The notes below the pieces were generated by a model that saw only the letters and a list, made by a program, of their open reading frames with translations, was not told the origin of the DNA and searched no databases. From the NCBI GenBank assembly GCA_027077795.1, contig JALWTT010000008.1:1-64000 (forward strand): a DNA stretch of 64,000 nucleotides, in the 5' to 3' direction. How positions within the stretch are numbered: position 1 is the stretch's first letter; each line of letters starts with the position of its first letter. This stretch comes from Thermotogaceae bacterium. GTDB lineage: Bacteria; Thermotogota; Thermotogae; Thermotogales; Thermotogaceae. Below are positions 1-64,000 of this stretch, piece by piece. Made by a program: the position numbers and the translations under genes.

Positions 1-242
1 ACAAATGGCTTCGTCCATTTACCACTTATCTTCTTCGCACCCATTATCCTGACGTCGTCCCCTTTCCTCTCGTCTGTCCCTTGAAACCAGACTACAAATA
101 GGTCCCCATTCGAAAGTTGAATTATGGAAGGCGCATGTACGTGCTCCTTGACAAGTGGAAAAACACTTTCCACATGAAAAAAGGGCGCGGATAGTGCCAC
201 TGTAAATATGGTCAAAAGCCCCACCAGTAGACCCAGTTTCAC
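1..242 (-). CDS. Sialidase-like (BNR-repeat) secreted protein, N-terminal part
   Basis: The gene starts at a GTG (240-242) seven bases after a strong GGAGGAGGG ribosome site and reads leftwards off the window edge, so only about 80 codons are seen. The first 20 residues (VKLGLLVGLLTIFTVALSAP) look like a signal peptide. It is followed by a stretch with HAPSIIQLSNGDL, then VVWFQGT and later DDVRIMGAKK, which matches the first strand-and-blade pattern of exo-alpha-sialidase/BNR-repeat proteins (H-x-S-hydrophobic-x-L-x-N/D-G-D-L, then W-F-x-G and D-V-x-I). The usual role is glycan hydrolysis outside the cytoplasm or in the periplasm. The catalytic residues lie mostly beyond the edge, so enzyme activity cannot be judged. 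A 100-codon frame on the same strand is a shadow of this gene. Confidence 0.62.
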   Translation of the reverse strand, partial: MKLGLLVGLLTIFTVALSAPFFHVESVFPLVKEHVHAPSIIQLSNGDLFVVWFQGTDERKGDDVRIMGAKKISGKWTKPF

Positions 243-295
243 CTTCAATCCCTCCTCCCGCAAGGAATCGTGAAAACGGAAAAAACTCGATATCT

Positions 296-325
296 ATCAT
301 AGCATTTCCGGGATTTTCCAACCAA
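296..325 (-). promoter_or_regulatory. Possible promoter for the sialidase-like gene
   Basis: Read on the minus strand there is TTGGTT (325-320), an 18-base gap, then TATGAT (301-296), about 55 bases before the GTG start. Both boxes are near consensus but this is pattern matching only. Confidence 0.35.
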
Positions 326-355
326 AGGAGGCCCTCCCAAAGTACTTCGAATCCC

Positions 356-386
356 TTGACTTCACTCCAACTTACAGCAGTAAAAT
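356..386 (+). promoter_or_regulatory. Possible promoter for pckA
   Basis: TTGACT (356-361) and TAAAAT (381-386) are separated by 19 bases, slightly long for a sigma-70 type promoter. They lie about 20 bases before the pckA start and its GGAGGTG ribosome site. Confidence 0.35.
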
Positions 387-404
387 GCTACTGGAGGTGA
401 GAGA

Positions 405-2033
405 ATGTCATCAATCGGCAGGTACAATCTAGAGGAGATAAATCCAGGCAACGAAATATTTTCAAAGGTAAGGACTACCATAGAGACGGCGTTTTACAGG
501 AACAACGTCGAAGTAGTAGATTCGAGAAGAGAAGCCTATAAACTCGCCAAGAAATCTCCAGGTACGATCACCCTTGATTGGGAGGTCTGCTGTCCCATTG
601 ATTTGGACCTTGACGAAGGAACCAAGGTTTTGCTCTTCAACGATGGCGCGGTTACTGGAAGGTATGCAGCTGGTAGAAGAGTTATAGGCTGGCCAGGGAT
701 AGATGAGGAATTCTACGCCTCTATAATAAGGGAGGCTGTTTACAACTCGAGGTACAGAAAGATGTATCACGCGATCTCCTACACAGGCTTGCATGAAGAT
801 TTCATGGTAAAGAACCACATGCTGATACCGGAAGGCCACGAGAATTTGCTCTACAACTGGCTCTTGAACTTTCAGCATCCAACACCTTTTTATGAAAACA
901 TGTACTCAAGATCCAAACCCTACAGAGAAGGAGACGTGTTCTTGTTCACAGATCCGGATTGGAAGCATCCGGATTTTCCAATGGGCTTGGCCATATTCGA
1001 TCCCAAGCACAACGTTGGTGCTATCTTAGGGATGAGATATTTCGGAGAGTTTAAAAAAGGAACCTTAACACTTGGATGGGGAACCGCGAGTAGAAACGGT
1101 TTTGTATCGTGTCATGGAGGTCTTAAAAAATTCGAAAGGAATGGTAAAAAGTTTGTGGCGGCCTTTTTCGGACTATCTGGATCTGGAAAGAGCACGCTAA
1201 CTCACGCCAAACACAACGGAAAGTACAACATAACGATTCTTCATGACGATGCCTTCATAATAAACCTTGAGGAGGGTTATTCGATAGCGCTAGAGCCTCA
1301 GTACTTCGACAAAACGGCGGATTATTCTGCAGATTCACCGGACAACAAGTACCTCATAACCATACAAAATTGCGGGGCAACCATGACGAAGGATGGAAAG
1401 ATAGTCCCAGTTATGGAAGATTTGAGAAACGGAAACGGAAGGGCTATAAAATCCAGGTTGTGGTCCCCAAACAGGGTCGACAAGATAGAAGATCCCATAA
1501 ATGCGATATTCTGGATAATGAAGGATCCCGCCATCCCTCCGATAATGAAGATAGAAGATCCTGTGCTGGCTTCGGTGCTTGGAGCGACCTTGGCCACCAA
1601 AAGGACATCAGCCGAGGCAAATGTGGATACAACGAAGACCGTTATAGAACCCTATGCCAATCCGTTCAGAACATGGTCACTTGCAGATGATTACGAGAAA
1701 TTCAAATACCTGTTTGAAAAAGGAGTTCAATCTTATGTTATAAACACGGGATTCTTTCTTGAAAAGAAAGTCCCAAAAGAACTGACCCTTTCTTTGATTG
1801 AAATGGTGGTTGATGGATCAGCGGAGTTTAAAGGCTTCATACCGGGTATAAAAATCCTGGAAATACCAGGTTTTGAAATAAACGCAAAGGAATATCCGAA
1901 AATATTTGAAGAGGATATAAGCATGAGGATTTCTTTCCTCCTGGAAAAGAAGGGAACAGCTGAAGAACTCCCTGAAGAGGCTATCAGCTCTCTGTACACT
2001 TTAGATGAAAACATAAAAAGTGTAAAGGTTTAA
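405..2033 (+). CDS. pckA: Phosphoenolpyruvate carboxykinase (ATP)
   Basis: This 542-residue protein has the length of ATP-dependent PEP carboxykinases, which interconvert oxaloacetate + ATP and PEP + ADP + CO2 in the cytoplasm. The phosphate-binding loop GLSGSGKS is near residues 256-263, preceded by the substrate-side stretch GTLTLGWGTASRNGF and followed by a metal/nucleotide motif HDDAF. The N-terminal third is more divergent than in the E. coli enzyme. The start has a clean GGAGGTG seven bases upstream. In fermentative thermophiles the enzyme can run in either direction, linking PEP to C4 acids; the direction here is not shown by sequence. It stands alone, with secG about 50 bases downstream. 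Confidence 0.9.
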   Translation: MSSIGRYNLEEINPGNEIFSKVRTTIETAFYRNNVEVVDSRREAYKLAKKSPGTITLDWEVCCPIDLDLDEGTKVLLFNDGAVTGRYAAGRRVIGWPGIDEEFYASIIREAVYNSRYRKMYHAISYTGLHEDFMVKNHMLIPEGHENLLYNWLLNFQHPTPFYENMYSRSKPYREGDVFLFTDPDWKHPDFPMGLAIFDPKHNVGAILGMRYFGEFKKGTLTLGWGTASRNGFVSCHGGLKKFERNGKKFVAAFFGLSGSGKSTLTHAKHNGKYNITILHDDAFIINLEEGYSIALEPQYFDKTADYSADSPDNKYLITIQNCGATMTKDGKIVPVMEDLRNGNGRAIKSRLWSPNRVDKIEDPINAIFWIMKDPAIPPIMKIEDPVLASVLGATLATKRTSAEANVDTTKTVIEPYANPFRTWSLADDYEKFKYLFEKGVQSYVINTGFFLEKKVPKELTLSLIEMVVDGSAEFKGFIPGIKILEIPGFEINAKEYPKIFEEDISMRISFLLEKKGTAEELPEEAISSLYTLDENIKSVKV

Positions 2034-2085
2034 AAAGTCTTAGAAATAAGGTAAAATACGGCAAAACGGTGCAGGGGAGGGATAG

Positions 2086-2319
2086 ATGTTGAAGATTACA
2101 GCAGTTTTGATCCATGCCCTGATCGTCGCGGGCCTCATATATTACGCTCTCAAGCAGATGAGCAAAACCGTCGAGCTTGGAGGTTCCTTTGGTGGAGGAG
2201 CGATGTACACCCACTTTGGAAGGCAAAAAGGGCTCGATAAAGACGGAAAGATAACGGTTCTTCTCGGAGCTGCTTTCTTCGTAAGCTCGATCTGGATCTC
2301 CTGGCTCTTCAAGGGGTGA
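2086..2319 (+). CDS. secG: Preprotein translocase subunit SecG
   Basis: A 77-residue protein with two hydrophobic helices (about residues 3-20 and 56-74) joined by a glycine-rich loop (GGSFGGGAMYTHFGRQKGLDK), the classic SecG pattern. SecG sits in the inner membrane with SecY and SecE and assists SecA-driven protein export. A GGGGAGGG ribosome site precedes the ATG. It ends only four bases before tyrS and is probably co-transcribed with it. Confidence 0.88.
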   Translation: MLKITAVLIHALIVAGLIYYALKQMSKTVELGGSFGGGAMYTHFGRQKGLDKDGKITVLLGAAFFVSSIWISWLFKG

Positions 2320-2323
2320 TCCA

Positions 2324-3502
2324 ATGGATGCTCAAAGGCAGCTTGGGATCTTGAGGGAAAACGCCGTTGATTTGGTTTCAGAGGAAGAACTCTACGAGCG
2401 TTTGAAAGAAGGAAGACCTCTCAGAGTGAAGCTCGGCGTCGATCCATCAAGACCAGATCTTCACCTTGGGCATATGGTGGTTTTGAAAAAGCTTAGGCAG
2501 TTTCAGGATTTGGGCCATCATGTCATATTGATAATAGGGGACTTCACAGGAATGATAGGAGATCCTTCCGGTAGAAATGATATGCGCCCTATGCTCACAG
2601 AGAAGGAAGTAAGGGAAAACGCGAAATCCTACGCGGAGCAGGCGTTTAAAATCCTCGATCCTGAGAAAACGGAGCTCCGCTACAACAGTGAGTGGCTTGG
2701 AAAGATGAAATTCGCAGATGTGATAAGACTCTCAGCTAAGTACACTGTCGCGAGAATGCTCGAAAGGGATGACTTCTCAAAAAGGTTCAAAGAGGGAATA
2801 CCGATATCCATATCTGAATTCCTGTATCCACTGGCACAAGCGATGGATTCCGTCGCGATAAACGCGGATGTAGAGCTTGGAGGAACTGACCAGCTTTTCA
2901 ACCTGCTGGTTGGCAGAAAGATAATGGAAGAGTACGGACTCAAACCTCAGATAGTTATGACGATGCCTATAATCGAGGGAACTGATGGAAAGCAGAAGAT
3001 GAGTAAATCTTTAGGAAACTACATAGCGTTCAACGACACGCCAAAAGACATGTTTGGAAAGGTAATGTCCATACCAGATTATCTGATAATCAAATACATG
3101 AGGCTCCTCACAGATGTTCCAAGAAAAAAAATAGAGGAATACGAGCGTCTAATGAAGGATGGAAGGATAAATCCGCGTGATGTCAAGATGGAGCTTGCCC
3201 ATCTCATAACCGAGCATTTCTACGGGAAAGACGTCGCCGATAGGGAAAAGGAGGAATTTATAAGAGTCTTTTCAAAGAAGGAACTTCCAGGCGAGATCCC
3301 AAAGGTGAAGATGAACGACGGTGAAAAACTTGTGGATCTTCTGATCAGGATAGGTGCTGCGAAAAGCAGGAGTGAGGCGAAAAGGCTGATAACTCAGGGT
3401 GGGGTGAAGATAGACGGTGAGAAGATAACCGATATAAACTCAACGGCAAGAGAAGGAATCTTGAAGGTGGGAAAGAGGAAATTCTTCAAGTTGATGAGAT
3501 GA
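2324..3502 (+). CDS. tyrS: Tyrosyl-tRNA synthetase
   Basis: A 392-residue class I aminoacyl-tRNA synthetase that charges tRNA-Tyr. The adenylate-binding signatures are HLGH (residues 47-50) and KMSKS (225-229). The tyrosine-pocket stretch SEFLYPLAQAMDS and the GGTDQ motif are present. The last 60 residues form an S4 RNA-binding domain (LIRIGAAKSRSEAKRLITQGG). This is the larger, TyrRS-type bacterial form. No T-box leader precedes it; it follows secG by four bases. Its 3' end overlaps the convergent sugar-kinase gene by 17 bases. Confidence 0.95.
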   Translation: MDAQRQLGILRENAVDLVSEEELYERLKEGRPLRVKLGVDPSRPDLHLGHMVVLKKLRQFQDLGHHVILIIGDFTGMIGDPSGRNDMRPMLTEKEVRENAKSYAEQAFKILDPEKTELRYNSEWLGKMKFADVIRLSAKYTVARMLERDDFSKRFKEGIPISISEFLYPLAQAMDSVAINADVELGGTDQLFNLLVGRKIMEEYGLKPQIVMTMPIIEGTDGKQKMSKSLGNYIAFNDTPKDMFGKVMSIPDYLIIKYMRLLTDVPRKKIEEYERLMKDGRINPRDVKMELAHLITEHFYGKDVADREKEEFIRVFSKKELPGEIPKVKMNDGEKLVDLLIRIGAAKSRSEAKRLITQGGVKIDGEKITDINSTAREGILKVGKRKFFKLMR

Positions 3503-5006
3503 TCTCTTCTATCTCAGCTGTGAGTTTCTTTACTTTTTTGTAGATCTTCTTGTACACTCTCTCGTAAATTTCAGAATAGAGATCCACAAGATGAGGGTCA
3601 GGCTCGAAAGGACCCTCGAGTTTTTTCATACTAAAAATAGCCTCATGATAGTTTGAGAACTTTCCAACACCAACGAGAGCGACCATAGCTGCGCCTATCA
3701 TGGAGGCTTCACTTACAGATCTATAGATGGGTCTGTTCATAACAGATGCGGCTATCTTGACCACTTCGTCACTTCTGCTCGCCCCTCCACCAACGGCAAT
3801 CCTGCCGAATTTCAACTTTCCCCTTCTTTCAAGTCTCTCCTTCCCCTCTCTCAAAGCGAAGAAAAGCCCTTCTATCAATGATCGGTATATGTGCTCCCTC
3901 TTGTGAAACGACGAAAATCCCAGGATGGATCCGCGGATCTGCGGTTTGTCCAAGCTTGGGGTCCAGTAAGGATGGGTTATGAGTCCTAGGGATCCCGCAG
4001 GTGTGCTTTTAAGAAGCTTCTCCAGTAGTTTCTCCGCCTGAAGGTTTCTCTCCTTAGCTTGACTCTTTTCAAGGTAAGCGAACTCATCTCTGAACCATCT
4101 GACCAGCCAAAAACCACGGAATATCTCCACCTCCGGATTGTATGTCCCGGGGATTATCCCTGGGTATGGAGGAAGATGGGGAAGAGGCTCGAAGTACTTT
4201 CTCGTCGTCGTTGCGGCTATCGAGGTTGTCGATAGACTCAAAGCTGCTGTCGCATCATCTTCAACACCAAGCCCTAAGATCTCACATGCTTTATCGGATC
4301 CAGACAGAACCACAGGCACGCTCTTTATTCCTATCTTCATTGCTATTTCTCTTCTCAGGTTTCCGGCTACCTTTGATGGAGGCATCAGATCCGGAAGTTT
4401 TTCCCTTGGTATTGGAAAAAGATAGGATTTTATATCCCTAGGGCTACACCAATCCCTTCTTTTGTAATCAAACGGAATGTGACCAACTTGAGAAGCCACG
4501 GAATCGACAAAGTTTCCAGTCATCCTGCTGACGAAATACCCACCCATTTGAAGGACCTTGTAGGTATTTTTCCAGACATCCGGTTCATTCTGACGGATCC
4601 AGTTCACCTTAGCTTGCCTGTAAACAGACCTTATCACACCCTTAGCCCCAGCCAGAGTGTAGACGAGATTCAGAAAAAATGGCAGCTTCAAATCGTAATC
4701 CGCCAATCTGTGATCAAGCCACAAAATAGTTCTCCTCACGGGCTTTCCACTTCTGTCAACGAATACGAGAGAATCTCTTTGAGTTGTCACCGTGATGGCC
4801 TCCACTGTATCCTTACCTTTCAAAACTGATGCCATCTCGACGAATCTGCCAAAGATCCCTTCAACATCGACTTCCGCCCAGCCGGGCTTTGGAGAAATAT
4901 AAGGAGGGTCATACTCCTCGCTCACCTTGGAAATGACCTCCCCGTTTTCGTCTATTATGGAAACTTTCAACCTCTGAGTTCCAACATCCACGACTAAAAC
5001 GCTCAT
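3486..5006 (-). CDS. FGGY-family carbohydrate kinase
   Basis: A 506-residue member of the FGGY kinase family (xylulokinase/glycerol kinase fold). It opens with the phosphate-1 motif VVDVGTQRLKV, has TTQRDSL and WLDHR around the catalytic Asp, the phosphate-2 motif LSLSTTSIAA and the C-terminal GGGASRSDEV with SEASMIGAA. The substrate is a sugar or polyol that cannot be named from sequence. Its ATG overlaps the stop of mtnA by four bases (ATGA), so the two are translated together. This suggests a pentose from methylthioribose or 5-deoxyribose salvage, which is inference only. It is not a MtnK-type kinase. Confidence 0.82.
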   Translation of the reverse strand: MSVLVVDVGTQRLKVSIIDENGEVISKVSEEYDPPYISPKPGWAEVDVEGIFGRFVEMASVLKGKDTVEAITVTTQRDSLVFVDRSGKPVRRTILWLDHRLADYDLKLPFFLNLVYTLAGAKGVIRSVYRQAKVNWIRQNEPDVWKNTYKVLQMGGYFVSRMTGNFVDSVASQVGHIPFDYKRRDWCSPRDIKSYLFPIPREKLPDLMPPSKVAGNLRREIAMKIGIKSVPVVLSGSDKACEILGLGVEDDATAALSLSTTSIAATTTRKYFEPLPHLPPYPGIIPGTYNPEVEIFRGFWLVRWFRDEFAYLEKSQAKERNLQAEKLLEKLLKSTPAGSLGLITHPYWTPSLDKPQIRGSILGFSSFHKREHIYRSLIEGLFFALREGKERLERRGKLKFGRIAVGGGASRSDEVVKIAASVMNRPIYRSVSEASMIGAAMVALVGVGKFSNYHEAIFSMKKLEGPFEPDPHLVDLYSEIYERVYKKIYKKVKKLTAEIEEIISST

Positions 5007-6046
5007 TTTTTAAGGACCTTCCTTATGTTCTCCTCATAAGGTGGATATATGACCCCTTTTTCAGTTATTATCGCGCTTACCAGTTCGTGCTCCGTGACAT
5101 CGAAAGCTGGATTCTTGACTTTGATTCCCTCCGGAGCGATCCTTCTACCTCCACAATGTGTCACTTCGTCCGGATTTCTCTCCTCTATTGGTATCTCATC
5201 ACCACTCTTGAGTGAGATGTCAATCGTGCTCGTTGGAAGAGCCACATAGAACGGTATGTTGTGTCTGTTCGCAAGGACCGCGAGCGAGTAGGTTCCTATC
5301 TTATTTGCAACATCTCCATTCGCTACAACCCTGTCTGCTCCAACGATCACCGCATCGATCTCTCCTCTTTTCATCATCCAACCCGCCATGTTATCGGAGA
5401 TTAGGTAAGAATCTATTCCGTACTTCATCAGTTCCCAGGCGGTTAATCTCGCACCCTGAAGGTAAGGTCTTGTCTCATCAGCAAAGACCCTTATTCTCTT
5501 TCCCTGCTCGTGAGCGGTTCTTATCACCCCAAGCGCCGTTCCATAGTCAACCGTGGCAAGAGAGCCCGTGTTGCAATGCGTTAGTATCGTCGTTCCGTCC
5601 TTTATAAGCTTTGCACCATTTTTTCCGATAGCCTTGTTTATCTCTATGTCCTCCTGCGCGATCTCGATGGCTTCTTTCTCTAGCCTCTCGACAACTCCAT
5701 TAAGACTCCCAAAATTCTTCATCGTGTTTTCCATTCTCTCGAGGGCCCAGAATAGGTTCACTGCGGTTGGACGAGTGTTTGCTAAGATTTCCCTGACTCT
5801 TTCCATCTTATCCGCGAAATCATCCCAACTGCTCGCACTTCCAACCATTTCCTTAGCTCCGAGTACGTATCCAAAAGCAGCTGTTGCTCCTATAGCAGGT
5901 GCTCCCCTGACGATCATCTCTTTTATAGCCTGCGCGACTTCCTTGTAGCTTTCGCACGGAACATAGATTTCCTCAAGGGGGAGCTTCCTTTGGTCTATCA
6001 GATGGAGTGTCCAGCTCTTCCACTTCATAGTTACCGTGTCAACCAA
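5003..6046 (-). CDS. mtnA: S-methyl-5-thioribose-1-phosphate isomerase
   Basis: MtnA converts 5-methylthioribose-1-phosphate to 5-methylthioribulose-1-phosphate in the methionine salvage pathway. The eIF2B-like fold is clear: DQRKLP near the start, MIVRGAPAIG, RPTAVNLFWAL, the active-site cysteine in THCNTG, and the catalytic Asp in VGADRVVANGD, then NKIGT. I prefer a TTG start at 6046. It lies six bases after GGAGGAGGG and gives MVDTVTMKWK, which aligns with the usual N terminus; the longer frame to 6088 would encode the ribosome site as protein. It is followed with overlap by a sugar kinase. No other methionine-salvage genes are next to it. Confidence 0.92.
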   Translation of the reverse strand: MVDTVTMKWKSWTLHLIDQRKLPLEEIYVPCESYKEVAQAIKEMIVRGAPAIGATAAFGYVLGAKEMVGSASSWDDFADKMERVREILANTRPTAVNLFWALERMENTMKNFGSLNGVVERLEKEAIEIAQEDIEINKAIGKNGAKLIKDGTTILTHCNTGSLATVDYGTALGVIRTAHEQGKRIRVFADETRPYLQGARLTAWELMKYGIDSYLISDNMAGWMMKRGEIDAVIVGADRVVANGDVANKIGTYSLAVLANRHNIPFYVALPTSTIDISLKSGDEIPIEERNPDEVTHCGGRRIAPEGIKVKNPAFDVTEHELVSAIITEKGVIYPPYEENIRKVLKK

Positions 6047-6143
6047 CTCGATCCCTCCTCCATGTGTTGTGTAAATGGATTTTAGCACAAAGAATTTTTT
6101 CCTGATGTATACTACTCTACCGAGAGTAACTCACGGGGGTGTT

Positions 6144-7238
6144 ATGTTGCTGTTCGATCCACGACCAAAGACAAAAAGGGAAGACTTGTTCGATAGAGAA
6201 AGAGAGCTTGAAGAGCTCTCAAAACTACAACCTCTAACGCTCCTTCTTGCTCCTCGAAGATATGGGAAGACATCCATATTGAAGGTTTTCCTTGAAGATA
6301 CGGATCTTCCGCACATATACCTTGACTGCAGGGGGATGACATCAGAGGGCTCCTCGAAAAAGGCGCTTTACATGACTTTTCAATCCCAAGTGAATAAGCT
6401 TTTGAAGAAAGAAAGGGGAATCTTGAGGTTTCTCAAGAGAGTGAAAAGTTTAAACATCATGGGAGTAGGTATTGACCTTATCTCAAGTGGTGGAAATTCC
6501 ACGATACTTGAGATATTGGAAAAGCTTCAAGAGTGGGCAGAATCTGAAGGGAAAGATATCATCATTGCTTTTGACGAAGCGCAGAATCTCAGGTTCTTCA
6601 GAAGGAGAGGGGGAGTAGATTTTCCGGAGCTCTTTGCGTACGTGTACGATAACTTCAGCAGAATCAGGATGGTCCTGACCGGATCTGAATCCGGAATACT
6701 CCTGGATTTCCTTGACCTTGAGAATCCAAATTCACCACTCTTTGGAAGAGTTATAAAACAGGTCAGAGTCTTGAAATTCAGGAGAGATCAATCCATCACA
6801 TTTCTCAGTGAGGGATTCAAGCAAGTTAAAATGGAAGTTAGAGCGAATATAATCGAGAGGGCCACAGATGAACTTGACGGTATAGTCGGATGGCTTGTAA
6901 TGTTTGGAAACACAGCGGTATTGGAAGGAAATATTGAATCGGAAACTATAGATGTGGTGAAGGAGAAAGCAGTCGAGATGGTCAAGTCAGAGCTGAAAAA
7001 ACTCTTCTCGTTGAGCGAGAGGTACAGATACATACTCAAGAGTGTGGCTTTTGGAAGTAACAGCTGGAAATCCCTGAAAGAAGCACTCCAAGTAATGGAA
7101 GGGAAAAAAGTCCCTGACGGATCTTTGGCGCGTGATCTGAAAAAACTCGTCGATATGGGATACCTGAGTATTGTCTATGACAAAAGGAAGATCTACACGA
7201 TAGACGATCCAATACTGAAGAGTGCTGTGGCGAGGTGA
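6144..7238 (+). CDS. Archaeal-type AAA ATPase
   Basis: A 364-residue protein of the ATPase_2 ("archaeal ATPase") group. The Walker A motif is APRRYGKTS (about residues 36-44) and Walker B is IIIAFDEAQNL. The last 80 residues look like a winged helix (VPDGSLARDLKKLVDMGYL). The family belongs to the STAND/AAA+ class, is widespread in archaea and Thermotogota, and generally has no known client. I chose the ATG at 6144 because GGGGGTG lies just before it; an upstream frame to 6075 runs into the divergent mtnA leader. It is a single gene with no partner. Confidence 0.8.
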   Translation: MLLFDPRPKTKREDLFDRERELEELSKLQPLTLLLAPRRYGKTSILKVFLEDTDLPHIYLDCRGMTSEGSSKKALYMTFQSQVNKLLKKERGILRFLKRVKSLNIMGVGIDLISSGGNSTILEILEKLQEWAESEGKDIIIAFDEAQNLRFFRRRGGVDFPELFAYVYDNFSRIRMVLTGSESGILLDFLDLENPNSPLFGRVIKQVRVLKFRRDQSITFLSEGFKQVKMEVRANIIERATDELDGIVGWLVMFGNTAVLEGNIESETIDVVKEKAVEMVKSELKKLFSLSERYRYILKSVAFGSNSWKSLKEALQVMEGKKVPDGSLARDLKKLVDMGYLSIVYDKRKIYTIDDPILKSAVAR

Positions 7239-7358
7239 ATTTCAAGAGGCCTAAGACACGAAAATATGGGTATTTTTCTTTTAAGTCGCCGCACACAGTT
7301 ACCACATGATCCATTTTCATCATGGTCCTTACACCTGCAAGTTAGCTCCCATATGAAC

Positions 7359-7380
7359 GCGGTGGGCAAAAGCCCACCGC
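7359..7380. terminator. Perfect stem-loop between convergent genes
   Basis: Nine-base arms GCGGTGGGC and GCCCACCGC flank an AAAA loop, between the ATPase gene and the convergent acr3 gene. Neither side has a good run of T, so this may be a bidirectional or Rho-assisted terminator. Confidence 0.5.
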
Positions 7381-7414
7381 ACCTTAAAAACAAATCTAAA
7401 TCCTTCTTTTAAAC

Positions 7415-8446
7415 CTAATCCTCTTCCAATTCCTCTTCTTCTAACCTTTCCAGCTTTCTGTATTCATAGTATCGTCTTATAATCTTTGCCATCTTGACAT
7501 AGCTTACGAGCATCGCTATCTGGAAAATAGGGGTCACTGCGGCTGGTATGGCCATCACTCCCATCCCTGCAGCCATCGCTATGGCCATAGCTGTTCCCTC
7601 ATTTTTCCCAATGGATGTGAACGTGATCGCCATGTGATCCTTGTATGGAACCTTTATGAACTTGTTGAAAAATGTGAGAAAGGCAATTCCTATGATGTAG
7701 TAAAGGAGAAGTGGTAGAAAGACCACCAAAACGACGCTTGGTTTACTGGCTATGAGCTTTGCTTTTTCCATGAATATCAAGGTCACTATGGCGTACATCC
7801 CGAGCAACGATATGGATGAAAAGAGTGGCTTAAGTTTTGCAAAACCTTCCGTCCCGAGTTTTTTCAAGAGCAAGTACCTCGTTAAGATGCCGGCTCCAAG
7901 TGGTATAAAGACAACTATCAGAATGGTCTTCACCAAGAGCCATGCAGAGATATTCAGATGGTACGCGGAAGCAAATACCTTTAGCCAAAGAGGTACCACT
8001 CCTATAGCTAATGTGAAGCTAAGCGCCACCAGTATCGTTGCCAATTCCAAATTTCCATCTGTAAAACCCGTGTACGCTATCGCCATTGAAGAGCATGGAA
8101 CGACGACTGCTAGTATCAAACCAAGCGAAAGCTGCGGACTCATGGTGAAGAAAAGACCCGTGAACTTCGCTAGAATGTACATGAGAAGTGGCGGAACAAC
8201 CAAACCCATTATCAGAGCTATCGAAATCGGCTTCCACAACCTCACCGAATTCTTAAGTTCGTCCACTCTCAGGTTTATCATCATAGGATAGATCATGGAA
8301 ATAACGACAACTAGGTTCAACAGTTTGAATGCTTCTTTGTGAGGTCCTATGTTTATGTGCATACCGATCAGATACCCAAGAAACATTCCCAAAACCACAT
8401 AAACCGGCAAGAACTTGTCAAGATGCATCCGAAGTTTTTGAAGCAT
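7415..8446 (-). CDS. ACR3-like arsenite efflux / BASS-family transporter
   Basis: A 343-residue membrane protein with about ten hydrophobic helices in the bile acid:sodium symporter/ACR3 fold. Helix 4 carries VVVPCSSMAIAYTGF, equivalent to the ACR3 segment with the conserved Pro-Cys pair, and a late helix has KNEGTAMAIA, as in ACR3/ArsB-type exporters. It follows arsR with overlap, which supports arsenite or antimonite efflux. The start at 8446 is chosen because AGGAGGTG lies eight bases upstream; a GTG at 8455 is too close to that site. The C-terminal tail is very acidic (LERLEEEELEED). Confidence 0.72.
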   Translation of the reverse strand: MLQKLRMHLDKFLPVYVVLGMFLGYLIGMHINIGPHKEAFKLLNLVVVISMIYPMMINLRVDELKNSVRLWKPISIALIMGLVVPPLLMYILAKFTGLFFTMSPQLSLGLILAVVVPCSSMAIAYTGFTDGNLELATILVALSFTLAIGVVPLWLKVFASAYHLNISAWLLVKTILIVVFIPLGAGILTRYLLLKKLGTEGFAKLKPLFSSISLLGMYAIVTLIFMEKAKLIASKPSVVLVVFLPLLLYYIIGIAFLTFFNKFIKVPYKDHMAITFTSIGKNEGTAMAIAMAAGMGVMAIPAAVTPIFQIAMLVSYVKMAKIIRRYYEYRKLERLEEEELEED

Positions 8447-8717
8447 GCGTCTCACCTCCTATCGATTCGGCTATTTCCAGCATTTTTAAAACCCTCTTAT
8501 CAGTGATGGAAAGGAGCTTCCTATTCCCTTCCTTTCTCACATGGATTAAACCCACTCTTGAGAGTTCCGAAACATGTCTTGATATGGTGCTTATATCCAC
8601 ATCAAGATTTCTTGAAAGCTCGCAAAAACAACGCTCTCCTTCAGAGAGAACTTTCAAGATTTTCAACCTGTTATCACAAGATAGAGCTTTGAAAATCTCA
8701 GCGACTCTACTTTTCAC
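8418..8717 (-). CDS. ArsR/SmtB-family repressor
   Basis: A 99-residue winged-helix protein starting at GTG (8717) behind AAGGTGAT. It has the ArsR pattern LSCDNRLKILKVLSEGERCFCEL, with the metalloid cysteine pair Cys30-x-Cys32 at the position of the ELCVCDL box, followed by the recognition helix DISTISRHVSELSRVGLI. It should bind DNA as a dimer and release it on As(III) or Sb(III). Its 3' end overlaps the acr3 start by 29 bases. A near-perfect palindrome lies just upstream, consistent with autoregulation. Confidence 0.85.
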   Translation of the reverse strand: MKSRVAEIFKALSCDNRLKILKVLSEGERCFCELSRNLDVDISTISRHVSELSRVGLIHVRKEGNRKLLSITDKRVLKMLEIAESIGGETHASKTSDAS

Positions 8718-8730
8718 ATCATCACCTTAC

Positions 8731-8754
8731 TTGTATTTTTGTACAAATATACAA
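8731..8754. promoter_or_regulatory. Palindromic operator upstream of arsR
   Basis: This 24-base dyad has outer arms TTGTAT/ATACAA and a core TTTGTACAAA. Only one pair is mismatched. It ends 14 bases before the arsR GTG, in the arsR leader or core promoter, where ArsR-type repressors commonly bind. Confidence 0.6.
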
Positions 8755-8868
8755 CAACATGAAAATTTACTCCCAAAATTTCCCTTTGTCAACATCTTCA
8801 CCCATCTTTTTGGAAAATTCGCCTCCAAGTGGTATCATAATGACCAGAATTGTGGTCAAGGTGATAGC

Positions 8869-9123
8869 ATGAACATAGAGAGCATAACTTTCAGGAGTCT
8901 TGCGGATGCCAAGGCGAAGTTTTCAAAAGTAGTGGAGGAGAGCAAAACATGGGACATAATAATAACCAAGAACGGTGTCCCAGTGGTGGTCATAATGGAC
9001 TATGAAAAATATGTAAAGATAATGAAATTTGTCGACGAGGTCAGGGACCTTTACCTTCTCGACCTGGGTGACCCTTCCGTGAAAAATGTAGAGATCGATT
9101 TTGATGAAAACGAGGAGGTGTGA
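8869..9123 (+). CDS. Orphan Phd/YefM-family antitoxin
   Basis: An 84-residue protein whose first half has the Phd/YefM pattern: [16 protein letters not shown], then [19 protein letters not shown]. This fold binds operator DNA as a dimer, and its tail normally wraps a RelE/YoeB or Doc toxin. The tail here is acidic (FDENEEV). The ATG at 8869 follows GGTGATAG. No toxin gene lies on either side. The stop codon is only two bases from the ATG of the MalK-type ATPase, and the ATPase ribosome site lies inside this gene, so the two are translationally coupled. A longer open frame reaching back to 8329 is a shadow of arsR. Confidence 0.78.
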
Positions 9124-9125
9124 GA

Positions 9126-10229
9126 ATGGCGGAGGTTAGATTGGAGAATGTTTGGAAAATATACGACAACAAGGTCGAGGCAGTTAAGGACGCAAATCTG
9201 ACTGTTGAGGACAAAGAGTTCGTGGTTTTGCTCGGACCATCTGGATGTGGCAAGACTACCACTCTTAGAATGATAGCAGGGCTGGAAGAGATAACGAGGG
9301 GAAAGATCTACATAGACGAAAGGGTAGTCAACGATGTCGAGCCAAAGGACAGAGACATAGCAATGGTTTTCCAAAACTATGCGCTCTATCCACACATGAC
9401 AGTTTACGAGAACATGGCCTTTGGCTTGAAACTCAGGAAGTTTCCGAAGGACGAAATAGATAGGAGAGTTAAGGAAGCCGCGAGAATTTTAGGAATAGAG
9501 CAACTTCTTGATAGGAAACCCAGGCAGTTGTCAGGGGGTCAGAGACAGAGGGTTGCAGTTGGGAGAGCTATAGTCAGGGATCCAAAGGTTTTCTTGTTTG
9601 ACGAACCCTTGTCGAACTTGGATGCGAAACTCAGGGTCCAGATGAGGTCGGAACTCAAAAAACTTCACCACAGGTTAGAAGCGACTATAATTTACGTTAC
9701 CCATGACCAGGTTGAAGCAATGACGATGGCTAACAAGATCGTTGTGATAAGGGATGGCAGAATCCAGCAGATAGGAGATCCTTACACCATATACAACAAG
9801 CCCGCGAACATATTCGTGGCTGGATTCATAGGCTCACCTCCGATGAACTTCATAAACGCGAAGATAGTCAGGGGAGAAGGAGGTCTCTGGGTTCAGGCAT
9901 CCGGGTTCAAAGTCAAGGTACCAAAAGATTTTGAGGACAGCCTTGCCGGGTGGATAGACAAGGACGTCATATTTGGGATAAGACCTGAGAATGTCTATGA
10001 CAAAATGTTTGCATTCGCTCCAAAAGAGGAAAACACCGTCAGGGGAATGGTGGATGTTGTGGAACCACTCGGTAGCGAAACAATCCTTCACGTAAAAGTG
10101 GGGGACGATATGATAACCGCGAAGGTGGATCCAAAGACGAAAGCTCAAGAGAACCAAGAAATGGATCTAGTGTTCGATATGGATGCAATGCATGTGTTCG
10201 ATCCAGAGAGCGAGAAAGCAATCATATGA
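9126..10229 (+). CDS. Sugar ABC transporter ATPase (MalK/UgpC/MsmX type)
   Basis: A 367-residue ATPase of the carbohydrate-uptake CUT1 class. Walker A is GPSGCGKTT (about residues 37-45), Q-loop [13 protein letters not shown], signature LSGGQRQR, Walker [13 protein letters not shown] and switch VTHDQVEAM. The last 130 residues form the TOBE/OB regulatory domain (FGIRPENV). Such ATPases power two-permease sugar importers and are often shared among several of them. No permeases lie beside it. The window has malF at 26964 and a glucose-type operon at 48544-51551 that lacks an ATPase, so it may serve them. The ATG at 9126 follows GGAGGTG within the antitoxin gene. Confidence 0.92.
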
Positions 10230-10257
10230 AAATCGCCCCCATCTTGGGGGCTTTTTT
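10230..10257 (+). terminator. Rho-independent terminator after the ABC ATPase
   Basis: Seven-base arms GCCCCCA/TGGGGGC (10235-10251) around TCT, followed by TTTTTT. It starts one base after the stop codon. A near copy (19 of 20 bases, inverted) occurs at 26490-26509. Confidence 0.9.
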
Positions 10258-10408
10258 CTAAGTCATCCTTGAAAAATACCCCTTATCCCCACCTGAAAAA
10301 TTGGCAAGCCAGGTACAAAACTATCTATGGGAAAAGAGCAAAAAAGATAAAATAACCTGCAAAGGGCGTATGAAGACAATGAAGTTATAAAAACGAGGGT
10401 GAGAAGGC

Positions 10409-10594
10409 ATGAGCGAAAAAGATATAAACTTCGAGGACAAGCTGTGGAAAGCCGCGGATAAGCTTAGGAAAAAGGTCGAAGTTCACGAGTACAAGTATGT
10501 GGTATTGGGACTCATATTTCTCAGGTATATTTCGTATGCGTTTGACGAGAAAAGGAAAGAAGTCTTCAAAGCTTTGGGGTGGGGATTGAAATGA
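10409..10594 (+). pseudogene. N-terminal fragment of type I methyltransferase HsdM
   Basis: Residues 1-51 match the N-terminal helical domain of HsdM: INFEDKLWKAADKLRKKVE, then YKYVVLGLIFLRYISYAFDEK. Full HsdM is about 500 residues and carries the methyltransferase NPPY motif; this copy ends at residue 61 after unrelated residues VFKALGWGLK. The ribosome site (GAGGGTG) and ATG are intact, so a short peptide may still be made. Its stop overlaps the ATG of the next gene (ATGA), making it look like an upstream leader for that gene. A matching scrap of hsdR lies at 25506-25724, on the far side of the island. Confidence 0.82.
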
Positions 10595-11928
10595 AAGGCG
10601 GTTTTGAGCAAAAGAAAATAGACTACAAAGAAAAATTCGGCGACAGAGTCTTGAGAGATTTGTGCGCCTTCGCCAATACCGAAGGCGGAACGGTGATAAT
10701 AGGAGTTTCGGATGACGGAGAAGTAAAGGGAATAGACATAACGAACGAAGAGCTTGAAAAGATTACAGAGAAGATCGTGGGCAAATTGGGAATCCATCCG
10801 GATATCGAGATCGATGAGATAAACGGAAAGAAGATTTTGAAAATATCAGTTCAAAAATCAAAAGTGCCCGTTTCACTGGATGGCAAGTACTATGAAAGGG
10901 TTGGGAACACAACGAGGGAAATGAAACCCGAAAGGCTCAGGTCGTTCTTCACCAAAGATGTTAAATGGGATTCACTCATAAACGAAGAAGCGGATTTCGA
11001 TGATATAGACATCGAAACAGTGAGAAAGTTCGTAAGAATGGCACGATCCAAAGGAAGGCTTGAGTCTTTTGAAGAGAATGTGGATGTAAAAGTTCTCTTT
11101 GAGCATCTCGGGTTATCGAAAGAAGGCAAACTCACCAACGGGGCGATAATGCTTTTTGGAAAAGATCCCCAAAAGTTCTTCATAAACGCAGTTTTGAGAG
11201 TGATAAGGCTAAAAAACGAGATAACTTCTATCGGAGATAGGCTAATAGAAGGAAATCTCTTCAAACAGGTCGTGGAAGGAGAAGAAGCAATAAAAAGCTT
11301 CATCAATGTAAGATATGAGATAAAAGGGCTCGTGAGAGATGAAATCTGGGACTATCCACTTTCCGCTATAAGAGAAGCTCTGATAAACGCTCTTATTCAT
11401 AGGGATTACTTTAGATGGAATGTACAGACCCAGATAAAAATCTATGACGATCATATATGGTTTTACAACATTGGCGGTCTGCCCGAAGGAATCACTTTAG
11501 AACAGCTCAAGCAACCCCATTCTTCAGTGCCGAGAAACCCAGCTATAGTCCGCGTGTTTTACCTTGCAGGACTCATAGAAGAGATGGGAACAGGTATCAG
11601 AAGGATAATTGAGAGTATGGAGATGCAGGGATTGCCTGAACCTGAGTTCAAAGAAGAAATGGGAGGTTTTTCAGTTTACTTTAGAAAAGACATTTACACG
11701 GAAGGGTACTTGAGAGGGCTTGGGTTGAACGAAAGACAGATAAAAGCTGTGATGTATGTGAAGGAGAGGGGAAAGATAACGAATAGAGAGTATAAGGAAT
11801 TGAACGGAATATCAAGACAGATGGCTACCATAGAACTGAAGCAGCTTGTTGAGAAGGGGGTATTTACAAAGATAGGAAAATCAGGTCCCGGTGTTGTCTA
11901 CAAATTGACTAAATTGACCAATGAATGA
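10591..11928 (+). CDS. AlbA/Schlafen-type ATP-binding regulator
   Basis: A 445-residue protein with an AlbA_2 (Schlafen-like) domain at about 5-125 (DYKEKFGDRVLRDLCAFANTEGG, then VIIGVSDDGEVKGI), a GHKL-type ATP-binding domain near 250-370 (IREALINALIHRDY, NIGGLPEGIT, EEMGTGIRRII) and a C-terminal winged helix (ITNREYKELNGISRQMATIELKQL, in two pieces). Relatives are annotated as putative transcriptional regulators and are common in defence islands; the function is unknown. The N terminus starts almost directly at the AlbA_2 motif, a little shorter than usual. The ATG at 10591 overlaps the stop of the hsdM scrap, so translation may be coupled to it. Confidence 0.8.
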   Translation: MKGGFEQKKIDYKEKFGDRVLRDLCAFANTEGGTVIIGVSDDGEVKGIDITNEELEKITEKIVGKLGIHPDIEIDEINGKKILKISVQKSKVPVSLDGKYYERVGNTTREMKPERLRSFFTKDVKWDSLINEEADFDDIDIETVRKFVRMARSKGRLESFEENVDVKVLFEHLGLSKEGKLTNGAIMLFGKDPQKFFINAVLRVIRLKNEITSIGDRLIEGNLFKQVVEGEEAIKSFINVRYEIKGLVRDEIWDYPLSAIREALINALIHRDYFRWNVQTQIKIYDDHIWFYNIGGLPEGITLEQLKQPHSSVPRNPAIVRVFYLAGLIEEMGTGIRRIIESMEMQGLPEPEFKEEMGGFSVYFRKDIYTEGYLRGLGLNERQIKAVMYVKERGKITNREYKELNGISRQMATIELKQLVEKGVFTKIGKSGPGVVYKLTKLTNE

Positions 11929-12107
11929 CTAATAATTGACTAAAAAAGGATAGGAAGATGGTCAGGTTCTGCCGGGAAACAGAGTTTAAGAACACGGAGA
12001 GCAGGGGGTACAAATAGCTTTAGATTCTCCCCTTGGCTTGAAAAAAACATGGAGGATCGAAATGGTCGAGTGCTACTTCGATGTCAAACTTGCAGGGAGG
12101 TAAAAGG

Positions 12108-12461
12108 ATGAAATACATAGAAGTTGAAAAAGTAGACGATGAACTCCTTGAGAAAATCGCCCAGCGAATACGGAAAGTGGTGAATCCTGTTAAGATCATT
12201 CTCTTTGGCTCTTACGCCTACGGAAACCCTTCCAAAGACAGTGATCTTGACATCTTAGTCGTTGTGGACAGCCTTGAATCGACCCGCAGGGAATTGAGAC
12301 TCAAAATCAGAAAAGCTTTAAGAGAGTTTTTGGTGCCAAAAGACATAATCGTGGTCACAAAAGAAGATATTGATGACTGGAGAGATGTTCCACAGGCGTT
12401 CATAACATCTGTTGTAAGAAAGGGAAGGGTGCTTTATGAAAGACAAGACTCAACTGATTAA
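12108..12461 (+). CDS. MNT-domain nucleotidyltransferase (MntA-like antitoxin)
   Basis: A 117-residue minimal nucleotidyltransferase. The catalytic pattern G-S-x10-D-x-D is intact: Gly34-Ser35, Asp46 and Asp48 in FGSYAYGNPSKDSDLDILVV. In MNT/HEPN toxin-antitoxin pairs this protein silences the HEPN RNase by AMPylating it. The start at 12108 follows GGAGGTAAAAGG. A HEPN frame overlaps its 3' end but is broken by stops, so the antitoxin has lost its partner. The 180 bases between this gene and the AlbA-type gene hold no convincing gene. Confidence 0.85.
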   Translation: MKYIEVEKVDDELLEKIAQRIRKVVNPVKIILFGSYAYGNPSKDSDLDILVVVDSLESTRRELRLKIRKALREFLVPKDIIVVTKEDIDDWRDVPQAFITSVVRKGRVLYERQDSTD

Positions 12462-12639
12462 AGCATGAATAGAGAAGGCAGAAAACGATCTAAGGGCTGC
12501 GAAGTATTTGATCGGTGTCAAACCCGATCCGCTGCTCGATGCAGTGTGTTTTCATGCACAGCAATGTGCTGAAAAGTATCTATAGGCTTTTTTAACCTAT
12601 AAAAAAGTTCAATTCCGATTTGAGGTAAAACACGATTAG
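12436..12639 (+). pseudogene. Broken HEPN-domain toxin
   Basis: The frame starts inside the MNT gene (ATG 12436) and reads MKDKTQLIKA, stop TGA (12466), then IEKAENDLRAAKYLI, DAVCFHAQQCAEKYL, stop TAG (12583), then AFLTYKKVQF and a final HD before TAG (12637). The AQQCAEKYL-x-AF stretch and the D-L-R-A-A helix are typical of HEPN RNase toxins of MNT/HEPN pairs. The TGA sits where a Trp is usual and the TAG where a Lys is usual, both one base change away. The toxin is therefore inactive. Confidence 0.8.
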
Positions 12640-13059
12640 CTACCTACGATGGAATGATTGGAAGCTCGGTGTGGGAATATGCAAGTATTAAAGGTTCATG
12701 ATGTGCAGATCAGAATAAATCACTGGGATAAAAAGAGCATCCGAGCACGACACGAAAAGTGATACGAAGGGTTTCTAAAGACTTTGGGAATTGGATTTAG
12801 GGAGTATCAAAGATTTTGCAAGATTTTCTTATCAGCATAAAATATAGCGATGATCGTAATAGTGGTGATGTGGAAAGACAACCGCGAAGGAAAAGCGATT
12901 GGTATAATTTACACAACAAGAAACTTAGAAGAAGATGAGGATTGATGGTTATGACACACAACAAGTTTATCTACAGTTCTGCTGCACTTTTATCAAATTC
13001 TCGTTTTCCTCGAATTTCAGGTACTTGAAGTACATTAGACGATAGAAGGTGAAGAGAAG
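12640..13059 (+). other. Degenerate spacer with likely BREX promoter
   Basis: About 420 bases without an intact gene; all frames are broken. It probably holds the rotted end of the HEPN gene and other scraps. An extended -10 element, TGGTATAAT (12900-12908), lies about 150 bases upstream of brxP and is the best promoter candidate for the BREX operon. No good -35 box is seen. The brxP ribosome site (GGTGAAGAGAAG) ends the region. Confidence 0.5.
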
Positions 13060-15438
13060 ATGTTCAAAGTAACTTGGGATAGGGACTCAAATGGTATTCT
13101 GTTAGTTGATAACAATAATTCTGAGATTATAACTCCGCCACGTCCTGTTTTCTTCGAAGAATTAGACCTCTTAGGTTTTAATAAGTTTTGGGACTATCCT
13201 AAAGTCCATAAGCCGTTACTCTGGGCTATTGGAAGAAGATATTACTATAAAGGGGAGCTTGTAGCAGAGGTTAAAGGAGGCAACATATTTGAGTCACCTG
13301 AAATAGTACTCACCGAGAAAGGACAAAATCTCAGGTTGAAACCAATAGATATTATGGAAGTGATTGAGAAAAATAAAGAAGCTTTATTTGTGTTGGAAAA
13401 TGAAGCATTGGACTTTATAGAGCACACATATAGAGTTTACAAAAAGAAAAAATGCTTATTTGCTGTGTCTTATAGTGGAGGAAAAGATTCACAGGTCGTA
13501 TTAGACCTTGTAACAAGAGTTATCCCTCCTGATGATTTAGTAGTCATCTTTTCAGATACCACAATGGAAATTTCTTATACTTATGAAAATGTAGAAAAAA
13601 CTAAAGAAGAATATGAAGAAAGATATCCTGGATTAAAATTTTATGTAGCAAAACCACCGAAACCGGCAATAGAGTTCTGGAAAGAATTTGGTCCGCCTAG
13701 TGTAAAACAAAGATGGTGTTGTACAGTTACAAAAACGGCACCGTTTCATAAAGTTCTAAAAATTTTTTTAAATAGAGAAAAAGGAGATAATGGTTCTTCT
13801 GTGAAAATATTAGTTTTCGAAGGTGTTAGAGCCGATGAAAGTGTTAAAAGATCAAAATATGGAAGAATAAGAAGAAACATTAAACATTTTTATCAGGTAA
13901 ATGCGGAAGTCATCTATAATTGGAACAGTACAGAAGTGTTTCTTTATTTATTCCTAAGAAGACTAAATATTAACAAGGGTTACCGATACGGGCTTGATAG
14001 AGTTGGTTGCAGTTTATGTCCTTTTGCATCATCGTGGAATGAGCATATTTTATATAGAATAGAGAGAGACACCATAACGAAATTTATGAATATAGTTTAT
14101 GAGTGTGGGAAATCTTTAGGCTTATCAGATGTTGAGATTACTGAATTTATAGCAGATGGGCAATGGAAAAAAAGAGCAGGAGGAAGGGGACTAGATAATA
14201 ATGGCACAACGCTTCTGTTATCTTTTGAGAAAAATAACATTGAGGCAGTATTAAAGAGACCGAGGGAGAATACGTTAGAATGGCTCAAGACAATTGGTAA
14301 CATACATTATATCGAGAGGGAAAATAATGTTGTTGGTGAAATAAGAATAGGGGATGAAACATTACCGTTTACTATAAGGAAGGAAAAGGAAAATGAGAAA
14401 TTTTGGATGAATACAGGAAAAAATACGGTTATTAGTGAGTTGATTAAAAAGGTGCTATATAAATCTACTTATTGCGTTCACTGTGAGGCTTGTGCCGAAG
14501 AATGTCCAACTGGAGCATTAACGATAAATTCTTTTGTTGAGATAAATAGTGATTTATGCATTCATTGTGGAAATTGCTTAAATTTTACTGAAAAAGGTTG
14601 CTTAGCTGCAAAATCTCTTATAACATATGGAGGTAAGAGAACTATGAGAAGAAATGGAAATAGAATTGCTACAAGTAAATTTCAAAATTTTGGACTGAGG
14701 AGAGATTGGTTAATCTTTTTCCTGCGCAATCTAAATGACTGGTTTGTAAAAACAAACCTTGGGAATCGCCAAGTAGAATCTTTAAAAACTTGGCTTCGAG
14801 AGAGTCATCTCTTGGATAAAAATAACAAACCTACCATAATTGCAAAATTGCTTTCAGAGATAATAAACGAGTGTGAATTACTGATATGGGAAATCATATG
14901 GATAAACTTATATTATAGTGAAAACCTAATCAAATGGTATCTGAACACTTTTGATTGGGGTGTAGATATCTCAGGAAGAGATTTAGTAACGAAACTATTG
15001 GAAGATGATAACAACGCTAAAGAAAAAACCGCAAAAAATGCAATTTCATCACTCTTTAATCTATTTGATTGTTCACCTATTGGATACGAATTAAAAATAG
15101 GAGTCATTGAGAAACGAGGTAGAGAAAGATATGTCAAAAAAATTGGCACAGACGGTATTCATCCATTGGTGGTTGCATACAGCCTTTATAAGGCAGCGGA
15201 ACATATTGAGAGAAGAGATTTCACCGTATCGGAATTGTACAGCAAGGAATTCAAAGGGGGACCATATAAATTATTTGGGATTTCAAGAGATAAATTGGAA
15301 AGAGTTTTAAGGGGTCTTCAGGAAGATAAAGAGCAAATCCTAAGGGTAGATTTAGTTGCAGACTTGGATAATATTTATTTAAGGGATGACCTTTCATCTT
15401 TAGATATAGTAAAAATTGCGGAGGAGAGGTTAAAATGA
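13060..15438 (+). CDS. brxP: BREX type 4 BrxP: PAPS-reductase-like protein with ferredoxin domain
   Basis: A 792-residue protein. After an N-terminal region of about 130 residues it has a PP-loop domain (SGGKDS, residues 139-144) of the PAPS reductase/DndC type, with a paired cysteine RWCCTVTK and a CxxC in VGCSLCPFA. Then comes a two-cluster ferredoxin-like domain: Cys472, 475, 478, 482 with classic spacing, and Cys500, 503, 506, 514 with a wider last gap. The last 200 residues are helical and may correspond to a DUF4007-type domain. A PAPS reductase-like gene in this order marks BREX type 4. By analogy with DndC it may activate DNA or a carrier for sulfur insertion; this is inference. Its stop overlaps the brxC start (ATGA). 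Base composition is A+T-rich compared with flanking core genes. Confidence 0.87.
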   Translation: MFKVTWDRDSNGILLVDNNNSEIITPPRPVFFEELDLLGFNKFWDYPKVHKPLLWAIGRRYYYKGELVAEVKGGNIFESPEIVLTEKGQNLRLKPIDIMEVIEKNKEALFVLENEALDFIEHTYRVYKKKKCLFAVSYSGGKDSQVVLDLVTRVIPPDDLVVIFSDTTMEISYTYENVEKTKEEYEERYPGLKFYVAKPPKPAIEFWKEFGPPSVKQRWCCTVTKTAPFHKVLKIFLNREKGDNGSSVKILVFEGVRADESVKRSKYGRIRRNIKHFYQVNAEVIYNWNSTEVFLYLFLRRLNINKGYRYGLDRVGCSLCPFASSWNEHILYRIERDTITKFMNIVYECGKSLGLSDVEITEFIADGQWKKRAGGRGLDNNGTTLLLSFEKNNIEAVLKRPRENTLEWLKTIGNIHYIERENNVVGEIRIGDETLPFTIRKEKENEKFWMNTGKNTVISELIKKVLYKSTYCVHCEACAEECPTGALTINSFVEINSDLCIHCGNCLNFTEKGCLAAKSLITYGGKRTMRRNGNRIATSKFQNFGLRRDWLIFFLRNLNDWFVKTNLGNRQVESLKTWLRESHLLDKNNKPTIIAKLLSEIINECELLIWEIIWINLYYSENLIKWYLNTFDWGVDISGRDLVTKLLEDDNNAKEKTAKNAISSLFNLFDCSPIGYELKIGVIEKRGRERYVKKIGTDGIHPLVVAYSLYKAAEHIERRDFTVSELYSKEFKGGPYKLFGISRDKLERVLRGLQEDKEQILRVDLVADLDNIYLRDDLSSLDIVKIAEERLK

Positions 15439-18400
15439 GGTATGAGGAAATTATAGGATTAAATGATTACTTTCAACCTGTTTATGATTTAGAAAACGAA
15501 ATTGGAACATACTGGAAACAATTTATTCCTAATGAAAGATTTTACAAAGTGTTATCAGAAACAATAAATTCACTTGAAAGTAGCAAACCTGAGGAAAGAA
15601 AATCAATATGGCTTCAGGGAGCCTATGGTACTGGAAAAAGTCATGCAACCGCTGTAGTGAAACATCTTCTTTTTGATAATCTTAATGAGATAAATGACTT
15701 CATTGAAAACCTTGAAGAGCAAGTGAAGTTTAAAATAAAAAACTTCCGTAAAAATAAGAGGGTGTTTCCGGTCGTTTTAAAGGGAACATCCTCAATCGTT
15801 GATAATAGAACCTTTGCTTTGATGATTGAAAGAGCGGTAAAAGGTGCATTAAAGAAAGAAAAAATTGAACTTACTCTTACTACAAAAACTGACTTTGATA
15901 AAATGATTACAAAATTAAAAAGTGATGAAATAAACTGGGAGAAAATTTTAAAAGGAACAGAATTAGAGGTTTATGGAACCAAAGAAGATATAATTTCCAA
16001 GCTTCAACAAGGGAACATCAATATATTAACCAAAATAGAAGGCGTACTTTCACAAAAAGGTATTCACTTCTCTACTGAAAATATTGCAAACTGGCTGGTA
16101 GAGGTAAGAAACGAACTAAAAAATAGAGGAATTGCGGATTATTTAGTAATTTATTGGGATGAATTCACTGGAGTTTTGGAACTGCCTAAATCTGGACTGT
16201 TATTGACAGAATTACAGAATATAGCAGAACTATCTGTCAATAAAGGTGTTTATTTGTTTGTTGTCGCTCATAGAAAACCCTACCGGACAAATATTTCAAG
16301 AGATGATGTAGAAAAAGTTCTTGGAAGATTTAAAGTATTGGATTATTCAATGGAACCTATAACTACTTACCATATTATCAACGCCGCTATTAAGAAAAAG
16401 GATATGAATAAGTTTATAGAGATTAGAGATAGATATATAAGCTCAGTGAAATCTCTGATAAAGGAAATTGCTGGAACTGAAGGGCCTCAAGTTCAAAAAT
16501 CCTTGGAGAACCTTTTCCCAATTCATCCTTATACTGCATATTTGGCAACTTTTATAGCAAGGCACATAGGTTCTACAGAAAGAAGTATATTTGAATTTCT
16601 TTATGGAAAGTCAGGTGTGGAAGTAAGTTTCAAGAAATTCATAAAAGAAAATCCGGGAGAGGATGGTAAGATATTTTTAACGGCGGACAATCTCTGGGAC
16701 TTTTTTTATGAAGAATTTGAAAGAATGGAAAGTGAAAAAGTTCATGCTGTGTTGGAGAAATATAAACTACATAAGGATATTTTAGAAAGAGAAGGGAGCG
16801 AATATTTGTCTGTGTTTAAAGGTCTTCTTCTTCTAAATCTTCTTTACAGATTTGTGGAAGTTGGGGAGTCTTCTCTTGTAATTCCTTCTGAGAAAAATAT
16901 AATAAATCTTTTTGCTGGTGCTATTGACCAGAAGGATTTAACCAGTATTCTCTCATTCATCGATGACAAGCAAATAATCAATAAAACACCAGACAACTTA
17001 TACCTAGTTACAAGCTCAGGTCTGCCCCCAAGAGAAGTTGAAACCGAAAAGAACAAGGTGAAAAGTGAGTATAGCACAATTGACAGAATACTCAATGAAA
17101 AACAGAAAAAAGAACTACAAGATACTATCAGTGCTTCCGTAAATAGAGCCATCGAATTCGCAATAATGGATGCTAGTTTAAGTGAACATTTAATAAGAAA
17201 AAAAATAGAAAAAGCCTTTAAAAAGAATTACACTATCCACTTATGCTTGTTTTTAGGAAAAAGTGAGCAAGAATTACAACAAATAAAAAACATTTTAAAG
17301 GAGATCTCTAATGATGATGACCTCAAAAATATAATCTTTGTTGTATCTGAAGTAATCTTAGACGACAAGAAGTTTAATAGATTCATAGAATACAAAGCAA
17401 GGGCCATAGTTGCAGACAAACATAATTATCCAGAAGAAAGAAACATAAACGAGGAGTACGCAGAAAAGATTATTGATGACTGGGTTAATCAAGTAAAATC
17501 TGGATATATTGAGTGGTTCTTGCAGAATGAGACTGGTAAAGAATTAATGAGTGAGTTTAGCAGAAAGATAAACGAAAAATTATCCAAAAAGATATTTATC
17601 TACGGTTTAGAAAATATAGATGGGACTCAAAAGAACAGAAACATTTGGACGTACAAACGATCTAAAACTTCTGCTGAAATATTCTTATTTGCCAACAGTA
17701 GAACGGATATAGAAGAAAAGACGTCTAAAGGACCAGAAAGATATTTACGGGAAATTATCAAAGATAACAATGGAGAATATATTGTAGATACAAATCTAAA
17801 GATAAAAGATGATGTTTTCGAGGATCATCCTCTAAAAAAGATGTATTTAGAAATAAGAAAAGTCTTTGAAAAAGAAAGAGATCACGGAGTATTTAATTTG
17901 GGAGATACTCTAAGATTCTTAGCCAGACCACCTTATGGATTGTACCCCAATATGGTTAATATGTCAGCAGTTGGCTTTTTAATGAGGGAATATGTCGGTA
18001 AACTTTTTGAGGCAGGAACAGGAATACCAATTCAAAAAGAGGTGATGAGAGATAAAATATTAACTTTGTTTGATTACTGGGAAAGAGGAACGCATAAGGA
18101 TAGGGGAAAATTGGAAGTTCGTTTTGGAACAGAAGATGAAGAAAAACTTATTGAGATCCTGAAAGATCTATTTAAACTTGAGGATGTTAGAAGTTTGAAT
18201 GATGCAAGATGGAAAATAAGGGAATGGGTTAAAAAACAAGGATTTCCAGTATGGGTATTCAAATTCGTAGAAAATATAAATGAAAGTACTAAAAACGCTA
18301 TAGATGCTATTTTTGAACTCGTTCAATCAATCGATAGAGAGCTTACATATGAAAGGATAAGGGATTACCTAAATACTATAGAGCGCGTAAAGTACGACCT

Positions 18401-18914
18401 CGACATTTTAATAGACCGAGAGAATCCGAAGGAATTGTTTAAAAAGTGGTTGAAAAGTATTGAAGGAGTTGAAATTTCACCTGGGGATACAGAAGAAGTT
18501 ATAGATTATATTAAAAGAAATATGCAAGAAGAAGTTGCTTCTTGGACAGAATATAGAGTTAGAGAGAAAGTTAAAGATTGGTACACAGAGAAACTCAAGA
18601 AAAGTCAAGCACAACTTGAAAAACAAATTGAAGAATTGAAACAAACTAAGGGGATTACCAAGGGAATTAATGAAATAATTGCACAGGATACTGTTTCTCA
18701 ATATACTAAATCTCCTCCTACCTCTACCTCTTTCGTACCTAAGGAAAAGATTGAAAATGTTAAAAAACGAATTTGGAGAAGTTCTGAAAAGAACGTCAAA
18801 GAAATCCTAATTAAACTTATAGATGAATTAAAAGATAAACACCCAGATATTGTAAAGATAATTGAAAAATATCTGGAGGGAGTCCAATGGGGTAATAAAA
18901 TTCCATTCTCTTGA
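15435..18914 (+). CDS. brxC: BREX ATPase BrxC (PglY-like)
   Basis: A 1159-residue P-loop ATPase, the expected size of BrxC/PglY. Walker A is GAYGTGKS (residues 62-69) and Walker B is YLVIYWDEF with Asp242-Glu243. An arginine-rich segment VAHRKPYR follows Walker B. The C-terminal third is strongly charged with coiled-coil character (EKLKKSQAQLEKQIEELK). BrxC is a core part of all BREX systems and is needed for phage exclusion and host DNA marking; its exact biochemical task is not settled. It overlaps brxP by four bases and pglZ by about 50, so the operon is translated as a unit. Confidence 0.87.
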   Translation: MRYEEIIGLNDYFQPVYDLENEIGTYWKQFIPNERFYKVLSETINSLESSKPEERKSIWLQGAYGTGKSHATAVVKHLLFDNLNEINDFIENLEEQVKFKIKNFRKNKRVFPVVLKGTSSIVDNRTFALMIERAVKGALKKEKIELTLTTKTDFDKMITKLKSDEINWEKILKGTELEVYGTKEDIISKLQQGNINILTKIEGVLSQKGIHFSTENIANWLVEVRNELKNRGIADYLVIYWDEFTGVLELPKSGLLLTELQNIAELSVNKGVYLFVVAHRKPYRTNISRDDVEKVLGRFKVLDYSMEPITTYHIINAAIKKKDMNKFIEIRDRYISSVKSLIKEIAGTEGPQVQKSLENLFPIHPYTAYLATFIARHIGSTERSIFEFLYGKSGVEVSFKKFIKENPGEDGKIFLTADNLWDFFYEEFERMESEKVHAVLEKYKLHKDILEREGSEYLSVFKGLLLLNLLYRFVEVGESSLVIPSEKNIINLFAGAIDQKDLTSILSFIDDKQIINKTPDNLYLVTSSGLPPREVETEKNKVKSEYSTIDRILNEKQKKELQDTISASVNRAIEFAIMDASLSEHLIRKKIEKAFKKNYTIHLCLFLGKSEQELQQIKNILKEISNDDDLKNIIFVVSEVILDDKKFNRFIEYKARAIVADKHNYPEERNINEEYAEKIIDDWVNQVKSGYIEWFLQNETGKELMSEFSRKINEKLSKKIFIYGLENIDGTQKNRNIWTYKRSKTSAEIFLFANSRTDIEEKTSKGPERYLREIIKDNNGEYIVDTNLKIKDDVFEDHPLKKMYLEIRKVFEKERDHGVFNLGDTLRFLARPPYGLYPNMVNMSAVGFLMREYVGKLFEAGTGIPIQKEVMRDKILTLFDYWERGTHKDRGKLEVRFGTEDEEKLIEILKDLFKLEDVRSLNDARWKIREWVKKQGFPVWVFKFVENINESTKNAIDAIFELVQSIDRELTYERIRDYLNTIERVKYDLDILIDRENPKELFKKWLKSIEGVEISPGDTEEVIDYIKRNMQEEVASWTEYRVREKVKDWYTEKLKKSQAQLEKQIEELKQTKGITKGINEIIAQDTVSQYTKSPPTSTSFVPKEKIENVKKRIWRSSEKNVKEILIKLIDELKDKHPDIVKIIEKYLEGVQWGNKIPFS

Positions 18915-21267
18915 GGAGTTATATGTCACGATAGAACAGGATAAACACTCTGAAAGGGTCTCTGACAGAAGGTTTCCAGTAAGATTTATCTTTGTCAATT
19001 CTTTCGAAGAATTAAAAGAAATTATTAAATATCTGATTAAAAATTGCAATGTTGAAAGTAGAGAAACAACGGAACTTTTATCTGATAAAAATCGGTGGCT
19101 AACAACAGATGAGATAATAAATTGGGTAAAGGAAATATCTAACAATACTGTTGTGGTGCTACTCTCAGAATTTCTAAGATTCCAAGGTAAAGAAGATTTC
19201 TATATAACCTTAAAAAGCCTAACCGAAATTGAAAAGCAAAATAATATAAGAATTTATATACCCTTAGTTGGTTTGTGGGAAAGATTTGAACAAGAGTTCT
19301 GGGCTAACTTTTATAGAAAGGAAGAATGGGCACCAGTTTGGAAGTTAGAAACCTCTTCTCGAAAAATAACTATATATCAAATAAATTTTGACTTAGATTA
19401 TAAGAATATCCTCTTAGAAAACCTTGCAGTAGTATCTACTACTGAGGAATGGCTAAGTGTTTGGAAAAGGAAAAATGTGAAAGGTATTTTATCCCTGTCT
19501 AAATCTTTGTCATATTTTTATAAAAATTTTCTCCCAGATCACGCATTTGAGTTAAGGGAGATTTCAAATCAAAAGGAATTTCTTGAAGAAATTTTTGAAA
19601 TCAAAGTTCCGGTAAGGTTTAAAGACGATGAAGTAGAGTTTTGGAACAAACTTGTAAGGGATGTAGACAGATATAATGAAAAAGGCTTAACCATAGAAAA
19701 CATATTTTTGAGACATTTTAATTTTAGAAGTTTAGAAAAATTAGAACCCAAAGACTTTCTCACTCTCTATTTGCAAACTAATGAGGGTTATGAAAGATGG
19801 TTAATCAGAAACGTTTTCTTAGCTTTAGATATGTTTAAATCTTCCTACTTATACAAGTGCTTCGAAAGCTTGGAAGAATTAAAAGAAGATAATTTGATAG
19901 AAAAGTTATGGTTGGAAATATTTCATCTACCTTCGGAGACACTAACTAAAGACGTTTTTTCCGAAAGAAGAGAATTTTTAAATCTCATACATAGGAACCT
20001 CAACATCTCAGCTCAATTTGTAGAAAGAAAACTCGCTAATGAGCTTGATAATATAAAAAGTTATTCATTAAAGAAAAAGCTCGAATATTTGACCAATATA
20101 ACATTCACTGAAAGGAAGTACATTATTTCTGAATTGAGAAATATTGATGATATTCAAGAAATTATTCCTGATCTAAAAAAAGTTTATCCAGAGTTGGCTT
20201 ATTACTTGGATTGGAATTTAATAAAGCCAGACAATGAAGTAGATGAATGGATACTTGAATATTTTAAAGATTACAATTATTCGAAAATAAAGCATGTCAA
20301 ATCACCAAAAATAGAAGAAATAATTAATAGCAAAAACAGGAATAAGTCTACTTTTTCAAATTGGTATTATTCCTTGCTTAAAGCAAGAATAGAAGAAGAT
20401 ATTAAATATGTGTGGATAGATGGGTTAGGAGCTGAGTGGTTTCCGTTAATAGTTCATCTGCTTAGTAAATATGGTAAAGAAAAAGGAAAAATCGTAAAAA
20501 ATAAGTTGCTTACTCGGGTAAATTTGCCAAGCATTACGGAATGCAATCGATACGAATTTGAAAAAATTGAAGATTTAGATAAGTATATTCATAATCAAAA
20601 TCCATATAAGTATCCAGATGATTTAATCAACGAAATTGAACTTATAGAAAAAATTATAAAGAAAATCGTTGATTTACCTAATGATAGTGTATGCATAGTT
20701 TCAGATCACGGATTTAGTTTTTTGTGCTTGAAAGATTTTGGTAATTTCAAAAGACTTGACCTACCAAATACTGAACATGAGGGAAGATGTATGTGGATTG
20801 ATGAAGTAGATTATAAAGATGACGAATATTTTATTGTGTGGAACGTTGATGAAGGAAATTGTAGGAGTAAAAAAGTCCTTGTAGCATTGAAACACGTTTC
20901 CTTAAATAACACACCTTACAGAGAAGTTCATGGAGGTGCCACCCCCGAGGAAGTTTTAGTACCTTGTATTGTAATAGAAACTGAAAAAGATAAAACTAAA
21001 TACGAAATCGAGCTTGCTAATTCTGAGGTTTGGATAACTAACCCTGTAATTCAACTCAAAATATACCCACAACCTCTGCATATTCCTGAAGTCTTTCTCA
21101 ATGAACTGCCACTGAGTATATCATATGAAACAGAGAATAACATCTACACGATAGATCTAAAAGGCTTAAAAGTCGGTACGTACACGATAGTGTTGAAGAT
21201 AGGAGATACTAATTATCAAATAAAGGTAACCATTAGAGGAGGATTTAAAGAAAGGGATCTTCTATGA
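18862..21267 (+). CDS. pglZ: BREX protein PglZ (alkaline-phosphatase superfamily)
   Basis: About 800 residues, with the PglZ domain in the C-terminal half: the metal-site Asp in WIDGLGAEWFP (Asp520), SDHGFSFL (Asp615, His616) and HGGATPEEVLVPCI (His690). PglZ is found in every BREX type; its phosphatase-like fold suggests phosphoester or nucleic-acid chemistry. The start is unclear. The frame opens at TTG (18862) with a weak ribosome site. A strong site GGAGGGAG ends four bases before an ATG at 18887, but that ATG is in the wrong frame and hits TAA after two codons. One more G in the GGGG run at 18889-18892 would put it in frame. The 3' end overlaps brxL by four bases. Confidence 0.87.
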   Translation: MKNIWRESNGVIKFHSLEELYVTIEQDKHSERVSDRRFPVRFIFVNSFEELKEIIKYLIKNCNVESRETTELLSDKNRWLTTDEIINWVKEISNNTVVVLLSEFLRFQGKEDFYITLKSLTEIEKQNNIRIYIPLVGLWERFEQEFWANFYRKEEWAPVWKLETSSRKITIYQINFDLDYKNILLENLAVVSTTEEWLSVWKRKNVKGILSLSKSLSYFYKNFLPDHAFELREISNQKEFLEEIFEIKVPVRFKDDEVEFWNKLVRDVDRYNEKGLTIENIFLRHFNFRSLEKLEPKDFLTLYLQTNEGYERWLIRNVFLALDMFKSSYLYKCFESLEELKEDNLIEKLWLEIFHLPSETLTKDVFSERREFLNLIHRNLNISAQFVERKLANELDNIKSYSLKKKLEYLTNITFTERKYIISELRNIDDIQEIIPDLKKVYPELAYYLDWNLIKPDNEVDEWILEYFKDYNYSKIKHVKSPKIEEIINSKNRNKSTFSNWYYSLLKARIEEDIKYVWIDGLGAEWFPLIVHLLSKYGKEKGKIVKNKLLTRVNLPSITECNRYEFEKIEDLDKYIHNQNPYKYPDDLINEIELIEKIIKKIVDLPNDSVCIVSDHGFSFLCLKDFGNFKRLDLPNTEHEGRCMWIDEVDYKDDEYFIVWNVDEGNCRSKKVLVALKHVSLNNTPYREVHGGATPEEVLVPCIVIETEKDKTKYEIELANSEVWITNPVIQLKIYPQPLHIPEVFLNELPLSISYETENNIYTIDLKGLKVGTYTIVLKIGDTNYQIKVTIRGGFKERDLL

Positions 21268-22685
21268 ATGCATTAGATGAAAAGATAAAAAAAGTATTTC
21301 TAGAAGAATCTGTGTTTAAAAGTCCAAAACAATATGGAATATTTTCTGGATATAACCTTCCATCTTTTGTTAAAGATTGGATATTAAGGAAGTTTACAGA
21401 TGAATTTGGAAACTTAAATATAGATGCTTTGAAACTTTTTTTGAATACTCATATTGCACATAAAGAAAGCAAAATAAAAGGAACTCTTTTAAATGACTTA
21501 AAAGAGGTTACGTTACTTGCAAGAATTATAGTAGAGCCAGATATAAAGTCAGGAATATTGAGATTCTCTATACCTGATATCGGCATAAAACTTAACGAAG
21601 GCCGAATTCCTACTTATGTTGCTAAGAAGTATCCGGAATTAAAAGGAGGGGAAGTTTGGGGCGTCGTTAAATTAGTCTATATTCCACCTGAGGGAAAACA
21701 AAAAGGAACAATAGAAATAGTAGACTATAAACCATTTAAACCTTATGAGGTGGATATAGAATACTTCAGGGAGAAACGAAAGAAATTCACTTTAGAAGAA
21801 TGGATAGATCTTTTAATACGTTCTATGGAATACAACCCCGATGGATTCGAATCGCTTTCTCAGAAGTTGCTATTTCTAGCCCGACTTCTCGTTTTCGTTG
21901 AACCAAACTTGAATATGATAGAACTTGCGCCTAAAGGAACTGGCAAGTCTTATACATTTAATAATCTAAGTAAATACGGTTGGGTTATAAGTGGTGGTGT
22001 TGTCTCGAGGGCAAGGTTACTTTACGATGTGGCCCGCTCAATTCCTGGTATAATAACCCGCTATGATTTTGTGGTTTTAGACGAAATCGAGACTATAAAA
22101 TTTACAGACTCAAGCGAATTACAAGGAGCCTTAAAAAATTATCTAGAATCGGGAAATTTCTCTGTGGCAAACTATAGAGGAGTTTCTTCGGCTGGATTTA
22201 TGTTACTGGGAAATATCCCATTAACAAAGGATAAGAGACCATTACATAACAAATATTTCGTTAATTTGCCAAAATTCTTTCAGGATTCTGCCCTGTTAGA
22301 TAGATTTCATGGTTTCATTGAAGGATGGAAATTACCTAGAATGCGAGAAGATTTAAAGGTTAGAGGATACGCACTGAATGTTGAATATTTCTCCGAAATA
22401 TTACACAAATTAAGGATAACCCCAGATTTTGCTAAGGTAGTAGATTCTTTGTTAGATATACCTAGGAACGCAGATACAAGAGATACCAGAGCAATAGTAA
22501 AGATATGTACAGGGTATCTGAAATTGCTTTTCCCCCATGTACATGAGAAAGATGACATTAATAAAAAAGAGTTTGAAACATTTTGCTTAAAACCAGCGGT
22601 AGAGATGAGAAAAATCATCAAGAGGCAAATAAGTCTAATTGATAGTGAGTTTAATGATACTTTACCCGTGATTAAAATCAGATAA
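21264..22685 (+). CDS. brxL: BREX AAA+ protein BrxL, short form
   Basis: A 473-residue AAA+ ATPase with Walker A APKGTGKSY (about residues 222-230), Walker B FVVLDEIE (Asp273-Glu274) and the BrxL-type segment LLGNIPL...FQDSALLDRFHGFIEGW. Many BrxL proteins are 650-700 residues with a Lon-like C-terminal domain. This one stops soon after RKIIKRQISLIDSEF, so the Lon-like part is absent. No frameshifted remainder is seen downstream, so it appears to be a natural short version. In BREX, BrxL acts as a DNA-bound AAA+ machine for phage restriction. It ends the operon. Confidence 0.85.
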   Translation: MNALDEKIKKVFLEESVFKSPKQYGIFSGYNLPSFVKDWILRKFTDEFGNLNIDALKLFLNTHIAHKESKIKGTLLNDLKEVTLLARIIVEPDIKSGILRFSIPDIGIKLNEGRIPTYVAKKYPELKGGEVWGVVKLVYIPPEGKQKGTIEIVDYKPFKPYEVDIEYFREKRKKFTLEEWIDLLIRSMEYNPDGFESLSQKLLFLARLLVFVEPNLNMIELAPKGTGKSYTFNNLSKYGWVISGGVVSRARLLYDVARSIPGIITRYDFVVLDEIETIKFTDSSELQGALKNYLESGNFSVANYRGVSSAGFMLLGNIPLTKDKRPLHNKYFVNLPKFFQDSALLDRFHGFIEGWKLPRMREDLKVRGYALNVEYFSEILHKLRITPDFAKVVDSLLDIPRNADTRDTRAIVKICTGYLKLLFPHVHEKDDINKKEFETFCLKPAVEMRKIIKRQISLIDSEFNDTLPVIKIR

Positions 22686-23022
22686 AAAGATAGAAGCATC
22701 GCTCAGTGGACGGATATAAAGCCATCTTTGCTCTGTACAATTTCAGTTTAACATAGTTTAATGGTGGTGATTGCTAAGAACAAACTTTTCAGGAGTTATC
22801 ACACATAACCTCAAGTGATAAAGCTGCAGAAGAATTATTGAAAGAAAAAGGAATCATCCTGGAAAATCGAAAAGTCATTTGCGCTTTCTTACCTTCCATG
22901 GTTGGATCTTCACAGCTGCGTGAACGCTTCTTCATTGAGAACGAACCTAAAATGGCACTTTCATCTGGAGAGCTGAAATGGTACCCAAGATTCGAACCAC
23001 CTAAAGTTCATTCATTTTTAAT
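22686..23022 (+). other. Post-BREX region with an unrecognised open fragment
   Basis: No intact gene. An open frame from about 22758 to 23053 reads ...SSDKAAEELLKEKGIILENRK and then RERFFIENEP, protein-like at first, but its last part runs antisense through the IS3 remnant. It has no convincing start or ribosome site. I do not recognise it; it is probably a scrap of an older gene cut by the insertion sequence. Confidence 0.4.
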
Positions 23023-23219
23023 TCAAGCCACAGCAAACCGCTTCCGTTCATAATATACCTCGTCTGATGTCCTATACCCTAAAGCTTGATGCTGGTCCTT
23101 TCTGCTATAGTAATCTATCCATTTAGTGGAAAACTATTTTGCCTATGTTTTTTCTCCTTGAGTGCCTCAATAGCTACCTTTGCCTTGAACTCGGCGCTGC
23201 AGTTTCTCCTCTCTCCCAT
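23023..23219 (-). mobile_element. IS3-family insertion sequence, internally deleted
   Basis: Read on the minus strand, an ATG (23219) behind GGAGGGAATCACC begins MGERRNCSAEFKAKVAIEAL, the typical start of an IS3-group OrfA. About 30 codons later the sequence jumps to another frame reading WIDYYSRKDQHQALGYRTSD and then EVYYERK, the classic C-terminal end of the OrfB DDE integrase (W-Y-N-x-x-R-x-H-x-A-L-G-Y). Everything between, about 1 kb including the catalytic D,D,E, is missing. The element cannot move itself. Clean terminal repeats were not identified. Confidence 0.8.
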
Positions 23220-23253
23220 GGTGATTCCCTCCTCACGGCGCCGTTAATGAAAC

Positions 23254-23586
23254 TGGGATCTTTATATCCAAGCCGGTTGAAACCAAGTGAACGAGAAGCA
23301 CTTATTAGAAGGCTGTGGGAAGCACAAAATCACAAATGCCTTATTTGCGGCAAGGAAAAAGGCGCCTCTCCAAATCTCAGTGATATTTTTGCAAAATATG
23401 GCGGCTCAAAGTATGCTATGGTACTTTCTGTAGGGATTTACATAGACGACATAGTGATAAAACCCGCAAGAGCTGAGTGAAAAACTTTCAGATGAGGAAA
23501 ATGATAGTGTGAGATGGATTATCTTGAGCAATTACCCTAAATTTTCCCGCCATGCCAGAGAGCAATTGGATGTAGAATATGAATAG
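23254..23586 (+). pseudogene. Decayed gene with HNH-like CxxC stretch
   Basis: One frame reads LKPSEREALIRRLWEAQNHK followed by CLICGKEK, resembling the first zinc half of HNH nucleases (W-x-x-Q-x-x-x-C-x-x-C-G-K). It continues to TGA at 23478. A second frame overlapping it continues LSEKLSDEENDSVRWIILSN to TAG at 23584. Together they look like a single gene broken by a frameshift. The histidine part of an HNH motif is not seen. No start codon with a ribosome site is evident. Confidence 0.4.
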
Positions 23587-23620
23587 TTAAATCAAATGTG
23601 TGAGAAAGAATGTGATCCCT

Positions 23621-25279
23621 ATGAAAAGACTCCCGATAGGTGTGAGTAATTTTGAAGAGATGATAAATAGTAATTATTATTATGTCGATAAAACACTCCT
23701 GATTAAGGAAGTGTACGGTTTGTCAGGAAAGATAAAGCTCATAACTCGCCCAAGGAGATTTGGTAAAACTCTCAACATGGACATGATAAAAGAGTTCTAT
23801 TCACTTGATGGAAAAGACCTGTTTGATGGGCTTGAGATAATGAGTGAGAAAAATTTCGTCAAAGATCATTACCATAAACATCCTGTGCTTTTTGTGTCGT
23901 TCAAAAATATCAAGCGACCAAATTGGGAAAAAGCTGAAGAGGCCCTGAAAAAGCTTTTGTATAGATTGATAATTGATCACACCGATGATTCGAGAATACT
24001 GAATATGTACGAAAGAGAGAATGCGCCCTACGAAGATGCATTGTTCGACATCACGGAGATTCTGTACAAAAGGCATGAAAAGAAGGTTGTTTTGCTTATG
24101 GACGAATACGATGTGCCGATAGAAGCAGCATACACATATCAATATGAGGATCCGCGATATTACAAAATGATGGTTGCGTTCATGAGAGACCTTCTGACCG
24201 GAGCTTTGAAAGACAACCCCTACCTTGAATTCGCGATCCTCACAGGAGTATACAGAGTCGCCAAGGAATCTATATTCTCAGGACTTAACAACGTAGCCAC
24301 ATACACGATATTCGATAAGATCATGCAGACTCATTATGGATTCACAGAGGATGAAGTGTTCGAAATGCTGAGACATTATGGTTTGGAAAATGATATTTCT
24401 GCGGTCAGGGATTGGTACAACGGATATGTATTCGGAGGTGTTGAGGGGATATACAATCCATGGAGCGTTATCTACTACATTCATTACAGAACAACAGGAC
24501 ACTCCGTTGAGGAATCACTTCAGCCCTACTGGATAAACACATCGAGCAACGATTTGATAATAAAGCAGATAGAATCCAATCCTTTTCTCAAGGAAGATTT
24601 GGACAAACTCTTGTCTAAGCAGGAACTCATCGTCTCGATAGACCCGTTCCTATCACTGAGAGAAATAGATCAGAACCCATCGGGAGTATGGACACTCCTT
24701 GCAAGTGCTGGGTATCTGAACGCGTATCAGCTGAGTGTGGATGAATACAGTGTGAAGCTTCCGAACAAAGAGATAGAGAAATTCTACAAGAAGGTTGTAT
24801 CCAACTGGCTTGAGAGGAAGACGAAAGTATCGCTTTACAACATGTTTAAATCTCTGAGAGAAGCTGTTAGGAATGGAAATGTTGAAGGATTTGAGAGGCT
24901 TCTTGAGAGGTATTTAACGAGCTCGCTTAGTTATTTCGACATAGGATACGATGATGCAGAGCGTGTATACAAAGCGTTTGTGTTGGGAATGCTCTCACTT
25001 GCGACGAATGGGTATGTTGTAGAGACAGAGACTGAGAGTGGATACGGTAGGGTGGATGTTGCCATCTATCCAAAAGACAAAAGGTATGGAGAATATGCGA
25101 TAGTGATGGAGCTGAAGAAAGCAAATTCTGGAGACAAGCTTGAAGAGACAGCGAATGAAGCGATCCGTCAGATAGAAGAGAAGGGATACAGCGATAGATA
25201 CGAAAGACTCGGCTTTGAAGTTATACCGATCGGAATAGCTTTTCACGGGAAGAAAGCATACTTGAAACATGAGAGGTGA
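23621..25279 (+). CDS. AAA-ATPase-like protein with PD-(D/E)XK nuclease-like domain
   Basis: A 552-residue protein of the AAA-ATPase_like/DUF1703 group, frequent in Thermotogota, Bacteroidota and Clostridia. It begins KRLPIGVSNFEEMI with YYYVDKTLLI, then Walker A RPRRFGKTLNM and Walker B VVLLMDEYDVP. The tail carries a PD-(D/E)XK core: ESGYGRVDVAIY with the metal Asp and IVMELKKA with the E-x-K pair. The role is unknown; the layout suggests NTP-driven nucleic acid recognition or cleavage. The ATG at 23621 fits the usual family N terminus; a GTG at 23600 is also possible. Both have weak ribosome sites. Base composition is nearer the core genome than the BREX genes. Confidence 0.82.
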   Translation: MKRLPIGVSNFEEMINSNYYYVDKTLLIKEVYGLSGKIKLITRPRRFGKTLNMDMIKEFYSLDGKDLFDGLEIMSEKNFVKDHYHKHPVLFVSFKNIKRPNWEKAEEALKKLLYRLIIDHTDDSRILNMYERENAPYEDALFDITEILYKRHEKKVVLLMDEYDVPIEAAYTYQYEDPRYYKMMVAFMRDLLTGALKDNPYLEFAILTGVYRVAKESIFSGLNNVATYTIFDKIMQTHYGFTEDEVFEMLRHYGLENDISAVRDWYNGYVFGGVEGIYNPWSVIYYIHYRTTGHSVEESLQPYWINTSSNDLIIKQIESNPFLKEDLDKLLSKQELIVSIDPFLSLREIDQNPSGVWTLLASAGYLNAYQLSVDEYSVKLPNKEIEKFYKKVVSNWLERKTKVSLYNMFKSLREAVRNGNVEGFERLLERYLTSSLSYFDIGYDDAERVYKAFVLGMLSLATNGYVVETETESGYGRVDVAIYPKDKRYGEYAIVMELKKANSGDKLEETANEAIRQIEEKGYSDRYERLGFEVIPIGIAFHGKKAYLKHER

Positions 25280-25505
25280 CCGGCGTGAAAGCGACTTACC
25301 AAAAAATTGTATAAACAAACTATGCCATATTGTACCTCCTCCTCGTCTCCAAATTTCATACGCATTATCTGCCTCAGCCTATATAAATTCCCCCTTATCG
25401 TTGGTATTGGCATCCTCATTCATGAATCGTTCAGGTTGCTTGGCTTTATATTCACCCCCTATATGAGTTTACTCTTTTACACATTTTTTACGAATACCCC
25501 GAGTA
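25280..25505. other. Gene-free stretch with possible minus-strand coding remnant
   Basis: No intact gene. On the minus strand one frame reads GGEYKAKQPERFMNEDANTN, then DKGEFI, an in-frame TAG, then AEADNAYEIWRRGGGTIWHS, which looks like real protein with one stop. The plus-strand frames here are hydrophobic mirror images of it. I cannot assign a family. Confidence 0.3.
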
Positions 25506-25724
25506 TTGGGCTATTATGGGTCAGTTTCCATAAAGATAAAGGAACTCGTGAAGGACATACTCCGTGAGTTGGGACCTTATGTAAAGGTTGCAGATTGGAA
25601 TAAGAAGGAGAGCATAAGAGCGAAGATAAGAATGGTAGTGAAAGGATATTTGATCCGAAAGCTCAGCGCAGGAATCTCGTATAAGGAGATTGACTCTATC
25701 GCAAGCGAGATGCTCGGCCAGTGA
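25506..25724 (+). pseudogene. C-terminal fragment of type I restriction subunit HsdR
   Basis: About 70 codons reading KIKELVKDILRELGPYVKVA, then DWNKKESIRAKIRMVVKGYL and ending EMLGQ. This matches the far C-terminal end of HsdR (V-D-W-x-x-K-E-x-V-R-A-K-I-R-x-x-V-K), which in an intact subunit follows about 950 residues of nuclease and helicase domains. It has no ATG or ribosome site; the frame simply opens at a TTG. With the hsdM scrap at 10409-10594 it brackets the island. Confidence 0.75.
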
Positions 25725-25746
25725 GAATTTAATTAAAAAACTGTGA

Positions 25747-26415
25747 GATGGTTATTTCAAAAAACCAATTGATACTATAGATGATTATTGGCCTAATACT
25801 TATAAGAAGCTAAAGGAGTACTTCTTCAATTGCCCATGGTACGAGGTTTACGATTTTATAGAGTTCATAGCTAATAGTTATCCGAATGTCAGAATTAACA
25901 AAGAATTCATAAAGGCCTGTAATATTATTTTTAAAGAGGAATTATCTGCATACCGCTTCGTCGGCGATAAGATCGTGCGGATAACCTCGGAAGAGGAAAT
26001 TTCAGAAATAGAAGAGGCTTTGAAGAAATCCGGACCCTTAAGCAATGTCCATGAACACTTGAAAAGAGCCTTAGAGCTGCTGGCTGATAGAAAATCTCCT
26101 GATTACAGAAACTCCATAAAAGAATCCATAAGCGCGGTGGAAGCTCTTTGTAAACTAATAACGGGAGACAAGAGTGCAACATTAGGAAAAGCGTTAGAGA
26201 AGATGGAGGGCAAAATTAAACTGCACCCAGCTTTAAAAAAAGCTTTCATCAGTTTATATGGGTATACAAGTGATGCTGATGGTATACGCCACGCTTTGCT
26301 CGAAGAGTCTAATCTTGACTTCGAAGATGCGAAATTTATGCTGATTGTTTGCCCTGCTTTTATCAATTATCTTGTTGAGAAAGTCTCAAAGTCAGGTATT
26401 AAAATAGGCAGCTAA
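25747..26415 (+). pseudogene. AbiJ-like abortive-infection protein, 5' end damaged
   Basis: The frame reads DGYFKKPIDTIDDYW, NTYKKLKEYFFNCPWYEVYD, then SAYRFVGDKIVRITSEEEIS, HLKRALELLADRKSPDYRNS, IKESISAVEALCKLITG, KALEKMEGKIKLHPALKKAF and YGYTSDADGIRHALL. This is the pattern of AbiJ N-terminal-domain-4 proteins common in defence islands. The family starts near "FSERxGY"; here a TGA (25744-25746) sits where that Arg codon would be, and no ATG lies in frame. The only in-frame GTG (25975) would leave the C-terminal 146 residues. It is either a remnant or a shortened protein. Confidence 0.68.
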
Positions 26416-26483
26416 CATAAAGATACTTGCCACATGGCAGTAAACAAAAAATAGTAGCTTGACTCTGCCTGGCATAGGGATGA

Positions 26484-26509
26484 AAATCGCCCCAAGATGG
26501 AGGCGATTT
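26484..26509 (-). terminator. Terminator-like hairpin at the right side of the island
   Basis: Eight-base arms AAATCGCC/GGCGATTT flank a ten-base loop. On the minus strand it ends in TTTT, placing it just after the broken lipoprotein gene. Read on the minus strand it matches the terminator at 10230-10249 at 19 of 20 bases. Confidence 0.6.
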
Positions 26510-26510
26510 C

Positions 26511-26882
26511 TTAACTCTTATTCAACGAGTACGCAACAAGATAGTACCTCCCATCATACCAAGATTTGTATATCAAAACTCCCTTGTCCTCAAAGACCCC
26601 GAAGAAAATCTTCCCTCCGTACACAGATGTGTAAGATCCGGATGTCGCTATCAAATTCCCGCCCTTATCGAAGACAACTACTGGGCTGTTGTCGTGACCT
26701 TCATCATCCTGAGATTTTGCAAGCGTCCACAATTTTTTGAGTCAACGCCGTATTCCAAGGTGTACGGCATGTACATTGCATGATGGATAACGCTTAGGTC
26801 ATCATCTCTAAATCATCTTGCCCTCACAGGAGACGAGCAAAAGTATCAAAAGTGCGAGAAGGATCGGCGATAGCCTTTTCAC
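26511..26882 (-). pseudogene. Frameshifted lipoprotein gene
   Basis: A GTG start (26882) follows GGAGGTG and encodes a lipoprotein signal peptide, VKRLSPILLALLILLLVSC, with lipobox L-V-S-C, but TAG follows at 26810. A second frame then reads DLSVIHHAMYMPYTLEYGVD, and after an A6 run a third frame gives LWTLAKSQDDEGHDNSPVVV and later YGGKIFFGVFEDKGVLIYKS, ending YSLNKS. Read together these are pieces of one exported lipoprotein with at least two frame breaks. I do not recognise the family; a sugar-related surface protein would suit its position beside malF, but that is a guess. Confidence 0.6.
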
Positions 26883-26938
26883 CGATGAACACCTCCTCGA
26901 TTTTCCACATTGGACTTTCAAAGCCACGAGAGGTTCTA

Positions 26939-26944
26939 TATAAT
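26939..26944 (+). promoter_or_regulatory. -10 box for malF
   Basis: TATAAT lies 19 bases before the malF ATG, with GGAGGGA between. A weak TTTCAA (26916-26921) is 17 bases upstream as a -35 candidate. Confidence 0.5.
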
Positions 26945-26963
26945 CGAAATCCGGAGGGATACG

Positions 26964-28637
26964 ATGCCGAGAGTTATCGAGATAACAATTCTGTCGCTTA
27001 TCAACGCCTTTGTCACCTGGATGGGGATATATCTCATATCATCCGGAACACTGGTTGGGCTTGGAATAACGATCCTATCACTCATGATACTGATCGACTA
27101 CTTCACACTGAGCCCAAAGGGATATCCTTTCAGATACATGATACCAGCCATCGCATTGCTTTTCATATTGGTTCTATATCCGATATATTTCACTATCAAA
27201 ACCGCCTTCACAAATTACGGGACAGGTCATGTCATGACAAGGCAGGAAGCTATAGAGAGGCTCATATACGATCCAAACTACATATACACTACAGAGGCGA
27301 CTCCTTCGTGGAGCTATTCCGTTTTCAAGGCGAAAGATGGAGATTTTTTAGTGATGTTCAAGGGAAAAATGGGGGAATACATCAGTTTCCCTCCAAAACC
27401 CGTCGTTAAAAGAGGGGCGGAGGTGCTCCTAAGACGTGGAAAACTCGAAAAAATTCCTTTCAAAGCGATACCGGAGAAAGATCCCAGATACATAATAGTT
27501 GACGGAAAAGCTTACAGAAAGTTTTACGATCCCGATGATAAAGTGACAGAACCCAATCTGGGAACTTTTGGGGCACAAATCGTCCAGAAATACCTTTACA
27601 GAGCGGAATTTATAACCCCAGATGGTAAAAAGATCGCCCTTAGGATAGGTCCTGATGGAAAGTGGAGATTTTACAGATTCAAGAGAACCTACAGGATAAC
27701 ATTTCAAGAGGAAGCGCTGACTGGTAAACCCCTTAGGAAAATGATAGTTATAAACACGATCACGGGGAAACCCCTTCTGGAAGAAGGTGGAACTTTTTAC
27801 GAGATCACGAAAAGCGGCGACAAGAAATTCGTCGCTGGATATGTGAGTTTCGTTGGATGGAAAAACTTTCTCAGGATCATCAAAGATCCTGATATCTCTA
27901 GGCCATTCATGAAGATCTTCTGGTGGACATTCACATGGGCATCCTTGAGCGTTCTGTTTACTTTTGTTATGGGACTTTTATTCGCCCTCGTGTTGAACGA
28001 CAGAACTCTGGGAGGAAGAACCATCTATAGAACCCTTCTGATAATTCCATGGGCGATCCCCGCGTTCATATCGGTTTTAGTTTGGAAGAACGGAATGTTC
28101 AACGAAACATATGGAATAATAAACCGATTCGTGCTCCCAAAACTCGGGCTCCATCCTTTGAAATGGTTTAACGACCCATTCTGGGCAAAGGCAGCTGTTC
28201 TGATAGTAAATACATGGCTGGGATTCCCCTACATGATGACGGTTTCCCTAGGAGCGCTACAATCGATACCGGATGAGCTTTATGAAGCCGCACAAATAGA
28301 TGGAGCAGGAAAATGGAACAGATTCTGGAGAATAACATTCCCGCTTCTCATGACAACTATAGCCCCTCTCTTAGTCGGATCCTTTGCCTTCAACTTCAAC
28401 AATTTTGTGAACATATACCTGCTCACCGGTGGAGGACCTCCTCTTCCGAATACGAACACACCAGCTGGATCAACCGATATCCTCATCTCGTACACCTACA
28501 AGCTGGCGTTCGAGGGAGGGAGAGGCCAAGACTTTGGATTCGCCTCCGCCATATCGGTTATCATATTCTTGATAGTTGCGGGAATATCTTTCATAAACTT
28601 CAAAGCATCTGGAAGCTTTGAGGAGAATTTGAAATGA
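26964..28637 (+). CDS. malF: Maltose-type ABC transporter permease MalF
   Basis: A 557-residue inner-membrane permease. It has three N-terminal helices (about residues 1-85), a large extracytoplasmic insert (about 90-310) that is the hallmark of MalF, and then five helices with the ATPase-coupling EAA motif (QSIPDELYEAAQIDGAGKWN). The C-terminal region GGGPPLPN...AGSTDILISYTY is also MalF-like. MalF normally pairs with MalG, MalE and an ATPase to import maltodextrins. Here malE and malG are missing: an EamA exporter gene overlaps its 3' end, and a broken lipoprotein lies upstream. The ATG at 26964 follows GGAGGGATACG. Confidence 0.9.
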   Translation: MPRVIEITILSLINAFVTWMGIYLISSGTLVGLGITILSLMILIDYFTLSPKGYPFRYMIPAIALLFILVLYPIYFTIKTAFTNYGTGHVMTRQEAIERLIYDPNYIYTTEATPSWSYSVFKAKDGDFLVMFKGKMGEYISFPPKPVVKRGAEVLLRRGKLEKIPFKAIPEKDPRYIIVDGKAYRKFYDPDDKVTEPNLGTFGAQIVQKYLYRAEFITPDGKKIALRIGPDGKWRFYRFKRTYRITFQEEALTGKPLRKMIVINTITGKPLLEEGGTFYEITKSGDKKFVAGYVSFVGWKNFLRIIKDPDISRPFMKIFWWTFTWASLSVLFTFVMGLLFALVLNDRTLGGRTIYRTLLIIPWAIPAFISVLVWKNGMFNETYGIINRFVLPKLGLHPLKWFNDPFWAKAAVLIVNTWLGFPYMMTVSLGALQSIPDELYEAAQIDGAGKWNRFWRITFPLLMTTIAPLLVGSFAFNFNNFVNIYLLTGGGPPLPNTNTPAGSTDILISYTYKLAFEGGRGQDFGFASAISVIIFLIVAGISFINFKASGSFEENLK

Positions 28638-29434
28638 AGATAGCCCAAGTTATCCTCGTGACATTCCTCTGGGCATCTGTTCTCTTGATATCAAGGGAAG
28701 TGAATCTTCCTTCACCGGTTTTCGTTTTCTACCGGTCTTTGTTTTCACTCATAGTCATAGTGCCACTTGCCATCAGGGAGAAGCCGGAGAAACCGAAATT
28801 CAGCCTTATTTTCAGTGGGATCTTACTGGCTTTCAACTGGATCTTCCTTTTCATGGGGGTTTCCTTGGTTGGCCCATCAACAGCCGACTTTATATACTAC
28901 ACAGCTCCGATGATATCACTTGCAATTTCACACATGGTGGGGGAAAAGATCCCGATGTCCTCGTGGATAGCAGCTGCTATATCTTTTACAGGCGTTGGGA
29001 TGATCTTTTCGTTCTCACCATCGAACTTCCCTGGAATGGTTTATTCATTCCTAGGTGCCACTTTCTACGGATCGGTCGTAGTTGTTGGAAAGATCATCAA
29101 GTCATCACCAAATAACATAACCCTTTATCAAATGTTGACAACTGCTATCATAACTTCACCATTTATCTTCTACTATGGCTACTCGCTGGATGTCAAAAAG
29201 GTTCTCCTTCTAATAATCTCTGGCGTTCTCAACACCGGCTTGGCCCTGACTCTATGGTGGGACGCTCTGAAAAAGCTTGGGGTGAAAACAGCCTCCGTGC
29301 TCTCGTACCTAGACCCACTTTTTGCCTTCATCCTATCGATCCTGATTTTGAAGTACCACCCAAGGATTTCGGAGATATTGGGTGGCATCCTGATCTTGAT
29401 CGGTGGAAGTTTGGCAAGCATAGAAAGTCGGTGA
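28634..29434 (+). CDS. EamA/DMT-family transporter
   Basis: A 266-residue protein made of ten short hydrophobic helices in two EamA repeats. The first repeat has the VFYRSLFSLIVIVPLAI and FMGVSLVGPSTADFIYYTAP patterns, and the second ALTLWWDALKKLGVKTASV followed by LDPLFAFILSILILKY. These drug/metabolite transporters usually export amino acids, purines or other metabolites. The substrate cannot be told. The ATG overlaps the malF stop (ATGA). Confidence 0.87.
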   Translation: MKIAQVILVTFLWASVLLISREVNLPSPVFVFYRSLFSLIVIVPLAIREKPEKPKFSLIFSGILLAFNWIFLFMGVSLVGPSTADFIYYTAPMISLAISHMVGEKIPMSSWIAAAISFTGVGMIFSFSPSNFPGMVYSFLGATFYGSVVVVGKIIKSSPNNITLYQMLTTAIITSPFIFYYGYSLDVKKVLLLIISGVLNTGLALTLWWDALKKLGVKTASVLSYLDPLFAFILSILILKYHPRISEILGGILILIGGSLASIESR

Positions 29435-29438
29435 TACG

Positions 29439-30272
29439 GTGAAAACCGTCAAACCCCTGATAATATCCGCAAGTAGGAGAACTGATATTCCGGCGTTTTA
29501 CATGGAATGGTTTCTAAGAGAGTGGGAGAAAGGTTGGACTGAGTGGGTCAACCCTTTCAACCCTAAGCAAAAAAAGATCGTCTCTTTTGAGGATACACAG
29601 CTGGTCGTTTTTTGGAGCAAGTACCCCATAGGAGTAGCTGAAAACCTCAGTAGGATAAACTTCGATTTTCTCCTCCTCTACACCGTCAACGATTATCCAG
29701 AACTCGAACCGAATGTCCCAAACCTTGGAAAGAGAACAGAACTTTTCAGGGAGATCTCGAGGAAAATCGGGCGGGAAAAGGTCATTTGGAGATTTGACCC
29801 AATAATTTTTTTAAACGACACTTCGGTTAAAGACGTTGTTGAGAAATTCAGGAGAATTTCAAGAGATCTGGAGGGATACACAGAGAGAGTTATAACGAGT
29901 GTGATGACTCCCTACAAAAAGGTCGTTCGCAGGATGAGAAAGGCCGGTTTCCCTCCCAGAGAGCCGTCGGAGAAGGAGATAATCGATCTTGGCAGGAATT
30001 TGAAAGAGATAGCAAGCAACCGTGGCATGGAAATACAAACGTGCGCTGATAGGTTTTGGAAACTGTTTGAATCCGTAAGTGTTAGGAAGGGAGCGTGTAT
30101 AGATCCAGAATACATAAAGAATGCTTTCAGTGGTAATATTAAACTAATTGAAGGGGTGAAGAAACTTAAAAAAGACAGGGGGCAGAGAAGCCTCTGTGGT
30201 TGTGTTGAAAGCGTTGACATAGGAAGATACAAAACATGCAAGTTTAATTGCACATATTGCTATGCCGTGTGA
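29439..30272 (+). CDS. DUF1848 family protein
   Basis: A 277-residue protein starting at GTG behind GGTGAT. It has the DUF1848 opening IISASRRTDIPAFYMEW and WVNPFNPKQK, a middle VFWSKYPIG...NDYPELEPNVP and WRFDPII, and a C-terminal cysteine cluster CGCVESVDIGRYKTC with FNCTYCYA. Five or more cysteines here suggest an iron-sulfur site. The fold is related to radical SAM/spore photolyase-like TIM barrels by published family notes, but no function is established. It directly follows the EamA gene. Confidence 0.78.
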   Translation: MKTVKPLIISASRRTDIPAFYMEWFLREWEKGWTEWVNPFNPKQKKIVSFEDTQLVVFWSKYPIGVAENLSRINFDFLLLYTVNDYPELEPNVPNLGKRTELFREISRKIGREKVIWRFDPIIFLNDTSVKDVVEKFRRISRDLEGYTERVITSVMTPYKKVVRRMRKAGFPPREPSEKEIIDLGRNLKEIASNRGMEIQTCADRFWKLFESVSVRKGACIDPEYIKNAFSGNIKLIEGVKKLKKDRGQRSLCGCVESVDIGRYKTCKFNCTYCYAV

Positions 30273-30302
30273 TAGAATTTTTAAAAAGCGTGGAGGTATT
30301 TC

Positions 30303-33149
30303 ATGATCAAAGGATTCAAGAGTTTCGGAAGTGTGGTGGCATTTCGTGTCATATTGTCCATGGCGGTCGTTCTGATAGCGACCTTTTTTGTCACGGACTA
30401 TACTCTCACAAAAGTTATAAACAAAAACTATGAGAATCTCCTGAACATAAGCATAGAAGGGATTCAATGGGACATCGATGTTATCAAGAAAAACCTGTTG
30501 AAAGAGGCCAGGAATCTCCTCGGCGGGAAGATTTCCCCTATGCTTCTTGACTACGTTGTAGTTGACGGAACGGTGATTTACAACCAAACCAAACTTCCCG
30601 ATAAATACGTGCTGGAGATTTCCTCTTCTGGTCCATCTGGAGATCTTGCGGGAATACCTTTCTGGAACATCAACGAGGGAGATTTAACAGCCGGTGTGAT
30701 AGTAGACGAGGTAGTCATCAGAAGGTTGGTAAGGGATATAAGGGGAAACGGATTCGTGGTGGCAAAGGTAGGCAGAGCAGTGGTACTGCCCAGATTCCTA
30801 AAGGGAACGGAAGTTGAAAACATAGTGGAGAGAGAGTTAGAGAAGAGCGTGGTTTTTGTTAAAGGACAGAGGTACTTCTTTCATTCTTTTACAAAAGATG
30901 GGATAACGTTTTATACATTTCTCTCCGCAAGTGTGTTCGACAGCATAAAATTCGATCTTCTGTGGGTTTTGACTCTATCCTTTTTAGTTGGTTTGGCCGT
31001 GATAGCTTACATATCTCAACTGGTGGCCAGATATTTAAGCAAAAGTCTAGGGAAGATACTCGACGGGTTTGAAAAGCTGAGAGAGGGAAACTTTGAGTTT
31101 CTAGATATACAATCTCATGACGAACTTGGAATGATAATGGGTGAATTCAACGTCACCGTCGCTGTTCTAAAAGACGCCATGGAGAAGATGAAAATAGCCA
31201 AGGAGATGGCCGAGGAGGCAAACAGGACGAAGAGTATGTTCTTGGCATCTGTCTCTCACGAGATAAGAAATCCTCTGAACTCGATCCTAGGATTCACGGA
31301 ACTTCTGCTCAAAGAGGAAGAAAATCCCAAAAAGAGAGAGCACCTTCTCACCATATACAAAAGTGGCGAGCATTTATTGAATGTTATAAACGATATCTTG
31401 GATCTGTCAAAGATCGAAGCGGGTAAGATGGAACTCGTCTACGAGGTTTACAACCCGAAAAAGCTCGTCGAGGAAGTCGTCCGAATGTATCAACCTCAGG
31501 CGATCAAGAAGGAGATAGAGATATCCGCGGAAATAGGGAAGGAAGTCCCTGAGAAAGCCATAGCAGATCCCTTCAGAGTTAAGCAAATTCTCATAAATTT
31601 GGTGTCAAATGCGGTGAAGTTCACCGAGGAAGGGTACGTAAAGCTGAGCCTTCATATGGACGGTGACAACCTGGTATACGTGGTTGAAGACACGGGAATA
31701 GGAATACCGAAAGAAAGAGTCGACAAGATATTTGAACCCTTTACTCAAGCAGATACGAAAGTAGCACAAAAGTATGGGGGAACAGGACTTGGGTTGTCTA
31801 TATCGAGAAGACTTGCGAGGATGATGAAGGGAGACCTTTGGATAGAGAGCGAGGTAGGAAAAGGCACAAAGGTGTTCCTGAAAATTCCGGTGAAAGTTTT
31901 GGAAGAAGAGGAAATATCGAGGCTCAGAATAATCAGAAACGAAAGGTTAGCTTTGTTGCACATCAAAGATGACTCAATAAGAGAAGGTATAGCGTCTTTC
32001 CTCAGAGAATTGGGGTTCGAATTAGAACTCAAAAATTCCCTAGATGAGGTGAAAGAAGAGGTACAGTATCTTGAACCCAGACTAGTCGTTACAGAAGCTG
32101 AGAAGACCTCAGATATAGGGGGAAGACTCAGGGAGATACCAACTGTAGCTTTGACAACATCCAGTGCATTGAAGTTGAAGAACGTCCTCTTCTTACCATC
32201 TGACAAGGATGTTTCGGAGATAATCGAGGAGATCGTGGAGTTTCTGGATATATCCATGAAAGAAGAGATAGCCATTGCCATAGTGGACGACAACGATGTC
32301 AACAGGACTTTGATATCCAAAATGCTGGATGGGATCTCAAATGTGTCGAAAAAGTCCGAGTTTGAAGATGGTCTTCAAATTGTCAAAGCAGTTGAAGGTG
32401 GAGAGAGATTTGATCTAATACTGATGGACGTTCAGATGCCAAACATGGATGGTTACGAAGCTTGTAGAAGCTTGAGAGACATGGAGTACAACGGAAAGAT
32501 TATCCTAGCTACAGGAAGCACGGGACATGAAACTTTTAAAAAGATGCAAAGCTCTGGATGTGATGACATGATACCAAAGCCCATTAGAACAGAGGATCTC
32601 GAGAAGAAAATTTGGAAGTACTTTCCACTAGCGGTGATGAGTAAAAGGAGACAAAAGGAGAAAGCGGAAGTCAGTCTCATAAATGAATCCATCGGTATGG
32701 AAGAAGTCGAGATTGATACCTTAAGGGAGGAAGTAGCAAAAAGTGATTCAAATTCAGAAGAAAAATCAAGAGAAGAAAATCAACTCCAGGAAGAGTCAAT
32801 TTCAAGCGAGCTGATTGAAAAGGCCGTCCAGAAAATGGAAGATGAGATGGGTATGGATCAAGAAGTGGCGGTTGGAATGATATCAGACTACATCAGATTC
32901 CTGAAAAGGAAAACCAGGGCTCTTAACGAGGCCCTTGCAAAGAAAAGTGAGATAGGAATTCGCAAGGTAGCACATGACCTTACGGGATCTGGTGAAATGT
33001 ATGGCTTCGACGAAGTAAGCGAGCTGGGAAGAGAGATGAGTAAGCTGATGAATCAAAAGGACTTCGACGGGGCTGGAAAGCTAGTCTCAAAGCTGAGAAA
33101 TTTTGTGAGCATGGTGGAAAAACAGCTGAAGAATTTTCAGCTGTCATAG
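30303..33149 (+). CDS. Hybrid sensor histidine kinase with receiver and HPt domains
   Basis: A 948-residue membrane kinase. It has a helix near residues 10-35, an extracytoplasmic sensor region of about 180 residues, a second helix near 218-240, a HAMP linker, HisKA with the phospho-accepting His319 (SVSHEIRNPLNSILGF) and a HATPase domain (VEDTGIGIPKERVDKIF, GTGLGLSISR). Then comes a receiver-like segment at about 535-650 without an acidic pocket or phospho-Asp, a full receiver with Asp709 (LILMDVQMPNMDGYEA) and conserved Lys, an acidic linker, and a C-terminal HPt with His891 (VAHDLTGSGEMYGF). This is an ArcB/BarA-like phosphorelay layout. The output regulator is not in the window. Signal unknown. 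Confidence 0.9.
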   Translation: MIKGFKSFGSVVAFRVILSMAVVLIATFFVTDYTLTKVINKNYENLLNISIEGIQWDIDVIKKNLLKEARNLLGGKISPMLLDYVVVDGTVIYNQTKLPDKYVLEISSSGPSGDLAGIPFWNINEGDLTAGVIVDEVVIRRLVRDIRGNGFVVAKVGRAVVLPRFLKGTEVENIVERELEKSVVFVKGQRYFFHSFTKDGITFYTFLSASVFDSIKFDLLWVLTLSFLVGLAVIAYISQLVARYLSKSLGKILDGFEKLREGNFEFLDIQSHDELGMIMGEFNVTVAVLKDAMEKMKIAKEMAEEANRTKSMFLASVSHEIRNPLNSILGFTELLLKEEENPKKREHLLTIYKSGEHLLNVINDILDLSKIEAGKMELVYEVYNPKKLVEEVVRMYQPQAIKKEIEISAEIGKEVPEKAIADPFRVKQILINLVSNAVKFTEEGYVKLSLHMDGDNLVYVVEDTGIGIPKERVDKIFEPFTQADTKVAQKYGGTGLGLSISRRLARMMKGDLWIESEVGKGTKVFLKIPVKVLEEEEISRLRIIRNERLALLHIKDDSIREGIASFLRELGFELELKNSLDEVKEEVQYLEPRLVVTEAEKTSDIGGRLREIPTVALTTSSALKLKNVLFLPSDKDVSEIIEEIVEFLDISMKEEIAIAIVDDNDVNRTLISKMLDGISNVSKKSEFEDGLQIVKAVEGGERFDLILMDVQMPNMDGYEACRSLRDMEYNGKIILATGSTGHETFKKMQSSGCDDMIPKPIRTEDLEKKIWKYFPLAVMSKRRQKEKAEVSLINESIGMEEVEIDTLREEVAKSDSNSEEKSREENQLQEESISSELIEKAVQKMEDEMGMDQEVAVGMISDYIRFLKRKTRALNEALAKKSEIGIRKVAHDLTGSGEMYGFDEVSELGREMSKLMNQKDFDGAGKLVSKLRNFVSMVEKQLKNFQLS

Positions 33150-34051
33150 CTAAGCATGTTCAGAAGGTAGAGCAGGATCACAGATAGAGTTGTTTCCAGA
33201 AGTAGCGCTATTTCGAAGGGCTTTATCAATACGAAGCTGGATGATACCCCAACAATGATGTAAGAGATCAAAACAGTGCGAGTTTTTCTTCTCACCCTCC
33301 TGTAGATCTTGTCATAGAAGTGATCTCTATCCCCCCAAAAAGGAGACTTTCCTGCTCTTATTCTCCTCACAGCACTCGCACCCAGATCTAAAAGATACAC
33401 CCAAACGGGAAATAGAAATCTCAGAGATTGGGTGCTAAAGCCATATCTCATGGACGACGCTAGGATCAACGCCAGCATCGTTCCCAAGAGGTAACTTCCG
33501 GCGTCGCCCATGAAAACCTTAGCTGGCGGAAAGTTGTATATCAAAAAAGCCAGACACACAGCAATTAGCGACAGAGAAAGACCTTTTGATAGGGAATTCT
33601 CCGCTGCAACAGCTAGGAACACGGCGGACACGGCAACGCTCCCTCCCGCTATTCCATCCATACCGTCTATCATGTTGACGGCGTTCACCAGCGCCACTAC
33701 TCCCACGATAAAAAGCACGGAATACAGAACATTGTGAAAGCTTAGAAAACGCACAACCACGCCCGAGGCTATGGTGAACTCCACTAGGAGTCTCAGCTTT
33801 GGGCTCAGAGAAATTGCATCATCCAGGAGACCTATCGAAACCGCCATGGACACCAAGATCAACGAGAACGAATCTTCCCAGAGAAATGGGATAACCCCAA
33901 GGAACATCCCCAACCCACCGAGATAAGGTGTAACTCGGGAATGAGTTTTCAAAATTCCATCAGGTCTATCAACGATCCCCATTCTAACCGCCAATCTTGA
34001 AAATACAGGAACAAAAACAGCTGTTATAGCAAAAGATATCAAGAATTTCAT
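33137..34051 (-). CDS. WecA/MraY-type sugar-1-phosphate transferase
   Basis: A 304-residue polytopic membrane enzyme that moves a sugar-1-phosphate (usually GlcNAc-1-P) from a UDP sugar to undecaprenyl phosphate. Marks are the early RMGIVDRPDGILKTHSRVTP with PYLGGLGMFLG, the metal-binding NMIDGMDGIAGG, and FMGDAGSYLLG. This matches the WecA/TagO/RgpG branch better than MraY. It is the last gene of the operon 38953-33137 and overlaps the TPR gene by four bases. Its 3' end overlaps the convergent kinase gene by 13 bases. The prenyl synthase in the same operon could supply lipid carrier. Confidence 0.87.
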   Translation of the reverse strand: MKFLISFAITAVFVPVFSRLAVRMGIVDRPDGILKTHSRVTPYLGGLGMFLGVIPFLWEDSFSLILVSMAVSIGLLDDAISLSPKLRLLVEFTIASGVVVRFLSFHNVLYSVLFIVGVVALVNAVNMIDGMDGIAGGSVAVSAVFLAVAAENSLSKGLSLSLIAVCLAFLIYNFPPAKVFMGDAGSYLLGTMLALILASSMRYGFSTQSLRFLFPVWVYLLDLGASAVRRIRAGKSPFWGDRDHFYDKIYRRVRRKTRTVLISYIIVGVSSSFVLIKPFEIALLLETTLSVILLYLLNMLSYDS

Positions 34052-35190
34052 GTTTCATCCTCTTCCTTCTCCTCTTCATTCTTGTCACTTTCCACCAGCT
34101 TTTGCATGGCGATGAGCATCTTTTCCGCATCCTCCTCATCGTATTCCTCTTTTCCATCGAGTTGACTCAATATCTCATCAACATCCATGTTAGCTACTTC
34201 AATTGATATTCCCTGCTCTTCAAATTCCTCCTCGGATTCCAATATCTCTTTAGCCCTTTTTTTAACCTCCTCCACATCGTCATCCATGAGTTCTTCTGGT
34301 GCGTTCTCCTTCACTTCTTCAATGCTTTTCTCCTCTTCCTGGATTTCTTCTTCAGTCTCCTCTTCTTTTTCCTCCTCAGAAGTCATGGAAGGTATTGTTC
34401 CCAACTCTTCAGCCACTTCTGATATCTCACTTTCTTCTTTCTCCATCTCGGGCTCAGCCACAAAATCCTCTCCGTATATCAACCTATCCACGGTATCGAG
34501 CGGGGAATTAAACAGCTCTTCCACATCCATTTCCAGCTCCTTTTCTTCCACTTTCTCCTCCTCGGCACGAGCTTCCTCCGCTGCGGGTCTGTGAACGACT
34601 CCCTTGACTACTTCAGCATTTCCTATAACAACCCTAATCTTAGGTACCCTTGCGAGCATGTTGGAAACTGTCCCAAATTTCAGTTCAAGCACCATAAGAG
34701 CGGAAAATATGACTATAAACAGCCCCACGAAAATCAAGAATCCAGATTTTCCACCCTTCTCAGTCGAAGTGGGAGTTGCAACGGCTTCAGGAAGCATTAC
34801 CCCTGTGGATTCTTTGCTCAAAGGCCTTTTCTCCCGCGTTATCAAGCCCTTTATACTCTCCCATTCCCTCTCTTCAGGGGAGAGACCTTTTTCTATTCTA
34901 GAAAGTATAGTTTGAGCTATTTCGTTGGTTGGAAAGAGTTTCAAGAAGCTTTTAGCTGTGGCATAGTCTCCCGTCTCGTAGGAGCAAACACCAATCCATA
35001 GCTTTACATAAGGATCCATGCTCTCTATGCTGGGGTCTTCGAGGAGCGCCTTCTTGAACCAACGAAGAGCTGCTGTACAATCACGCATCTGCATGGCAGA
35101 CATAGCAGCTGTGTAATAAGAATAAGCCTTAGGACTCACCGCAAATCCCGTGGTCACGATCAGCACTAGAATTATCACCAGTTTCCACAT
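34048..35190 (-). CDS. TPR-containing membrane protein with acidic tail
   Basis: A 380-residue protein of unknown function. An N-terminal signal peptide (MWKLVIILVLIVTTGFAVSP) is followed by a tetratricopeptide-like region at about 20-105 (YYTAAMSAMQMRDCTAALRW, YVKLWIGVCSYETGDYATAK). A membrane helix lies near 150-172 (FLIFVGLFIVIFSALMVLEL). The rest is a long cytoplasm-facing tail extremely rich in Glu, which suggests a scaffold or a low-complexity binding region. It overlaps the hydrolase-like gene upstream by 16 bases and the transferase gene downstream by four. Confidence 0.6.
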   Translation of the reverse strand: MWKLVIILVLIVTTGFAVSPKAYSYYTAAMSAMQMRDCTAALRWFKKALLEDPSIESMDPYVKLWIGVCSYETGDYATAKSFLKLFPTNEIAQTILSRIEKGLSPEEREWESIKGLITREKRPLSKESTGVMLPEAVATPTSTEKGGKSGFLIFVGLFIVIFSALMVLELKFGTVSNMLARVPKIRVVIGNAEVVKGVVHRPAAEEARAEEEKVEEKELEMDVEELFNSPLDTVDRLIYGEDFVAEPEMEKEESEISEVAEELGTIPSMTSEEEKEEETEEEIQEEEKSIEEVKENAPEELMDDDVEEVKKRAKEILESEEEFEEQGISIEVANMDVDEILSQLDGKEEYDEEDAEKMLIAMQKLVESDKNEEEKEEDET

Positions 35191-37622
35191 GGCAGATCCA
35201 ACCCCACAGGTTTGTAAATTCGTATTCCGTATTTCGCATTCTCCTTCACTATCAAGTAGAGTTTACCTTCGCACGAGAACCCATCCACTATATCAAAGTT
35301 GAAAACTTGATAGCATCCCTTTATTGATCTACTTTTAGTATCCACGAAGAATGCCACTCTTCTACCGAGAAGTACCAGGTATCTCTCATCCAGGGGCACT
35401 ATTTTAAAACCCTCCGCTATGTTTCCCTCACCCACAATCCAACTCTTCTTCCTCTTCTCATCGTACACTAAGAGATAGTGATCGGACGTTAGAGCATACA
35501 GGATCCCATCCTTTTCAAAAGCATACGTGATGTCGGCTTTGTGTCCCTTAACTGCTATGGAATCTGTTGTTATCACCCTCTCCAGAGATCCTCTTTTGTC
35601 TAGGAAGGCAATCGCGAAATCTGTGAAGAACATCATCCCATTCTCTCTCGGGACAATTCTGCCAAAAGTTCCCGGAGCTTCATATATAACCCTGTATCCA
35701 TTCGGAGTGTATACAGCCAATTTCTCAGTTCCACCTTCACCTGGAACAGCCACATACACGCTACCATCATTCTCCACTAGAACATCATCGACATCGCCGA
35801 GTTTGACTTTCCCTTCCATCTTTCCGAATCCTATAGCGTTCACCCTGCATTTTCCAGTCCCACATATCATCGTTAATTCTCCACCTACATTTTTCAGAAA
35901 TCTGAAGGTTCCTTTCTCTATAGCATAATCCCAGGTTTCAAGTCCCTCTTCAGTTGCGAAATATGGCTGATCATCAACACAGGCTCCCGAATTATAGGAA
36001 TCTATACCCTTCTTCGCAACCGTTCTGAGTATATCTTTCAGAACAAAGCCCTTGGGTTGTGTAAACCCTCCTATTAATTCCTCTTTTTCTGGCTTCACCA
36101 TCTCGGTGGCCTTTCGCGTCTCAACAAGTTGCTTCGTAGCGGTCGGAGTCAAAAATTCCTTGTACGTATCTGTGACGAACTTCGGAGGCTTTGGAACCTT
36201 TTCCGTTTCAACAAAAGATCTGATCGTGTCGAGGACATCCGCCCTGGAATAACCATAAAAGCTTATATCAAACTTTATAAAAGGTTTGCCATTTATTCTC
36301 GCACTGTCAACACTAACCACTCCGTCACCGTTCCCCTTCACGAGTTCGGGATAGAACTTCTCCAGTTCCGTTTTACCCACATCTATTCTCATGGGTGGAA
36401 CTGTACCGGCTATGACCAGATAGCTTATATCACTCCTGGGAAAGAGCATTTTCTGAACTTCGGATCCGGGAATCAGATCCTTGTAAAAGACGTTGACCCT
36501 CTCTATGTAATTGTATATATGGCTCCTTATAACAGGGATCTCTTCCTCCTTTACCCCCAGATTCTGAGAGATTATCGAATTGCTTTTTTCATACATGAAA
36601 GATGAGAAAAACATTGGATTTGCCAGTGAAGTTCCCTTCCCTGGTGTACTGATCAGGATCAGCTTCTTCACATCCTTTATCTCCGGATGTCTTTCGAGAG
36701 CGAGTCTCGCTATGAGCCCTCCCAACCCGTGGGCAATGATCACATAAGTGCCATGCGAGAACATCGGATCTTTCAACACGCTTGCAAGAGTCTCAGCTTC
36801 AAACAACGTATAGCTCCTCACGCCGGACTTGCTGAAGAACTCCTCGGCATCTTTTTCATACCTCATAGATCTGGCTTTCGACAGAGGATAATCGAAAACA
36901 TATATGCTCCTGTCGGGAAACACGGACGTCCAGAAATTCGTCTCCATTCCCAGCCCTCCAGAGAAGTTCGGGTCCTCCCCTGGAACAACTATGATGGAGG
37001 ACTTCACCGAAGAGGCAACCTCTCTGACGAGACGTAACGAATGAACTTGTCTTTCTGCAGGGATCTGAACTGCGGCTATGATTGAGGTATGAAAAGTTTC
37101 AGCCTCCACATAGTATCCTTTGTCATCTCTCCCAATGGTACTACCCGGGAAGATGTAGTAAACATCCGACTGGTTACGGGGGATATACGCCAAAGCTACT
37201 CCAGTAAAATCCTCTCCGTAGAAATACTCGGATGGTATGTATATGCGAATCTTTATAGGCCTGAGGGAGAATTCATCTCTTCCATCTTTGGGGGTGACCT
37301 CATAAGCTTCTCCGTTTATTATCTTCAGACCTGGCATATCAGCCTCGAGTGACTTCACCTCACTGGAGCTGAGCCTTCTGACGTCGAACTCTTTTGGAAA
37401 AGGGTAGGCTCCCTTGGGAACATATATGAACAGGTTATTCACCACCTGCTTAACCTCGTGTGGAGAAACCTCCTTTTTCCTTTTCTCCGGGTTGTGATAT
37501 AAGGCGAATATCAATATGAGAATTCCCAGGGCTCCAAAAACGGATATCACAAGGATTCTCCTTTTCAAGAAAGCAACAACTGCTCCTTTGAAGGCACCCA
37601 TGATACCCTTGAAAAATCCCAT
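35175..37622 (-). CDS. Lipase-like alpha/beta-hydrolase membrane protein lacking the catalytic serine
   Basis: An 815-residue protein with an N-terminal membrane helix (about 21-44). The central 200-500 region looks like a PGAP1/lipase-type alpha/beta hydrolase: IIVVPGED, then VIIAHGLGGLIARLALERHP, then ISTPGKGTSLANP and a late GDGVVS acid region. The nucleophile elbow is normally H-S-x-G-G, but here residue 299 is Gly (codon GGG at 36726-36728), so the serine is missing. The C-terminal 250 residues are strand-rich and repeat-like, probably a beta-propeller-type domain. It is likely a binding protein rather than an esterase. It sits between a prenyl synthase and a TPR membrane protein in an envelope operon. 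Confidence 0.6.
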   Translation of the reverse strand: MGFFKGIMGAFKGAVVAFLKRRILVISVFGALGILILIFALYHNPEKRKKEVSPHEVKQVVNNLFIYVPKGAYPFPKEFDVRRLSSSEVKSLEADMPGLKIINGEAYEVTPKDGRDEFSLRPIKIRIYIPSEYFYGEDFTGVALAYIPRNQSDVYYIFPGSTIGRDDKGYYVEAETFHTSIIAAVQIPAERQVHSLRLVREVASSVKSSIIVVPGEDPNFSGGLGMETNFWTSVFPDRSIYVFDYPLSKARSMRYEKDAEEFFSKSGVRSYTLFEAETLASVLKDPMFSHGTYVIIAHGLGGLIARLALERHPEIKDVKKLILISTPGKGTSLANPMFFSSFMYEKSNSIISQNLGVKEEEIPVIRSHIYNYIERVNVFYKDLIPGSEVQKMLFPRSDISYLVIAGTVPPMRIDVGKTELEKFYPELVKGNGDGVVSVDSARINGKPFIKFDISFYGYSRADVLDTIRSFVETEKVPKPPKFVTDTYKEFLTPTATKQLVETRKATEMVKPEKEELIGGFTQPKGFVLKDILRTVAKKGIDSYNSGACVDDQPYFATEEGLETWDYAIEKGTFRFLKNVGGELTMICGTGKCRVNAIGFGKMEGKVKLGDVDDVLVENDGSVYVAVPGEGGTEKLAVYTPNGYRVIYEAPGTFGRIVPRENGMMFFTDFAIAFLDKRGSLERVITTDSIAVKGHKADITYAFEKDGILYALTSDHYLLVYDEKRKKSWIVGEGNIAEGFKIVPLDERYLVLLGRRVAFFVDTKSRSIKGCYQVFNFDIVDGFSCEGKLYLIVKENAKYGIRIYKPVGLDLPCGNW

Positions 37623-37626
37623 AGGA

Positions 37627-38436
37627 TCATCCTCTCACGATCAGATCGGAAGCCTCCCTAAGAAAAGATACTGTGCTTTTCAAGCCCATTGATTCTAAAG
37701 AAGCTATCGTTTTTTTCATAAGGCTATTAGCCAACTCTTTGGCCTTCTTCTCTCCCAAGATTTTGATCAAAGTTTTTTTTCTGATATCCTGCCTTACATC
37801 CTTTCCAATATCTTCCGAGTTCATCATGAAATCCTTCATGTCGTCGTATACCTGAAAAGCTACTCCAAAATTTCTCCCGATCTTTTCCAAATTTTTCCAT
37901 TCTCCTCCATTCATGATCATCGGAGCACTCATAGAAAACCCGAAGAGTGCCCCCGTTTTTTTCTCGTACATGTCATATATATCTTTCTCCCTGAATTCCT
38001 TTTTCTCCTCCAATTCCACATCCATTGCCTCCCCTATGAGAACCTCATAGGCTACTCTCGAAAAGTGCGGAAAAAGAGGGGGGTAATTTGAGATCAATCG
38101 AAAGGCTAGGAAGAACAGCCCATCTCCAGCGAGTAGTGCGATTCCTGGCCCAAATACTTTGTGGTTTGCGGGTTTTCCTCTGCGCATAGTTGCGTTGTCA
38201 ACCTCCGGCATATCATCGTGTATCAGAGTTCCCGAATGAAACAGCTCAACGGCAACTGCAGCGTCGAGCATTCCACCGATTCCCAAATCCTCCGCAACTG
38301 AGAGCATTATGCCAGCCCGAAGCTTCTTTCCACCAGCTTCTGGTGTGTACGAGATCGCCTCGTATATCTTCCAATTTCCTTTCTCAAGTATCTCTTCAAT
38401 CCTCCTTTGGATGTCCCTCGTCCTCTCTTCCCTCAT
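37627..38436 (-). CDS. Short-chain polyprenyl diphosphate synthase
   Basis: A 269-residue trans-isoprenyl synthase. The substrate motif GGKKLRAG, the first Asp-rich motif LIHDDMPEVDNATMRRGKP with NHKVFG, and the second QVYDDMKD are present. These fit the IspA (farnesyl/geranylgeranyl diphosphate synthase) group, which joins isopentenyl diphosphate to allylic diphosphates. Chain length is not certain; the residues before the first motif (VELFHSGTL) lack bulky aromatic stoppers, which may allow longer products. The start follows AGGAGGATGTTGA and overlaps the BFN gene by 41 bases. Confidence 0.87.
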   Translation of the reverse strand: MREERTRDIQRRIEEILEKGNWKIYEAISYTPEAGGKKLRAGIMLSVAEDLGIGGMLDAAVAVELFHSGTLIHDDMPEVDNATMRRGKPANHKVFGPGIALLAGDGLFFLAFRLISNYPPLFPHFSRVAYEVLIGEAMDVELEEKKEFREKDIYDMYEKKTGALFGFSMSAPMIMNGGEWKNLEKIGRNFGVAFQVYDDMKDFMMNSEDIGKDVRQDIRKKTLIKILGEKKAKELANSLMKKTIASLESMGLKSTVSFLREASDLIVRG

Positions 38437-38953
38437 TCAACATCCTCCTGAAGGCATCTATATCCAGGTTTTCAACGAACTTCTTGAATTTTTCCTCCTC
38501 GTCCTCTTCCCCTGTTCCTTCTTCCATTTCTATGGAGTGCTCGTTGAATATTTCGCTGGTGACATATATAGGAGCATTCTTTTTAACGGCTATTACCATC
38601 GAATCTGATGGCCTCGCATCGATTTCCATATATGCTGTATCCTCCGTTTCCTCTTCCTCCTCGAAGAACACATTTTCCTTGAGTACCAGATTCGCATAGA
38701 ACGTACCCTCCTTCACGGAATGGATAACCACTTTATCAACAGACACGTCCAGCGTGTTCAATATATTGAGCAAAAGGTCATGGGTCATCGGGCGAGGTGG
38801 AGTTAAGCCTTCGAGCGCCATAGCAAGTGCATAGGCTTCGCACGGCCCTATCCATATTGGAACAACCCTATTCGTGTCCTCTACACCCAACAGGACCACG
38901 GGAGCGTTGTTTATCTTGTCAAGGACGAGAGCCTTTATGAAAGCCCTCTTCAT
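38396..38953 (-). CDS. Bifunctional nuclease (BFN/DUF151) family protein
   Basis: A 185-residue protein with the BFN domain: NNAPVVLLGVEDTNRVVPIW, IGPCEAYALAMALEG, PRPMTHDLLLNILN, and ARPSDSMVIAVK. Plant members have nuclease activity; the bacterial role is unsettled. The C-terminal part (EEKFKKFVENLDIDAFRRML) resembles the short UVR-like tail found in many bacterial members. It is the first gene of a five-gene operon and starts after AGGAGGGATGACAT. A TATAAT (minus strand, 38980-38975) lies about 22 bases upstream of the ATG. Confidence 0.87.
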   Translation of the reverse strand: MKRAFIKALVLDKINNAPVVLLGVEDTNRVVPIWIGPCEAYALAMALEGLTPPRPMTHDLLLNILNTLDVSVDKVVIHSVKEGTFYANLVLKENVFFEEEEETEDTAYMEIDARPSDSMVIAVKKNAPIYVTSEIFNEHSIEMEEGTGEEDEEEKFKKFVENLDIDAFRRMLNEGREDEGHPKED

Positions 38954-39004
38954 ATGTCATCCCTCCTCAAGATGATTATAACTCGTATTTTTCTTCCAAA
39001 GCTG

Positions 39005-39010
39005 TATAAT
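39005..39010 (+). promoter_or_regulatory. -10 box very close to the phosphoesterase start
   Basis: TATAAT ends only ten bases before the ATG at 39021, which would give a transcript with almost no leader. No -35 box is obvious. A divergent TATAAT for the BFN operon is 25-30 bases away on the other strand. Confidence 0.5.
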
Positions 39011-39020
39011 ACCACCGGTT

Positions 39021-40211
39021 ATGAAATACTTAGTCTTGAGCGATTTACATATAGGAGATGGTTCTTCAAAAGATGATTTTCACTACGACGCGGAGCTATC
39101 AGAGCTCCTCTTTCGGTTTAAGGATGAGGAAGTTACTCTCATACTGAATGGAGATGCTCTTGAAATTTTAGAAAGTGAGTGTGTTCGAAGTCTTGGCCTA
39201 CTGCCTTTTGAAGAACTCCTGGAAAAGGTCTGCCCCGATGTCATAGACGAGATAGAGAAAACCCACCCAGAAGTTTTCAAAGCAATCAGGGATTTTTCAT
39301 CCACCCATCCCGTGGTGTATGTGGTTGGAAATCACGACTACTACATTTTGAAAAATGAAAAGCTGAGAAAGAGGATGAAAGAAAAGCTTAAAAACGTAGA
39401 AATAGTACCTTTTTATTACATCGAGGATCTCTCAACTCTTGTGATACATGGAAATCAATTCGATGCCATTAACAAGTTTTCCCTGGATAAGAGGACGGGG
39501 AAAATCATACCCCCACTTGGGGACTTCATCCCCAGATACATGATGACGTACTTTGACGAGAGAATAGAAGAGCTCGTTCCCAGAGATGTAATAGTCGACT
39601 ATGACAACATAAGGCCCCTTCTGGATGTGTTCGATTGGCTCAAATTTGTGAACGAGATGTACAACATAGGAGAAGATCTGGTGGAAATATGGGTGAGCAA
39701 TTTCATAAACCTGATGCAGAGTAGCTTTGCCAAGTTCTGGCTTAAAAGCAACTACCCCTTCCTCAGATTCACCTCGAAGATTTTCTTGAACAGACTTGGA
39801 GGGATAAAGCTTGGCTCCACTCTTGTTAAAACCGTTATGATGCTCAGAAGAGCCAGAAGAACAGATTACCTTTTGAAGGTAGCGCGGAGGATCCTCACCG
39901 GAAGGAGGAAACTCAAAGTAGAAGATTTAGTAGGATATGAGATGGACAGCTTTCCTTTGAATATCCCTCTAAAAGGATTAGTCATGGGACATATACACCA
40001 CTCAAAGTTTCAGATATTCTCAACATCGGATGGATATAAATTCTATCTGAATACTGGAACTTGGAGGCCAGTCGTTGAGAAGATAAAGGGTGGCAAAAGA
40101 GCTTTCCAGAAAAAAGCGGAACTTTTCTACGCTGTGATAAGTAAAGTCAACGGAGAAATAGATGTGGAGATAAACTCAAAGACAAAACTGGAAAAGATCT
40201 CACCTTCCTGA
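39021..40211 (+). CDS. Calcineurin-like metallophosphoesterase
   Basis: A 396-residue member of the metallophosphatase superfamily. Metal ligands are in the usual five blocks: SDLHIGDG (residues 7-14), ILNGDALEI, VVGNHDYY, VIHGNQFD and VMGHIHHS. The insert between blocks four and five is long (about 160 residues). The overall layout is like LpxH/YbbF-type or other lipid-associated phosphoesterases, but the substrate is unknown. The DLH motif so close to the N terminus fixes the start at 39021, although no Shine-Dalgarno sequence precedes it. Confidence 0.82.
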   Translation: MKYLVLSDLHIGDGSSKDDFHYDAELSELLFRFKDEEVTLILNGDALEILESECVRSLGLLPFEELLEKVCPDVIDEIEKTHPEVFKAIRDFSSTHPVVYVVGNHDYYILKNEKLRKRMKEKLKNVEIVPFYYIEDLSTLVIHGNQFDAINKFSLDKRTGKIIPPLGDFIPRYMMTYFDERIEELVPRDVIVDYDNIRPLLDVFDWLKFVNEMYNIGEDLVEIWVSNFINLMQSSFAKFWLKSNYPFLRFTSKIFLNRLGGIKLGSTLVKTVMMLRRARRTDYLLKVARRILTGRRKLKVEDLVGYEMDSFPLNIPLKGLVMGHIHHSKFQIFSTSDGYKFYLNTGTWRPVVEKIKGGKRAFQKKAELFYAVISKVNGEIDVEINSKTKLEKISPS

Positions 40212-40976
40212 TGCTCTTTTCAAAAGTTCCACGGAGTTCAGAAACTCTTCATCCTTAATGTTATTTACCTCGCGAAGTACATCTTCAAATTCCATAACGG
40301 ACTTCGAGAATAGGTTCATAGTGGTGAGAATCTTGACACTCTCAAATGTGGACTCCCATCGCAACGTGATCCAAGCCAAATAAAATCTCTTTTCCTCCTC
40401 CAGAGAATACTCGAAATTTTGAACATCTCTTCCATAATGAACCCTATCTCCTCGAGGAGAGATCTCGAGAAAAACCTCGCATCCTCTCCTTCTGAAAGTG
40501 TAAACCAGAAAGTGCTTTTGAACTCTCGACAATTCTCTCAGAGCCAAGAACCTCTTGGGCCTTGAAATAACTTCTGGTCTGATGCCACGACTTTCACCTA
40601 CCTCTGAAAGGGACTCAAGAAGCTTTCTCTTTATCCCTCCAGAAGCCACCACCATTTCAACCGACGCACCAAGATGCCTGTAAGCATCTGGGAAATCCAC
40701 ATCGAGAATTTTGACGATTTTCAACACGCTATCCTGATCAGATGAAGGGCCCCTGATTATCACCGAGGAGTACTCAGAATCCATAACATAGGACATCTCG
40801 AACCAACTTGGAAATCGAAAAGAGAGAATGCTCAAGAGGTTTTCCAAGGACTTTCTCATGGCACCTCGCATCTTCACCGGTTCATGCCTCCAACCGGCGT
40901 TAAAGCTAATCTGAACTGCAAAGCTCCTATAAGGCCTTGCATCATGCACTATCTTCACCTTCACCTCTCCCTCCAT
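40200..40976 (-). CDS. Unrecognised conserved protein (258 aa)
   Basis: A soluble basic protein with no signal peptide or membrane helix. Readable segments are VHDARPYRSFAVQISFNAGW, RKSLENLLSILSFRFPSWFE and FLVYTFRRRGCEVFLEISPR. It resembles Thermotogota-only proteins listed as DUF4895, a weak recollection. It overlaps the 3' end of the phosphoesterase by 12 bases and the radical SAM gene by 16, so it is expressed with the latter. Confidence 0.55.
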   Translation of the reverse strand: MEGEVKVKIVHDARPYRSFAVQISFNAGWRHEPVKMRGAMRKSLENLLSILSFRFPSWFEMSYVMDSEYSSVIIRGPSSDQDSVLKIVKILDVDFPDAYRHLGASVEMVVASGGIKRKLLESLSEVGESRGIRPEVISRPKRFLALRELSRVQKHFLVYTFRRRGCEVFLEISPRGDRVHYGRDVQNFEYSLEEEKRFYLAWITLRWESTFESVKILTTMNLFSKSVMEFEDVLREVNNIKDEEFLNSVELLKRASGR

Positions 40977-42586
40977 AACAAAGCTTCAAGGATCTCATAA
41001 GTTCCCGAAGAGAGTTTCTTCCTCGTATCATTTCTGCTCGAGAATGGCCTTTTCATTATAACTTCTTCCACCCGTTTCTTTCCCATTCCCCTGATAGATA
41101 AGAGTTCCTCATAGCTAAGCTTGTTTACATCCAGAGGAAGGGCCAATCCTGTCAGGGACCTGGGACCGTGATCAACCACCACCATGTCAGATTTCTCGTT
41201 GAAACTGGAGTACGTTCCAACAAGTGGGGGATATGTCCCAAGTGGCCTTCCAAAGGTCAGGTTTCCCTCTCTCTTTTCCGGAATAACCCTTTTTATGACC
41301 GTTCCAAACGGAAAAACTCTCGTTATCATGGGAAGATCTACTTCTTGCCTTATCCTTTGCTTCCAGTGATTGAACTCTCTTTTATTCGTCTTGACTTTCC
41401 ATCCCATCCTACTCAGGGGTGTTCCAGGGTACACCATAACTTGTCGTATGTTTATCCTCCTCAAAAGCAGGCCATCCTCCAGCACCTTCTTCAAAAATTC
41501 ATAATTTTTACGGTAAGTTTCCTCACTTTCACCAGGCAGTCCATACAGGATGTTTATTCCAGGAAGGAGCTTCGGTATCCCTTCTTCTCTAATCCCCCCT
41601 ATCTCGTTCACCATCTCTATCGCTTTCCTGACATCCTCTGGAGAGGATCCAATGTTGTTGATCTTTAGGACCTTCCTGTCAAACGACTCTGCGCCAAATG
41701 ACAGGACATCTCCCGGCGTGTCATATTTCACTATCACCTCCAGGATCCTAGAAGATTCCTTTATATTCCGCGTAATGAAAGAAGGGTTTGCGTTATCGGT
41801 GTGAAGGACTTCCACATCCGGTGCGACGGATCTTATCCCACTGTAAAGCTCCTCCACGGCTTGGACATTTGGAAATCCACCGTTTTTTTCCGACATATAA
41901 GCTAATATGTTAGCACTTCTTCCCAAGCGGAAGGCCCTGCACCCGTTCTTGTAAAGCTCCTCCACTTCTCTCACTATCCCATCGATATCCCTTGACCTCA
42001 GCTTTCCATGAAGAATGGGCTCCGTGCAAAAAGAACAGAAGGAATCCCTTTCACATCCTCTTGAAACCTCAATCTCGCACAGAACATCTGGAAAAAACGG
42101 ATGATCCTTTATCAGAGAAGCTCCAGCTATTGAGAGCTCATTCACAAGACTGTAGTTGTCTCTGATGCCCGTATCCCTCATCTCCGGGAAGAAGGCCCAA
42201 ACATCTCCCCGAACAACATATTCCGCATCGAAATCAGGTAAAATTGCCATCGTTCCGCCCTTTATAGTGTACGCCAAGGCTATAGGACCTGATACCACCC
42301 TAACGGCATGTGAATTCTCCTTCAGTATCCTTCTGATCTCTGAAAGCATCAGAGGTGTTCCAGACAGATAGCGTCCCGGTACAGTTGTTCCTCCGTATAT
42401 AACCACAAGATCGGCATCAAAATGCCATGTTCCCCAACTTCTAACTTGATCTATGGTGATGTACTCAACAAAAGCGCCCATCTTGAGAAGGGCGCCGTAT
42501 GTATACCGAATGTAAGGAGAAACATAAGGGGGTACGCCGAGAGCCGCTGGTTCATCCACATACCCATCAATTAGAATGGCTTTCAA
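40961..42586 (-). CDS. Radical SAM enzyme with C-terminal helix-hairpin-helix
   Basis: A 541-residue protein of the COG1031 type. An N-terminal Rossmann-like region (VVIYGGTTVPGRYLSGTPLM) is followed by the radical SAM core with cysteines in EVSRGCERDSFCSFCTEP. The spacing is C-x5-C-x2-C, wider than the usual C-x3-C-x2-C. Further core signs are FRLGRSAN and the glycine motif NILYGLPGESEETYRKN. The end has a helix-hairpin-helix, LSYEELLSIRGMGKKRVEEV, suggesting nucleic-acid binding. The substrate is unknown. It is followed with overlap by the 258-residue unknown protein. Confidence 0.82.
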   Translation of the reverse strand: MKAILIDGYVDEPAALGVPPYVSPYIRYTYGALLKMGAFVEYITIDQVRSWGTWHFDADLVVIYGGTTVPGRYLSGTPLMLSEIRRILKENSHAVRVVSGPIALAYTIKGGTMAILPDFDAEYVVRGDVWAFFPEMRDTGIRDNYSLVNELSIAGASLIKDHPFFPDVLCEIEVSRGCERDSFCSFCTEPILHGKLRSRDIDGIVREVEELYKNGCRAFRLGRSANILAYMSEKNGGFPNVQAVEELYSGIRSVAPDVEVLHTDNANPSFITRNIKESSRILEVIVKYDTPGDVLSFGAESFDRKVLKINNIGSSPEDVRKAIEMVNEIGGIREEGIPKLLPGINILYGLPGESEETYRKNYEFLKKVLEDGLLLRRINIRQVMVYPGTPLSRMGWKVKTNKREFNHWKQRIRQEVDLPMITRVFPFGTVIKRVIPEKREGNLTFGRPLGTYPPLVGTYSSFNEKSDMVVVDHGPRSLTGLALPLDVNKLSYEELLSIRGMGKKRVEEVIMKRPFSSRNDTRKKLSSGTYEILEALLWRER

Positions 42587-43313
42587 GTAATTTCAACACC
42601 TCCGGGTCAGACTTAACACAGATATTCCCGTATTTAACACAACCCCTGAATTTTCTGAAAGCCACCTCTACTATGTGCCATTTCTCACCAATTATCCCAT
42701 TTATGAAAATTTTATCGCCCTCTTCACTCATGGTAAACCAGTCGAAGATTTTAAACACGTTTCCAAGTTCCTCAGGGAAGGCCAACTTGTTGGATAATTC
42801 TCTATCACCGAGAAGCTTTCTGAAACCTTTCAGATCTTCAACTACCGGCTCGATGTCCATCTTCATCTCGATTCCATCTATCCTTCTGTATATGTTTATG
42901 GGTATACCTTCTTCATCTATATCAACCTTGAAGTAGCCCTTCTTCGTTTCATATTCGATCATGTACCATCCAGCACCTTCAACGATCGTAGCATCCGTAG
43001 ATTCCTTCAGAGATTCGAGAGCCACATCTTCTAGATCTTTTATCCCAGATGGGACCAAATACAAGATCTTGTTACCCATCCAACACTTATCACCCATTCT
43101 CACCCAAACAAGGTTCTTCGGATTGATTACAAACACAAGTTTGTCTTCACCTTTTTTGTAGACCTTCTCATATCTCATCTTTGGAGATTTCGATTCCTCA
43201 ACGAAGAACCTATAAGCAATGTACTGAGAATTTTCCCACCTCTTTATCACACCGCTTACGGTGATAGCAAAACTTGTGACAGCCACGAGGAAGACGATCA
43301 GAAACTGCTTCAT
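42567..43313 (-). CDS. Exported protein of the ECF sigma operon
   Basis: A 248-residue protein with a signal peptide (MKQFLIVFLVAVTSFAITVSG) and a strand-rich body containing PKMRYEKVYKKGEDKLVFVI, WVRMGDKCWMGNKILYLVPS and YFKVDIDEEGIPINIYRRID. The pattern resembles the LolA/MucB-RseB lipoprotein-sensor fold, which would suit a partner of an anti-sigma factor, but that is inference. The ATG at 43313 follows GAGGTGATCTAC and lies ten bases after the anti-sigma stop. Confidence 0.6.
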   Translation of the reverse strand: MKQFLIVFLVAVTSFAITVSGVIKRWENSQYIAYRFFVEESKSPKMRYEKVYKKGEDKLVFVINPKNLVWVRMGDKCWMGNKILYLVPSGIKDLEDVALESLKESTDATIVEGAGWYMIEYETKKGYFKVDIDEEGIPINIYRRIDGIEMKMDIEPVVEDLKGFRKLLGDRELSNKLAFPEELGNVFKIFDWFTMSEEGDKIFINGIIGEKWHIVEVAFRKFRGCVKYGNICVKSDPEVLKLLESHSN

Positions 43314-43323
43314 GTAGATCACC

Positions 43324-43707
43324 TCAGAACCCATCCATCACTGTTCTTACGGTGTCAAAATCCACATTTATATCCTTCACTTTCTCCATCCTGATTTCAA
43401 GTCTTTTCTGTGGTTCAAGAGCCATGAGATTTCTTTCCCTGATGGTGGGAACTACATAAAATGGTAAGAAAATCGAGAGGAAGATGGCCGCAGCTACTAC
43501 CACACCCCAAATCCATTTCTCCCTCCTTCTCTTCCTAATTTTCTTCAGAAACTCATTCTTTCCCCTTTCTGAAGGAACATAATCCACACGTGCTGCGTAA
43601 ATCGATATGACTTTCCTGTAAAAGTGAATCTCTTCTCTCTCATCATCTGTGGCCTCTTCCATATTTCTCTCTCCATCTAAGAATTCATTTATTCTGTCGT
43701 TCCACAT
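43324..43707 (-). CDS. Probable membrane anti-sigma factor
   Basis: A 127-residue protein with an acidic cytoplasmic N-terminal domain (about 1-65), one membrane helix (WIWGVVVAAAIFLSIFLPFY) and a short outer part. This one-helix layout directly after an ECF sigma gene is typical of anti-sigma factors. No zinc-binding H-x3-C-x2-C motif is present. The ATG at 43707 follows GGAGGTAGAAGTG and overlaps the sigma gene by 23 bases. Confidence 0.68.
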   Translation of the reverse strand: MWNDRINEFLDGERNMEEATDDEREEIHFYRKVISIYAARVDYVPSERGKNEFLKKIRKRRREKWIWGVVVAAAIFLSIFLPFYVVPTIRERNLMALEPQKRLEIRMEKVKDINVDFDTVRTVMDGF

Positions 43708-44302
43708 CACTTCTACCTCCCTCCAGGAGCTTCCTCAGTTTCTTCCGAGCGTAGTGAAGCCTACTCTTAACAGTTCCAACTGGTTTGTTCATTATCTTTG
43801 CTATATCTTCATAACTCATTCCATCTATGTCCCTGAGCTTTATCAGCAGCCTGTTCTCTTCAGAAAGCTGGCTTAATTTCTCAAGAAGCCTCTCATAACT
43901 TATCTCTTCCATTGCCTCCTCTATCACATCACTATTGGAAATCGGATGTGTTGCAAACTCACCGCTATTCTCATCATCTTCTGGAAAGCTTGTGAGAACC
44001 TCTTTCCTCCTCTTTCTCTTTTCAAGGATATCCTTACAAACATTCACCGCTATTCTGTGTATCCATGTTGAGAGCTTCGAATCTCCCCTGAACTTCTTTA
44101 TACCCTTGTACACTCGCATCATTACTTCTTGCACTACATCATCAACATCATCATGCCCCAAAAAACTTTTCGCGATTCCTCCCACCCTTGGGGCATACTC
44201 ATAGTACAACTTCTCATAAGCCCACTCTTCTCCGCTCTTAAGCGCCTCAACAAACCTCTCCTCATCAACCCTTTTGACTTCTCTTCTCGAACTTTTGTTC
44301 AC
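43685..44302 (-). CDS. ECF-family RNA polymerase sigma factor (RpoE-like)
   Basis: A 205-residue sigma-70 family group IV factor. Region 2 contains YEYAPRVGGIAKSFLGHDDV and DVVQEVMMRVYKGIKKFRGD followed by STWIHRIAVNVCKD. Region 4 contains LIKLRDIDGMSYEDIAKIMN and VGTVKSRLHYARKKL. I take GTG at 44302 behind AGGTGAT as the start. It lies 15 bases after the methylmalonyl-CoA mutase stop and is followed with overlap by its probable anti-sigma factor and an exported protein, forming an envelope-sensing cassette. Confidence 0.88.
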   Translation of the reverse strand: MNKSSRREVKRVDEERFVEALKSGEEWAYEKLYYEYAPRVGGIAKSFLGHDDVDDVVQEVMMRVYKGIKKFRGDSKLSTWIHRIAVNVCKDILEKRKRRKEVLTSFPEDDENSGEFATHPISNSDVIEEAMEEISYERLLEKLSQLSEENRLLIKLRDIDGMSYEDIAKIMNKPVGTVKSRLHYARKKLRKLLEGGRSDVERQNK

Positions 44303-44317
44303 CAATATCACCTTTTC

Positions 44318-46000
44318 TCAGATTATCGGAGCCTCTGTATACTCCCCAAAAACTCCTCTCAAGACTTCTGTTATCTCCCCAACGGTTGCATAAACCCTAA
44401 CAGCATCTATTATCACCGGCATGAGGTTTTCATCACCTTCAGCCACCTCTCTGATCCTCTCAAGAGCTTTTTTCACCGCATCATTATCTCTCTTTTCCCT
44501 GAGTCTCTTGAGTCTTTCCTTCTGTCTCTCCTCAACCTCCGGTTCAACTTTCAAAATGTTACCAGCGGGTAACTCTTCTTCAACTTGGAACTTGTTAACA
44601 CCAACTATTATCTGCTCACCCTTTTCAACCGCAAGCTGGTACTTGTAAGCGCTCTCGTTTATCTCCCTTTGGACATAACCACTTTCTATAGCCCTCACCA
44701 TTCCACCAAGAGCATCTATCTTCTCTATGTACTCCCTCGCCCTCTTCTCTATCTCATTTGTCATAGCTTCTACGGCGTATGAGCCTGCGAAAGGATCTAC
44801 TGTGTCCCCGACACCTGTTTCGTAGGCTATTATCTGCTGGGTTCTTAGGGCTATTCTCACCGACTCCTCTGTTGGTAGGGCCAGCGCCTCATCGTAAGAA
44901 TTCGTATGAAGCGATTGTGTCCCACCTAGAACCGCGGCTAAAGCCTGTATAGTCACCCTCACCACATTGTTCATCGGTTGCTGAGCTGTGAGCGTGGATC
45001 CCCCCGTTTGGGTGTGAAAACGGAGTTTCATAGCATTTTCATCCGTCACACCAAATCTCTCCTTCATGATCCTAGCCCACAACCTTCTTGCAGCTCTGAA
45101 CTTCGCTATCTCCTCGAGGAAATTGCTGTGTGCAGCGAAAAAGAATGATAGTCTCTTTCCAAAGACGTTTGGATCGAGTCCGGCGTCCATAGCTGCTTTT
45201 ACGTAAGCTATAGCATCAGCCAGAGTGAAGGCCACCTCTTGGGCGGCTGTGGAACCTGCCTCTCTTATGTGGTATCCACTTATGCTTATGGGATTCCACT
45301 TGGGAAGATTCTTGGCACAGAACCCTATTATATCCGTGATGATCCTCATGGATGGCTGTGGGGGAAATATGTACGTTCCACGGGCTATGTACTCTTTCAA
45401 CACATCGTTTTGAATTGTTCCTCTGAGATTCTCCATGGAGGCCCCTTGCCTTTCGGCAACAACTATGTACATGGCTAGAAGTATGGCCGCTGTCGAATTT
45501 ATGGTCATGGATGTGCTAACTTTATCCAGCGGTATACCGTCGAAGAGAACCTCCATATCTTCGAGCGAATCGATTGCCACCCCTACTCTTCCAACCTCTC
45601 CTTCGGCCATGGGATGATCCGAATCGTAACCGACCTGTGTTGGGAGATCAAATGCAACTGACAGACCTGTTTGCCCCTGTGAAAGTAGGTACTTGTACCT
45701 TTTATTTGACTCCTCAGCTGTTCCAAACCCGGCGTATTGTCTCATAGTCCAAAAGCGTGCGCGATACATCGTTGGCTGAACCCCACGGGTGAATGGGAAC
45801 TTTCCTGGAAAACCCAAGTCCTCAAAGTAATTCATGTCGGATATGTCGGCTGGTGTGTAGACCCTTCTTATTTCATACCCAGATGTCGACTCGAATTTCC
45901 CTTTCCTCTCAGGGAATCTTGACAGGGCTTTTTTCACAACGGATTTTTCCCATTCTCTTAATTCCCCTTCTATTCTCCTGACTTCCTCCTCCTTGAACAT
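44318..46000 (-). CDS. Methylmalonyl-CoA mutase, catalytic (large) subunit
   Basis: A 560-residue adenosylcobalamin-dependent mutase barrel that interconverts methylmalonyl-CoA and succinyl-CoA. Clear marks are [68 protein letters not shown], and [20 protein letters not shown]. The cobalamin-binding domain (D-x-H-x-x-G) is absent, so a separate small subunit must exist outside the window. The related isobutyryl/ethylmalonyl mutases are not excluded. The ATG at 46000 follows GGGGAGGGG. The sigma operon follows 15 bases later with no terminator seen. Confidence 0.9.
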
Positions 46001-46036
46001 CGAATCCCCTCCCCGGATATTTCTCCCTTTCAACGA

Positions 46037-46042
46037 TATAAT
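46037..46042 (+). promoter_or_regulatory. -10 box between mutA-like gene and mutS
   Basis: TATAAT on the plus strand lies in an A+T-rich core, TATAATAATATTA, whose reverse strand also offers -10-like sequence. This short gap (46001-46114) probably serves both divergent genes. No clear -35 box. Confidence 0.4.
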
Positions 46043-46114
46043 AATATTACCAGAGATGTGGAGATAATCCACGATCGATGGATTAAGGGAGTTCCTGAAC
46101 GAGGGGGAAGCGAT

Positions 46115-48532
46115 ATGAAACTAACGCCAATGATGAAACAGTATATGGAAATAAAGAGAAAATACAAGGACGCCATACTCTTGTTTCGGTTGGGGGATTT
46201 CTATGAAGCCTTTTTCGAGGATGCTAAAACCATCTCCAAGGTGTTAAACATAGTACTGACTAAGAGGCAGAATGCGCCGATGGCGGGTATACCCCACCAC
46301 GCTCTCGAGACATATTTGAAGAAGCTTGTGGATGCAGGCTACAAAGTTGCAATATGTGAACAAGTTGAAGATCCAAGAGCTGCGAAGGGATTGGTGAAGA
46401 GAGAAGTCATAAGGGTGGTCACACCTGGAACGCTTCTTGAGGACGAACTTCTCCCCGTGTCCAACAACTACATATTTTCCCTCTGGGAAAATATAGGTGT
46501 CTATGCTGACGTTTCAACTGGCGAAATCTTTGTGAGATTCTACTTCTCAATGGAAGAAGCTTTGGACTCAGCATCAACCGTTGGAGTTTCTCAAGTGATA
46601 TGTCCTTTTGATATATCGGGTGACGTGAGTGAGAAGATCAAGGTGTTCACCGATGGATTGGATGAATGGTACTACTCGGAAGAGGGAATAGAGGAGGAAT
46701 TCGAGTCGGCTTTTGGAATTAGAAATTTGGATCACCTTGAAATAGGAGAAGGGAAGAAACCCCTCGTAGCACTTATAAGGTACCTGAAATACACTCTGGT
46801 GACGAAAAACCTCAACCTCAAAGTCCCAAGAGTCATAAAGGAAGAAGAATGGCTGGTACTCGATCCTGTAACTGTGGAGAACCTCTCACTCGTTCCCGGA
46901 GAGAAAGGGAAGAATTTGTATGACGTGCTGAACAACTGCAGAACTGCTATGGGATCTCGCCTTCTCAGAAAGTGGATCCTGCAACCTTTGAGGAACATAA
47001 GGGAGATCGAGGACAGATTAGATCTCGTTCAGGTATTCGTCGAAGATCAACTCGCGCTGAACGAGATCAGGGAGTATCTAAAAGGGGTCTACGATATTGA
47101 GAGGATAATATCCAGGCTCTCATATGGTAGAGTCTTCCCCCGGGATTTAGTCTCCCTTAGAGAAAGCCTGAAGTCTGTCTTTAAAATAAACGAGGTTTTG
47201 AGGACTAGCGAGAATCTGTCGAGTTTAGCTATGAAGGAACTCCCAGAGGTTGTGGAGTATCTCGATAAAGCTATTCTCGATGAACCATCTTCGAATGTGG
47301 GAGAAGGGGAGGTCATCAGAGAAGGGTTCTCGAAGGAACTGGACGACTATAGATACCTTTTAAACCACTCTGAAGAGAAGTTGAAAGAATTTGAAAGGAA
47401 AGAAAGAAGAAGAACCGGCATACAGAATCTGAAGGTAGGCTATAACCAGGTTTTTGGATACTACATAGAGGTTTCCAAAGCCAACTTGAGGAAAGTTCCA
47501 GAAGATTACGAGAGAAAGCAGACCCTTGTGAATGCTGAAAGATTCATAACCCCAGAGCTTAAGGAATTCGAGAGGAAAGTCTTATCAGCAAGGGAGAGAA
47601 TAGAAGAGATAGAGAAAGCCCTGTATCAGGAGATTCTAAACGGGGTTAAAGACAAACTACCCGATATCGAGGATATAGCTGCATCCCTTTCAAAGCTCGA
47701 TGTTATAACCACACTGGCGTATGACGCCACTCTATATAGATACTCCAGACCAAAATTCTCGGACAAGAGAGTTGCCATAAAGAATGGAAGACATCCAGTG
47801 GTGGAGCAATTTGTCGAGGAATACATCCCCAACGATGTGAACATGGATGAAAACAGACGATTCATAATCCTGACTGGTCCGAACATGTCCGGAAAGTCAA
47901 CCTACATAAGACAGGTAGGGCTCATAGCCATAATGGCTCAAATGGGATCCTTTGTTCCAGCAGATGAAGCAGTGCTACCTATCTTCGATAGGATCTTCAC
48001 AAGAATGGGGGCTAGAGATGACATTTCCAGTGGAAAGAGCACATTCATGGTGGAAATGAGTGAAGTGTCGTTGATAATATCACGCGCAACGAGAAATTCT
48101 CTAGTCCTTCTGGACGAAGTTGGAAGGGGGACAAGCACTTTTGATGGTATATCGATAGCATGGGCTGTATCTGAGCACATACACAACAAAATAAAGGCAA
48201 AAACCGTTTTTGCAACGCACTTCACAGAACTCACAGAACTTGCTTCTATGTACAATGGTGTTATCAACCTAACCATAGAAGTCACGGAAGAAAGAGGAAG
48301 CGTACGATTTCTTCACAAGGTTGTCGAAGGGATAGCCGATAGAAGCTATGGGATAGAGGTTGCCAAGCTGGCAGGTCTGCCCGAGGGTGTAGTCGAGCGA
48401 GCAAGAGAGGTATTGGATGCAATAGTTGAAAAAAGTGAACTTGATAAAAAGTTACGGGTACTCGACAGGGAAAAGATAGAAAGGATAAAGAGGAAGAGGA
48501 AAGGCAAGGATAATCAGATGGAACTGTTCTGA
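46115..48532 (+). CDS. mutS: DNA mismatch repair protein MutS
   Basis: An 805-residue MutS1. The mismatch-binding motif G-x-F-Y-E is in [17 protein letters not shown] MutS connector and lever region follow, then the ATPase with Walker [15 protein letters not shown], Walker [17 protein letters not shown] and the His loop VFATHFTEL. The C terminus lacks a clear tetramer helix. The ATG at 46115 follows GGGGGAAGCGAT; the open frame extends 19 codons further but without a ribosome site. mutL is not nearby. Confidence 0.95.
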
Positions 48533-48543
48533 GTTCAGCGCAT

Positions 48544-49353
48544 TTATCCTTTAACAGCTCCAGCCGTTAAACCTTTTATGAAGAACTTTCCGAGAAATAT
48601 CAAGACCAATATCCCTGGTACGGAAACGACAGCAGCTCCAGCCATAAGGACGTTCCATTGTGCTACATAGGAGCCTTTAAGACCGGCCAACGTGGGTATC
48701 GCCAGTCTCGTGGTTGGATCCCTGCTCAAAGACAGCGCTATGATAAATTCATTCCAAACGTTCGTAAAGGTTAAAACTGCGGATGATGTGATACCCGCAA
48801 GCGAGATCGGCAATAGTATGCTGAAGTAGAACCTCACGGGCCCACAACCATCCAAGGACGCAGCTTCGTAGATCTCCTTAGGAATGGTTTGAAAGAAGAG
48901 CGTTGTCACGAGGATTGCCATTGGTGTGTTCAATATAACATATGCCAAAATCATTCCACTGAAAGTGTTGAAAAGATTCAAGCTAACTACCAACCTTGTC
49001 AATGGTATGAGAAATATCTGATATGGTAGGAATGTAACTATGGCAACTGTAAAGAACAGGCGTGTCTTTCCAGAGAAATTAAACATGGCAAGTGCGTATC
49101 CAGTCCACGAACCTATGAAAACCGCTATAACAGTCACAGGAAGACTCACAATTATGCTGTTTCTAAGGGGAATTTCCAGGGATCTAAAGGCTGACAGCCA
49201 ATTCTTCGTTTCCATGTGAGTTGGAAAAAGAATGTAGTTTCCCGCTCCGATTTCCGAGAGTGATTTGAACGATGCTGAAAACATCACATAAACCGGGAGG
49301 AGCCATATGGCGGATAGAACGAAGATTATCATCAAAGCTACTGCTTTTTTCAT
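48544..49353 (-). CDS. Sugar ABC transporter permease (MalG/UgpE type)
   Basis: A 269-residue permease with six hydrophobic helices and the EAA motif IPKEIYEAASLDGCGPVRFY. A typical CUT1-class second permease that pairs with the 289-residue permease upstream. The start at 49353 follows GGAGAGGTGGGAGAG and overlaps the upstream stop (ATGA). It is the last gene of the ROK-controlled operon. No ATPase gene follows. Confidence 0.9.
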   Translation of the reverse strand: MKKAVALMIIFVLSAIWLLPVYVMFSASFKSLSEIGAGNYILFPTHMETKNWLSAFRSLEIPLRNSIIVSLPVTVIAVFIGSWTGYALAMFNFSGKTRLFFTVAIVTFLPYQIFLIPLTRLVVSLNLFNTFSGMILAYVILNTPMAILVTTLFFQTIPKEIYEAASLDGCGPVRFYFSILLPISLAGITSSAVLTFTNVWNEFIIALSLSRDPTTRLAIPTLAGLKGSYVAQWNVLMAGAAVVSVPGILVLIFLGKFFIKGLTAGAVKG

Positions 49354-50219
49354 CTCTCCCACCTCTCCATCATCCACTTGGATATCGGGACAAGGACGAG
49401 AAAGGATATGAGAAGGATTATCATGGCGATTGCAGCTCCCATGCCGACCATCAGTTGCCTAAATGTGACCCGATACATGAAGTAAGGTAGAACTTCTGTC
49501 GAATAGCCCGGTCCCCCTCCTGTCATAACCCAAACAAGGTCAAAAATTTTAAGTGTGTACAGCACTAAAAGGGAGAACACTATAATTGTCGCATGGGAAA
49601 TCTCTGGCACCACTATGTAGAAGAATATCTGGGAGGATTTCGCTCCATCGACCCTAGCTGCATCTATATGATCATTCGGAATCTCTTTTATGGCCGCCGT
49701 GTAGAGAACGAGAGAAAATCCAAAATTCTGCCAGATACCAGCCATTATCATACAGTAGATAGCTTGTCTCGGGTCAGCAATCCACCCACCCCTGAGTGCT
49801 CCCAAACCTATCAGAGATAATATGTTGTTTAGAACCCCAGTCTGGGGTTCAAATATCCATGCCCAAAGGGTTCCAGCAACTACCGGGGCTATAACAAGAG
49901 GGTAGAGGAATATCGGTTTGAAGTAGCGAGAAGTCTTCGGAAACTGCTCCAGGACATACGCGAGTATCATTCCGAAAACTCCCGTTGGAAGTACGAAAAC
50001 CAGAAGCCATATCAAATTGTTCTTCATATTTGTCCAAAACCTTGGCATGTGAAAAAGGATTTCATAATTCTTCAGTCCAGCAAATTTCCATACGGGTGCC
50101 ATACCCACCCAGTTCATCGTTGAAACGAGAGCCGTCCAAATGAGCATATAATAAAGGATCCCCACTATGGCGAAACCTGGAATGAGAAACAGGAGAACCA
50201 CAGATAGCTTCGTCCTCAC
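49350..50219 (-). CDS. Sugar ABC transporter permease (MalF/UgpA type, short)
   Basis: A 289-residue permease with six helices and the EAA motif EIPNDHIDAARVDGAKSSQI. It is the CUT1-class first permease and lacks the large insert of maltose-type MalF. I place the start at GTG (50219), nine bases after GGGGGG; the longer frame to 50273 would translate through a perfect GC-rich palindrome. It partners the binding protein upstream, which is of the glucose/mannose type. Confidence 0.87.
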   Translation of the reverse strand: MRTKLSVVLLFLIPGFAIVGILYYMLIWTALVSTMNWVGMAPVWKFAGLKNYEILFHMPRFWTNMKNNLIWLLVFVLPTGVFGMILAYVLEQFPKTSRYFKPIFLYPLVIAPVVAGTLWAWIFEPQTGVLNNILSLIGLGALRGGWIADPRQAIYCMIMAGIWQNFGFSLVLYTAAIKEIPNDHIDAARVDGAKSSQIFFYIVVPEISHATIIVFSLLVLYTLKIFDLVWVMTGGGPGYSTEVLPYFMYRVTFRQLMVGMGAAIAMIILLISFLVLVPISKWMMERWER

Positions 50220-50252
50220 TCTAGGAATCCCCCCGACGATGAATACAAGAGA

Positions 50253-50268
50253 GGGGGGAATTCCCCCT
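50253..50268 (-). repeat. Intercistronic hairpin between binding protein and permease genes
   Basis: GGGGG-AATT-CCCCC palindrome lying between the stop of the binding-protein gene and the permease start. Hairpins here often protect the 5' message and lower permease expression relative to the binding protein. There is no T-run, so it is not a strong terminator. Confidence 0.5.
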
Positions 50269-50282
50269 CCCAATCTCCTGTG

Positions 50283-51551
50283 TTACTTGCTTTCCCAGTA
50301 CCATTCACTGTTCTTCTTTACCTTGTAGAAGTTCATGGCATCGTTTATCTGCCGAAGCACCCTATCGACATTCGGGCTGTAAAGGAAATTTATCAAAATA
50401 TCCTGATATTCACTTAAGAATGATTCCGGAGCTAAGACACCGTGTATGGAACTCGGAACTATTCTCGCATTCCTAAAATCTCTCACGTCTTCTTTCCTTA
50501 TCTCGTCGGGATAAACATCAACCGGTACGAGCTTGTTGGGAGCTATCGAACCTTTCAATATCGTGAATTCCTTTTCTGGCTGTGGTTCTGATATGAACTT
50601 AAGCCACTTTCTAGCAGAATCCTTGTCCTTGGCCTTAATGGGAAGGGTGAAAGTGTCCACGATCATGAGGAATGTGTTGGGATTGGAGGGAAATGGTACA
50701 GCATCCCAATCAACGCCATATTTCTTTCCAACGGCCATCATGTATCCCACAGCAAAGTCACCTATGATAGACATCACCCAATCTTTCTTTCCCAGTGATT
50801 GATCCCATGTGAGAGCACTGTGGTACGGATATATGTAGGGAACGAGTTTCGCAAAATACTCAAAGGCTTTCCGTATAGTGGGGTCTTCCAAGACATTGAG
50901 TTTACCCGTGTAGTACTTCTCATACACATCTGGGCCACCGACTGAAAGTAATATCGCATCAAAGAGGAAAACCGACATGAATTTATCCCTGGTGCCGAGA
51001 ACTATTGGCCAGAGATCTGGACGTACCTCTTTTATCTTCTTGCACACCTGCAAGAGTTCATCCACATTTCTCGGAGGTTTCAACCCGAGCTTATCGAAGA
51101 GCTTTTTATTGTAGAAAAGCCAATTTGCTCTATGAATACTCATCGGGATAGCATAGACATGCCCGTTGAAGGTAACCATTTTTTTCAAAATGTGCGGGAA
51201 GTACTCATCAAGCTTTTGCTCTTGCCAGATGCTATCCACAGGTTGGAGGTAACCTCCATCTACATATGTTTTTAAATCCGCACCACTCAAGGACTGGAAA
51301 GTGTCAGGTGGCATGCCTGCTGCAAGAAGGCCCATCAGGACTGTCCTCAACGTTGTTCCACCACCACCCACTATTGGGTTTTCCACAATCTCCATGCCTG
51401 GGTACCTCTCCTTGAACATCTCGAACAACTTGTTTATAGCCTGCTTTTCTCCGCCAGCTGTCCACCAGTGATAAATGACGAGTTTTTCAGCCCAAACTGT
51501 CATTGATGCTAAGACGACAAACGTCAAAATGACCCATAAAAGCTTTCTCAT
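50283..51551 (-). CDS. Sugar ABC transporter substrate-binding protein (glucose type)
   Basis: A 422-residue exported protein with a Sec signal peptide (MRKLLWVILTFVVLASMTVWA). It opens YHWWTAGGEKQAI, followed by VGGGGTTLRTVLMG, AAGMPPDTFQSL and IPMSIHRANWLFYNKKLF. This combination is typical of the glucose/mannose-binding proteins of CUT1 transporters described in Thermus and Pseudomonas. No lipobox is present, so the protein is free or anchored by its uncleaved signal. It is the first transporter gene after the ROK regulator and starts behind a run of eight G. Confidence 0.85.
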   Translation of the reverse strand: MRKLLWVILTFVVLASMTVWAEKLVIYHWWTAGGEKQAINKLFEMFKERYPGMEIVENPIVGGGGTTLRTVLMGLLAAGMPPDTFQSLSGADLKTYVDGGYLQPVDSIWQEQKLDEYFPHILKKMVTFNGHVYAIPMSIHRANWLFYNKKLFDKLGLKPPRNVDELLQVCKKIKEVRPDLWPIVLGTRDKFMSVFLFDAILLSVGGPDVYEKYYTGKLNVLEDPTIRKAFEYFAKLVPYIYPYHSALTWDQSLGKKDWVMSIIGDFAVGYMMAVGKKYGVDWDAVPFPSNPNTFLMIVDTFTLPIKAKDKDSARKWLKFISEPQPEKEFTILKGSIAPNKLVPVDVYPDEIRKEDVRDFRNARIVPSSIHGVLAPESFLSEYQDILINFLYSPNVDRVLRQINDAMNFYKVKKNSEWYWESK

Positions 51552-51575
51552 GTGAACCCCCCCTTATTAAAGAAT

Positions 51576-51594
51576 CCCCTTGGAACTCAAGGGG
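51576..51594 (-). terminator. Hairpin across the ROK stop codon
   Basis: Arms CCCCTTG/CAAGGGG with a five-base loop. Read on the minus strand it spans the TGA of the ROK gene and is followed by TTCTTTAA, a weak T tract. It may partly end transcription between the regulator and the transport genes. Confidence 0.5.
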
Positions 51595-52768
51595 TCTTTC
51601 TTCCTCCACTCAATATCAATCTGTAAGGATCTGATACCAACTCTTCCAGGGCAAGTGCTGCAGCTCCCAAGACTATTGCCTTGTCATTGAGCGCCGTCAA
51701 CTCAATTTGAGGTCTATCAGTGGAAAACGTAAACTGCTCCACGACTTCTCTGACAGTGCTTATCGCTCCTGGAAATTTGGCAAATCTTCCTCCAATTATC
51801 ACCATCTCCGGACTGAGTATGTTCACAAGAGTTCCCACCCCAAGACTTATATACCTTCCAACTTCCTTTAGTACCTCCGAAGCTTCCCTTTTACCCGATC
51901 TTGAATGATCTATCAAATCATCTATCTCCAAGTGCTTCCCTGTACGTTTTTTATACAGAAGCGGTAAATTTGACAGACTCGCAAGATCCTCCAGTTCCCT
52001 CACGTTGTCCCCAAGGATCACAGGGATATGTCCAACCTCTCCAGCCCCCTTTAGAGAGCCCCGGTAGAGTTTCCTATCTATGATGATCCCGCACCCAAAG
52101 CCTATGTCGGCAAGCACGAACACGAAATTACTCAAACTCAACTTTTTACCATACCCAAACCATTTTTCTCCTATAGCGGCAACGTTTGCATCGTTGTCTA
52201 TCCAGATACTCACCTTGAAATCTCTTTCCAGTATGTCTCGCAGAGGAACATTTTCAAAACTGCCGAACTTCGGAGGGGATATGACTATACCTCTTTCATA
52301 GTCAAGTGGTCCGGGAATACCAAGACCAATACCATAGAGTTTTTCTCTACGTATCCTGGATCTCGAAATGACAAGAGTTAGGACCTCGTGAAGAAGCTTG
52401 AGGACCTCCTCTTTTCCAGCATCTGCCGGCGTATTCACTTCATCCATTGAGATTATCTCGGCAACGGTGTTGAAAACCCCCACTCTGATCTTATAGCGTG
52501 ACAGATCCACACCAGCAACGTAGAAGGCATCTGACCTCACGTTAAGTAACCTCTTCTTCCTTCCAACTGAGGTTGAAACCGTTTTGACCTCTTCAACCAG
52601 TCCCAGCTCGAAAAACTCTTTTATTATGTTTGTAACAGTGGCCCGGGTTAATCCTGTAATCTCCGCAATTTCGGAGCGTGAAATCGGAGACTGTGCATGA
52701 AGAATTTCCAAGACAAGTGCTCTATTCGCTTTTCGCATCTCCTGAGAATTTTTGCCGATACTCAACAT
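51587..52768 (-). CDS. ROK-family transcriptional regulator
   Basis: A 393-residue sugar-responsive regulator. The N-terminal winged helix (SRSEIAEITGLTRATVTNII) binds DNA, and the C-terminal sugar-kinase-like domain has the phosphate motif GVDLSRYKIRVGVF, the WIDNDANVAAIGE segment and GEVGHIPV. The family's zinc motif (C-x-C-G-x2-G-C) normally follows the GH; here it is replaced by LGDNVRELEDLASL with no cysteine. The ATG at 52768 follows GGGGGATTT. It leads the glucose-type ABC operon and is probably a local repressor relieved by a sugar. Confidence 0.88.
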   Translation of the reverse strand: MLSIGKNSQEMRKANRALVLEILHAQSPISRSEIAEITGLTRATVTNIIKEFFELGLVEEVKTVSTSVGRKKRLLNVRSDAFYVAGVDLSRYKIRVGVFNTVAEIISMDEVNTPADAGKEEVLKLLHEVLTLVISRSRIRREKLYGIGLGIPGPLDYERGIVISPPKFGSFENVPLRDILERDFKVSIWIDNDANVAAIGEKWFGYGKKLSLSNFVFVLADIGFGCGIIIDRKLYRGSLKGAGEVGHIPVILGDNVRELEDLASLSNLPLLYKKRTGKHLEIDDLIDHSRSGKREASEVLKEVGRYISLGVGTLVNILSPEMVIIGGRFAKFPGAISTVREVVEQFTFSTDRPQIELTALNDKAIVLGAAALALEELVSDPYRLILSGGRKTP

Positions 52769-52790
52769 AAATCCCCCTTCTGTCAATATT

Positions 52791-52807
52791 TAATCAAATT
52801 GATTAAT
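52791..52807. promoter_or_regulatory. Palindromic operator over the ROK promoter
   Basis: TTAATCA-AAT-TGATTAA, a perfect 7-base inverted repeat 23 bases before the ROK start. On the minus strand it overlaps TTGTGA and TAAATA boxes spaced by 18 bases, so a bound repressor would block the promoter. Confidence 0.6.
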
Positions 52808-53043
52808 TAATCACAAAACACAGAATGTTTCACTATAGTTACAAAACAGATGCATTTTCCTTACAATTACAGGAATGATCTGTATGAGCGACCATATAAT
52901 GCCTTGAAATCCAGTCTCTATTCCAGTACACATTTGTGGCATACCTTAAAATGAGCATCCCTGAACCATCGAAGTTTGTGAAGTGCCTGGCAGCTGTACT
53001 TCTACGATCACCGCTTGGTATGTACGATTCCCCTTGAAATCTC
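52808..53043. other. Gap between ROK operator and tRNA promoter
   Basis: About 240 bases with no gene I can support. A minus-strand frame across it (ending at 52839) begins inside the tRNA-Asp gene and gives the well-known false "AGTTGFEPATTGLT" peptide, so it is an artefact at least at its start. Confidence 0.4.
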
Positions 53044-53072
53044 TTGAAGTTGGAAAAATGTTGTGGTATAAA
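53044..53072 (+). promoter_or_regulatory. Promoter of the tRNA-Asp/tRNA-Thr unit
   Basis: TTGAAG (53044-53049), 17 bases, then TATAAA (53067-53072) preceded by TGG, i.e. an extended -10. It lies 11 bases before the tRNA-Asp 5' end. Confidence 0.7.
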
Positions 53073-53083
53073 TCCCTCCCGGA

Positions 53084-53161
53084 GGGGACGTGGTGCAGCC
53101 TGGTTAGCACGCCGGTCTGTCAAACCGGTGGTCGCGGGTTCAAATCCCGTCGTCCCCGCCA
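53084..53161 (+). tRNA. tRNA-Asp (anticodon GTC)
   Basis: Full cloverleaf: acceptor GGGGACG/CGTCCCC, anticodon arm CCGGT-CTGTCAA-ACCGG with GTC at 53119-53121, T arm GCGGG-TTCAAAT-CCCGT (one G-T pair), discriminator G and encoded CCA. Confidence 0.97.
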
Positions 53162-53174
53162 TTTGTGCAAAGAA

Positions 53175-53248
53175 GCCGGCGTAGCTTCAAGAGGTGGAGC
53201 GCCGCCTTGGTAAGGCGGAGGGTGTGGGTTCGAGTCCCACCGCCGGCT
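53175..53248 (+). tRNA. tRNA-Thr (anticodon GGT)
   Basis: Acceptor GCCGGCG/CGCCGGC, anticodon arm CCGCC-TTGGTAA-GGCGG, T arm GTGGG-TTCGAGT-CCCAC, discriminator T. The D arm is one base longer than usual. CCA is not encoded (TTA follows), unlike the tRNA-Asp and tRNA-Leu genes. It is 13 bases after tRNA-Asp and shares its promoter. Confidence 0.95.
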
Positions 53249-53255
53249 TTACTCG

Positions 53256-53960
53256 TTACCACCAGTAATAATAATTTCCCTTTCTTCTCCAATAAGCATA
53301 GTATTTTTTTCTCCAAACACTTCCCACAAGCATCCCATACACGAAACCGCCTGCGTGTGCCCACCATGCAACATTGGACACCTGAAAGGCCGAGCTCACC
53401 ATTCCGCTGTAGATTTGCATCAAGAACCAAAAGAAGAGGTACACAACTGCTGGAATCTCAATCAGAGTAAAGAATATGAAGAAGAACACCAAAGTCACTA
53501 TTCTAGAGTGTGGAAAAAGAACGAAATAAGCTCCCATGACAGCTGAGATGGCTCCAGAGGCCCCGACCATCGGGATTGCTTCTGTCGGCATGAAGATGAA
53601 ATTCACAAGCGCGGCAACTATCCCACCCAAAAGATAAAACAGAATGAATTTCCAATGCCCAAGCACGTCCTCAACATTGTCACCGAATATCCAGAGGTAC
53701 CACATGTTCCCCAAGATGTGTGCCCATCCACCATGGATGAACATATGAGTGACCCAGGGCAAGATGGAAAATCCGAGGATCTCCCTGACCTTGCTCACAG
53801 TGTACCTAGCTGGCAAGATCCCGTATTCTGCGAAAAACTCAAGAAGTTGGGGCTGTGTGAGAGATAGCTCGTAAAAAAAGACTATTACATTGGCTACTAT
53901 GATCGCGTACATGATGTAAGGTCTTCTCTTACTCGGAATGGTGTCATAAAGTGGGAACAT
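53256..53960 (-). CDS. Rhomboid-family intramembrane serine protease
   Basis: A 234-residue membrane protein with six or more helices. The catalytic serine is in GASGAISAVMGAYF and the histidine in WWAHAGGFVYGMLVG. The HMFIHGGWAHILGNMWYLWI loop with its conserved His/Asn is also present. Rhomboids cut membrane-embedded helices; substrates in this group are unknown. The tail is unusual, rich in Tyr and Trp (KKYYAYWRRKGNYYYWW). It is convergent with the tRNA unit. Confidence 0.92.
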   Translation of the reverse strand: MFPLYDTIPSKRRPYIMYAIIVANVIVFFYELSLTQPQLLEFFAEYGILPARYTVSKVREILGFSILPWVTHMFIHGGWAHILGNMWYLWIFGDNVEDVLGHWKFILFYLLGGIVAALVNFIFMPTEAIPMVGASGAISAVMGAYFVLFPHSRIVTLVFFFIFFTLIEIPAVVYLFFWFLMQIYSGMVSSAFQVSNVAWWAHAGGFVYGMLVGSVWRKKYYAYWRRKGNYYYWW

Positions 53961-53980
53961 GTGACTCCCCTCCTCCGATG

Positions 53981-54002
53981 AAAAAAGCCCGCTATGCGGG
54001 CT
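53981..54002 (-). terminator. Rho-independent terminator of tRNA-Leu
   Basis: Minus-strand AGCCCGC-ATA-GCGGGCT followed by TTTTT. It directly abuts the CCA end of the tRNA. Confidence 0.88.
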
Positions 54003-54090
54003 GGTGCCGGGGACCGGAGTCGAACCGGCACGGGGTTCACACCCCAGCGGATTTTAAGTCCGCTGCGTCTGCCAATTCCGCCACCCCGGC
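54002..54090 (-). tRNA. tRNA-Leu (anticodon TAA)
   Basis: Class II tRNA with a long variable arm. Acceptor GCCGGGG/CCCCGGC, anticodon arm GCGGA-CTTAAAA-TCCGC (TAA), variable arm TGGGGTG..CCCC, T arm GCCGG-TTCGACT-CCGGT (closing G-T) and encoded CCA. Confidence 0.96.
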
Positions 54091-54098
54091 TTAAAGGT

Positions 54099-54104
54099 AT
54101 TTTA
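54099..54104 (-). promoter_or_regulatory. -10 box for tRNA-Leu
   Basis: TAAAAT with an upstream TGA (extended -10 type), nine bases before the tRNA 5' end on the minus strand. No -35 match. Confidence 0.4.
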
Positions 54105-54135
54105 TCACAGATCTCTCATTCCATTACTCTGCCCC

Positions 54136-54164
54136 TTGTTTTGTTGACTACAACAAATTAAAAT
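54136..54164 (+). promoter_or_regulatory. por operon promoter with inverted repeat
   Basis: TTGTTT (54136-54141), 17 bases, then TAAAAT (54159-54164). The spacer holds a perfect dyad TTTGTTG-ACTA-CAACAAA (54140-54157) overlapping the -35 box, a likely repressor site. It lies about 35 bases before porC. Confidence 0.5.
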
Positions 54165-54198
54165 CAAAACGATGTCAAGAATGCGAGGAGGTGATCAA

Positions 54199-54777
54199 AT
54201 GCCAGTAAAATACCTAGAGATAAGATGGCATGGAAGAGCTGGACAAGGCGCCAAAAGTGCCGCGCAAATGCTAGCGGAAAGCGCCCTCGAGAAAGGAAAG
54301 TTTGTACAAGCATTTCCAGAGTACGGTGCTGAAAGAACAGGTGCACCTATGAAAGCTTACAACAGGATAGGGGACCAACCCATACTCGTGAGAGCCGTTA
54401 TTGAAAAGCCCGACATCGTCATAGTCATAGATGACACATTGCTATCTTCCGATTTGATCAGCGGATTGGATGAGAAGGAAGGAACCTTGCTTGTGAACAC
54501 GGTAAGGGATTTCAGCTGGATAAGGAACAAAACCAACTTCAAGGGAAAGATATGCAAAGTCTCCGCAACGGATATAGCCCTTCAAGAAATAGGAAGAGGC
54601 GTTCCAAATACCGTCATGTTGGGAGCGTTGGTGAAGATCACAAATGTGGTCCCCTTAGAAGCCATAGAGAAGAGAATAGAGAAGATGTTCCTGAGCAAAT
54701 TCGGAGAAGATATCGTAGCGAAGAACAAGAAAGCTCTGAAACGTGGATTCGAAGAAGTTGAATGCGAGGAGGTGTGA
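54199..54777 (+). CDS. porC: Pyruvate:ferredoxin oxidoreductase, gamma subunit
   Basis: A 192-residue subunit, equal in length to T. maritima PorC as I recall it. Typical marks are IRWHGRAGQGAKSAAQMLAE and FPEYGAERTGAPMKAYNRIG. It takes part in the coenzyme A and electron transfer core of the four-subunit enzyme that oxidises pyruvate to acetyl-CoA + CO2 and reduces ferredoxin. The ATG at 54199 follows GAGGAGGTGATC. First gene of porCDAB. Confidence 0.95.
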   Translation: MPVKYLEIRWHGRAGQGAKSAAQMLAESALEKGKFVQAFPEYGAERTGAPMKAYNRIGDQPILVRAVIEKPDIVIVIDDTLLSSDLISGLDEKEGTLLVNTVRDFSWIRNKTNFKGKICKVSATDIALQEIGRGVPNTVMLGALVKITNVVPLEAIEKRIEKMFLSKFGEDIVAKNKKALKRGFEEVECEEV

Positions 54778-54779
54778 AA

Positions 54780-55082
54780 ATGCTTAAAAGCTGGAAAGAG
54801 ATCCCCATAGGTGGTGTAGTTGACGAACCCGGAAAGTCAAGAGAGTACAAAACCGGAACATGGAGAGTTTTAAGGCCGGTTCTTCATTTAGATAAATGTG
54901 TCCACTGTATGTTCTGCTGGCTATACTGTCCGGACATGGCGATAGTCATAGATTCGAGTGGGCAGAAGCCAAAGATGATTGGATTCAACTACAACTACTG
55001 CAAAGGATGCGGGCTGTGTGCCGATGTGTGTCCAACAAATGCCATAGAGATGAGACCTGAGACGGAATTTGCCGAAGAGTGA
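54780..55082 (+). CDS. porD: Pyruvate:ferredoxin oxidoreductase, delta (ferredoxin-like) subunit
   Basis: A 100-residue protein with two [4Fe-4S] motifs, CVHCMFCWLYCPD and CKGCGLCADVCP. It relays electrons from the thiamine site to ferredoxin. The start at 54780 follows GGAGGTGTGAAA and lies two bases after the porC stop. Confidence 0.95.
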   Translation: MLKSWKEIPIGGVVDEPGKSREYKTGTWRVLRPVLHLDKCVHCMFCWLYCPDMAIVIDSSGQKPKMIGFNYNYCKGCGLCADVCPTNAIEMRPETEFAEE

Positions 55083-55095
55083 GGAGGTGATCTGA

Positions 55096-56280
55096 ATGAA
55101 TAACATAGATCTCAAGAAGGCGAGGGCTGTTACCGGTGCGGAAGCTGTGGCGAATGCCATGCGTCAGATAGAACCTCATGTCGTCGCTGCATACCCTATA
55201 ACACCACAGACACCCATAGTCGAGTACTTCGCGAAATTCGTTTCCGATGGTGTAGTGAGAACTGAAATGATTCCTGTGGAATCAGAACACAGTGCTATGA
55301 GCGCGGTTGTTGGAGCTGCTGCCACTGGTGCGAGGGCCATGACCGCGACGAGTGCAAACGGTCTTGCGCTAATGCACGAAGTTGTCTACATAGCGGCTTC
55401 CTCAAGGCTTCCGATTGTCATGCCTGTTGTCAACAGGGCTCTTTCAGGACCTATAAACATACACTGCGATCACTCGGATGCGATGGCCGAGAGAGATTCT
55501 GGGTGGGTGCAGTTCTACGCTGAGAGCAACCAAGAAGCTTACGATCTCACCATACTGTCTTTGAAACTTGCAGAAGATGAGAGCGTGAGGCTTCCGGTTA
55601 TGGTGAGCTTGGATGGGTTTATACTCTCTCATGGGGTTGAACCTGTGGAGTTCCTCCCAGATGAAGTCGTTAAAGAATTCATCGGAGAGCCGAAGATGAT
55701 TTACCCGCTTCTCGATACGGAACATCCGGTTACATACGGGCCCCTTGATCTTTACGATTATTACTTCGAGCACAAAAGGCAACAGGTGGAAGCGATGGAA
55801 AATGCCAAGAAAGTATTTCCAAAAGTCGCAGAAGAGTTCTACAAGGTAAGCGGAAGAAAATACGACTTTGTTGAACCTTACAAATTGGATGATGCGGAAT
55901 ACGTCATGGTAGCTCTCGGATCGACAAACAGCACGATAAAATATGTCGTGGACTGGATGAGAGAAGAAGGTTTCAAAGTTGGTGCCTTGAAAGTTTGGAT
56001 GTTCAGGCCATTCCCAAAAGCCCAGATTCAGAAGTATCTGAATGGGAGAAAAGGCGTTGTCGTCCTCGATAGATCAGCATCTTTCGGTGCCGAAGCTCCC
56101 CTGTATGAGGCAGTAAAATCGGCTCTCTACAACGTAGCTATAAGGCCTCAGATGGGGTCCTACGTTTACGGACTCGGAGGAAGGGATATCTTGCCTGAAC
56201 ACATAAGAAAGGCCTTCGAAGATGCGCTCAGCGGTAACCTCATAGCCGATGAGCAACGATACCTTGGACTCAGAGAGTGA
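55096..56280 (+). CDS. porA: Pyruvate:ferredoxin oxidoreductase, alpha subunit
   Basis: A 394-residue subunit with the substrate-binding YPITPQTPIVEYFAKF, ESEHSAMSAVVGAAATGARA, and RALSGPINIHCDHSDAMAER segments. It forms part of the thiamine pyrophosphate site together with PorB. A GGAGGTGATCTGA ribosome site precedes the ATG. Confidence 0.95.
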   Translation: MNNIDLKKARAVTGAEAVANAMRQIEPHVVAAYPITPQTPIVEYFAKFVSDGVVRTEMIPVESEHSAMSAVVGAAATGARAMTATSANGLALMHEVVYIAASSRLPIVMPVVNRALSGPINIHCDHSDAMAERDSGWVQFYAESNQEAYDLTILSLKLAEDESVRLPVMVSLDGFILSHGVEPVEFLPDEVVKEFIGEPKMIYPLLDTEHPVTYGPLDLYDYYFEHKRQQVEAMENAKKVFPKVAEEFYKVSGRKYDFVEPYKLDDAEYVMVALGSTNSTIKYVVDWMREEGFKVGALKVWMFRPFPKAQIQKYLNGRKGVVVLDRSASFGAEAPLYEAVKSALYNVAIRPQMGSYVYGLGGRDILPEHIRKAFEDALSGNLIADEQRYLGLRE

Positions 56281-56293
56281 AGGGGGGATATAA

Positions 56294-57274
56294 ATGCCTG
56301 TTAATCTCTTTGGTCTTGCGAAAACCTTTGAAAACAGAGCAGAAGATATAGGTTTAGTACAAGGGCACAGACTCTGCCCAGGATGTGCAGCTCCAATTGT
56401 GGTGAAGTTTTCCCTAATGGTTGCGAGAAAACTGGGATACGAGCCAGTGGTTGGACTCGCGACAGGTTGTCTTGAAGTTTCAACTACCATATATCCTTAC
56501 ACCGCCTGGACAGTTCCCTACATACACAACGCATTTGAAAATTCTGCTGCAACCATGAGCGGTGTGGAAACAGCTGCAAGAGCTCTCAAAAAATTCGGAG
56601 TCCTGCCAAAGGATAAGAAATACGCTTTCTTCGTCTTTGCCGGTGATGGAGGAACCTATGACATAGGGCTTCAGTCTCTATCCGGGATGATAGAAAGAGG
56701 TCACAAGGTGATATATATCCTTTACGATAACGAAGGGTACATGAACACTGGAAACCAGAGATCCGGTTCTACTCCAACTGGTTCGAACACAACTACCGCT
56801 CCTGTTGGAAAGGTTATCCCAGGTAAAGTCCAGCTGAAGAAAAACATAGTGGAAATAGTCGCAGGTCACGAGTACGTCTACGCAGCCACGGTTTCCATAA
56901 GTGATCCAAACGATTTCTTCAGCAAGATAGAGAAATCGCTCAACTTCGATGGCCCGTCTTTCATAGCTGCGTTTTCGCCATGTGTTAGATTCTGGAGAAT
57001 ACCAGATGGTGCAGCAAATTCCATATCAAAGCTCGCAGTTGAAACGAAATATTGGCCACTGTACGAGGTGGAGAACGGAGTTTACAGGGTGACGAGAAAA
57101 CCCAGACAGTTCAAACCTCTCATAGAATTTCTCAAACCGCAAGGGAGATTCAAACCGCTTCTTTCGAGACCAGATGCGGATGAGATAGTTCAAAGACTTC
57201 AAGAGTATGTCGATAGGCGCTGGGAGAGACTTCTAACACTCGAGGAGGCTACAAAAGGAAAACCTATCAGGTAA
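56294..57274 (+). CDS. porB: Pyruvate:ferredoxin oxidoreductase, beta subunit
   Basis: A 326-residue TPP-binding subunit. The TPP/magnesium motif is GDGGTYDIGLQSLSG...DNEGYMNTGNQ, and the proximal cluster cysteines include RLCPGCAAP and TGCLEV. SGSTPTGSNTTTAPVGK is typical of pyruvate-specific enzymes. It closes the por operon and is followed by a terminator. Confidence 0.95.
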   Translation: MPVNLFGLAKTFENRAEDIGLVQGHRLCPGCAAPIVVKFSLMVARKLGYEPVVGLATGCLEVSTTIYPYTAWTVPYIHNAFENSAATMSGVETAARALKKFGVLPKDKKYAFFVFAGDGGTYDIGLQSLSGMIERGHKVIYILYDNEGYMNTGNQRSGSTPTGSNTTTAPVGKVIPGKVQLKKNIVEIVAGHEYVYAATVSISDPNDFFSKIEKSLNFDGPSFIAAFSPCVRFWRIPDGAANSISKLAVETKYWPLYEVENGVYRVTRKPRQFKPLIEFLKPQGRFKPLLSRPDADEIVQRLQEYVDRRWERLLTLEEATKGKPIR

Positions 57275-57277
57275 CAG

Positions 57278-57299
57278 AAAGGGAGCACATGCTCCCTTT
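57278..57299. terminator. Bidirectional terminator between porB and pcm
   Basis: Ten-base arms AAAGGGAGCA/TGCTCCCTTT with a CA loop. Both strands end in T-rich sequence, so it can stop transcripts of both convergent operons. Confidence 0.8.
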
Positions 57300-57308
57300 C
57301 CTCTTCAT

Positions 57309-58265
57309 TCAAAACAACCGCTTGACCAAAAAATCGTTTCTCTTGAAGTTGAAGGAGAACTCGCACGAGAGGATGTCTGGAAAGTTAGCTTTTTCTAGAG
57401 CTTTTACGGCCTTTTTCAGAATTCTTAGATCTCCACATGCCTTCCATTCGTCATTATCGTAAATGGCCATTCCGTTCTTTTCAACGAAGAAGAACCTTCC
57501 TGATGTCCTTCCAACGGATGCCGTGATAATCTCCAAAATGGGCATGGATGAAGGACTCATCTTTATAGACGTGGAGAAGGTACAACCGGTCTTCAACATG
57601 TTCAAAAGCCTATCGTTGAGATTACCGAGCATTCCAGAGGCTTTTATAAAGCTCGTGGCAGATCTGTAAGTGCCCTTCAAAAAATCACTATCCTTTACAA
57701 ACAGTATAGCTGGCTGATACATGGAAACACTCTTGAGGTTCATCGGGGCGATTATCCTTCCTTTATCTCGAAGCTGTTTCATCCAAAACCTCGGAATCTC
57801 ATCCACTCCAACTGTCACGACTATCGCATCGTAAGGTGAATATCCCTCCGCTCCATAGTAACCGTCCTTTTTCAAAAAAACGACATTATCGAGTGATAAA
57901 TCTTCCTTGGCCATTGAGGCCTTCTCGTAGAGCTTCTCTTCGTACTCTATCGAAACCACTATCCCATCTTTCCCAACCACCTTCGACATGACGGCAGCGT
58001 TGTATCCAGTTCCACCGCCTATTTCAAGTACTTTCATACCTTCATCCAGTCCTACCTCCCTCATGAATTCAGCCATCAGTGAGGGTTGACTTGATGTACT
58101 GTAAACATCTGCGTCTTTATAAGTGATCACGGCACTATCTGAGTGAGCACCAACACCCTCACTGAATATGAACTTTTCCCTTGGAACTTCCCCAAATGCC
58201 TTGGCAATCCTCTCAGGATAACCAAGCCTCCTGATCATCTCATAAAATTTCTCTGATGATGACAT
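57309..58265 (-). CDS. pcm: Protein-L-isoaspartate O-methyltransferase, long form
   Basis: A 318-residue SAM-dependent enzyme that repairs isoaspartyl damage in aged proteins. It has VPREKFI, the substrate loop STSSQPSLMAEFM, motif I VLEIGGGTGYNAAV and YDAIVVTVGVDEIP. The extra C-terminal domain of about 110 residues beyond the catalytic fold matches the long form known from Thermotoga. I start at ATG 58265, ten bases after GGGAGG. It overlaps the upstream gene and ends the ftsY operon. Confidence 0.92.
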   Translation of the reverse strand: MSSSEKFYEMIRRLGYPERIAKAFGEVPREKFIFSEGVGAHSDSAVITYKDADVYSTSSQPSLMAEFMREVGLDEGMKVLEIGGGTGYNAAVMSKVVGKDGIVVSIEYEEKLYEKASMAKEDLSLDNVVFLKKDGYYGAEGYSPYDAIVVTVGVDEIPRFWMKQLRDKGRIIAPMNLKSVSMYQPAILFVKDSDFLKGTYRSATSFIKASGMLGNLNDRLLNMLKTGCTFSTSIKMSPSSMPILEIITASVGRTSGRFFFVEKNGMAIYDNDEWKACGDLRILKKAVKALEKANFPDILSCEFSFNFKRNDFLVKRLF

Positions 58266-59211
58266 AACGCTTTTTCCTCCCATCGAGAAATCTCACAATT
58301 CCGTTTCCCTTCGATACCCAAATGCTACTCATAGAAGATACGTAAGACCTGAATTTCCTGAGAGGAACATTTACGGAAAAATTCACATTTGTGTCTAGCT
58401 CACCACTCATGAGTAACGTCATATCTTTTCGTTTTCCAAGAATAGTAACCCTCCCATCTCTGAGGGTTAAGGAAGCCTCTGAATTCCCCAGGAAATCTGC
58501 TCCTTTACCTAGGATTCTCTTGAAATCTTCATCGAGTCTTTCCACGGTGGATATCTTGGGAATGGCAATTGGCTCCTCAAGCTTTTCACCGCACAAAAAT
58601 CCCTTTACATTCCCCGATTTGAATCCAAGGGATCTGCCATGAAATAGCTCCCATCCGCTGATTCCCTTCATCGATTTCACCAGTCTTCTTGTGGATTGAT
58701 AAGGTGAGGAAAACGAAAACCTTCTTCCAGCTCCATCGAAGACGTAGAACACCGACAAATTTGAAGTTACAGCGTGTGCAACCGGTGTCTTCCCGATGTG
58801 TACTTCAACTACATCACCCTCATCTATGGACTTGCTCACAAAGTCCAGGCCCACTATAAAATCGTTCACCTCACCCAGTCTTTCACCAACATTTTCTACT
58901 GGGATCCTCCTTTTATCATCGCCGGCGATTGCTTGAAGCTCCCCACATCTGATGCTCAAGCTATCAGAGATGCACACCTCTAAATCCTCATCACACATCT
59001 TTGCGAAAGAATAGAAAGGGGTTAGCGGTATGGAAAAAGCCGGGAGATCCACATCGAAATCCAGAAAAACCCTCAAGCATCCATCCCACGCTGCTAAGTG
59101 GTTTTCCCCCACCTCAACAAATTGAAATATCTCTTCTGATCTTCCCACAACTTTTCTCAGAAGCTCCAAACTCTCAAGGAGTCTGTTTACCTTCACCAGA
59201 GCGCAAGACAT
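58240..59211 (-). CDS. Unrecognised protein in the ftsY operon (323 aa)
   Basis: A soluble, strand-rich protein with no signal peptide. It starts ALVKVNRLLESLELLRKVVG and continues with repeats of amphipathic strands (NHLAAWDGCLRVFLDFDVDL, LTLRDGRVTILGKRKDMTLL). The helix-then-strands pattern and length are reminiscent of a DNA sliding clamp or clamp-like fold, but the match is weak and no clamp signature is present. Overlaps with both neighbours show it is translated with the LysM/3D gene and pcm. Confidence 0.5.
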   Translation of the reverse strand: MSCALVKVNRLLESLELLRKVVGRSEEIFQFVEVGENHLAAWDGCLRVFLDFDVDLPAFSIPLTPFYSFAKMCDEDLEVCISDSLSIRCGELQAIAGDDKRRIPVENVGERLGEVNDFIVGLDFVSKSIDEGDVVEVHIGKTPVAHAVTSNLSVFYVFDGAGRRFSFSSPYQSTRRLVKSMKGISGWELFHGRSLGFKSGNVKGFLCGEKLEEPIAIPKISTVERLDEDFKRILGKGADFLGNSEASLTLRDGRVTILGKRKDMTLLMSGELDTNVNFSVNVPLRKFRSYVSSMSSIWVSKGNGIVRFLDGRKKRYVIIREIL

Positions 59212-60625
59212 AGAGGGTCACGTCCCTTTTCCAGAGATCCAGTGCTAGCGTCATATCTCCAACATATATATCAACTCTATTTCCTTTTATAGCACTTCCT
59301 ATATCCTCAACGTGAAAAATCCCGCCACCAGGCATTCGAGAAAGTTGAGGGATATACACATAGCTTCCAAGAGCAACGACTGAGGGGTCCATCGCAACGG
59401 TCCACCATCTCTTGGCAATGTTTCCCATCTTTGTTATCCTAAAAGACGCCTGCTCTGGAAGTATCCCGTCTTCCCACTCTGTGTAAAACGTCGCTGAAAA
59501 CTCACCCAATCTGCTAAAAATGTACTTGAAGGGATCGCGAGGTTCACTTTCTATGAGAAGGGCGAAATCCAGGTAACTCTCACTGCTTCCGATGATTTGC
59601 CCGCTTTTTACCCAGTCTCCCTCTTTTACATACACCTTTCCTGAGAATTTGTAAGAGGTCTCCACCCAATTCCCGTGGTCTATCCTCACGTATCCTTCTT
59701 TAGTCTCGACAACCCTTCCCGGCATAGCTGCTCTCACTCCTCCAGAAACCCTGAACCTGATCCAACCACTTTCATCTATACCCTTAATAACGCTCCCTTT
59801 TCTCAGTTGTTCAACCGGAAGGGTTATTCTATCCTTCAATGACACTGGAAGCCTTAATTTCTGACCCACCATGAGTTTCCTTGGATTGTATATCTTGTTA
59901 AGTTTTAGTATTTCATCCACACTGATTTCATAGGCTTGTGCTATTTCCGTCACGGTATCACCTTTCCTCAACTCCACATCCACAACCGGTGCAAGAATCG
60001 GATCCTCTTCAGCTATGCTAGACATCCTCAAGACTGATGTAACCTCTCTTTTCAACTTTTCCAGCTCGTTCTTTAAGCTCTCGACTTCCGCAGAAGCACT
60101 TTCTAATTTCTCCAGCTTTCTATTGAGATTTCCAATGGAATCATTAACACTAAGAATCTTCTCTTTATCATCCTCGGAGCTTTTTCGCAAATCCTTAATC
60201 ATTTCTCTCATATTTGACAAAGCTTCTTCCAGGTTCCCCACTCGTCTTTCCAGACTCTTTGACGATAAGCCCATTTCTTCAGACCCTTTCTTGAAAGTCT
60301 CAAAGCTCCCTTCAAGATCACTCACCATATCTTTCAAGGTTGCTACACTTTCGTTCAAATCCGAAATATTTCTCTCGAGAGTCCTCATGTTTCTGGAATT
60401 TCTGTAGTCCAAACTACTCAAGCTACTTTCCAGAGAAGAAACATCCTCATTCAGCAACTTGTACCTTTGCTCTAGATCTCCTAACCTTTGAGCATTTTCA
60501 CTTATCGACGATTCGACGAGATCCAGCTTCCCCGAGATATCGGAGAGAGAAAATGTCAAAAAAAGAGCGTAGATGGCGAGAACAACAAGAGCGCTCCAGT
60601 ATATCAATCCCTCACTTCCTGCCAT
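59174..60625 (-). CDS. Membrane-anchored coiled-coil, LysM and 3D-domain protein
   Basis: A 483-residue envelope protein. It has an N-terminal helix (about 8-30), a long coiled coil (about 32-205), a LysM peptidoglycan-binding domain at about 216-258 (KGDTVTEIAQAYEISVDEIL, NPRKLMVGQKL), an SH3/M23-like strand region, and a C-terminal 3D domain with its three Asp (VAMDPSVVALGSYVYIP, FHVEDIGSAIKGNRVDIYVG). The 3D domain is the catalytic part of MltA-type lytic transglycosylases and Rpf2-like cell-wall enzymes. It is probably a wall-remodelling enzyme facing the periplasm. The ribosome site is close to the ATG (GGAGAG, two bases), so a slightly later start is possible. Confidence 0.8.
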   Translation of the reverse strand: MAGSEGLIYWSALVVLAIYALFLTFSLSDISGKLDLVESSISENAQRLGDLEQRYKLLNEDVSSLESSLSSLDYRNSRNMRTLERNISDLNESVATLKDMVSDLEGSFETFKKGSEEMGLSSKSLERRVGNLEEALSNMREMIKDLRKSSEDDKEKILSVNDSIGNLNRKLEKLESASAEVESLKNELEKLKREVTSVLRMSSIAEEDPILAPVVDVELRKGDTVTEIAQAYEISVDEILKLNKIYNPRKLMVGQKLRLPVSLKDRITLPVEQLRKGSVIKGIDESGWIRFRVSGGVRAAMPGRVVETKEGYVRIDHGNWVETSYKFSGKVYVKEGDWVKSGQIIGSSESYLDFALLIESEPRDPFKYIFSRLGEFSATFYTEWEDGILPEQASFRITKMGNIAKRWWTVAMDPSVVALGSYVYIPQLSRMPGGGIFHVEDIGSAIKGNRVDIYVGDMTLALDLWKRDVTLYVLRSGEGKQTP

Positions 60626-61266
60626 CTCTCCTGGGCCGCCTTTACGTAGGGTGAAGGAACTCCCCTGTACTTGTTAGCAAGTATGGAAAACCATTTAACC
60701 GCTTCTTTTCTACTTCCAAGCAGCTTGTTGAGCTCCCCAAGGTAAAAAAGTATCATTGGCTCCTCCTTTTCGTTAGTTATATCTTCTTTGAAATGTGCTT
60801 CAAAGAATTTCAAGGCCTTTGCCAAGGCTATCTTCTCCTCTTTCTCCTGTCCTTTTTCTCTGTAAAGCCATGCCAACTTCAGATATGCTTCAGCTGCGCC
60901 TCTCTTGTGATTCATCACTGTGTAGACAGCCGCTGCTATCGAGAAAAGCTTTATTGCATCATCAACATTTTTATCTTCACCTAAGTTTAACTCCCCAAAC
61001 TCTCTCTTCGCGTTTTCAAGAACCCTTTTGACTTTATCCATCTTTTCTTCAGGGATGCTGAGGGTTCCAAAGTCCCTTTCAAAAAGTGTCAAATAGCACT
61101 CCGGACAGGTGACAACCTGATGATAAAGGGCGTTTACTCCTCGAAAGTTGGGCTTTAAATCCTCATCTCTGGACTCCACTGATATGGCATCCGAGAAAAC
61201 TCTGGGATAGTTGAATCTGTTTCCACACAGCTGGCAGACAAACTCTTTGTACCAGAATTCTGGCAT
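60604..61266 (-). CDS. DUF2225 family protein
   Basis: A 220-residue protein with an N-terminal zinc-ribbon-like part (CQLCGNRF...CPECYLTLF, two CxxC pairs) and a C-terminal run of TPR-like helices (AAEAYLKLAWLYREKGQEKE, LFYLGELNKLLGSRKEAVKW). The family is common in Firmicutes and Thermotogota and has no assigned role. I place the start at 61266, seven bases after GGGGG; ATG 61269 is also possible. It overlaps the LysM/3D gene by 22 bases. Confidence 0.8.
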   Translation of the reverse strand: MPEFWYKEFVCQLCGNRFNYPRVFSDAISVESRDEDLKPNFRGVNALYHQVVTCPECYLTLFERDFGTLSIPEEKMDKVKRVLENAKREFGELNLGEDKNVDDAIKLFSIAAAVYTVMNHKRGAAEAYLKLAWLYREKGQEKEEKIALAKALKFFEAHFKEDITNEKEEPMILFYLGELNKLLGSRKEAVKWFSILANKYRGVPSPYVKAAQERWQEVRD

Positions 61267-61290
61267 CATCACACCCCCAAATTTATGATA

Positions 61291-62175
61291 TCACTTTGAG
61301 AACAACGCTTCGATGAATTCCTCTGGATTGAACTCTCTGAGGTCATCCTCCTTTTCTCCAATTCCTATGAACTTTATGGGGAGTCCCAATTCTTTCGCTA
61401 TTGCTATGACTATTCCACCCTTTGCAGTCCCATCCAGTTTTGTTATAACCACGCCCGTAACATTAACTATGTCTTTGAAGACTTTCGCTTGAACGAGTCC
61501 ATTCTGCCCGGTTGTGGCGTCCAAAATCAGTAGAACTTCGTGAGGAGCCCCATTTATCTCCTTTCCAACCACCCTATGAATCTTTCTGAGCTCTTCCATC
61601 AGATTCTTCTTGTTGTGGAGCCTTCCCGCAGTATCTATTATCACGACGTCCTTCCCTCTCGCCTTCGCGTGTCTTACAGCATCGAACGCCACTGCAGCTG
61701 GATCTGCCCCTTCCTGATGCGATATCACAGTGGCTCCAACCCTCTCGCCCCAGAACTTGAGCTGTTCTATAGCCGCTGCTCTGAACGTGTCGGATTCTGC
61801 CAGAACCACTTCTTTCCCTCTTTCCCTGAAGATCTTCGCGAGTTTGGCACAGGTCGTCGTTTTTCCCGAACCGTTTACGCCTACCACGCTTATAACCAGC
61901 GGAAAGCTTGCAGCTTTGATGGACGCATCCTGTTCAAGGATATTCAGCATTTCCATCTTCACGAATTCCAGTGCATTTTCTGGTTTCTCTTCCTTGAGCT
62001 TTTTCAGCAGTTTTAAGGTCGTGTCTACTCCTACATCCGCAGCTATGAGCAGTTCTTCAAGCTCTTCAATTTCCTCGTCATCCAATTTTTCCTCCTTCAG
62101 AATGCCGGCTATTCTTTCGAAGAAACCTTTTCTAGTTCTCTTCAGCCCTTTTTTCAACCTTTCCAAAAAGCCCAT
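61291..62175 (-). CDS. ftsY: Signal recognition particle receptor FtsY
   Basis: A 294-residue NG-domain GTPase, the short form without an acidic A domain. G motifs are VVGVNGSGKTTTCAKLA, DTFRAAAIEQL, IIDTAGRLHNKKNL, TKLDGTAKGG and FIGIGEKEDDL. It docks ribosome-SRP complexes at the membrane for SecYEG insertion. First gene of a five-gene operon; the ATG follows GGAGGAACACC. Confidence 0.95.
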   Translation of the reverse strand: MGFLERLKKGLKRTRKGFFERIAGILKEEKLDDEEIEELEELLIAADVGVDTTLKLLKKLKEEKPENALEFVKMEMLNILEQDASIKAASFPLVISVVGVNGSGKTTTCAKLAKIFRERGKEVVLAESDTFRAAAIEQLKFWGERVGATVISHQEGADPAAVAFDAVRHAKARGKDVVIIDTAGRLHNKKNLMEELRKIHRVVGKEINGAPHEVLLILDATTGQNGLVQAKVFKDIVNVTGVVITKLDGTAKGGIVIAIAKELGLPIKFIGIGEKEDDLREFNPEEFIEALFSK

Positions 62176-62637
62176 GGTGTTCCTCCTTTCTTGTTTTCAC
62201 TCGAATTTCGGCTGAGTCTTTATTATATATTTATTATTTATTTATATATTTATTTAGTAATAGTAGTAGTAGGCAGAATTCGGTTTTGTAAAGTTATCTT
62301 AACAAACAAGCGCTGTCTCATCTGTGAAGGTACTTTCCGGAATCAAAATGCGTAACATAAAAATTAATAAAATTTTTCTGATTTGTAAACAGATGCCGTA
62401 CTAATATTGCAATTAATGTGATCATTTATATGAGGTACTAATAACAATGTTACGAAATAATTACAACCGAACGATAAGATAAAATTAGACAGGCTAAATC
62501 TAAAAAAATGTGCATTCGTTAAACTTTTATTAATAATTTTAGTCATTTATTAACATAGTTTGCCAACATGAGAAATGAGCGATAAGTTGTGGATCCACCA
62601 TGTGTTAATGTCTCCATTCCTATACAGCCGAAAATCA
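62176..62637. other. Very A+T-rich gap with TAG-trinucleotide tract
   Basis: About 460 bases with no supportable gene (a 60-codon minus frame has no ribosome site). The part at 62216-62254 is almost pure A and T. It is directly followed by TAGTAATAGTAGTAGTAG (62255-62272), six trinucleotides of the DnaA-trio kind. A DnaA-box-like TGTGGATCC lies at 62588-62596. Minus-strand TATAAT sequence in the A+T tract may also serve ftsY. It could be an origin-like unwinding region or only a strong divergent promoter region. Confidence 0.45.
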
Positions 62638-62666
62638 TTGAGGTTACCCTAATTAAGAGTTATAAT
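62638..62666 (+). promoter_or_regulatory. Promoter of the suf operon
   Basis: TTGAGG (62638-62643), 17 bases, TATAAT (62661-62666), 31 bases before the sufC start with AAGGAGGG between. A good housekeeping-type promoter. Confidence 0.72.
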
Positions 62667-62697
62667 ACCCCAGAAAATGCTTAAGGAGGGATGAATC

Positions 62698-63429
62698 TTG
62701 CTCGAGATAAAAGATCTTCAGGTGAAGATTAAAGATGGGGAGAAGATCCTTGAAGGGATAAATCTTTCTTTGGATAGATCCAAAGTGGTTGTAATAATGG
62801 GCCCTAACGGTTCCGGAAAATCTACCTTGGTTAACGCCATAATGGGAAACTGGAAATATGATATAACAAAAGGTAGCATTCTGCTGGATGGTGAAGATAT
62901 AACTACGCTTCCGGCGTATGAGAAGGCAAAAAGAGGGATTTTCGCATCTTTTCAAACACCTCCGGAAATTCCCGGTGTGCGCTACGTGAGCTTTCTACCA
63001 ATGGCACTTCAGAAGATACACCCAGAAGACAAATCCACGATAATTCGGCTCAGAAAAGAAATGGTGGGGATTTTCAAAGCGGTTGGGTTGAGTGAAGATT
63101 TCATATCGAGGCACATCAACGTTGGATTCTCCGGTGGTGAAAAAAAGAGGGCGGAGATTGCTCAATTGCTCTTTTTGAAACCGAGATATGCGCTCTTAGA
63201 TGAGGTGGATTCTGGATTGGACATAGATGCCCTCAAGAACATTTCGAAGGCTATAACAAATATGAGGGAAGCTGGAACTGGATTTTTGATAATAACTCAT
63301 TTCCCAAGAATTCTACATCATGTGTTGCCAGATGAAGTGTTAATACTCAAAGGTGGAAAGATCGTTGAAAGAGGAGATCGAAATCTCGCCTCACTGATAG
63401 AAGAAAAAGGTTACGAGGTGGTTGGATGA
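62698..63429 (+). CDS. sufC: Fe-S cluster assembly ATPase SufC
   Basis: A 243-residue soluble ABC ATPase. Walker A is GPNGSGKST (about 35-43), the SufC-type Q-loop segment is IFASFQTPPEIPGV, the signature is FSGGEKKR and Walker B is YALLDEVDSGLD. It drives the SufB-SufD scaffold in iron-sulfur cluster assembly. The start is TTG (62698) behind AAGGAGGGATGAATC. Its stop overlaps the sufB ATG (ATGA). Confidence 0.95.
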   Translation: MLEIKDLQVKIKDGEKILEGINLSLDRSKVVVIMGPNGSGKSTLVNAIMGNWKYDITKGSILLDGEDITTLPAYEKAKRGIFASFQTPPEIPGVRYVSFLPMALQKIHPEDKSTIIRLRKEMVGIFKAVGLSEDFISRHINVGFSGGEKKRAEIAQLLFLKPRYALLDEVDSGLDIDALKNISKAITNMREAGTGFLIITHFPRILHHVLPDEVLILKGGKIVERGDRNLASLIEEKGYEVVG

Positions 63430-64000
63430 GAGAACTTCAAGATTTGAAGAGAAGTGTTGAAAAAAGAACGTCAGAATCCATCAAGACAAAGTACGACCTT
63501 GTTCTCCCTGGACTCACTGAGGAAGTCGTCAGGGAGATATCCAAGCTTAAAGGTGAACCTGACTGGATGCTCAACATGAGGCTGAAATCTCTGGAGATGT
63601 TCCAAAGAAGCCATGATCCCCGATTTGGCCCATCACTTGAGGAGATAGATTACGACAAAGTTTTGGCATATGCGAAACCGGGCGCTAAGAAATCTGTGAG
63701 CTGGGAAGATGTACCGGAGGAGATAAAGGAAGCCTTTGATCGGCTGGGAATTCCAGAGGCTGAAAGGAAAGTTTTGGCCGGCGTCGAGGCGCAGTTCGAT
63801 TCAGAGGTGATCTACTCTCACGTTAAAAAGGTGCTTTCAAAATACGGTGTGATATTCACCAACATGGAGGAAGCGATTAAAAAGTATCCAGAGCTGGTCA
63901 AGAAGCATTTCATGCATCTCGTGCCACCAAATGATCACAAATTTGCCGCTCTTCATGGAGCGTTATGGAGTGGCGGAAGCTTTTTGTATGTTCCAAAAGG
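63426..64000 (+). CDS. sufB: Fe-S cluster assembly scaffold SufB, N-terminal part
   Basis: The frame runs off the right edge after about 191 codons. It reads TKYDLVLPGLTEEVVREISK, EPDWMLNMRLKSLEMFQRSH, then VLAGVEAQFDSEVIYSHVKK and LHGALWSGGSFLYVPK, all characteristic of SufB. SufB is the main scaffold on which [4Fe-4S] clusters are built with SufC. The first gene of the set is sufC; sufD, sufS and sufU, if present, lie beyond the window. Confidence 0.95.
   Translation, partial: MRELQDLKRSVEKRTSESIKTKYDLVLPGLTEEVVREISKLKGEPDWMLNMRLKSLEMFQRSHDPRFGPSLEEIDYDKVLAYAKPGAKKSVSWEDVPEEIKEAFDRLGIPEAERKVLAGVEAQFDSEVIYSHVKKVLSKYGVIFTNMEEAIKKYPELVKKHFMHLVPPNDHKFAALHGALWSGGSFLYVPK

What the first reader, a model, noticed from the sequence alone, without database searches (positions are those of the whole stretch)
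13060..22685. Intact BREX type 4 operon without a methyltransferase
Four overlapping genes encode a PAPS-reductase-like protein, BrxC ATPase, PglZ phosphatase-like protein and BrxL AAA+ protein. All key motifs are intact (PP-loop, Walker A/B, PglZ metal site). This matches the published type 4 BREX order. There is no PglX-type methyltransferase here or nearby, so self-marking must differ from common BREX. Recent reports, recalled and not checked, link type 4 BREX with phosphorothioate DNA. A copy in a hyper- or moderately thermophilic lineage could be valuable for biochemistry.
Basis: partly seen in the sequence, partly recalled or inferred. Interest (0 to 1): 0.75.

Follow-up and report, generated by a model that had tools for sequence, protein, structure and literature searches.

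The report
BREX type 4 with swappable specificity cassette
This is a known kind of anti-phage defence operon (BREX type 4, which marks its own DNA with sulfur instead of methyl groups); comparison with relatives shows that the middle of its sulfur-writing protein, BrxP, is exchanged as a cassette between otherwise near-identical operons, so it is probably the part that chooses which DNA sequence is marked.

Summary
Four overlapping genes at 13060-22685 are brxP-brxC-pglZ-brxL of BREX type 4, with very strong family matches and invariant catalytic motifs; no PglX is detected in the genome. The host is Thermotogaceae-like. One qualifier: relative to its kin, the ribosome-site-linked ATG of pglZ is out of frame by one base, so pglZ is open only from an upstream TTG. 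New here: in operons whose BrxC is 79-97% identical, BrxP residues ~215-690 usually fall to 35-50%, while BrxP 1-120 and 700-792 stay at 80-97%. Synonymous sites are saturated only inside that segment, junctions are sharp, trees conflict (AU p=3e-5), and the pattern recurs in four unrelated clades. The cassette holds a DndC-like specificity loop, an alpha+beta domain, a ferredoxin and two helix-turn-helix units of the SspB-like part. I infer that BrxP is the HsdS-like specificity subunit of type 4 BREX. Exchange is shown; the role in PT sequence choice is inferred and needs a swap experiment. I found no report of it, but the key preprint (Yuan et al.) was not readable here.

The parts
13060..15438 (+). 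brxP: PAPS-reductase/ATP-pyrophosphatase domain + alpha/beta domain + 2x[4Fe-4S] ferredoxin + SspB-like (DUF4007) domain; predicted PT writer
   Evidence: PADLOC BrxP 971 bits; Pfam PAPS_reduct 87.4, Fer4 34.8, DUF4007 27.2 vs cut-off 27; Foldseek top hits SspB 6LB9/6JUF, then APS reductase, TtuA, LarE
13060..13700 (+). constant 5' part of brxP (residues 1 to ~214), PP-loop included
   Evidence: 84-89% identical to L012, L014 and L022 over residues 1-205
13701..15130 (+). exchangeable cassette of brxP (residues ~215-690): DndC-like loop at its left edge, alpha+beta domain, ferredoxin, HTH1 and wHTH2
   Evidence: Identity falls to 29-60% with pS mostly saturated; sharp junctions at ~13,700 and ~15,110-15,150; tree conflict
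15151..15438 (+). constant 3' part of brxP (last winged helix, residues ~698-792)
   Evidence: 86-95% identical in kin; junction lies between predicted wHTH2 and wHTH3
15435..18914 (+). brxC AAA+ ATPase
   Evidence: PADLOC BrxC 2062 bits; Walker A/B invariant
18555..18911 (+). variable C-terminal tail of BrxC (residues 1041-1159)
   Evidence: 44% vs 81-86% for the rest in window-L022 and 38% vs 67-73% in window-L007; 88% in window-L012
18862..21267 (+). pglZ (BREX-4 PglZ) ORF, open from TTG 18862
   Evidence: NF033445 653.5 bits vs cut-off 140; D520, D615-H616, H690 invariant
18874..18889 (+). ribosome-binding-site-like GGAGGGAG and the kin-type pglZ ATG (18887-18889), out of frame here by one base
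21264..22685 (+). brxL, short type-4 form
   Evidence: TIGR02688 490 bits vs 329; aligned to solved BrxL 8EMC over 26-464 of 679
13046..22691 (+). extent of the operon shared with unrelated genomes: homology starts 14 bp before brxP and ends 6 bp after brxL

Best explanation
This is a BREX type 4 (brxPCZL) defence operon in a Thermotogaceae bacterium, acquired as a compact unit. BrxP takes activated sulfur, probably from the housekeeping SufS/SufU of the suf operon ~43 kb away, and with the BrxC ATPase places phosphorothioates at a short sequence in host DNA; PglZ and BrxL then act against DNA lacking the mark. BrxP is also the specificity subunit: its centre (residues ~215-690) is an exchangeable cassette between a constant catalytic N-terminus and a constant C-terminal winged helix, as with TRD exchange in HsdS. 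Shown: family membership, cassette exchange with fixed ends, recurrence in four clades, fold-level match of the C-terminal part to SspB. Inferred: PT writing by this copy, that the cassette sets the motif, the sulfur donor, and phage exclusion.
For: Membership. Exchange: window vs L012 pS is 0.76-0.82 in BrxP 206-690 against 0.35 (BrxP 1-205), 0.19 (BrxP 700-792), 0.35 (BrxC 1-1040), 0.26-0.51 (PglZ) and 0.48 (BrxL). Junctions are visible in 50-nt steps. The BrxP 215-690 tree joins window+L007 (100/100) and AU rejects window+L012 (p 3e-5); the BrxC tree joins window+L012+L015+L022 (100/100) and AU rejects window+L007 (p 0.004). Replication in Bacteroidales: L009 vs L059 has BrxC 96%, BrxP 1-120 97%, 215-690 45%, 700-790 94%; also L066-L082 and L061-L063. 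Same-allele control L009-L011 is uniform at 96-99% along BrxP. DNA contact: the cassette contains two of three HTH units and SspB is the top structural match; its left edge, FGPPSVKQRWC, matches by position the DndC specificity loop GYPAPTRSFRW of PMC12193691. SufS: 511.7 bits vs cut-off 475.
Against: No PT chemistry or motif can be measured here. The cassette also contains catalytic Cys and the ferredoxin, so variation is not confined to DNA-reading surfaces. The most variable part (331-460) has no known DNA-binding fold. Evasion of phage inhibitors could also drive such variation. The pglZ start looks impaired in this copy.
Confidence: 0.7

Rival explanations
1. The BrxP cassette varies because phage proteins bind and inhibit BrxP; exchange escapes the inhibitors and does not change the DNA motif.
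For: Variation covers non-HTH domains too, including 331-460, the most variable stretch. A phage inhibitor of another BREX subunit, OrbA acting on BrxC, is listed in the library (PMC11580459).
Against: The replaced segment coincides with most of the DNA-facing parts (DndC-like loop, two HTH units), and its right end is the same in four clades. The constant last winged helix and PP-loop are presumably as exposed to inhibitors (inference).
Confidence: 0.2
2. This copy is defective: pglZ is not translated properly, so the operon modifies DNA at most and does not exclude phage.
For: The kin-type ATG with its GGAGG is out of frame by one base, and the upstream TTG 18862 has no clear ribosome site.
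Against: The 801-aa frame is otherwise open with invariant active-site residues; the genome is a 16-contig draft, so a one-base assembly error is possible; translation from TTG through coupling to brxC is possible.
Confidence: 0.25
3. The mosaic is an artefact of chimeric assembly or misalignment.
For: Several comparison loci are from metagenome assemblies, and L007 and L015 are contigs that hold little beyond the operon.
Against: The pattern occurs in a single-contig genome (G009), a 38.9-kb archaeal contig (L012) and four clades with the same right junction; nucleotide alignment shows the same drop.
Confidence: 0.03
4. Self-marking is by a methyltransferase elsewhere in the genome, and BrxP has another role.
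For: A weak Eco57I-domain match on contig C6 (28 bits), in a stretch where no long methyltransferase frame was seen.
Against: No PglX match genome-wide; PT production by brxPCZL is published (PMC11931770 introduction).
Confidence: 0.03

Closest known systems
BREX type 4 (brxPCZL)
   Same: All four genes, order, PglZ-4 and BrxP families, DUF4007 fused to the PAPS reductase, no PglX
   Different: No linked cysteine desulfurase (present in 56% of type 4 loci per PMC12839542); kin-type pglZ start out of frame. The cassette structure of brxP is not described in the papers I could read, but it is a property of the family, not of this copy alone
Ssp (SspABCD) PT system
   Same: BrxC matches SspC and BrxP matches SspD profiles; the C-terminal half of BrxP matches SspB structures 6LB9/6JUF
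   Different: SspB and SspD are separate proteins there; here PglZ and BrxL are present; SspE/SspFGH were not sought
Dnd (DndCDE)
   Same: PAPS-reductase subunit with a loop before RWC at the position of the DndC specificity loop (PMC12193691)
   Different: BrxC AAA+ and SspB-like HTHs replace DndD and DndE
Type I restriction-modification HsdS and BREX PglX target recognition domains
   Same: A segment is exchanged while the rest of the operon stays the same (works like)
   Different: BrxP is itself the predicted sulfur-transfer enzyme; not homologous to HsdS

Membership tests
BREX type 4 | brxP-brxC-pglZ-brxL in this order | tested here: met
BREX type 4 | BrxP: PAPS reductase with ferredoxin and DUF4007 | tested here: met
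   (DUF4007 27.2 bits vs cut-off 27)
BREX type 4 | Type-4 PglZ | tested here: met
   NF033445 653.5 bits vs 140
BREX type 4 | BrxL | tested here: met
   TIGR02688 490 vs 329
BREX type 4 | No PglX methyltransferase | tested here: met
   No NF033452 match in G000; the model rings in 9 of 14 controls
BREX type 4 | Functional start of every gene | tested here: inconclusive
   pglZ ATG out of frame relative to kin; TTG alternative
BREX type 4 | Phosphorothioate in host DNA | not testable with these tools
   needs LC-MS/MS or PT-seq
BREX type 4 | Phage exclusion | not testable with these tools
   needs phage assays
BREX type 4 | Cysteine desulfurase linked (56% of loci, optional, not defining) | tested here: not met
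   No desulfurase gene beside the operon; the DndA model finds only SufS (C8:65898-67081) strongly
Ssp system | Separate sspB, sspC, sspD genes | tested here: not met
   BrxP is fused; BrxC and BrxP profiles beat SspC and SspD by far
Type I HsdS-like specificity subunit (works like) | Exchangeable segment between constant ends, flanking genes unchanged | tested here: met
Type I HsdS-like specificity subunit (works like) | Segment sets the DNA motif | not testable with these tools
   needs a cassette swap and PT mapping

The most novel reading that the evidence does not exclude
BrxP is the sequence-specificity subunit of type 4 BREX. A ~480-residue internal cassette with near-fixed ends (PAPS-reductase loop to second winged helix) is exchanged between lineages, bacteria and archaea included, and each exchange gives the same defence machinery a new phosphorothioate motif.
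Probability: 0.65. Interest if true: 0.65.

Novelty: new member of a known kind. Interest (0 to 1): 0.5.

Why it matters
How PT systems choose their motif is largely open: a DndC loop is proposed for Dnd, and DndE or SspB in other papers. Natural operon pairs that are near-identical except for one BrxP cassette give ready-made swap constructs with known junctions, so the question becomes directly testable and PT specificity could be reprogrammed for DNA labelling. A thermophile source may give stable proteins for structure work.

Tried and rejected
(1) Frataxin-like domain in BrxP: phmmer hit CyaY over 377-438 at E 0.0094, but an AlphaFold model of 340-470 (pLDDT 84.6) found no frataxin among the listed PDB matches and only weak PsbP/DcrB-like and other folds, in line with the published Mog1p/PsbP-like call; dropped. 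(2) Positive selection alone as cause of the variable segment: rejected, because synonymous sites are saturated only there. (3) Plasmid and phage collections: only distant relatives. (4) Viral contigs: one BrxL relative at 58%. (5) Pfam PglZ (PF08665) and DUF4007 genome scans missed the operon's own genes, so those negatives were not used. (7) Yuan et al. 2024 (PMC12914056) is not held, so I cannot exclude that it reports BrxP variation. (8) Over all 402 pairs the cassette still correlates with BrxC (Spearman ~0.70, against 0.90 for PglZ and BrxL); the decoupling is clear mainly among close pairs, which are few and not independent.

Full report
Observation. PADLOC profiles match full length: BrxP 971 bits, BrxC 2062, PglZ 1391, BrxL 783. 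NCBIfam gives BREX_PglZ_4 at 653.5 bits (cut-off 140) and BrxL TIGR02688 at 490 (cut-off 329). Catalytic motifs are invariant among type 4 homologues. BrxP holds a PAPS-reductase domain, eight invariant ferredoxin cysteines and a DUF4007 end. No PglX is found genome-wide with a model that rings in 9 of 14 controls.

A flaw in 'intact'. In kin L012 and L015 pglZ starts GGAGGGAGTTTA-ATG-GGA-GTA; the window has GGAGGGAGTCCA-ATG-GGG-TAA, one base shorter. The ATG is thus out of frame, the brxC stop used by kin is gone, and pglZ is open only from TTG 18862. A one-base assembly error or a real change are both possible.

Host and sulfur. G002, in the same genus as the window's genome, holds a contig identical over 3,081 bp to a record titled Thermotogaceae bacterium S143_61_esom. 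There is no linked desulfurase; the only strong candidate found is SufS in a suf operon at C8:65898-67081 (511.7 bits vs cut-off 475), followed by SufU. That it feeds BrxP is inference; replacement by housekeeping desulfurases is discussed in PMC12839542.

What is known. Type 4 is described as the PT-based BREX with a PAPS reductase in place of the methyltransferase, DUF4007 often fused, and desulfurase in 56% of loci (PMC12839542 section 34). PMC11931770 lists brxPCZL as the third PT-synthesis family and cites antiviral activity.

The operon as a mobile unit. Homology to unrelated genomes spans 13046-22691 only, 14 bp before brxP to 6 bp after brxL, at 84-87% DNA identity over most of its length with G009 (same family), L012 (Archaeoglobi contig whose neighbours are archaeal: AhbA/AhbB-like siroheme decarboxylase, NcsA, XerA_Arch) and L015. 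L007 and L015 contigs hold little beyond the operon, so their stated hosts are unsure.

The mosaic. Within these close operons BrxP alone breaks the pattern. Window vs L012: BrxC 1-1040 88-90%, PglZ 82-86%, BrxL 89%, BrxP 1-205 89%, BrxP 700-792 89%, but BrxP 331-460 37% and 511-690 36%. Synonymous divergence is saturated (pS 0.76-0.82) only inside 206-690, against 0.19-0.51 elsewhere. That points to replacement of DNA rather than fast protein evolution on an unchanged genealogy. In 50-nt steps the drop lies at ~13,700 and the recovery at ~15,110-15,150, in both L012 and L022. The cassette of the window is closest to that of L007 (67%), whose BrxC is only 67% identical. The BrxP 215-690 tree joins window and L007 (100/100) and AU rejects window+L012 (p 3.2e-5). 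The BrxC tree joins window, L012, L015 and L022 (100/100) and AU rejects window+L007 (p 0.004).

Replication. In Bacteroidales, L009 vs L059 gives BrxC 96%, BrxP 1-120 97%, 215-690 45%, 700-790 94%. L066-L082 (BrxC 87%, cassette 46%, flanks 82 and 89%) and L061-L063 (79%, 44%, 80 and 84%) are two further clades. Of 13 pairs with BrxC at or above 79%, 11 have residues 515-690 at 35-45%; the two exceptions are same-allele pairs, L009-L011 (96%) and L012-L015 (78%). These pairs are not independent: four clades are the honest count. Some alleles are shared across distant backbones (L012/L015 with the Methanosphaera plasmid L039: about 62% in 515-690 at BrxC 38%). The left end is less fixed than the right: ~215 in the thermophile set, ~120 in L009-L059.

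What the cassette contains. AlphaFold (mean pLDDT 70.6, eight sequences) gives a PAPS-reductase fold, an alpha+beta domain (384-451), a poorly modelled ferredoxin stretch and helix-turn-helix units. The right junction falls between the second and third units. The best PDB matches are SspB (6LB9, 6JUF), then APS reductase, TtuA and LarE. The left junction falls at FGPPS-VKQ-RWCC. This matches by position the DndC loop GYPAPTRSFRW, proposed and mutationally tested as the specificity loop of Dnd (PMC12193691). The window reads VKQ where most of the other type 4 proteins read R-x-H, N-x-H or D-x-H, and no other protein in the sample shares it.

Mechanism. BrxP with BrxC writes PT; the constant N-terminal catalytic half and constant last winged helix probably dock to partners; the cassette reads DNA. 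PglZ and BrxL act downstream. Exchange of the cassette would change motif without touching the rest, as in HsdS. Exchange is shown; motif choice is inferred. The main rival is escape from phage inhibitors. A second, minor variable segment is the BrxC tail 1041-1159, which varies independently.

Novelty. The operon is a further member of BREX type 4. The cassette structure of BrxP was not found in the papers I could search; the closest statements are that DUF4007-like wHTHs evolve fast (PMC12839542) and that the DndE interface varies (PMC10853773). The main experimental preprint on type 4 was not readable, so novelty is provisional.

Noticed in passing
window 18555-18911: BrxC C-terminal tail is a second variable segment: 44% identical to G009 and 38% to L007 but 88% to L012, so it varies independently of the BrxP cassette.
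   Followed up: partly
L022 11240-11270 (G009:C1): brxP of the single-contig relative G009 is frameshifted in a poly-A run at residue ~696, at the cassette's right end.
   Followed up: partly
window 25975-26415: Matches only the C-terminal half of PADLOC PDC-S32 (model 146-282 of 285): probably a truncated defence gene.
   Followed up: no
window 29439-30272: DUF1848 protein (276 bits) that also matches PADLOC RTasDUF1848 of DRT systems.
   Followed up: no
window 12081-12620: Nucleotidyltransferase (MNT type) followed by what reads by eye as a HEPN-like partner broken by stops: remnant toxin-antitoxin pair beside the operon.
   Followed up: no
window 23600-25279: AAA-ATPase_like plus PD-(D/E)XK protein downstream; between it and brxL lie short broken coding pieces.
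   Followed up: no
L008 and L085 (G106 contigs C78 and C76): One Peptostreptococcaceae MAG carries two type 4 brxP loci that are 44% identical.
   Followed up: no
L039: A complete BREX type 4 operon on the 174-kb plasmid pNP174 of the archaeon Methanosphaera sp. ISO3-F5.
   Followed up: partly
L067 13366-13926: XerA-type archaeal recombinase (partial match to the model) immediately upstream of brxP in the Archaeoglobi copy.
   Followed up: no
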